Part shown: piece by piece, positions 1 to 32,089 of the stretch
Numbering within the stretch: position 1 is the stretch's first letter
How the letters are laid out: every line of letters begins with the position of its first letter
From: Candidatus Nanopelagicales bacterium
Lineage (GTDB): Bacteria > Actinomycetota > Actinomycetes > S36-B12 > UBA10799
Length of the DNA: 32,089 nt
NCBI GenBank assembly: GCA_030157755.1
Contig: JAOAUD010000013.1
Location: forward strand, 1-32,089
Reading direction: 5' to 3'
Made by a program: the position numbers and the translations under genes
Notes under the pieces: model-generated
Told to the model about the DNA's origin: nothing
What the model saw: only the letters and a program-made list of their open reading frames with translations
Database searches by the model: none

Positions 1-2
1 GA

Positions 3-614
3 TTCGCGTTCATCATTGAGGCGCTCGGGACGAATACTGGGTTTCCGTTCTCACCTTACGACTACACCGATGCACTAGGCATTCGTCTTGCCGAGGTGCC
101 CCTGGTCATCCCATTCGCATGGGCAATGACGGCGTACCCAGTTCTCTTGTTAAGCCGTCGGCTTACAGCCGCCCTGAACCCGTCCGTCGGCAGCCGCTTT
201 GTGTTTGCCGGAATTGGCGCCTTTGCGCTCACTTCGTGGGACTTGTTCCTTGACCCTCAGATGGTGTCGGCCGGGTACTGGAGGTGGAATCACAACGCAG
301 TCGATCTGCCGGGGGTTCCCGGTATCCCAGCCATGAACTACCTCGGCTGGCTTGGCGCGAGTTTCGTGCTGATGTTGTTGCTGTCACTGCTGCCGACCAG
401 AGCGGTTTCCGAAGCCGTGCCCGCCACACTGTGGGCATGGACTTGGATCGGTGGCATTGTGGCCAACGCGTTCTTCTTTGACCGGCCAACAGTCGCCCTG
501 GTTGGAGGAGTCGCGATGGCGGTGGTGACGGTTCCCTACTTGTGGCTGCTGGCCAACAAGCGCGGCGCCACGACAACGATCGATCCATCGATCCGCGAAG
601 GAGTGTCGGGGTGA
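3..614 (+). CDS. cruF: CruF-like carotenoid 1',2'-hydratase (DUF422 / carotenoid biosynthesis membrane protein), 5' truncated by window edge
   Basis: The frame is open from the window start: FAFIIEALGTNTGFPFSPYDYTDALGIRLAEVPLVIPFAWAM..., typical of the CruF/DUF422 family (E-x-LGT-x-TG-x-PF...Y-x-Y...LG...VPL-x-IP-x-AW). Multiple hydrophobic segments. The ORF track lists only the internal ATG at 96. Confidence 0.85.
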   Translation, partial: FAFIIEALGTNTGFPFSPYDYTDALGIRLAEVPLVIPFAWAMTAYPVLLLSRRLTAALNPSVGSRFVFAGIGAFALTSWDLFLDPQMVSAGYWRWNHNAVDLPGVPGIPAMNYLGWLGASFVLMLLLSLLPTRAVSEAVPATLWAWTWIGGIVANAFFFDRPTVALVGGVAMAVVTVPYLWLLANKRGATTTIDPSIREGVSG

Positions 615-1750
615 GGATTCCACTGCGCGTTGTCGCCGCAACCCTCGGTCTCGCCGCAACAGCGCTGGCGGTCGGAACCCTGCGCAACGCTCGATCGCTG
701 CCGGTCGCACAGCCGTCCAGTGGCGCCGACACAAGCCCTGGACCCGACACAACGATCAGCGTCCTACTTCCGGCGCGCAACGAGAGCGGCAACATCGAAC
801 GATGCCTGCCGACCCTGCTGTCACTGCACGGTGCAACCGAGATCCTCGTGCTCGACGATCAATCGACCGACGACACCGCAGCCATCGCCAAGCGCCTAGT
901 GGAGGCCGACCCGAGGGCAGCGGTACTGCAAGACAACGGCACCAGCATTCCGCCAGGTTGGCTTGGCAAGTCCTGGGCGTGCGAGCGGCTTGCTCAGGCG
1001 GCGAAAGGGGACGTACTGGCATTTGTCGATGCCGACGTGACCCTGAATCCGAGCGCTCTGGTTTCGGCAGTTCGACTGATGCGCGAACTTAATGTCGACA
1101 TGATCTGCCCGTACCCAGAGCAACTGACAAGCACGCCACTGACCCGACTCGTGCAGCCACTGCTGCAGTGGTCCTGGTTGACGTTCATCCCAGTCACCAC
1201 GTCCATGGACCGGCAGCTCCCAAGCATGGCTGTCGGCAACGGCCAGTTTGCTGTCTTTAACGCACCCGCCTATCGCAGCGTCGGTGGTCATGCCGCAGTT
1301 GCGGGCGACGTACTTGAGGATGTTGGCCTAGCGCGTGCGATGCGGCGGGCCGGGTACCGAACGGCGGTTGTCGATGGCTCGGCGATCGCCAAGTGTCGCA
1401 TGTACGAGACGGACCGCGAACTCGCTGACGGCTATACAAAATCGCTGTGGGCTGCATCAGGAAGTGAAGTAGGTGCGTTAGGTATTGCCGGTCTGCTCAA
1501 GTTGTTGTACGTGCTTCCGCCACTGTTCGCTGCGACAAGTCGCGATCGAAACGTGAGGGCCTGGGGCGCAGTGGGCTACGCCGCGGGAGTGGCAAGTCGC
1601 GTCGTCGTGGCACGCAAGACCGGTCAACGGGTATGGCCCGAGGCGCTCACCCAGCCCCTGTCGGTGACCGCCTTCAGCGCGCTTACCGTGATCTCAATTT
1701 GGCGGCATCGCCGAGGCGAATTGCAGTGGAAGGGTCGCCCCCTCCCCTAG
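611..1750 (+). CDS. GT2-family glycosyltransferase, CruG/CruC/HpnB-like (probable carotenoid glycosyltransferase)
   Basis: GTG start at 611 overlaps the upstream TGA (GTGA, 611-614), in frame with ORF 542..1750. Motifs ISVLLPARNESGNI, ILVLDDQSTDDT, PPGWLGKSWACERL, FVDADV. Confidence 0.82.
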   Translation: MRIPLRVVAATLGLAATALAVGTLRNARSLPVAQPSSGADTSPGPDTTISVLLPARNESGNIERCLPTLLSLHGATEILVLDDQSTDDTAAIAKRLVEADPRAAVLQDNGTSIPPGWLGKSWACERLAQAAKGDVLAFVDADVTLNPSALVSAVRLMRELNVDMICPYPEQLTSTPLTRLVQPLLQWSWLTFIPVTTSMDRQLPSMAVGNGQFAVFNAPAYRSVGGHAAVAGDVLEDVGLARAMRRAGYRTAVVDGSAIAKCRMYETDRELADGYTKSLWAASGSEVGALGIAGLLKLLYVLPPLFAATSRDRNVRAWGAVGYAAGVASRVVVARKTGQRVWPEALTQPLSVTAFSALTVISIWRHRRGELQWKGRPLP

Positions 1751-2694
1751 GTCGCTGCGTCCTCGCCTTCAAACGGCGAGGTCGCCAGATAACGCGGAGC
1801 CTTTCCTTTGACGGCAGCCCAAAGTCGGGTTCCGTTCTCGAAGTGCCACCACTCGCAATCCAACTGAACAAAACCGGCCTTGAACATCACGGCGCGAAGC
1901 AGCCTGCGAAGATCGCGGCTTAGCGCGAGCGGATCAGAGTCCGCCACGGTCTCCAGCGAGCGCGCGTGTGCCTGATGTGAGAACTCGTCAAAGCGAGTAC
2001 CCAGGTTCAGTGGAATCGACTGCCAAGTGAGCGTCACGTCGACAGTCCCACCGGTTGCGTGCGGAGGCGGTGTCGCCGGATCCGCTGACGGTGGGTTCAC
2101 GAAGCCGGGTGCCAGCGTCCCATCCGCGTAGGCCAACGCGTGCAATTCAGCCTGTAGCCGCGGATCCCGCCAGGCATCCCAGACCGCGAGTCCGAATCCC
2201 TCCGGCAGATCATCGACCGCGTTAACCAATCGCAGTGCCGCGCCCTGGCGCATGACTGCCTCGGGTAGCGCGTAGGGCCACCCGCTGTGCCAATACGCGC
2301 CAAGCACCCGCACTCGAGGGTGCCGGATGTTGATGAGGGGTTCATCGCTGCCGTCTGCATCATCACCCACCAGCGGCAAGGCCGTCCCACTCGGATCAGA
2401 CAGCAATTCCGGAATCGGAAGTTGACGTGGCACCGCTCCAAGCGACAAGACCGTTGCCGGGTCCACTCCACACCAGTCGTACGTCGGCAGGCTGGTGAGT
2501 CGAGGACGACCGTCAGAGCTCATAGGTACATGGTCGAGTACACCCGACTCGATGAACCAACTCGGGTCATCAATTGCAGCAGAGTTGAGCACGGCCAAAC
2601 GGGTGAACCATGGTGTTGGAGAGCTAAGCGTTGATTGATCATGGAGGGGTGAAACGCGTGGCGCTGCGACACACGGCCGTGGCCGTGGGCTCAA
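1747..2694 (-). CDS. VanX-type D-alanyl-D-alanine dipeptidase (peptidase M15D family); true start probably downstream of 2694
   Basis: C-terminal zinc-peptidase motifs H-ATGGTV-D (PPPHATGGTVDVTLTW) and E-WWH (LDCEWWHFENG). The first ~30-55 residues of the maximal ORF overlap the divergent gene's start and may not be translated. Confidence 0.75.
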   Translation of the reverse strand: MSPRPRPCVAAPRVSPLHDQSTLSSPTPWFTRLAVLNSAAIDDPSWFIESGVLDHVPMSSDGRPRLTSLPTYDWCGVDPATVLSLGAVPRQLPIPELLSDPSGTALPLVGDDADGSDEPLINIRHPRVRVLGAYWHSGWPYALPEAVMRQGAALRLVNAVDDLPEGFGLAVWDAWRDPRLQAELHALAYADGTLAPGFVNPPSADPATPPPHATGGTVDVTLTWQSIPLNLGTRFDEFSHQAHARSLETVADSDPLALSRDLRRLLRAVMFKAGFVQLDCEWWHFENGTRLWAAVKGKAPRYLATSPFEGEDAAT

Positions 2695-3965
2695 TGCTGC
2701 TCATCGCGGGGGGTTCACTAGTCGCAGGACCAGCGGCCCAGGCGACGGTCACGACGTTTAACGATGGAGTGCTGATATACAAAGTCGGCGACGCAGGTGA
2801 AGTCAGCATTGGTGATGGATTGGTCGATGCATGTGTCACGACGTGCGCAGCCAACAACGGCGTTGGTATTGACGGCAGCGGCGTGCTCACGCTCCCAAGT
2901 CAGGTAAGCGATGGCTTCCTCACCTATAACGTCACTGAGATCAGCGACCGGGCATTTTCAGATTGGTCGGGAATCTTCGGCGTGACCATCCCAGGAACCG
3001 TGCGCCGCGTCGGAAACCAAGCCTTCTACCGGGGAACTCCGGGAACGGGCCTGTCCAGCCTCACAATCGAACCTGGCGTCGACCTGACAATCAGCAACAT
3101 GGCCTTCGCCGGCACAGCTCTGACCCACCTGGATATCCCATCAAGGGTGAGGACTATCGAGATGGCCGCCTTCATCGACGTTCCGAATCTGCAAACGATC
3201 GAGATCAACGGCGGCGACACCCCTGCCTCTATCGCAACTTCAGCGTTCCGCCTTGGGAACCCGGCTCCGAATTCGGACCTGGACTACGTGCGTTTCCGCG
3301 GGGTCAAGCCAACGATTGCTGACAATGCATTCGACGGCCACGTCGGCTGTGAACTTCGCTACCAATCAACCGAGACCAGTTGGAGCGCGCCATTCGCGAC
3401 GATGTCCGACTGCACGTGGATCTCAACTGACGCTCCGTCAATCACTGCCTCGCCCGCAGACGCCACCACGCGCGTCGGAGACCCCGCGACGACCTTCAGT
3501 GTGGCGGCGACCGGAAATGGTGAGCTGTACTACCAGTGGCAGCGCAACGGTGTTGGCATCCCGGGTGAGAACAGCGCCACCCTCACCATCTCGAACCCGT
3601 CGCTGAGTAACAGCGGCGACCAGTACGACGTCGTGGTGACGAACTGGGTCGGTTCGCAGACAAGCTCGGCAGCAACCCTGACAGTTACTCCCGCACCTGC
3701 GACGCCTACCAAAGCGGCCCAAACCGCCAATCTTGCGATCGCCAAGAAACTGAAGCGCAACCGCTCATACACGCTGCCAACTCGCACCACGGAAGGTCAG
3801 CCAATCGCGTGGTCGGTCTCCAAGACCGGTAAGTGCAAAGTCAACGGCGGAAAGCTCAAGTGCAGGAAGGCGACCGGGAAGCGCACGACCACATTGACGG
3901 CCCGCGCCCCAGCAACTTCGACACTGTTTGAGTTCGTCCAAACGGTCAAGCGCAAGGTTGGCTAA
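2649..3965 (+). CDS. Secreted protein with BspA-type leucine-rich repeats, an Ig-like domain and a basic C-terminal domain
   Basis: GTG at 2649 gives MKRVALRHTAVAVGSMLLIAGGSLVAGPAAQA (signal peptide). BspA-like LRR units (ISDRAFSDWSGIFGVTIPGTVRRVGNQAFY; LTHLDIPSRVRTIEMAAF). Ig-like segment with YYQWQRNGVGIPGENSATLTISNPSLSNSGDQYDVVVTN. Confidence 0.75.
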   Translation: MKRVALRHTAVAVGSMLLIAGGSLVAGPAAQATVTTFNDGVLIYKVGDAGEVSIGDGLVDACVTTCAANNGVGIDGSGVLTLPSQVSDGFLTYNVTEISDRAFSDWSGIFGVTIPGTVRRVGNQAFYRGTPGTGLSSLTIEPGVDLTISNMAFAGTALTHLDIPSRVRTIEMAAFIDVPNLQTIEINGGDTPASIATSAFRLGNPAPNSDLDYVRFRGVKPTIADNAFDGHVGCELRYQSTETSWSAPFATMSDCTWISTDAPSITASPADATTRVGDPATTFSVAATGNGELYYQWQRNGVGIPGENSATLTISNPSLSNSGDQYDVVVTNWVGSQTSSAATLTVTPAPATPTKAAQTANLAIAKKLKRNRSYTLPTRTTEGQPIAWSVSKTGKCKVNGGKLKCRKATGKRTTTLTARAPATSTLFEFVQTVKRKVG

Positions 3966-4000
3966 CACGAGCGGCCAACAACGCTCTATCGTCAGGCGTC

Positions 4001-5497
4001 GTGAGCCGCATTGTTGTCATCGGAGCCGGAATCGGCGGTATGGCAACGGCTGCACGTCTGAGCGTCAAAGGCCACCAGGTGACGATTGTTGAACAGTCCG
4101 ATCAAGTCGGCGGCAAGGCTGGCGCGTATTCCCGCGACGGCTTCGTGTTCGACACGGGCCCAAGCCTGATCACGCTCCCGGCGGTCTACCGCGACCTCTT
4201 CCTCAAGACTGGCACCTCGCTGGAAGACAACGTGGACCTTCAGCCTGTCGAACCAGGCACAAGTTATCGATGGTCAGACGGCACACGGGTGACGCTTCCT
4301 GGGGTCAACCCGGCCGCTGCCGCCACCGCGCTTGGTGACGCGCTCGGCGGAACCGCGCGGGAAGATTGGCTCGCCCTCATAGCGCGGGCAGCCGAGATCT
4401 GGCGGATCACGCGAAAGCCGTTCCTGGAGTCGCCGCTAACCGGCACGAGGGAACTGCTCGCCCTGGCCAAGAGCCCCCGAGACGTTCGAACCGTTGCCCC
4501 GACCACCAGCCTTCGAGGCTTGGGGCGCAAGTACTTGCGAGACCCGAGACTGCGGATGCTCCTTGATCGCTACGCAACCTATTCCGGATCCGACCCGCGC
4601 AAAGCACCAGCAGCGCTGTCGACGATTCCCTACGTCGAACAAACCTTCGGAAGTTGGCACATAGGTGGTGGTGTCCACAAACTCGCTGACGCACTGGCGG
4701 CCCGCTGTGAGGAACGCAAAATTGACATCTTGCTGAACTCTGACGTGACGCGCATAGTGCTCGACGAAGGCAGAGTCCGCAGCGTTGAATTGTCCGACGG
4801 CAGCCACCTTGAGGCGGACATCGTGGTTTCCAACGCTGATGCTTCCCACCTCTATGGCGATCTCGTGTCGGGCAATCGAGCCGATGCCGCGCTGCGTCAA
4901 CTTCGCAAAGCGACACCCTCGTTCTCTGGCTTCGTCATGCTGCTCGCGATCAAGGGCAGAACTCCCGACATCAGCCACCACAACGTGTGGTTTCCAGCTG
5001 ACTACAACGCAGAATTTGATGCCGTCTTCAAGGGTCGGCCAGCGACAGATCCCACGATCTATGCCTGCGTCCCCGATGACCCGCTCATGCGGCCAGACGC
5101 TGACCACGAATCATGGTTCGTACTCATCAACGCACCTCGACATGGCCATGGCAAGAATGAATTCGATTGGTCGCAAACAGACTTCGCCAACAACTACGCC
5201 GACCGAATGGTGGAGCTACTCGCAGAGCGTGGCACGGACCTGCGTAGTCGCATTTTGTGGCGCGAACTCATCACTCCCGCGGACTTGGAAGCCCGCACCC
5301 GAGCACCTGGTGGCTCGATCTACGGCACGTCAAGCAATGGCATGCGCGCCGCGTTCTTGCGTCCAGCGAATACCTCGCCGATTGAGGGGCTCTACCTCGT
5401 TGGTGGTTCATCACATCCAGGCGGCGGCTTGCCACTCGTCGGTATGTCCGCCGAGATTGTCGCCGAGACAATCGGCCGCGCCCGCAAACGCAACTGA
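4001..5497 (+). CDS. CrtI/CrtD-family FAD-dependent carotenoid desaturase
   Basis: GTG start; N-terminal Rossmann motif VVIGAGIGGMATAARLSVKGHQVTIVEQSDQVGGKAG, then DGFVFDTGPSLITLPAVY; C-terminal LYLVGGSSHPGGGLPLVGMSAEIVAETI. Confidence 0.85.
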   Translation: MSRIVVIGAGIGGMATAARLSVKGHQVTIVEQSDQVGGKAGAYSRDGFVFDTGPSLITLPAVYRDLFLKTGTSLEDNVDLQPVEPGTSYRWSDGTRVTLPGVNPAAAATALGDALGGTAREDWLALIARAAEIWRITRKPFLESPLTGTRELLALAKSPRDVRTVAPTTSLRGLGRKYLRDPRLRMLLDRYATYSGSDPRKAPAALSTIPYVEQTFGSWHIGGGVHKLADALAARCEERKIDILLNSDVTRIVLDEGRVRSVELSDGSHLEADIVVSNADASHLYGDLVSGNRADAALRQLRKATPSFSGFVMLLAIKGRTPDISHHNVWFPADYNAEFDAVFKGRPATDPTIYACVPDDPLMRPDADHESWFVLINAPRHGHGKNEFDWSQTDFANNYADRMVELLAERGTDLRSRILWRELITPADLEARTRAPGGSIYGTSSNGMRAAFLRPANTSPIEGLYLVGGSSHPGGGLPLVGMSAEIVAETIGRARKRN

Positions 5498-5549
5498 CTC
5501 CCGGCACTAACCGCGTCGGTGGTCGAAGCGCCTGTCACGGTCGGTAGGG

Positions 5550-6425
5550 CTACGCCTTCCGGAACTGAATGACCGCTACCCAGACCATGATCAGGCCCAT
5601 AACCGCGATGATTACTGCCTCGAGCCACATCGGCACTAGCCAGTCTCCCCACGTCACTCCGCTCACGAACGAAGCGCCCGCCGGGCCAACGTCAATGAAC
5701 GCGAAGATCGTCCGACGGACCAAATCGACCGCGTACGTGAGTGGGTTGATGTGGGTGAGGATCGTTAACCAGGTGGGCAGGTTGTTGAGGGGGAACAACG
5801 CCCCCGATAAGAAGAACATCGGGAGCATGAGGACCTGGGTCATCGCCATGAACGCCTGAAACGTCTTGATCCGTGCCGCGACCATCACGCCGAATGCCGT
5901 GATCATCAGCGCGATGAGCATCAACTCGGCGACGACCAGAACGATCATCAGCGGGTTGTACGGAACGCCGACAAGTCCAGCCAGTGCCAGCAGCACCAAT
6001 CCTTGGAACGTAGCGACCGTCGCTCCACCTACGCACTTTCCGACAACGATTGCCCAGCGCCCAACGGGGGCAACGAGCATCTCGCGGAGGAAGCCGAATT
6101 CGCGGTCCCAAACAATCGAGCCAGCGGAGAAGACGGCCGTGAACAACACCGCCAGAGTCAGCACTCCAGGGAACAGGAACGTCCGAACATTGACATCGGA
6201 CGCTGCACCCGTGCCACCCATGAGACTCGACAATCCGGTCCCAAGGACGAAGAGGAAGAGCAGCGGCTGCATAAGCGACGTGACCATCCGCAACCGATCG
6301 CGGCGGAAGCGAATGAGCTCGCGACGCCACACAACTTTGATAGCGCGCCAATCGCTGCGCCAACTGCGCGGGGGCACCAGTACCGAGACCACAGTGATCG
6401 GTGGCACTTCATTGGTTGTTGTCAT
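5550..6425 (-). CDS. ABC-2 type transporter permease (DrrB-like)
   Basis: Start MTTTNEVPP at 6425, just after the ATPase stop at 6430. About six hydrophobic segments; ABC-2 signature region FLREMLVAPVGRWAIVVGKCVGGATVA and PMFFLSGALFPLNNLPTWL. Confidence 0.85.
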   Translation of the reverse strand: MTTTNEVPPITVVSVLVPPRSWRSDWRAIKVVWRRELIRFRRDRLRMVTSLMQPLLFLFVLGTGLSSLMGGTGAASDVNVRTFLFPGVLTLAVLFTAVFSAGSIVWDREFGFLREMLVAPVGRWAIVVGKCVGGATVATFQGLVLLALAGLVGVPYNPLMIVLVVAELMLIALMITAFGVMVAARIKTFQAFMAMTQVLMLPMFFLSGALFPLNNLPTWLTILTHINPLTYAVDLVRRTIFAFIDVGPAGASFVSGVTWGDWLVPMWLEAVIIAVMGLIMVWVAVIQFRKA

Positions 6426-6429
6426 CGGG

Positions 6430-7437
6430 CTACCTCCGTCCTGCAAGTTGCGGTGGCGGCCCCGACCCACGCGCGACCGCCTGGTCTGCATCGCGAATCG
6501 AGGTGCCGGTGTGGGCCATAAATACGTCGTCGAGCGAGGGTCGAGCCACACTGACCGCCCGAATCGCCATGCCCATTTCAAAGAGTTGCGGGACGAAGCG
6601 CTCACCATCAGCGACCGAGAACGTCAGCACGCCATCAAGGACCCGCGACTCGATTCCGAACTTCTCTCGGATGGCGAGTCTTGCGGCTTCGTCATCATCA
6701 GTTCGGATCTCGACCCTGTCTTTACCCACCTGCGCCTTGAGTGCCGCCGGAGTGTCGAGGGCGACAATCTGACCGGCGTCCATGATCGCAATGCGGTCAC
6801 AGTGGTCGGCTTCATCCATGTAGTGGGTGGTCACGAAGATGGTGATGTCTTCGGAATCGCGCAACTCGTACAAGTACTTCCAGATTGAGCTTCTGGTCTG
6901 CGGGTCGAGTCCCACCGTTGGTTCGTCGAGGAAGAGCACTCGAGGCGAGTGCATGAGCCCACGAGCGATCTCAAGGCGACGCTTCATGCCGCCAGAGAAC
7001 GTCTGAACCAGCGAATCACGCCGATCCCACAATCCGACCATCTCCAGGACCTGCTTCATACGAGGTCGAACCAGTTCACGCGGAACCCCGTAGAGCTCCG
7101 CATGGAACTCGAGGTTCTGAGCAGCTGACAGGTAGACATCCAGGGTGGTCTCTTGGAATACCAACCCAATGTTCCGCCGAACGTCGTCGCGCTGAGTCAG
7201 GACATCAAAGTCCGCGACCCTCGCCGTCCCACTTGTGGGATCAAGCAACGTGCAGAGGATGGAAATGGTCGTCGACTTCCCGGCCCCATTAGGGCCGAGG
7301 AAGCCGAACGTTTCACCTGTGTAGACAGTCAGGTCGATGCCGCGAACTGCTTGCACGTCTCCGAAGTCCTTTGTGAGACCGTCGACCTTCACCGCTGGCG
7401 TTGCGGCCGTGTCAATCTCGCGTGGCAGTGAATCCAT
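6430..7437 (-). CDS. ABC transporter ATP-binding protein (DrrA-like, drug-resistance type)
   Basis: Walker A GPNGAGKST, signature FSGGMKRRLEIARGL, Walker B VLFLDEPTVGLDP, H-loop VTTHYMDEADHCDRIAIMDAG. Confidence 0.92.
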   Translation of the reverse strand: MDSLPREIDTAATPAVKVDGLTKDFGDVQAVRGIDLTVYTGETFGFLGPNGAGKSTTISILCTLLDPTSGTARVADFDVLTQRDDVRRNIGLVFQETTLDVYLSAAQNLEFHAELYGVPRELVRPRMKQVLEMVGLWDRRDSLVQTFSGGMKRRLEIARGLMHSPRVLFLDEPTVGLDPQTRSSIWKYLYELRDSEDITIFVTTHYMDEADHCDRIAIMDAGQIVALDTPAALKAQVGKDRVEIRTDDDEAARLAIREKFGIESRVLDGVLTFSVADGERFVPQLFEMGMAIRAVSVARPSLDDVFMAHTGTSIRDADQAVARGSGPPPQLAGRR

Positions 7438-8169
7438 CTAGTTACCTTCCGCTGGTTGTGCGGGCTCATCAGACGTTGTGGCGAACTCGGCTGGATCCGT
7501 TGCGAGGATCAGGTAAAGCTCGCGTTGTGCTGCAGTCAGAGCTGCGGCAGCAGCGGCAACCTGTTCAGTGGTTCCCACTTGTCCAACCTGACGAGCGGCC
7601 TGAACTATTCCGTGGGCGGCATCGCGCAGCGATGAGGAGTCGTTACTCGTCACCGAATCCCATACCCGCGACAAGGTCTCGCGGTTCTCTTCAACATAGG
7701 TGTCCCCTTCTGAGGTCAGCGATGCAATCCCCCGCTTCGACTGGTCGGCCTCAACCTGAACCAAACCTTCGTCCTGCAACTGCTGTAGGGCCGGGTACAC
7801 AGAACCGGGGCTAGGCGTCCACGCCCCTTCGGTCCGCTCACCGATCGCTTGCATGAGCTCGTAGCCATGACGCGGCGATTCACTGATCAGCAGCAACAAC
7901 GCTGATCGGACGTCTCCTCGACGATGGCGCCTGCCACCACGATGACGACCGCCGGGGCGGCCGCGTGGCGGCCCGAAGGCACCATCTGCACCTGGCCCCA
8001 TCCGACGATCCGAACGGCGTGGGTGGCGGCCTCGTTCCCGACGCCCGCGGGTATCACCGGCGTCATCGGCGACGAATCCGCGCCCCTTGCCTGCATTCGT
8101 GCGAGTCGTGGTCTCATCACTGGTTGACTTCGCGGTTTGTGATTTCTTGGAAGTTGATTTCTTTGTCAT
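7438..8169 (-). CDS. PadR-family transcriptional regulator with long basic, low-complexity N-terminal extension
   Basis: PadR winged-helix core RSALLLLISESPRHGYELMQAIGERTEGAWTPSPGSVYPALQQLQDEGLVQ. ATG at 8169 preferred over GTG at 8193 (no SD seen for the latter). Stop adjoins the ATPase start (7438/7437). Confidence 0.85.
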   Translation of the reverse strand: MTKKSTSKKSQTAKSTSDETTTRTNAGKGRGFVADDAGDTRGRRERGRHPRRSDRRMGPGADGAFGPPRGRPGGRHRGGRRHRRGDVRSALLLLISESPRHGYELMQAIGERTEGAWTPSPGSVYPALQQLQDEGLVQVEADQSKRGIASLTSEGDTYVEENRETLSRVWDSVTSNDSSSLRDAAHGIVQAARQVGQVGTTEQVAAAAAALTAAQRELYLILATDPAEFATTSDEPAQPAEGN

Positions 8170-8333
8170 TGGTTTCTCAATTCTTTGGGCCACATGATGT
8201 GGCGGGTGTCTTACTCGGTGTGACTTGCGATTTCTGACTGTCGTGCCGCGAGGTTGTGAGAGGACCTCAAGCGGTGTCCGCGGACGAGTGTTCTCGTCCT
8301 ATCTTGCGGGCCGTTTCTTACCGACACAGTAAC

Positions 8334-8361
8334 GATATATCGCTAACTATTCTTTACGCAA
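8334..8361 (-). promoter_or_regulatory. Predicted padR promoter: -35 TTGCGT (8356-8361), -10-like TATATC (8334-8339), overlapped by palindrome CGATATATCG (8333-8342)
   Basis: Minus-strand reading TTGCGT-N16-TATATC; perfect 10-bp palindrome over the -10, with an AT-rich context unusual for this window. Confidence 0.45.
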
Positions 8362-8391
8362 GGGTTTTGCCGGAGAATCTTTTGTGCGTGG

Positions 8392-9171
8392 CTACCCGCG
8401 CAGCCGACCGGCCAGCGCTACCGCGACCTGAAGAGCCCCAATCAACGCAACGACCAGCCCCATGCACGCGCCTAGCGTCGCCCAGGTTGAGACAGAAACT
8501 CCATAGGGGGCCAGTGCACACAGACCGAGGAAAACCGACACGATCACAATCCGCGTGGGCCTTTCGGAGATGCTGACAACACCCACCTCGCTAATCCCGG
8601 CGGCGCCCGCACGCGCCCGGGCGTACTCCTGCACAAAACCTACGAAGATCGTCAATGCAACCAGCAGTCCGGGTGCACCGAGAACCCACAATGAGCCGAG
8701 GAGCAATGCATCGCTGAATCGATCTGCGACTGAATCCAGCACGTAGCCCGCACGCGAGGTGCGACCACTGATAACCGCTACTGCGCCGTCGAGGTTGTCC
8801 AGCAGCCCTGTCACAACAGCAACCACCAACGCCGCCCACAGCCACACCGAACTCGCCGTCGCGACCCCACGCCACGCCAACAGCGGAACGACAGCTGCCA
8901 CGAGGACCCCGACGACCGTCACGCCGTTTGGCGACAACCCGATCGCCGTGAGCGGCTTGGCGCACCGGTACGCCATCGTGAGCCATCCACGGATAAGCCA
9001 CGAAGCCCTCGGGTCGACACCACCGTGGAGTGCAGACCACCGCTCGAAGTAGCCATCAAGGGAATCAACGGGTCGACCCCGGCCGAGGTCTGGGACGTCC
9101 GTCACCGATACGCCATTCGTTTCGCCGCTGCTAAGCGGACGCACCGAGCCCGAGATGCGCGTAGATCTCAC
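8392..9171 (-). CDS. CDP-alcohol phosphatidyltransferase family membrane protein
   Basis: DNLDGAVAVISGRTSRAGYVLDSVADR matches the D-x2-DG-x2-A-[R>V]-x8-G-x3-D-x3-D motif; multiple TM segments. Start uncertain (GTG near 9105-9111 possible, because 9171 overlaps the end of metF). Confidence 0.82.
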   Translation of the reverse strand: MRSTRISGSVRPLSSGETNGVSVTDVPDLGRGRPVDSLDGYFERWSALHGGVDPRASWLIRGWLTMAYRCAKPLTAIGLSPNGVTVVGVLVAAVVPLLAWRGVATASSVWLWAALVVAVVTGLLDNLDGAVAVISGRTSRAGYVLDSVADRFSDALLLGSLWVLGAPGLLVALTIFVGFVQEYARARAGAAGISEVGVVSISERPTRIVIVSVFLGLCALAPYGVSVSTWATLGACMGLVVALIGALQVAVALAGRLRG

Positions 9172-10009
9172 GTGTTGCCGTTGACCGGTTCAATGTGTAG
9201 AAATGCAATCCGGGTGCACCGCCATCAAGCAACTCCCGACACAGCTCACTGGCTTTCTCGATCCCGAGCGCACGCACGTCGTCCTCGGCAACTGCTGCGA
9301 ACTCCGCCGCAATGTCCACTGGAAAATCGGCACCGGACAGCGCAGCAAATCGTGTGATCTGAGCCAGGTTGGTGACGGGCATGATGCCGGGAATGATTGG
9401 GATCTCGACGCCAACGGCTTGGGCTCTGGCGACCAGTTCGAAGTATGCCTCAGACTTGAAGAAGAACTGAGAGATCGCGAACTCAGCGCCCGCATCCTGT
9501 TTCGCTTTGAGAACCTGAACATCGATGTCGTGTGAACCCGATGCCGGGTGCGGATCAGGGAACGCCGCGACTCCAACACAGAACTCACCACCATCACGAA
9601 CAAGGGACACCAACTCGCTTGCGTAATTGAGTCCACCTTCGTGAGCAATCCACTCGCCTCCAGGGCCGCCCGGCGGATCCCCTCGCAGCGCGAGGACGTT
9701 GTGGACACCAGCTTCGGCGTACTCGGAGATCACTGCCCGCAGTTCGGCGTCGGTTGCCCCCACACAGGTCAGATGCCCAACGGGCACCATGGACGTTTCG
9801 CGCGCGATCCGGCCCGTAATCGCAACAGTGCGATCGCGCGTTGTTCCACCTGCGCCGTATGTCACCGATACGAAGGTTGGCGCTAGTGGCTCAAGTTCCC
9901 CAAGAGCCGCCCACAGTGCTTGCTCCCCCGCGTCGGTCTTAGGCGGGAAGAATTCAAACGAGAACGACTGCGAACCTGTCTTGAGCAGGTCACCCACACG
10001 AACTGGCAT
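9131..10009 (-). CDS. metF: 5,10-methylenetetrahydrofolate reductase
   Basis: SFEFFPPKTDAGEQALW, FVSVTYGAGGTTRDRT, HLTCVGAT, VLALRGDPP, GAEFAISQFFF, IPIIPGIMPVTN are MetF hallmarks. Confidence 0.95.
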   Translation of the reverse strand: MPVRVGDLLKTGSQSFSFEFFPPKTDAGEQALWAALGELEPLAPTFVSVTYGAGGTTRDRTVAITGRIARETSMVPVGHLTCVGATDAELRAVISEYAEAGVHNVLALRGDPPGGPGGEWIAHEGGLNYASELVSLVRDGGEFCVGVAAFPDPHPASGSHDIDVQVLKAKQDAGAEFAISQFFFKSEAYFELVARAQAVGVEIPIIPGIMPVTNLAQITRFAALSGADFPVDIAAEFAAVAEDDVRALGIEKASELCRELLDGGAPGLHFYTLNRSTATREIYAHLGLGASA

Positions 10010-10100
10010 AACGGCAGGGTAATGCCCAATGGGTGTCCGGCCTCACAGCACCGACCGCCGCCGTGTCTGATACGAACACCAGACCTCTTACAGTGAGGGG

Positions 10101-11174
10101 GTGGCGACACCAGAATCCCCCTTTGACGTCGAGGACGTGCGGGCACGGGTGTCGCTCACCCTTTCCGAATACGTCGAGCTGCAACTTCCGACACTGCGCG
10201 AGATCAGCAGCGACGTAGTCGTACTGCACGAACTCCTCACCGCATTCACAACCGGGGGCAAACGACTGCGCGCGGTGCTGGCCTGGTGGGGATGGCGCGC
10301 TGCGGGAGGTGCAGACGATCAGGCGATGATCCGCGCTGCAACGTCATTGGAGTTACTCCAGGCGTGCGCGTTGATTCACGACGACGTCATGGACGGATCG
10401 GACACTCGCCGAGGCGCCCCTTCGATCCACCGCAGCCTTGAGGCCCTCCACGAGGACTCCCAATGGCGGGGTTCGGCAGAGAACTTCGGCCTCGCCGGAG
10501 CGATCTTGCTCGGCGACCTCTGCCTGTCGTGGTCGGACCAACTACTTTTCGAATCCGGTTTACCAGCGGTGGCACTCATCCGAACGAAGCCGATCTTCGA
10601 CGTCACCCGCACTGAACTAATGGCCGGGCAGTACCTGGATGTCGTCGAACAGGCCCGCGCGGACATTGATTCCGACCGTGCGCTGCTTGTGGCCCGCTAC
10701 AAATCTGCCAAGTACACCGTCGAGCGGCCGCTACACATCGGCGCAAGCCTCGCCGGGGCCCCGCCGAATCTCATCGCCACACTGTCGGCTTACGGGCTAC
10801 CGCTTGGAGAAGCGTTCCAATTGCGCGACGACGTCCTTGGCGTCTTCGGAGATCCGCAGACGACGGGAAAGCCTGCTGGTGACGATCTCAGGGAAGGCAA
10901 GCAGACCTACCTCATTGCCTCCGCGTTCCAGCGAGCGTCCGCAGCCCAGTGGGAACAACTGAACGCTGGTCTTGGTGACCCTGACCTCACGGCGGATGAC
11001 GTCGATCGGTTGCGCGACATCATCATCGAAACCGGGGCATTCGCCGAGACTGAAAAGCGCATCGAGACTGGTACCAACGAGGCCCTCGATGCTCTCGGAT
11101 CCTCGAACCTAGCCAATGGCGCCGGAGAGGTCCTCTCGGCGCTTGCGATCGCTGCAACCAAGCGGTCCACCTAG
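10101..11174 (+). CDS. crtE: Polyprenyl (probable geranylgeranyl) diphosphate synthase
   Basis: GTG start at 10101 with upstream GTGAGGGG SD-like sequence. First Asp-rich motif LIHDDVMDGSDTRRG; second motif QLRDDVLGVFGD; GDDLREGKQTYL. Confidence 0.85.
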   Translation: MATPESPFDVEDVRARVSLTLSEYVELQLPTLREISSDVVVLHELLTAFTTGGKRLRAVLAWWGWRAAGGADDQAMIRAATSLELLQACALIHDDVMDGSDTRRGAPSIHRSLEALHEDSQWRGSAENFGLAGAILLGDLCLSWSDQLLFESGLPAVALIRTKPIFDVTRTELMAGQYLDVVEQARADIDSDRALLVARYKSAKYTVERPLHIGASLAGAPPNLIATLSAYGLPLGEAFQLRDDVLGVFGDPQTTGKPAGDDLREGKQTYLIASAFQRASAAQWEQLNAGLGDPDLTADDVDRLRDIIIETGAFAETEKRIETGTNEALDALGSSNLANGAGEVLSALAIAATKRST

Positions 11175-11200
11175 TCGTTTCCAACAGAAGGTAGGCAGCC

Positions 11201-12667
11201 ATGAAGACTGTGCGCGGCAAGACCGATCACGTCGTGGTTGTCGGCGCGGGACTCGCAGGGATCGCAACCGCGATGCGCCTAGCTGCTGCGGGCCGACAAG
11301 TCACCGTTCTGGAACGTGAGTCGGTCCCCGGAGGTCGTGCGGGAATCTGGCAGTCGAACGGGCACCTGTTTGACACCGGGCCCACCGTCCTCACCATGCC
11401 GAACCTGATCGACGACGTCTTCGCAAGTCTTGGCGAACGCACCAGCGATTGGCTCGAGATGCAGCCAGTGTCACCGCTGTATCGAACGTATTACCCCGAC
11501 GGTTCTCGCCTTGACGTCCATTCGGACCCGCAACAGATGGCTGCCGAAATTGAGGCAGTCATCGGCCCGAACGAAGCGGCCGGATATTCGCGGTTCGTCG
11601 AGTACGTCAGCGAGCTCTACAAACTTGAGATGAACGATTTCATTGATCGAAACATCGATTCGCCATTCGATCTGCTCACCCCCAACCTTGCCAGGCTGAC
11701 CGCAATCGGCGGCTTCCGCCGATTAGCACCCAAGGTCAACGAATTCCTCAAGGATCCGCGCACCCAACGTGTGTTCTCGTTCCAGGCCATGTACGCGGGA
11801 ATGTCGCCATTCGACGCCCTGGCGATCTACGCCGTCATTGCGTATATGGATTCGGTCGCCGGGGTGTACTTCCCGAAAGGTGGGATGCACGCAGTTCCGG
11901 TCGCGATGGCGGCAGCGGCGGCGAAACATGGCGTGTCTTTCCGATACAACACCGAAGTCGCTTCAGTGGAAGTCCAAGGCGACCGTGCCAGCGCGGTCAT
12001 CACCAAAGACGGTGAACGAATCGAAGCAGACGTGGTGGTCCTCAATCCCGACCTGCCCATCGCCTACCGCGACCTGCTCGGGTATGAACCGTGGTCGATC
12101 CGCCGTTTGACCTACTCCCCCTCATGCGCCGTCCTGTTGGCCGGATCGACAGCCCGTTACAGCCAGATCGCTCACCACAACATCCACTTCGGTCGTTCCT
12201 GGAAGGGTGTGTTCAAGGAGCTGATCGATGATCAACAGATCATGAGTGACCCAAGCTTCTTCGTCACCAACTCGACTCACTCCGACCCGCAGCTGGCCCC
12301 GGACGGGCACGAGAACTACTACGTCCTGTTCCCGACCCCGAACAATCGATCCGCGATTGACTGGAAGACATTCGGCCCGCAGTACCGAGACCAAATGATC
12401 GAGACTCTCGAGGCCAACGGCTACATCGGTTTCGGAGACGCAATCACCACCGAACGCCTGACTACTCCGGCGGACTGGGAGGCTCAAGGGATGGCGGCCG
12501 GAGCTCCATTCGCTGCGAGTCACTCGTTCACGCAGACTGGGCCGTTTCGACCGCGGAATCTCTGGGGTGACAACGTGGTGTTTACCGGCTCCGGCACGAC
12601 CCCCGGCGTGGGAGTTCCGATGGTGTTGATTTCCGGGAAACTTGCAGCCCAACGAATTACTGGATGA
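11201..12667 (+). CDS. crtI: CrtI-type phytoene desaturase
   Basis: VVVVGAGLAGIATAMRLAAAGRQVTVLERESVPGGRAG, HLFDTGPTVLTMP, SPFDALAIYAVIAYMDSVAGVYFPKGGMHAVPVAMA; C-terminal VVFTGSGTTPGVGVPMVLISGKLAAQRI. Confidence 0.9.
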   Translation: MKTVRGKTDHVVVVGAGLAGIATAMRLAAAGRQVTVLERESVPGGRAGIWQSNGHLFDTGPTVLTMPNLIDDVFASLGERTSDWLEMQPVSPLYRTYYPDGSRLDVHSDPQQMAAEIEAVIGPNEAAGYSRFVEYVSELYKLEMNDFIDRNIDSPFDLLTPNLARLTAIGGFRRLAPKVNEFLKDPRTQRVFSFQAMYAGMSPFDALAIYAVIAYMDSVAGVYFPKGGMHAVPVAMAAAAAKHGVSFRYNTEVASVEVQGDRASAVITKDGERIEADVVVLNPDLPIAYRDLLGYEPWSIRRLTYSPSCAVLLAGSTARYSQIAHHNIHFGRSWKGVFKELIDDQQIMSDPSFFVTNSTHSDPQLAPDGHENYYVLFPTPNNRSAIDWKTFGPQYRDQMIETLEANGYIGFGDAITTERLTTPADWEAQGMAAGAPFAASHSFTQTGPFRPRNLWGDNVVFTGSGTTPGVGVPMVLISGKLAAQRITG

Positions 12668-12671
12668 CGAT

Positions 12672-13481
12672 GTGAGAACTAGCCAAGCTGAACAACCAAG
12701 AAGTTTCGCCTCCGCGTCAGTCCCCAAGAGGCTTGGGAACGGCGAGTGGGAACTGACGGCGGGGCCAGACTGGGCCCAAGGCCGCACGTTGTTCGGCGGC
12801 CTCGTCGGAGCGGCAGTCGCCGAGGCAATGACCGACCTCGTCCCGACCGACCTGTCATTGCGAACGCTGTCGATCTCTTTCGCCGGGCCAATCAGTCCTG
12901 GAAGCGCGCAGATCAACACGCACCTCGACAAGACGGGGACGGCCACGGCGTTTGCAGGCGCAACCGTTACTCAGGACGGCTCGATCCGAACGCGAGCCCA
13001 AGCGGTGTTTGCTCGCACAAGGGAGTCGACGATCGAAGTTCTTCCACCGACCCCGGAGATCGACACCAGTTTCGATGAATCACCCGTGATGCCGTACCTC
13101 GAAGGCATCGTTCCTGTCTGCATGCAGCATTTCGAAATCCGCTGGGGGCTCGGGGACTTCCCCTTCACCGGCTCGTCACGCGGCACGCTCGGCGGCTATT
13201 GCCGCCACCAGGAACCAGCGAGCGGGGTTGGAGCAGTCCTCGGCCTGCTGGACTGTTGGCCGCCTGCCGTGCTGCCGATGGCGACCGGTCCAACGGCTGC
13301 AAGCACCGTGAGTTGGACCGCCCATATCCTTCGCGACCCGCCTGCCGATCCTTCCGCCTGGTACACCTTTCGCTACGACACGGTGGCGGCAGAGCAGGGT
13401 TACGCAACGATCGTCGGCACGCTGAGCTGCGACGGCGAAGCTATTGCTTGGAGCGAACAGCTAGCAGCTGTCTACGCCTGA
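12672..13481 (+). CDS. Acyl-CoA thioesterase family protein (double hotdog, TesB-like)
   Basis: GPDWAQGRTLFGGLVGAAVAEAM, LRTLSISFAGPISPGSAQINTHLDKTGTATAFAGATVTQDGSIRTRAQAVFA. In-frame GTG at 12672, 4 nt after the crtI TGA; the ORF-track start at 12642 overlaps crtI. Confidence 0.72.
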   Translation: MRTSQAEQPRSFASASVPKRLGNGEWELTAGPDWAQGRTLFGGLVGAAVAEAMTDLVPTDLSLRTLSISFAGPISPGSAQINTHLDKTGTATAFAGATVTQDGSIRTRAQAVFARTRESTIEVLPPTPEIDTSFDESPVMPYLEGIVPVCMQHFEIRWGLGDFPFTGSSRGTLGGYCRHQEPASGVGAVLGLLDCWPPAVLPMATGPTAASTVSWTAHILRDPPADPSAWYTFRYDTVAAEQGYATIVGTLSCDGEAIAWSEQLAAVYA

Positions 13482-13505
13482 ACGAACACCACCACTCGGC
13501 AGTTG

Positions 13506-15731
13506 TCAGGCGGTTGGCTTCTCCGCCGACGCTGGCTCATCATCGGTCGTGATGTCGGCGATTTCCGCCGCTTCTTCCTCAGTTTCGATGTGAACCTCGG
13601 GCAGGATCTTCTGGAGCCACTTCGGCAGGTACCAGTTCGCGGAGCCCAGCACCGTCATGAGCGATGGCACCAAGACCAGGCGAATCACGAAGGCGTCGAG
13701 GGCAATTGCGACCGCCAAAGACAATCCGAACATCTTGATCGTGGTGTCATCACCGAAGACGAAGGAGATGAACACGCTGAACATGATTGCGGCGGCAGCA
13801 GCGACTACTCGTCCCGAACCGCCCAAGCCACGCCGAACCGCTGTCCGGTTGTCCTTGGTCCGAGTCCATTCCTCCTGCATTCGACTGACTAGGAACACCT
13901 GGTAGTCCATGGAGAGCCCGAACAGGATCGAGAAGAGCATGATCGGCAAGAAGGGCAGAATCGGCCCGGTCCCGGTCACCCCGAAGATGTCAGTCAGGTA
14001 TCCCCACTGGAACACGAACACAGTGATACCCAAGGCCGCACCAAAACTGAGCAGCGCCGTAGCTGCTGCCGTTAGCGGGATGACGAGTGAGCGGAACAAC
14101 AACACCAGTACCAGGAAGCCCAGTCCCACCACAACAGCGAGGAACAGCGGCAGTGCGTCGGCCAGAACCTGGCTGAAGTCATCCACCACTGCGGTCGAAC
14201 CACCAACGTAGGCGGTCAGTCCGGTGCCAGCAGTAGCCGTAGGAATCACGTTGGTCCGCAGGTTCTCCAGCAAGTCACTGGTTGCTTGATCCTGGGGCCC
14301 GGTCGTGGGTTGCACCTGGATGATCGCCGTGGTGCCGTCAGGAGTGACCGAAGGTGTGCCTGGAATAACCGGAGATGCAGTCGCAACCCCGGGTGTCTTC
14401 GCCAACTTTTGTGACAGCGCATTGGCTGCAGGAACCGAACCGGCGTTTGGCATCTCCACAACAACCAGGAACGGGCCGTTCGCACCGGCCCCGAATCCTT
14501 CGGTTGTGAGGTCATAGGCGATGCGAGTCGTGTTGCCCTCCGGGCGTCCACCGGCATCCGGGAAGCCAGAACGCATTCCGAACATGGGGATCGCCAAAAC
14601 GATCATGAAAAGAAGTGCCAGCGAGCCGTAGAGCCACGGACGCTTCTGCAAGGTGTCGCCGTACTTGGCGAAGCCCTTACCCTCGGGACTCGCCTTCGGC
14701 TTGCGTGCCCACGGCATCCTCCACGCGAACGCCTTGCGTCCAAGCAGCGACAGCACTGCCGGAAGCAGCGTCACTGCCGTGAACATCACCGTGATGACGG
14801 TGATGCCCGCGCCGATAGCTAGCCCATTCATGAAGCTCAGACGCAGGACGAAGAGGCCACCGAGCGCGATGACGACTGTCGTACCAGCGAACACAACTGC
14901 GCGCCCGGCCGTGTTGACGGCCTCGAGCGCGGCATCCTTGGGCTCGCGGCCGACCAGCACTGCCTGGCGATATCGGTTGATGACAAAGAGTGCGTAGTCA
15001 ATACCAACACCGAGACCGATCATTGCCGCCAGAGTCGGACCGAACGTCGCAATGTTGACGACATTCGCCGCCAGCGTGACCAGTGAAATACCGGCACTCA
15101 ATCCGATGAGCGCAGTCAGAATCGGCAGGCCCGCTGCAACGATCGAGCCAAACATGATCAGCAGAATGACGATCGCGACAAGGACGCCAATGCCCTCGCT
15201 CTTCGGGGGTTCACTGCTGGCGAAGTCAACGACCTGGCCGCCAACGCCAACCTTCAGCTCCGCTGTATTTGCGGCCTGAACGTCGCTAACGAGTTGTTTA
15301 ACGTCTGCCTGTGGGACCTCGTTGTCTGGCACTTTGAAGGTGACCTGCATTCGGCCAACCTCGCCATTCGGGCTGATCAAGCCGCGCTGGGCAGCGCCAG
15401 GGGTTGTGTACGGCGATTCAACAGCCGCTACCGAACCGATCTGTTTGACCTTTGCTTCGAGCTGGTCGATCGATGCCTTCACCGACGGCTGCTGGATGGT
15501 TCCAGTTTCAGGCGAGAACAGAATGTTGGCGTTGGCGTTGCTTGCCAGCCCGCCAAACTTCGCTTGCAGAACCTCCTGCGCTTTGGTCGACTCAGTGTCA
15601 GGCAGGCTGAACGAGTCGTTGTACGCGCCGGCGAACTTGCTCGCTCCGCCAAAGATGGCAATCAGGATGATGATCCAGGCGCCGATGGCGATCCATGGCT
15701 TCCGGACAGCAAACCGAGAAATCGGTCCCAT
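13506..15731 (-). CDS. MMPL-family (RND superfamily) transporter
   Basis: Start MGPISRFAVRKPWIAIGAWIIILIAIFGG at 15731 with upstream GAAGGA SD. Repeated TM bundles and GLGVGIDYALFVINRYR / LFGLSMDYQVFLVSRMQEEW motifs. Confidence 0.92.
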   Translation of the reverse strand: MGPISRFAVRKPWIAIGAWIIILIAIFGGASKFAGAYNDSFSLPDTESTKAQEVLQAKFGGLASNANANILFSPETGTIQQPSVKASIDQLEAKVKQIGSVAAVESPYTTPGAAQRGLISPNGEVGRMQVTFKVPDNEVPQADVKQLVSDVQAANTAELKVGVGGQVVDFASSEPPKSEGIGVLVAIVILLIMFGSIVAAGLPILTALIGLSAGISLVTLAANVVNIATFGPTLAAMIGLGVGIDYALFVINRYRQAVLVGREPKDAALEAVNTAGRAVVFAGTTVVIALGGLFVLRLSFMNGLAIGAGITVITVMFTAVTLLPAVLSLLGRKAFAWRMPWARKPKASPEGKGFAKYGDTLQKRPWLYGSLALLFMIVLAIPMFGMRSGFPDAGGRPEGNTTRIAYDLTTEGFGAGANGPFLVVVEMPNAGSVPAANALSQKLAKTPGVATASPVIPGTPSVTPDGTTAIIQVQPTTGPQDQATSDLLENLRTNVIPTATAGTGLTAYVGGSTAVVDDFSQVLADALPLFLAVVVGLGFLVLVLLFRSLVIPLTAAATALLSFGAALGITVFVFQWGYLTDIFGVTGTGPILPFLPIMLFSILFGLSMDYQVFLVSRMQEEWTRTKDNRTAVRRGLGGSGRVVAAAAAIMFSVFISFVFGDDTTIKMFGLSLAVAIALDAFVIRLVLVPSLMTVLGSANWYLPKWLQKILPEVHIETEEEAAEIADITTDDEPASAEKPTA

Positions 15732-15780
15732 GAGTTGTTTCCTTCGCAGAGGGAGGGCCTCGTTGGCCACCCAATGTTTA

Positions 15781-15800
15781 ACACAACGGTTCTGTGTCAA
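15781..15800 (-). promoter_or_regulatory. Candidate promoter/operator of the MMPL gene: TTGACA (15795-15800) and inverted repeat ACACA-N7-TGTGT (15781-15797)
   Basis: Minus-strand TTGACACAGAACCGTTGTGTTAAACATTGGG, ~50-70 bp upstream of the MMPL start. No clean -10 at 17 bp. Confidence 0.35.
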
Positions 15801-15993
15801 TAACACCGTGCGTCTGCTGGAGTATCCAGCGCCACATTTCGGTGCACCTGGCGGATTACTCCACGCTCCTGGGTTGGGCGAGCGGCAGTCGGCCCGGCTC
15901 ACTGTTGACCGAACCAGGCGAGGCCATGGCGAGGAGCTACGCGCCACCTATCGCGACTAGTCTGAAGTACCACGCTGATGACTCAGGAGTTCC

Positions 15994-16875
15994 ATGTCAG
16001 ACCACACGGCGCCAAACATGGCAACGGCCTTCGGCGATATTGGCTACCTCGACCGTGGGTCAGGGCCCCCAGTGCTGGTCATTCATGGGAGCCCGGGTGA
16101 CGCCGCACAGGGGTCACAACTTGGAGACTTCCTCGTTCGGGCGGGCTTTCGGGTCGTGAGCCCCTCTCGACCCGGATACCCCGGCACTGCCCTCACTGAC
16201 AAGAACGCGAGCATCGACGCCCAAGCAGACGCCCACGCAGCGTTGATGGATGGGCTTGGAATTGACCGGTTCTCTTTGATGTGTTGGTCGGGCGGTGGCC
16301 CCTCCACCTATCGATTGGCCGTTCGACACCCGGACCGGGTCCAAGCGCTCGTCACCCTCGCCGCAGTCAGTCAAGAGGACCACTGGCACGACTCATTCGT
16401 TGAACGCTTCGCATTCGAGACGAGGTTCGGCAATTGGCTACTTCGCCAGTACGCGCACATCGCGCCGAAGAGTTTCGTGTCAGCGACGCTTGCCGCTGAA
16501 GGCAAACTGTCCAGGCACCAACTCAAAGAACTGACTACCTCGGTGATGGCCAATCCGGACAAACGCGCGCTCATTCTGTCCATGGCCGATGGGGCGAGCC
16601 GGCTGCCACCACACCGAGACGGAATCAAAAATGACATGTCCAACTTCGCAGCAATCACGGACTTGGAACTGCGGAAGATCACGTGTCCAACTCTGCTGAT
16701 TCATGGCCGCAATGACCGGGACGTGCTGCCTGAGTACAGCGAGTTCGCAGCATCTCAAATTGCCAACGCCACCCTTGAATGGATGACGCCAGGGACGCAT
16801 GTGTGTGTCTACACCGAACCTGGTTCGCAGGCCGCTCAATCTCGAATCGCTGAGTTCTTCCGTACCAACGACTAA
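15994..16875 (+). CDS. Alpha/beta hydrolase
   Basis: VLVIHGSPGDAAQ (oxyanion HG), nucleophile elbow MCWSGGGPSTYRLA, IHGRNDRDVLPEY (acid), TPGTHVCVYTEP (His). Confidence 0.88.
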   Translation: MSDHTAPNMATAFGDIGYLDRGSGPPVLVIHGSPGDAAQGSQLGDFLVRAGFRVVSPSRPGYPGTALTDKNASIDAQADAHAALMDGLGIDRFSLMCWSGGGPSTYRLAVRHPDRVQALVTLAAVSQEDHWHDSFVERFAFETRFGNWLLRQYAHIAPKSFVSATLAAEGKLSRHQLKELTTSVMANPDKRALILSMADGASRLPPHRDGIKNDMSNFAAITDLELRKITCPTLLIHGRNDRDVLPEYSEFAASQIANATLEWMTPGTHVCVYTEPGSQAAQSRIAEFFRTND

Positions 16876-17606
16876 GTGGCGTCTGCGCCTTCTGCGGTCG
16901 CCGAATCGGCGAATCCGGCGCCGGTATGCGCACCGTCGCACAAGGGTTTTGTGTCCGAATGTCCACATCGACATAACGTGACCCGGTTGCGAGGCTCCAA
17001 CTGTGAACCATCGGCCAGGGTGATCGGTATCGAGCCGATGACCCAGAGCGGTCCATCATCGACGATCGCGATAGTCGGCTGCGTTTCGAGCTCGTGGATG
17101 TCGGCTTCATCTTCGAAGCGCACAGTCAACGCGCCCGAGGGGCACCGTTCAATCATTGACACGACGTTGCGACGCACATCGTCGTCATCGGTCTGATCAG
17201 CTTTCTTCCAGACGTTGCCTTCTTGCGAGAAACAGAACTTCGCGTGCATGCATAGGTGCCGGTTGTCCTTAATCACCATTCCAACGCCTCCGACAACGCT
17301 GGCGCCTTCGTCATACAGCTGCGGACATGAGTCATCTGCAACAAAACCTTGCCTATGGCTTCCATCGCAGAAAGGTTTGTTAGCGGACTCACCACACCGA
17401 CATAGCCACGTCTCTTCGTTGTGGGGTACCTCGCCAACGTGTTCCCAGGCGATGCCTGCACCCCGAGCGTTGCGAATGCTGCGTCGTCTCACGATCTTGA
17501 CGGGTCCTGAGACTTTGATCGGTCCGTTCTCAGTTATTTCAAGGGCGGCTCCGGACCCGACGGGAGCTGCGGACGCCGAGGAAGTAGTCCCGTTCGTGGT
17601 GTTCAC
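16872..17606 (-). CDS. Iron-sulfur protein with two CDGSH domains flanking a divergent 4Fe-4S mono-cluster domain
   Basis: CRCGESANKPFCDGSH and CRCGHSDTKPLCDGAH both match C-x-C-x2-S-x3-P-x-C-D-G-[SA]-H. Between them LCMHAKFCFSQ...VRRNVVSMIERCPSGAL, resembling the Fer4_19 family. Confidence 0.88.
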   Translation of the reverse strand: MNTTNGTTSSASAAPVGSGAALEITENGPIKVSGPVKIVRRRSIRNARGAGIAWEHVGEVPHNEETWLCRCGESANKPFCDGSHRQGFVADDSCPQLYDEGASVVGGVGMVIKDNRHLCMHAKFCFSQEGNVWKKADQTDDDDVRRNVVSMIERCPSGALTVRFEDEADIHELETQPTIAIVDDGPLWVIGSIPITLADGSQLEPRNRVTLCRCGHSDTKPLCDGAHTGAGFADSATAEGADAT

Positions 17607-17766
17607 CCGCCCACCCTAACGAGGCAGCGCTGTGAACAGCCAGCAGCAACTACACCGGACGCGGTCGAGAAAAATAGCGGGATGACCGAGTTTCGCAGGC
17701 TCCGGTCACGGTGGGGTGTGTGAATGAATGGTGCCGAGCGGCAATCAACTGTGCGAGGAGCTAGCG

Positions 17767-18789
17767 GTGAGTGAAACGCAACAACAACCAAGCACCGAGT
17801 GGGTCGAGGTTGTCAGCCCAGACGAGGAACGTCGGCACAAACAATTTGCCGAGACGATCGTCGAGATCCAAAGCAAGATCGATAGAAAGAACGGGCCAGG
17901 CCGCGCATTTCACCGCAAAGAGGTGCTCGCCGCCCGTGCCGTGGTCGAGGTGTTTGGCGATCTCCCAGCGGCCGCCGCTCACGGTTTGTTCGCCGAAGCG
18001 GGCACCTACGACGCAGTAGTTCGGATGTCCAATGGTTCGGTCGTGCCGCAACGCGATGCGATTCCCGATGTTCGCGGATTCGCACTTTCTGTTCGCGGCC
18101 TGGAAGCCCCCGGCGCACTCGGTGGCACAACTGACCGCCAGGATTTCTTGCTAATCAATCGACCCGTATTCGGGTTCCGTACCAGCCAGGAATTCGCCGA
18201 GATCGTGCCAGTCAGTGCACAGGGCCAGACTGCGCTCATCAAGTACTTCGTGTCGCGGTATGGGCCATGGAAAGGGCCGCTGGAAGCAGCCAAACTGACA
18301 AAGGACTTTCTCAAGCCGTTCTCCGGGTTCGCGACAGCGACCTTTCACTCAGCAGCCCCGATCCGAGTAGGCCCGTACGCGGCTCGAGTCCGCCTGACCT
18401 CACGGCAAGATGCGATGCACCTGGCCGCACAATTGGACTTCTCCCACGAGGTCAAAGAGCGCTTGAAAAGCGGCGACCTTGAGTACGACCTCGCCCTGCA
18501 GTTCTATGTCGACGAAGCGCAAACGCCTATTGAAGACGGGACCGTGGACTGGTCCACCGACGTGAGTCCTTACGTCGACGTGGCACGGGTGATCTTGCCG
18601 CAACAAGATGCCGAATCAATCTCCGGAAAGTCGCTGTCCGAAGAAGTCGAGGCCGACACATTCGACCCTTGGGCGGCCCTGGCCGAGCACCAGCCACTCG
18701 GCGAAATCATGCGTGCCCGAAAGGTTGCCTACTACGCGAGCCAGCAACATCGCCTCGCCGACGAGGCAGCGAGCGAGTCCAGCGACTAA
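17767..18789 (+). CDS. Catalase-superfamily (catalase-like) protein
   Basis: GTG at 17767 with GAGGAG SD upstream. GRAFHRKEVLAARAVVEV, YDAVVRMSNGSVVPQRDAIPDVRGFALSVRG, QDFLLINRPVF; C-terminal FDPWAALAEHQPLGEIMRARKVAYYASQQHR. Confidence 0.75.
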   Translation: MSETQQQPSTEWVEVVSPDEERRHKQFAETIVEIQSKIDRKNGPGRAFHRKEVLAARAVVEVFGDLPAAAAHGLFAEAGTYDAVVRMSNGSVVPQRDAIPDVRGFALSVRGLEAPGALGGTTDRQDFLLINRPVFGFRTSQEFAEIVPVSAQGQTALIKYFVSRYGPWKGPLEAAKLTKDFLKPFSGFATATFHSAAPIRVGPYAARVRLTSRQDAMHLAAQLDFSHEVKERLKSGDLEYDLALQFYVDEAQTPIEDGTVDWSTDVSPYVDVARVILPQQDAESISGKSLSEEVEADTFDPWAALAEHQPLGEIMRARKVAYYASQQHRLADEAASESSD

Positions 18790-20051
18790 GCAGCGGCAGG
18801 TTCGGTTGTTGGCTGACGCTTGCCCACGACCGCGGAGGTCACCAACGCGAGGACAAACGCGACGATCAGGCACACCACGGTGGCAGTTCCGAAAGTCAGG
18901 GCTGACGTCACTCCCATAATCACGGCAACGATGATTGCTCCTACTAGACCGACAATGACACCCGGTAGCGGTGCAAGGTCTGGCAGCTTGCCTGATACCG
19001 CAGGCAGGATTGCTCCAAATGCGGCAGCGGCGATGGTTGCCGCCACGGCGAAGATCTGTCCGGGTGCCGGAACGAACATCGCCAGGAGGATCGCGAGCAC
19101 AATGATCGCCGCGGTCACCGGCCGACGCCGACGGTACGACGTGTCCTGCGCCGCCACTTCAGAGGCGGCCGCCAGTTGAGTGTCCGCTGCGGAGGCCAGC
19201 ACGAACACAACGAAGAACATGAAGTAGCCGATCGCCAACGCTGGGGCTGCGGCAAGCAGGAATGCTTGCAGGGTTGGCGCAACAAAAGCACCGCCGTACA
19301 GCAAGATCAGGCCCAGACCGAACACCAGAACAAAGGCCGCAGCGATGACCGCGCCCCAAAGCGCCGCTTTGCCAGGCTTCTGCGAACCACGCAAGGTCAA
19401 GCCCATAGCTGGATCGAGGAATCCACACGCGCCAACACCGAGCACCAAAGCAGCCGCTGTTCCGAGTGGCAGTGCCTGATAGGGAACCAGTGAGTCGATG
19501 AGCACTTCGGGCTTACTGACGACTGCGCCACCCAGGAGCAGGATCGCGGGAATGATGAATGCGACAGCAACCGTCCAGCGACTGGTCCTGCTTGCCGCCT
19601 CCCGACCTTGCGCCAGCAAATAGCCTGCGCCAGCCAGGCCAATGACAGCCGTCACCAGCATTCGGTTGACGCCTCCCATCAAGGAGAGCACTGAACCGGC
19701 CGTTGCCAAGATCCCAGCGAGCAGTGCGAAGGACACAACGACGCCTGCCCAGTCGTACACCACCCCGGCCTTGTCACCGAGGCGCGCGCGTGTCTTGACA
19801 GCCAGCCCTGACGCGATCGCGGGCAACGCAATCACGACGATCAGCAAGAGTGCAGTCGCCAACACGAGGCCGTACGGCATTACTACAGGCGCCAGCACAA
19901 CGACATAGGCGAGCGCCGCGACGAAGATGCTCGCAGGCCCGCCATTCGCGCGCTTCTCGCGCTTGTCGCTATTGCGGATTCCTGCGGTGATTGCGAGCAA
20001 CGCCAGCACAAGTAGTGCAAGCCCGGTGCAGATTGCGGTCACGGTAGCCAT
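18786..20051 (-). CDS. Polytopic membrane protein of unknown function
   Basis: 421-aa ORF with roughly a dozen hydrophobic segments, downstream of the lipase gene on the same strand with an 18-bp gap. No family recognised. Confidence 0.75.
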   Translation of the reverse strand: MATVTAICTGLALLVLALLAITAGIRNSDKREKRANGGPASIFVAALAYVVVLAPVVMPYGLVLATALLLIVVIALPAIASGLAVKTRARLGDKAGVVYDWAGVVVSFALLAGILATAGSVLSLMGGVNRMLVTAVIGLAGAGYLLAQGREAASRTSRWTVAVAFIIPAILLLGGAVVSKPEVLIDSLVPYQALPLGTAAALVLGVGACGFLDPAMGLTLRGSQKPGKAALWGAVIAAAFVLVFGLGLILLYGGAFVAPTLQAFLLAAAPALAIGYFMFFVVFVLASAADTQLAAASEVAAQDTSYRRRRPVTAAIIVLAILLAMFVPAPGQIFAVAATIAAAAFGAILPAVSGKLPDLAPLPGVIVGLVGAIIVAVIMGVTSALTFGTATVVCLIVAFVLALVTSAVVGKRQPTTEPAAA

Positions 20052-20069
20052 TTGATTCTCGACCTCCCC

Positions 20070-21392
20070 TTACTGATTCGAGCAGTTGGTCGGGGCAGGG
20101 TTGCCGTTGAATCGATCCTTGATCCAGGACTGCACAGTGTCTCGCGATGCGACCACCACGCCTGGGTGAGTGTCGTTCGGATAGATATGGAAGTCGACGG
20201 TGTTCCCCATCTGGCAGAGCTGTTTGTCGAACGCGAGTGTGAGTTGCGGAATGATCGTCGTGTCCTTCATTCCCTGCGCCATGATGATGGGCATCTGGAT
20301 CTTCTCGGACCCAGGCGTGTTTTCCGTGGCCAACGTGTAGAAGATCGCTGGAACCGGATCCTTCACGTAGGTCGACATCGGAGCGTCTTGGAATGCATCG
20401 AACACCTGGTTTCCGCACACCGAGTCAACGATCGGCAGCTTGGCAACGCCGGCGGGCGTCAGGATGTCCGCCGGTGTCATCTGGTCGGGGTAGATACGCG
20501 ACCACGATGCTGCGATCTCCATGACAAATCCGGTCTGCCCACTCGGCTGAGTTGCGGCCAACAAACCTTGCACCGCTAGCGGTAGCGACGGAAGCAGACC
20601 AGGTGCAAGCACGACGGCGCCTTGGATGGGCAGCTCAGGTGCGTACTTGTTAGCGATCTGAGCGGCAAATGCCGAGGACTGCCCACCTTGCGAGTGTCCC
20701 CAGATCACGGTCTTGTTCGGATTGACGTCTTTCTGCCACGTGTGGACGGTTCGCACGGCATCGAGTGCGTTGCGGCCCTCAATCTGACCAACGAGGTAGC
20801 TCGGATTCCCCGGCGCGCCCATGCCTTGGTAGTCAGTCGCAACAACTGCGTAACCCTGTTCTACGAGCGGCAGGATCTGCGCCTGGTAGGTGTAGTAGCT
20901 CGGGGAATTCGGCTCGAACGGCGTCTGCGAAATTCCGCAATGTTGGTTGGTTCCGGTAGTTCCGTGCGTCAACGTGATCAGCGGGAACCCACCTGCGGGC
21001 GGTGCTGTCGTGGGCTTCACGAAGAGCCCCGACACCACCTGATCCTTGTCGTTGTTGTCCGTCGAGTGGTAGATGAAGCGGGTGCTGGCCACACCCGCCG
21101 GTGAACCTGCAACCGGCTCACTCTTGACGAGAGTTCCCGGTGCGGCCGGAGGCGGAATGGCGATGTCATAGAAGGGCGGGATCGGTGGCGTCTTGGTGAC
21201 TGCGTTGGCCGGAGGTGCGGCGATCGCCTGCGGAACTGCGGGGGTATCGATGATCGGCGAGGCGGGCGACAGCAGCGCCAACGCGATCACGCCAACGACG
21301 ATCACCGCTAGTGCGATCGCGGCATGTCCGGCACGCGAACCTTCCGGCGGTGATTGCTGACCGGAATCGTCTGCTTCAGGTTGATTCGACAC
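20070..21392 (-). CDS. Membrane-anchored secretory lipase-type alpha/beta hydrolase
   Basis: N-terminal TM AIALAVIVVGVIALALL; PLITLTHGTTGTNQHC, GYAVVATDYQGMG, GRNALDAVRTV, nucleophile elbow VIWGHSQGGQSSAFAAQ. Confidence 0.85.
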   Translation of the reverse strand: MSNQPEADDSGQQSPPEGSRAGHAAIALAVIVVGVIALALLSPASPIIDTPAVPQAIAAPPANAVTKTPPIPPFYDIAIPPPAAPGTLVKSEPVAGSPAGVASTRFIYHSTDNNDKDQVVSGLFVKPTTAPPAGGFPLITLTHGTTGTNQHCGISQTPFEPNSPSYYTYQAQILPLVEQGYAVVATDYQGMGAPGNPSYLVGQIEGRNALDAVRTVHTWQKDVNPNKTVIWGHSQGGQSSAFAAQIANKYAPELPIQGAVVLAPGLLPSLPLAVQGLLAATQPSGQTGFVMEIAASWSRIYPDQMTPADILTPAGVAKLPIVDSVCGNQVFDAFQDAPMSTYVKDPVPAIFYTLATENTPGSEKIQMPIIMAQGMKDTTIIPQLTLAFDKQLCQMGNTVDFHIYPNDTHPGVVVASRDTVQSWIKDRFNGNPAPTNCSNQ

Positions 21393-21437
21393 ACAACAGA
21401 AGGTAGTGCGTTTTGCGTGCCCAACGCGCGTCGCCGA

Positions 21438-21782
21438 TCACGAGTGGGTGCGCCAGCCCTCCACAATGACATCAAGCGTTTCCGGGTGTCTGGTGATGTA
21501 CGAGGCCACAAATGGACACTGCGGAACGACGTGGCGTCCCCGATCTCTGGAATCGGAGAGCGCGAAACTCGCCAGGCTCGAAGCGATTCCCTGACCTTCG
21601 TATTGATTCGGAACAATGGTGTGTTGCAACGTGATCACGTTCCCGTCTAGCGAGTAGTCGATCACTCCCACCACCTGGCCGTCCAAGAGCGCCTCGTACC
21701 GCCGCTCAGAACTGTTGTCTACGACTTCGACCACGCCTACCTCATCTCGACAGTTCACTGGTTCCTTGGACCCGCCGAACAC
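21438..21782 (-). CDS. GNAT-like N-acetyltransferase (small YjdJ-type)
   Basis: RRYEALLDGQVVGVIDYSLDGNVITLQHTIVPNQYEGQGIASSLASFAL, then CPFVASYITRHPE. GTG start overlaps the upstream stop (TAGTG). Confidence 0.82.
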   Translation of the reverse strand: MFGGSKEPVNCRDEVGVVEVVDNSSERRYEALLDGQVVGVIDYSLDGNVITLQHTIVPNQYEGQGIASSLASFALSDSRDRGRHVVPQCPFVASYITRHPETLDVIVEGWRTHS

Positions 21783-22624
21783 TAGGGCTTGGGTCGGTCT
21801 GTCGCCTCTTGACCAAAAAGCTCACGGTGGATGAGCTCCCATTGATTGCGATGACTCACCGATAGCAGACCCCAGGTGGTGTGCGTCGGCTCATAGGCGC
21901 TACCGGAGAGGTCGCGGGCGGCCCCGCCGGATTCCTCCAGCAAAAGCGCTCCGGCCGCGTGATCCCAGGGGTACTGGCGACCGAACACGGCAAAGTCCAA
22001 TTCACCCGTCGCCAACTCCGGATAGACGTAGCCACAGGCACCACCGCGATCGACAACTACGCGTTCCTTGTCCTGAAATCGCTGGAGGAGTTCGAGTCGT
22101 TGCTGATCTACAAAGAATGTCGTCCGAACGTCCCCGGTCATTTCGCTAAGGTCGTGCGAGGGGGTTGGCCGGGGTTCAATCTTGATGCCGTCGCAGTGCG
22201 CGCCCTGCCCAAGATGTGCGGTGTACATCCGCTGATCGATTGGCTGCCAAATCCAGCCAGAGACTGTCTGCCCCTCGTCCAACAACGCCACCATCACTGC
22301 GAATCGTGTCGCACCCCGAGCGAATGAGCCGGTGCCATCGATCGGATCGATAATCCACACTCTGCCTCCGGCAGCGGCCCGCTCAAGAATTGTGTGATTG
22401 GCAGCAACAGCTTCTTCACCGACAACAGCCGACCCCGGGTCAAGGTCAAGCAACCGACTCGTCAGCGCTTGCTCGGCGAGTTGATCGGCAACAGTGACCA
22501 GGTCGCCCGGATTCTTCTCCATGACGTCACCGGGTCCCAATGCCCTGAACCTCGGCATTATGACCTCTGCGCTGACCTCACGAATCGCCTCAGCGACGCT
22601 GTCTGCGCGAACTGAAGAAGCCAT
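21782..22624 (-). CDS. Inositol monophosphatase family protein
   Basis: VVGEEAV, WIIDPIDGTGSFARGATRFAVMVALLDEG, GAHCDGIKIE, YPWDHAAGALLLEESGG metal-binding motifs. Confidence 0.9.
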   Translation of the reverse strand: MASSVRADSVAEAIREVSAEVIMPRFRALGPGDVMEKNPGDLVTVADQLAEQALTSRLLDLDPGSAVVGEEAVAANHTILERAAAGGRVWIIDPIDGTGSFARGATRFAVMVALLDEGQTVSGWIWQPIDQRMYTAHLGQGAHCDGIKIEPRPTPSHDLSEMTGDVRTTFFVDQQRLELLQRFQDKERVVVDRGGACGYVYPELATGELDFAVFGRQYPWDHAAGALLLEESGGAARDLSGSAYEPTHTTWGLLSVSHRNQWELIHRELFGQEATDRPKP

Positions 22625-22679
22625 CGGATTCCTGTCGGTTGCAAGTGGCCTGCTGATGCGCCGACCCTAGCTGCGGTTC

Positions 22680-23315
22680 CTAGTGCGTAGCCAATCGCTG
22701 TTCCAACACGGCGACGCCATCGCCCGACAAATCTGCCAGCGCACTACCCCGGCCGACTAGCGACATCATGATTGCCTCGGCCGGGCCACTAACGATCTCA
22801 CCATCGCCGAACGTCCAATTCAGATCAGTCGCATGCAACTTGACGTTCGCTAATAGCGACTTCCGTGAAAAGCCTTTTGACGCGTCGGGGCCCGTCAAGA
22901 AGTCAAGGATCAGGAGTTGCCTGTCTGGATCGATATCGCGGCTAATGCCCAGAGGTCGCCGAATGTCCTGCCCGTGCACAACTACATCTGTCAGCGGCGC
23001 TTGCGGCCCCAGACCTGGCGGAGTGAAGTGGCTATCGGCCTTCTCACACAGCCCGGCCACAATCTCCTCGTTGCTCCGAGTGGAAACTGCCGCAGTCAGC
23101 GACAGATTCGCTCTGTCCCAGTTCATTCGATGGCGCGCCATCACGGCTATCACTTTGTAGGTCGGGGTAACCAACGGCATGAGTAGGTGCGCAGCGACAT
23201 CATGGACGGTCCAGGCTGAGCACAGACTCTGTGTCTGCCACTGATCCTCAGTAAGACCATCCAGCACATCGGCGAGCATGGTGCGTTCCTGAGCGATCTG
23301 AGCGAATTCGTCCAT
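22680..23315 (-). CDS. Maleylpyruvate isomerase / mycothiol-dependent DinB-like family protein
   Basis: ERTMLADVLDGLTEDQWQTQSLCSAWTVHDVAAHLLM, VVHGQDIRRPLG, LNWTFGDGEIVSGPAEAIMMSLVGR. Confidence 0.8.
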   Translation of the reverse strand: MDEFAQIAQERTMLADVLDGLTEDQWQTQSLCSAWTVHDVAAHLLMPLVTPTYKVIAVMARHRMNWDRANLSLTAAVSTRSNEEIVAGLCEKADSHFTPPGLGPQAPLTDVVVHGQDIRRPLGISRDIDPDRQLLILDFLTGPDASKGFSRKSLLANVKLHATDLNWTFGDGEIVSGPAEAIMMSLVGRGSALADLSGDGVAVLEQRLATH

Positions 23316-23383
23316 GCCCCGAAGGCTACCTTGCGATTTTGGCGCTCGCCGGGCAATTCTCGGCGAACTGACACCAGCGGGCA

Positions 23384-23407
23384 GTTACCCGTCACTAGTC
23401 GGGTAAC
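23384..23407 (-). terminator. Hairpin straddling the stop codon of the 23395..24411 gene
   Basis: Perfect 8-bp inverted repeat GTTACCCG-tcactagt-CGGGTAAC. TAG (and the next TGA) lie in the 8-nt loop. No U-tract. Confidence 0.45.
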
Positions 23408-24411
23408 GAGTCTCGTTCGATCGCAATCAACTGCTGATCGGCGTGGGCCTTGCGGGCTTGAGCGGACTCGATCTCTGCGGTTGCTGAAGCAACTGCATCC
23501 GCCGCATGTTGTTTGGATGCTCCTACCTCAGCAAGAAGTGCGAGCGACCGGTTGATGGCTTCAGCGTCACGGTCAGCTGAGAGCCCCGGATAGGCGCGCA
23601 GCAGTGTGTAGGCGATCGGGTCGCCGGACTGGACCGCCTCGAGCTTCGACACGATCTCGGGTTCCACTCCGGCGATGTACAAGGACCTGGCGAAGACAGC
23701 GAGCCGTGATTGGGCCTGGTTAATTTCGAACTGCATCGCGTTGTACTTCGCAATGAGCTTCGCCTGCGCTTTGTGCGCGGCATCGAGCTTGGGGGTCGCC
23801 TGCGCCAACGCGACGTTTGCGTCCGTGATCGCCGACTCGGCCGACTTGCGCTTGGCATCGAATTCAGTCGCCCAGTCCAAGCAACCGCCAGATACTGAAG
23901 AGCCGCCGTCAAACTTGGTTCCCCAGGGCGACTGCGACACCGCCTCAAGCACTCCCGCAGCATCGTCGCCCGAGGAAAGCTCCGCGCGAATCGCATCGTA
24001 GAAACCGAGGCCAAGAGTCTTCAGGGTGGCATCAACACCGGTCTGCCAATCCGGATAGTTTCGTACTCCAACTGAGTTGAAGATCGAATCCCCTGGCATT
24101 GACTGAGTGGTGTTGATGGGATTGAAGCGCGATGCCCCGCTGACGAAGTGCCCGCCCTCGGCAGCTTCCCACGCCATCATGGCGCACACGTTGCTTCCGG
24201 ATACCGGCCATTGACCTTGACGTAGGAGTGCGACAGCAAACTGCGCTGGGCTGTCAATCTGCAGCGGGGTCGCTTGAGCGGATGCCTGCGGAGTTGGTGT
24301 CACCTTGCCCGGGGCGGAGGCAGCCGTAGCGCTTGAGAGTGCCCCCGTTGACAACATGGCCACGCCTGCCACCCCAACAGCGAAGGCACGGATGCGCGTA
24401 ATTCGCCTCAA
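23395..24411 (-). CDS. Secreted protein: lysozyme/transglycosylase-like N-terminal domain fused to a coiled-coil C-terminus
   Basis: Signal peptide-like N-terminus AFAVGVAGVAMLSTGALSSATAASA. MAWEAAEGGHF...RFNPINTTQSMPGDSIFNSVGVRNYPDWQTGVDATLKTL resembles phage/actinobacterial muramidase-like domains. Ala/Glu/Lys-rich heptad-like C-terminal half. Confidence 0.65.
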   Translation of the reverse strand: MRRITRIRAFAVGVAGVAMLSTGALSSATAASAPGKVTPTPQASAQATPLQIDSPAQFAVALLRQGQWPVSGSNVCAMMAWEAAEGGHFVSGASRFNPINTTQSMPGDSIFNSVGVRNYPDWQTGVDATLKTLGLGFYDAIRAELSSGDDAAGVLEAVSQSPWGTKFDGGSSVSGGCLDWATEFDAKRKSAESAITDANVALAQATPKLDAAHKAQAKLIAKYNAMQFEINQAQSRLAVFARSLYIAGVEPEIVSKLEAVQSGDPIAYTLLRAYPGLSADRDAEAINRSLALLAEVGASKQHAADAVASATAEIESAQARKAHADQQLIAIERDSLPD

Positions 24412-24578
24412 CGTGACCTCCCTCCACTGCCGTGATAACCAGTTCTCGTCCCTAGGATCATCAACCTAGCCATCGTAAGTAAGTTCCGTAACTGATGGGT
24501 GCTGAGAAGTCAGTACGCAAGAATCGATCTAATCCGCAGGACCGCCTGCTTGCGCCAGGGATTTGGAGACCACCGCAG

Positions 24579-25442
24579 ATGCCCGAGATTCTGTGCGTCG
24601 GACTCACCACTGTTGATGTGACTTATCAACTCACGGCGCAAGCCGCTGCGGGGAAGAAGACCCAAGCCCAGGGTGCGACGCTGGCCTTCGGTGGGCCCGC
24701 TGCGAATGCGGCAGCCGCGGCCGCGACGCTCGGTTCAGACGTGACGTTATGCACAACCTTCGGACAGGGCCCTTTGTCCGAGTTCGCTGTGGCAGAGCTT
24801 GGCGCCGCGGAGGTCAAGCTCGTGGCGGCGGAATCAACCGGGCAACTTCCGATCTCCTGCGTCACGCTGACTCCAGACGGTGGCCGCACGGTGGTCTCAG
24901 CCAACGGAATTGGTGTCAGCCCGACTCCCCCAACTGAGCTCGCGGCGATCGCCAGCGCCAGCAAAGTGGTGCTGGTCGACGGGCATTACCCCGACTTGGC
25001 GATGTCAGCGCTAACGAACGCGCGCGCTGCTGGTGCAACAACAGTGATCGATCTCGGCAGTTGGAAGCATGCGCTCACGAGGCTCCTGCCTGCGTGCACA
25101 GTGGCAATAGCCTCAGCAGACTTCACCGTGCCGACTCCAGATCTGTTCGAGTACCTGTTGGCGGCAGGTCCGGAATTTGTTGCAGTGACCGATGGCGGCC
25201 GCGACATAACTTGGCAAGATTCGTCCGGGAACTCTGGCCGGATCGCTGTCCCGCAGGTTGCTGCCATCGATTCAAATGGCGCCGGCGACATCCTTCACGG
25301 GGCCTTCGCATCTCTTCTGGCGGTTCATGGCGACATCGTCGAGTGCCTCACGCAGGCCGCCGCGATAGCCAGCGCTAGCTGCACAGTCCTGGGCGCCCGG
25401 ATTCCCGCGCCTGCTGCCGCGAACCTTGGGCGGCGTCAGTGA
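24579..25442 (+). CDS. PfkB-family carbohydrate kinase
   Basis: Start MPEILCVGLTTVDVTYQL with GGAGA upstream. GGPAANAAAAAATLG; C-terminal AIDSNGAGDILHGAFASLLA (PfkB signature, catalytic D). Confidence 0.88.
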   Translation: MPEILCVGLTTVDVTYQLTAQAAAGKKTQAQGATLAFGGPAANAAAAAATLGSDVTLCTTFGQGPLSEFAVAELGAAEVKLVAAESTGQLPISCVTLTPDGGRTVVSANGIGVSPTPPTELAAIASASKVVLVDGHYPDLAMSALTNARAAGATTVIDLGSWKHALTRLLPACTVAIASADFTVPTPDLFEYLLAAGPEFVAVTDGGRDITWQDSSGNSGRIAVPQVAAIDSNGAGDILHGAFASLLAVHGDIVECLTQAAAIASASCTVLGARIPAPAAANLGRRQ

Positions 25443-26200
25443 TGACCATCGCACTCTTGATCTCGGTAGCCCTGCTCGCCGGGATCTTCGCCGGTCTCAC
25501 CGGTGCGGGTGGTGGACTGATTCTGGTTCCACTGCTGGTGTTCATGGGCTATTCGGCCCTCGAATCCGTCGCCACCAGCAACATCGCGGTCATGATTTCG
25601 GCAATCTCGGCAACAGTGATGAACTCACGAGACCACGACCTTCCGTGGCGGCGAATTCTGCTCCTTGCGTTACCGGCACTGATTCTTGCGCCGGTGGGTG
25701 CGATCATCGCCAGTCGCACCCCAGAGATCGCACTCTTGATTGCGTTCTGTGCCCTCAACATCGTCAACATCTACCTACTCGGCAAACGATCACGGCTCGC
25801 AGACACAACTGATGCGACCGACGTCGGGAATGTCGCCACCAAAGTTGTAGCGGTCGGCGGCTCCGGTGGACTGCTGGCAGGACTCTTCGGTGTGGGCGGC
25901 GGATTGGTCATGGTGCCCCTGCAGGTCCAATGGCTCGCGACACCGATTCAGGCAGCAGCGAGGATCTCGCTGGCAGTGATCATCTTCTCGAGCATTGGGG
26001 CGATCTTTGGCCACGGGGTTGCCGGGGACAACGCGTTGTTCTGGACCACCGGGTTGATCTTGGGCATCGGTGGAGTGGTCGGAGCACCCATCGGCGCCCG
26101 CATTCTGAGCCGAATTTCTCAGCGAACCTCAACAATTATCTTTCAACTGACCCTGGTTGCCGTCACAATCAGTCTGTTGGTCAAGATCTTCACTCACTAA
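25439..26200 (+). CDS. TauE/SafE-family sulfite exporter-like permease
   Basis: Two homologous halves: AGIFAGLTGAGGGLILVPLLV and GLLAGLFGVGGGLVMVPLQV. Start overlaps the pfkB stop (GTGATG). Confidence 0.9.
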   Translation: MMTIALLISVALLAGIFAGLTGAGGGLILVPLLVFMGYSALESVATSNIAVMISAISATVMNSRDHDLPWRRILLLALPALILAPVGAIIASRTPEIALLIAFCALNIVNIYLLGKRSRLADTTDATDVGNVATKVVAVGGSGGLLAGLFGVGGGLVMVPLQVQWLATPIQAAARISLAVIIFSSIGAIFGHGVAGDNALFWTTGLILGIGGVVGAPIGARILSRISQRTSTIIFQLTLVAVTISLLVKIFTH

Positions 26201-26216
26201 CCCTCGTTCACTCACC

Positions 26217-26221
26217 GGAGG
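26217..26221 (+). promoter_or_regulatory. Shine-Dalgarno GGAGG placed 6 nt before an in-frame ATC (26228)
   Basis: Sequence caccGGAGGcaacaaATCAGC; no ATG/GTG/TTG/CTG in this frame between the TauE stop (26198-26200) and ATG 26306. Confidence 0.6.
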
Positions 26222-26227
26222 CAACAA

Positions 26228-27406
26228 ATCAGCGCATCAAGACGCGAACACGCGAGCACCATTCGCAGTGTCGAGAAGCGCCGTGGCGAACTACGCGATG
26301 CCTCCATGGCGCGCCTGCGCGAACTCGAATGGTTCGACGGTTTGTCGGATGACGCGCAAGGCTGGGTCAGCGAGGTCGTCGATGCTGGCATTGCTCGGTT
26401 CCTGGTGTGGCTCAACAACCCAGAAGAGCCGCTACTCGCGTCCAATACCGGTCTGGGTTCTGTGCCGACCGCCGCCGCTCATGCGGTCTCGTTGGGTCAG
26501 ACAGTCGAACTGATCAGCACGGGTCTCGAGGCAATCGAACCCGTCGCTGCCACGATGGCCGCGAAAGGCGATGAGGAATGGCTCCTGCAACAAATCGCCA
26601 AGTACGGTCGTGAGATCGCATTTGCCGCCGCACTGGTCTACGCACGAGTTGCCGAACAGCAAGGTGCACGAACCGCCCGCCAGAGTTCAGGTCTGGTGGA
26701 CGCCCTCATCACCGGCAGATCAGCCGCAGCTATCGAGCTACTAGCAAGCCGCGTTGGGTTTGCCCCTGCGGCTCCGGTGCGAGTTGCAGCCTGCGTACCC
26801 ACCCAAGATCCGCAGCTCGCCCTTGCCGAAATTGAACGGGCCGCACGCAAACTCGACCGTCATGTGGTCACCGCGCTGCATGAGGGGCTCGTCGTGGCGA
26901 TCTGGGCGACCCGGAGTCGAGAACATCCACTGACCGTCGCACGCCAGTTGTTCGGGCCACACGCGTCGGCCGTGGTGGCAGGCCCGACCGAATCCATCGT
27001 TGCTGCTGGCCCCGCACTGCGCCGTGCCATGGCTGGACTGGCGGCGAGGCCCGCGCGCCCGAGTAACCGGGAGGTCCTTGAGGCAAGCGATCTGCTGCCG
27101 GAACGAGCCCTCATCGGCGAACTAGCTGCCCAGGATGAATTGGTCGAACGTTGTTACGCCCGCCTGAATGGCAGTGGCACCGGATTGCTCGAGACAGTTG
27201 ATGTCATGTTCGACAACCAAGGCGTTCTTGAACAGGCCGCGAAGGCCCTGCCTGTCCACGTCAATACCCTGCGGTACCGGATCGACCGCATCGCCGAACT
27301 GACCGGTTTCGACCTTCGCGACAGCCGTGGTGCTTTTGCAATCTTCACCGGGGTGAGCCTCGGAAGGATGCGCGAAGCCACCGGCGCGGCACCCATCGAT
27401 TTGTAG
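26228..27406 (+). CDS. fasR: PucR/CdaR-type HTH regulator, FasR-like regulator of the fatty-acid synthase operon (probable ATC start; ATG at 26306 is the ORF-track start)
   Basis: C-terminal HTH_30-type MFDNQGVLEQAAKALPVHVNTLRYRIDRIAELTGFDLRDSRGAFAIFTGV; directly upstream of fabD-fabH-acpP-fabF as in Streptomyces. N-terminal extension SASRREHASTIRSVEKRRGELRDAS is in frame. Confidence 0.8.
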   Translation: MSASRREHASTIRSVEKRRGELRDASMARLRELEWFDGLSDDAQGWVSEVVDAGIARFLVWLNNPEEPLLASNTGLGSVPTAAAHAVSLGQTVELISTGLEAIEPVAATMAAKGDEEWLLQQIAKYGREIAFAAALVYARVAEQQGARTARQSSGLVDALITGRSAAAIELLASRVGFAPAAPVRVAACVPTQDPQLALAEIERAARKLDRHVVTALHEGLVVAIWATRSREHPLTVARQLFGPHASAVVAGPTESIVAAGPALRRAMAGLAARPARPSNREVLEASDLLPERALIGELAAQDELVERCYARLNGSGTGLLETVDVMFDNQGVLEQAAKALPVHVNTLRYRIDRIAELTGFDLRDSRGAFAIFTGVSLGRMREATGAAPIDL

Positions 27407-27410
27407 GAAT

Positions 27411-27440
27411 CCTCCAAAGACCTCGCCGGATCTTCGGAGG
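27411..27440 (+). promoter_or_regulatory. Inverted repeat in the fasR-fabD intergenic region (operator, leader hairpin or terminator)
   Basis: CCTCCAAAGA-cctcgccgga-TCTTCGGAGG, 9 of 10 arm positions complementary. No T-tract follows. Confidence 0.4.
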
Positions 27441-27485
27441 GGTTGCTAGACGACAAACTGGCCCGGCCGCCCGCAACATTGAGAT

Positions 27486-28421
27486 GTGCTCATATTCATC
27501 TCGCCCGGCCAGGGCGCTCAACGGCCCGGAATGCTTGCGCCTTGGTTAGCCGATCCAACGGCCAGGGAGCAGCTCGAATCCCTCGATGCCTGCGTTGAAT
27601 TCGACCTCCTCGACGCGGGAACGACGTGGGATGCCGACCGCATTCGCGACACTCGCATCGCCCAACCGTTGATCTTCGCCACCTCACTCGTGTCTGCCTA
27701 CGCGGCGCTTACGGCTCACGCAAAGCCTGCTGCGGTAACCGGCCACAGCGTTGGTGAATGGTGTTCTGCCGTGTTGGCTGGGGTTCTCACCGCCACTGAC
27801 GCGATGACGCTTGTTGCAGCGCGCGGCAACGCGATGGCGTTGGCCTGCGAAGAGGAACCGACAGGACTGTGTGCCGTGCTCGGTGGCGATCAAGAGGAGG
27901 TCAACGAGGCAGCCACAGCACGCGGCCTCGCGCTGGCCAATAACAACGGACCAGGCCAACTGGTCTTCGGCGGAACCCGCGAACAACTCGATTCGTTCGC
28001 CGCTAGTCCACCGGCGAAGGCTCGGATTCGTTCCCTCGAAGTTGCCGGTGCTTTCCACACAGAGGCCATGCATCCGGCGGTTGCGCAGGTCAGTGAGGTC
28101 GCTGCGACATACGCCGTCAATGATGCCGACATCCCATTGATTTCGAATCGCGACGGCTCGATGGTCACCAACGGCCGCCAAATCCTTGATCGCCTTGTGG
28201 ATCAGATCGCCCTGCCGGTGCGGTGGGACCTCGTCATGGAAACCATGACCGCGATCGAAACGACTGTGGCAATCGAGACCTGCCCTTCCGGGACGCTCAG
28301 CGGAATCCTGCGGCGCAACGTGAAGTCGGTGACAACGCGGACCGTCGACACCCCGCAGGACGCACAAGCACTGCTGACAACTGATCTACGAACCAGCGAA
28401 CTCACGGGGGCACATCGATGA
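27486..28421 (+). CDS. fabD: Malonyl-CoA:ACP transacylase
   Basis: GTG start; ISPGQGAQRPGM, VTGHSVGEWCSAVLAG, VAGAFHTEAMHPA. Confidence 0.93.
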   Translation: MLIFISPGQGAQRPGMLAPWLADPTAREQLESLDACVEFDLLDAGTTWDADRIRDTRIAQPLIFATSLVSAYAALTAHAKPAAVTGHSVGEWCSAVLAGVLTATDAMTLVAARGNAMALACEEEPTGLCAVLGGDQEEVNEAATARGLALANNNGPGQLVFGGTREQLDSFAASPPAKARIRSLEVAGAFHTEAMHPAVAQVSEVAATYAVNDADIPLISNRDGSMVTNGRQILDRLVDQIALPVRWDLVMETMTAIETTVAIETCPSGTLSGILRRNVKSVTTRTVDTPQDAQALLTTDLRTSELTGAHR

Positions 28422-29362
28422 ACGGCGCAAAGATTCTCTCAATCGCGGCACAACGCCCGGCTCGCACGATGTCGAACGACGAACTACCGGGCAAGTTCGA
28501 CATCGACGACGCCTGGATTCAATCCCGCACTGGAATCGCAACTCGAGGTGTCGCCAACGTTGAGGAAACCTTGGTCGAGATGTCGGCTGGCGCTGCCAGC
28601 AAGGCCATTGCGGAAGCAGGTATCGATCCTGCGACCATCGACCTCACAATCGTCGCCACCTCGTCGAATCCGATCACCACACCAGGGATTGCTCCCCCGC
28701 TGACAGATCGCTTGGGTCTGACGTCCGGCGCCTTCGACATCATGGCTGCTTGCGCAGGATTCTGCTATAGCGTGAATGTTGCCGCCGATTCGATCCGCGC
28801 AGGTAGCGCTCGCAACGTCCTTGTTGTCGGGGCCGAACGCATCACGGACCGCATGGACTGGAACGACCGCAATACGTGCTACCTCTTCGGAGACGGCGCG
28901 GGTGCAGCCATCATCTCGGCAACCGACGTTGACGATGACGGCATCGGCCCAGTGGTGTGGGGCAGCGATGGCGCGCTTGCTGACTACATTGCGCAGCCGA
29001 TGGACAGCCCCTACCTGCAAATGGATGGCCAAGCTGTCTTCAAGTGGGCAATCACCGAACTTGCAGGATTCGCACGAGAAGCCTGCGAGAAGGCGGGCAT
29101 CGAGCCAAAGGATCTCGCTGCATTCGTTCCCCACCAAGCCAACCTGCGCATCGTCGAATCGGTCGCGCGCAACCTCGGTGTCGGCGAATCGACAGTGGTC
29201 GCCGACGACGTGCGCTACTCCGGCAACACCTCGGCGGCCAGCATCCCTCTCGCGATTTCACGCATGAAGGAAGAGGGTCGCATCCAGTCCGGTGACTCCA
29301 CCCTGCTCATCGGCTTCGGGTCAGGAATGACTTGGGCATCGCAGGTCATCCGCTGCCCGTAG
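28418..29362 (+). CDS. fabH: 3-oxoacyl-ACP synthase III
   Basis: ATG overlaps the fabD stop (ATGA). Catalytic Cys FDIMAACAGFCYSV, His FVPHQANLRI, Asn YSGNTSAASIP. Confidence 0.95.
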   Translation: MNGAKILSIAAQRPARTMSNDELPGKFDIDDAWIQSRTGIATRGVANVEETLVEMSAGAASKAIAEAGIDPATIDLTIVATSSNPITTPGIAPPLTDRLGLTSGAFDIMAACAGFCYSVNVAADSIRAGSARNVLVVGAERITDRMDWNDRNTCYLFGDGAGAAIISATDVDDDGIGPVVWGSDGALADYIAQPMDSPYLQMDGQAVFKWAITELAGFAREACEKAGIEPKDLAAFVPHQANLRIVESVARNLGVGESTVVADDVRYSGNTSAASIPLAISRMKEEGRIQSGDSTLLIGFGSGMTWASQVIRCP

Positions 29363-29415
29363 ATCAATCACTTCACATCTTCGTACGTTCAACAACCAAC
29401 CAATTGGAGAAACAA

Positions 29416-29694
29416 ATGTCAGACATCAACCTCACCGACAGCACGACGGTCCTCGCCACCCTCACCGAGGTCATCGAAGAGATCGCCGGTCCGCGTTCGG
29501 TCGCCATCACTCGCGAAGCCGCGTTCGACGCTGACCTCGGCCTCGACTCGCTGACGATGGTCGAGATCATCGTCGTCGCTGAAGAACGCTTCGACATCAA
29601 GATTCCGGACTCCGCGTTTGCCGAAATGACCACTGTGGGCGAAGCCGTCGACTTCATCACCGACTCGGTGAAGGCTGCAAAGGCATCAGCATGA
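29416..29694 (+). CDS. acpP: Acyl carrier protein
   Basis: Phosphopantetheine site ADLGLDSLTMVEI; GGAGA SD before ATG 29416 (the ORF track extends to 29332, inside fabH). Confidence 0.95.
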   Translation: MSDINLTDSTTVLATLTEVIEEIAGPRSVAITREAAFDADLGLDSLTMVEIIVVAEERFDIKIPDSAFAEMTTVGEAVDFITDSVKAAKASA

Positions 29695-30938
29695 CCAACT
29701 CCAACGATGCGGTGGTCGTGACGGGAATTGGCGCCACGACACCGCTCGGCGGAACTGCCCAGTCGAGTTGGCAACAACTGCTTGCCGGTGAGTCTGGGAT
29801 CAGCCAACTCACCGCCGACTGGGCCCGCGACCTGCCCGTGCGAATCGCGGGAGTCGCGGCGGTCGACCCCACGACCGAACTTGATCGAGTCCAGGCTCGA
29901 CGTTGGGATCGATCGCAGCAGTTCGCCGTGATTTCTGCGCGTGAAGCGTGGGCAGATGCGGGGCTTGTCGACTTCGACCAACCCGAACGGCTTGCTGTCG
30001 CGTTTGCATCGGGAATTGGCGGAGTAACCACCCTGCTTTCGTCCTACGACACACTCAATACGCGTGGTGCGAGCCGGATCTCACCGCTGGCCGTCACGAT
30101 GTTGATGCCTAACGGACCCGCGGCAGCGGTTGGCCTCGATCTGGGTGCACAAGCCGGCGTCCATACGCCTGTGAGTGCCTGTGCTTCGGGGGCCGAGGCC
30201 GTGTCACTCGGCCTGGATCTCATCGCTCTCGGCCGGGCAGATGTAGTTGTCTGCGGTGGCACTGAGGCAAGCGTGCATGCGCTTCCCATCGCCGGTTTCG
30301 CAGCGATGCGAGCACTCTCGACCCGAAATGACGAGCCACAGGCCGCGTCGCGACCGTACGACAAGGGCCGCGACGGCTTTGTCCTCGGTGAAGGCGCAGG
30401 AGCCCTAGTACTGGAACGTCGCAGCCACGCCATTGCCCGCGGAGCAACCATCTACGCCGAAGTTGCTGGCGCCGGTGTGACGTCAGATGCCTTCCACGTG
30501 GCGGCTCCCGATCCGGAGGGTCTTGGGGCCAGCCGCGCAATCTCGATCGCGTTGGCGAATGCAGGGGCGAGCGCGAGCGACGTCGTCCACATCAATGCCC
30601 ACGCCACGAGCACACCGGTTGGCGATGTAGCTGAGTCGGCCGCGCTTCACCGCGCACTCGGATCATCGGCCGATTCAATTGCGGTCAGCGCTACCAAGGC
30701 GTCAACGGGGCACCTGCTCGGAGCAGCAGGAGCAGTCGAAGCCGTCTTCAGCGTGCTTGCCCTCAAGGACGGCATCGCTCCCCCAACGCGGAACTTGGAT
30801 TCACAGGATGACGAGGTACACCTCGATGTCGTTCGAGTCGAGGGACGTCAGATCAACGGCGAAGGCATCGCACTGAGCACATCGTTCGGTTTTGGTGGCC
30901 ACAACGTTGCGTTGGCATTCCGCGGTGATCGCGGATGA
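29691..30938 (+). CDS. fabF: 3-oxoacyl-ACP synthase II
   Basis: ATG overlaps the acpP stop (ATGA). VVVTGIGATTPLG, VSACASGAEAV active-site Cys, NAHATSTPVGD and KASTGHLLGAAG His motifs. Confidence 0.95.
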   Translation: MTNSNDAVVVTGIGATTPLGGTAQSSWQQLLAGESGISQLTADWARDLPVRIAGVAAVDPTTELDRVQARRWDRSQQFAVISAREAWADAGLVDFDQPERLAVAFASGIGGVTTLLSSYDTLNTRGASRISPLAVTMLMPNGPAAAVGLDLGAQAGVHTPVSACASGAEAVSLGLDLIALGRADVVVCGGTEASVHALPIAGFAAMRALSTRNDEPQAASRPYDKGRDGFVLGEGAGALVLERRSHAIARGATIYAEVAGAGVTSDAFHVAAPDPEGLGASRAISIALANAGASASDVVHINAHATSTPVGDVAESAALHRALGSSADSIAVSATKASTGHLLGAAGAVEAVFSVLALKDGIAPPTRNLDSQDDEVHLDVVRVEGRQINGEGIALSTSFGFGGHNVALAFRGDRG

Positions 30939-32089
30939 AGATCGATGGGCAACTCCTGGAACAGTCAGGGGCGCCACGCGGCGACCTGGCAACGAGCCCG
31001 TTGGCGGCTGACGTGATCACTGAGGTCATTGACCTGCGTGACCCACTGCACCGCCTTCGTCAACTCAGTGATGGTTGCCCACTCGAAGTCCTTCGCGCTA
31101 GCGATGGGGCAGTCTCCGCAGTTGGCCAACTCGGTGAGACAGCGTGCGTACTCTTCGCCACTGATCCTCGTCACAAGGGCGGGGCACTCGGAGTCGACGG
31201 CTGCGCCGCAATCGTCGACGCCTACGAGACGGCAGTGTCCCGGGGACTGCCGATCATTGGGATCTGGCAGTCGGGCGGGGCACGACTGCCAGAAGGTGCT
31301 GCGAGCCTGGATGCAGTTGGGTCCGTCTTCGCCGCCATGACAAGAGCTAGCGGAATCGTGCCGCAGATCAGCGTGGTGCTCGGCCCAGCCGCCGGAGGTG
31401 CCGCGTACGGTCCCGCCCTGACTGATGTTGTCATCGTCGGCCCAGCCGCGCGAGTCTTCGTGACCGGTCCAGACATCGTCAACAGCGTTACCGGAGAGAC
31501 GGTCGACGCCGAATCCCTCGGTGGTCCGCACGTTCATGCCAAGTCGTCCGGTCTAAGCCACATCCGGACCGGGAGCGACGGTGAGGCACTCGCCCGTGCC
31601 CGCGAGGTGGCCTCACTGTTGAGTAACACACACACCGGGATGCCCTCAGCCGCGAACGCTTCGGAAGCTGTCGATCCGGGCCAGTTTCTCCCGACGAATG
31701 AGCGGCGCGCGTATGACGTTCGCCCCATCGTCGCCAGCGTTCTTGATGAGTCGCCGACCGAACTTCACCGTGAATGGGCCCCCAACATCGTCACTAGTCT
31801 TGGCCGCCTAGATGGCCAACCCGTAGGTGTAATCGCGAACAACCCAATCCGAATGGGCGGGTGTCTGACCGCTGCGGCATCAGAGAAAGCCGCACGTTTC
31901 GTTCGACTCTGCGATGCGTTCGGCTTGCCACTGATCGTGCTTGTTGACGTCCCGGGCTACCTTCCGGGTGGCAAACAGGAGGCCGACGGGATTGTTCGAC
32001 GCGGTGCCAAATTGCTGCATGCATTCGCCGCAGCACAGGTTCCCCGATTCACGGTGATCACCCGAAAGGCATACGGCGGTGCGTACATC
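30935..32089 (+). CDS. Acyl-CoA carboxylase carboxyltransferase beta subunit (AccD/PccB-like), 3' truncated by window edge
   Basis: ATG at 30935 overlaps the fabF stop (ATGA); frame open to the window end. MKIDGQLLEQSGAPRGD...LPIIGIWQSGGARLPEGAASL...ISVVLGPAAGGAAYGPALTD...VFVTGPDIVNSVTGE...LPLIVLVDVPGYLPGGKQEADGIVRRGAKLLHAFA...TVITRKAYGGAYI are carboxyltransferase hallmarks. Absent from the ORF track. Confidence 0.92.
   Translation, partial: MKIDGQLLEQSGAPRGDLATSPLAADVITEVIDLRDPLHRLRQLSDGCPLEVLRASDGAVSAVGQLGETACVLFATDPRHKGGALGVDGCAAIVDAYETAVSRGLPIIGIWQSGGARLPEGAASLDAVGSVFAAMTRASGIVPQISVVLGPAAGGAAYGPALTDVVIVGPAARVFVTGPDIVNSVTGETVDAESLGGPHVHAKSSGLSHIRTGSDGEALARAREVASLLSNTHTGMPSAANASEAVDPGQFLPTNERRAYDVRPIVASVLDESPTELHREWAPNIVTSLGRLDGQPVGVIANNPIRMGGCLTAAASEKAARFVRLCDAFGLPLIVLVDVPGYLPGGKQEADGIVRRGAKLLHAFAAAQVPRFTVITRKAYGGAYI

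Follow-up and report, generated by a model that had tools for sequence, protein, structure and literature searches.

A predicted AUC start codon, conserved within its genus, on a FasR-type regulator gene of an actinobacterial genome

Translation of the fasR gene in the window (the whole stretch of 32,089 nucleotides analysed here) is predicted to begin at an ATC codon (26228-26230) placed behind a Shine-Dalgarno (SD) sequence, a start that is well supported as far as sequence can support one. All four genomes sampled for the genus carry ATC at the equivalent position, each time preceded by an SD. Initiation at this codon would be weak, and we infer that fasR is probably repressed by IF3 as a consequence, capping the dosage of a probable activator of the FAS-II operon.

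The start region of fasR in the window and its genus

The window comes from a draft genome of 2.16 Mb (175 contigs, 84% complete), of which it forms a single contig; among named relatives, those closest to this genome are metagenome-assembled genomes of actinobacteria. The features of the window described below all lie on its forward strand. A tauE/safE-like transporter gene (25439-26200; PF01925, E=6.7e-42) ends with TAA 26198-26200, and downstream of it the SD GGAGG (26217-26221) and the spacer CAACAA (26222-26227) precede the ATC, which lies 6 nt behind the SD and opens a frame of 392 codons up to TAG 27404-27406. Read codon by codon, the window contains no in-frame ATG, GTG, TTG or CTG between TAA 26198-26200 and the ATG at 26306-26308 (codon 27), the first canonical codon of the frame. 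The other near-cognate codon in frame is an ATT at codon 12 (26261), which has no SD. The initial annotation of this region had described an ATC behind GGAGG, in frame with the regulator and with no canonical codon before ATG 26306, and the sequence agrees with that description. The predicted RNA fold at the fasR start is weak (z -0.68), giving no structure that would mask it, and a scan for sigma-70-type promoters around fasR found none.

The genus sample comprised four draft genomes, all of them metagenome-assembled as far as records show, and fasR was present in each. The proteins of the three relatives are 90% (L009, DMNR01000395.1), 76% (L004) and 75% (L010, CAMPEQ010000008.1) identical to that of the window, and their alignments all still began exactly at the ATC when the query was extended by nine upstream codons. 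The SDs of the relatives are GGAGG (5 nt before the ATC), GGAG (7 nt) and GAGGTGA (7 nt), the weakest of the four genomes being that of L004, which has only GGAG; in L009, the spacing between SD and ATC has been shifted by an indel. The 5' flanks are divergent, with the 30 bases before the ATC matching at 3 to 13 of 30 ungapped positions. Between the last upstream stop and codon 27, the four genomes hold no ATG, GTG or TTG except for a TTG at codon 22 of L009, which has no SD. The L009 frame is open for 65 codons upstream of the ATC, overlapping tauE, with a CTG at codon -62 as the sole candidate start in that stretch.

A sequencing or assembly error at 26228-26230 might be suspected in a window that comes from a draft assembly, but this explanation is refuted by the occurrence of the same codon in the genomes of three other species, two of which have public records of different origin (DMNR01000395.1 and CAMPEQ010000008.1).

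The combination of an SD and an ATC in one genome alone is unremarkable. Scanning about 0.68 Mb of the window's genome (G000) and 1.45 Mb of a congener (G002) showed that codons unable to start translation (CTC, GAA, GTC) follow good SDs in frames of coding character as frequently as ATC does; a scan of this kind within a single genome therefore has no power. Moreover, Ile is often encoded by ATC in these genomes, so the identity of the codon by itself is weak evidence. Where ortholog pairs share an identical non-canonical codon near the N terminus, both genomes have an SD in 5.6% of cases, as compared with 26% where both codons are canonical. The weight for the predicted ATC start rests on conservation: in all four genomes the same ATC marks the onset of protein homology and is preceded, at 5-7 nt, by an SD.

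The stretch upstream of ATG 26306 and the starts of orthologs

Gene callers would pick ATG 26306 as the start of fasR and leave the upstream stretch as a leader, and this ATG is indeed retained in all four genomes of the genus. The initial annotation had noted that it lacks an obvious SD, and the same holds in each of the four genomes. Codons 12-26 evolve as coding sequence, with 20, 18 and 46 differences among the four genomes at codon positions 1, 2 and 3, a pattern like that of codons 27-76 (48, 48 and 165); variation mainly at third positions implies that codons 12-26 are translated. Codons 2-11 form a variable tail (26, 30 and 34 differences at the three positions), too divergent for base-by-base proof of translation, and constraint of the coding type becomes evident only from around codon 12.

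Structural comparison points in the same direction. Leucine 22 (L22) is the same in all 26 orthologs compared, and the AlphaFold model of the fasR product (mean pLDDT 87.8) has helices at residues 9-17 and 19-30, with a mean pLDDT of 91-92 for residues 11-30. The N-terminal domain of Mycobacterium tuberculosis MabR (PDB 9fb1) aligns with residues 10-143 (E=5.2e-10), and helix alpha2 of MabR, which spans D24-R48 and is kinked at S34 (PMC11617747), corresponds to about residues 9-33 of the window's product. Codons 9-30 (26252-26317) are accordingly assigned to the kinked helix B of the globin-like domain on the basis of the AlphaFold model, the MabR alignment and the invariant L22. Translation from ATG 26306 would yield a protein without that leucine and without most of the helix found in solved MabR; the initial annotation had stated that such a start would cut about 26 residues leading into the conserved N-terminal region of this regulator type. 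The orthologs outside the genus do not begin at the equivalent of ATG 26306 but about 25 codons upstream of it. Combined, these observations make ATG 26306 a very improbable main start, and the ATC remains the preferred one.

Elsewhere in the order, a canonical codon falls no more than 11 codons from the equivalent of the ATC in 25 of 26 FasR loci; within the genus, all congeners have ATC itself. The exception among the 26 loci (L033 in G029, from another family of the order, minus strand, near locus position 2664) has no ATG, GTG or TTG near its start and carries a CTG 7 nt behind a GGAGG, possibly an independent non-canonical start of fasR.

Initiation at codon 12, or at another near-cognate codon in place of codon 1, would fit the onset of clear coding constraint there, and codon 12 reads ATT, ATC, ATC and ATC across the four genomes. 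It is nevertheless a very improbable alternative, given that codon 12 has no proper SD (only L010 has a GGAG, at 3 nt) while codon 1 has an SD in each genome, and that orthologs such as L007 (GTG) and L023 (ATG) have their starts close to codon 1-4.

The orthologs in the rest of the order start mostly with GTG or ATG, often without an SD. In many of them, L012, L014, L027 and L029 included, a TAGGCT-like hexamer lies a few bases before the GTG at the upstream end of fasR, without an SD. This arrangement looks like leaderless transcription, from which the genus of the window would have switched to an SD-led start.

The regulator and its neighbourhood

The gene begun at the ATC (26228-27406) encodes a PucR-type FAS-II regulator (FasR/MabR) of 392 amino acids, with a globin-like N domain followed by GGDEF_2 and HTH_30, as assigned from Pfam, PDB and AlphaFold. 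Pfam matches to PF13556 (70.2 bits) and PF17853 (30.2 bits), together with PDB matches to 9f80 and 3onq, indicate that the C-terminal PucR helix-turn-helix and the GGDEF-like domain are present; PDB matches were obtained to both the N and C domains of Rv2242/MabR. The globin-like domain is of the MabR type, according to the 9fb1 match and the arrangement of helices as in MabR. The gene lies directly upstream of fabD (27486-28421; PF00698, acyltransferase families), the first gene of a FAS-II cluster that FasR probably activates, followed by fabH at 28418 and by ACP-like and KAS-II-like ORFs at 29332-30938, the latter assigned by sequence; the gene order is the same in L010. With matches to both MabR structures and with fabD and fabH adjoining, the earlier assignment as FasR proved right. 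Depletion of MabR reduces fasII transcripts, and FasR of Streptomyces coelicolor induces its fasII operon (PMC5541348); like these orthologs, the FasR of the window is probably an activator of the adjacent FAS-II operon.

The gap between fasR and fabD contains an inverted repeat, CCTCCAAAGA...TCTTCGGAGG (27411-27440), whose arms are conserved in L009 and L010. FasR/MabR-type regulators bind PfasII at an inverted repeat and activate this promoter. The repeat of the window pairs in the predicted fold, but with a stability no better than that of shuffled sequences, and it is therefore likelier to be a putative DNA operator of FasR than an RNA element. Within 27440-27490, fabD has a GTG start without a clear SD, with conserved TTGCT and CATT-like blocks upstream; fabD may be leaderless.

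On the other side of fasR, tauE shares the frame of fasR in the window and in L004 with a single TAA between them, a layout from which a low-level TauE-FasR readthrough fusion had been proposed. The frame is not conserved, since the frame of tauE differs from that of fasR in L009 and no tauE lies upstream of fasR in L010, making it extremely improbable that FasR is produced in this way. In L010 (positions 1-2836, G002), divergent SDR and hydratase-like genes are found upstream of fasR in place of tauE.

IF3, infC and known systems

An ATC start is shared by a second gene of the genus. When about 0.68 Mb of G000 was compared with 1.45 Mb of G002, 184 ortholog pairs proved usable, and among these an identical ATC near the N terminus, preceded by an SD in each of the two genomes, was seen four times. 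Two of these are clear starts, those of fasR and of infC (IF3), and the remaining two were judged to be internal codons; by-eye inspection of the pairs without an early canonical codon found alignments running upstream of an ordinary ATG or GTG, or antisense frames. The infC loci (L062, G000:C8, minus strand, and L082, G002:C7, representing two of the four genus genomes) both read AGAAGGAGG-CGCC-ATC-AGC, and an annotation restricted to canonical starts would misplace them. The infC start is ATT in Escherichia coli and ATC in Streptomyces and is repressed by IF3, and starts of this kind are misannotated (PMC5472188).

Our proposal for fasR is that the AUC would be positioned by the SD but would offer the initiator tRNA two matching bases instead of three, making initiation weak and subject to expected rejection by IF3. 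FasR levels would thereby stay low, increasing whenever IF3 becomes limiting in relation to the 30S subunits. If FasR activates the neighbouring FAS-II operon, the ceiling of FAS-II expression would be set by translation fidelity. The initial annotation had suggested that a low-efficiency start could set the dosage of the regulator; the ATC start of infC strengthens this suggestion, and dosage control of the IF3 type is plausible. The low yield, the repression by IF3, the activator role and the physiological coupling are each inferred. Since infC shares the AUC start, fasR and infC would respond to the same signal. A more far-reaching reading, possible though doubtful, is that the two genes form a pair through which the ratio of free IF3 to 30S subunits would determine how much FAS-II activator is made, tying membrane-lipid synthesis to the translation machinery.

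The AUC could instead be a start without a regulatory role, an earlier ATG or GTG having drifted to ATC in the ancestor of the genus with a strong SD compensating. The SDs in all four genus genomes would fit such a history, as would the use of GTG or ATG, often without an SD, by relatives elsewhere in the order. However, a one-base change to ATG would be easy, yet the ATC has persisted through protein divergence to 75% identity. In ancestral reconstructions, replacement of AUG by AUU or CUG is also extremely rare and disfavoured, with 1 AUU among 61,358 ancestral AUG starts (PMC5622118), and weak starts are inherently sensitive to IF3. Drift without regulation is therefore considered rather unlikely, and a dosage-limiting start remains the favoured reading.

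With a start other than ATG, GTG or TTG, no canonical alternative nearby, and both a good SD and the start itself retained throughout the genus, fasR appears to join the small class of genes with non-canonical starts typified by infC and sigR. Few bacterial genes with starts outside ATG, GTG and TTG have been characterized experimentally, and such genes are often misannotated; an AUC start conserved in a genus, on a gene that regulates a core pathway, would add to infC and sigR. It would also be a putative case of IF3-gated gene dosage, suggesting a translational link between ribosome function, through its fidelity, and lipid synthesis.

Comparison with known systems places these features in context. 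FasR of S. coelicolor and MabR (Rv2242) have the same domain order as the window's FasR, with solved MabR N and C domains that match it, and are likewise encoded next to fabD; the orthologs in the order differ in the start codon. The GTG start of E. coli lacI (PMC11445065) resembles the role proposed for that of fasR, as a weak start codon governing the dosage of a regulator, with a fitness effect in lacI, but GTG is an ordinary alternative start and LacI is a repressor whereas FasR is a probable activator. With infC, which has an AUU or AUC start and is autoregulated, fasR shares the AUC codon and the SD-led layout; the product of infC is the fidelity factor, which acts on its own gene, while fasR would be a downstream target without feedback on IF3. 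The closest precedent is sigR of Streptomyces, which starts with GTC behind AGGAGGTG and is repressed by IF3 (Feeney et al. 2017, PMC5472188). In that system, changing GTC to ATG in a sigR-gus fusion raises expression about 4-fold, and additional infC reduces SigR, whose level goes up in infC fidelity mutants (PMC5472188). Both sigR and fasR encode actinobacterial transcription regulators with a non-canonical start behind a strong, conserved SD, the start being conserved in the genus and canonical elsewhere. They differ in the codon (GUC rather than AUC), in the process governed (oxidative stress as opposed to fatty-acid synthesis) and in the anti-sigma partner, which fasR lacks; control by IF3 has been demonstrated for sigR and is proposed for fasR.
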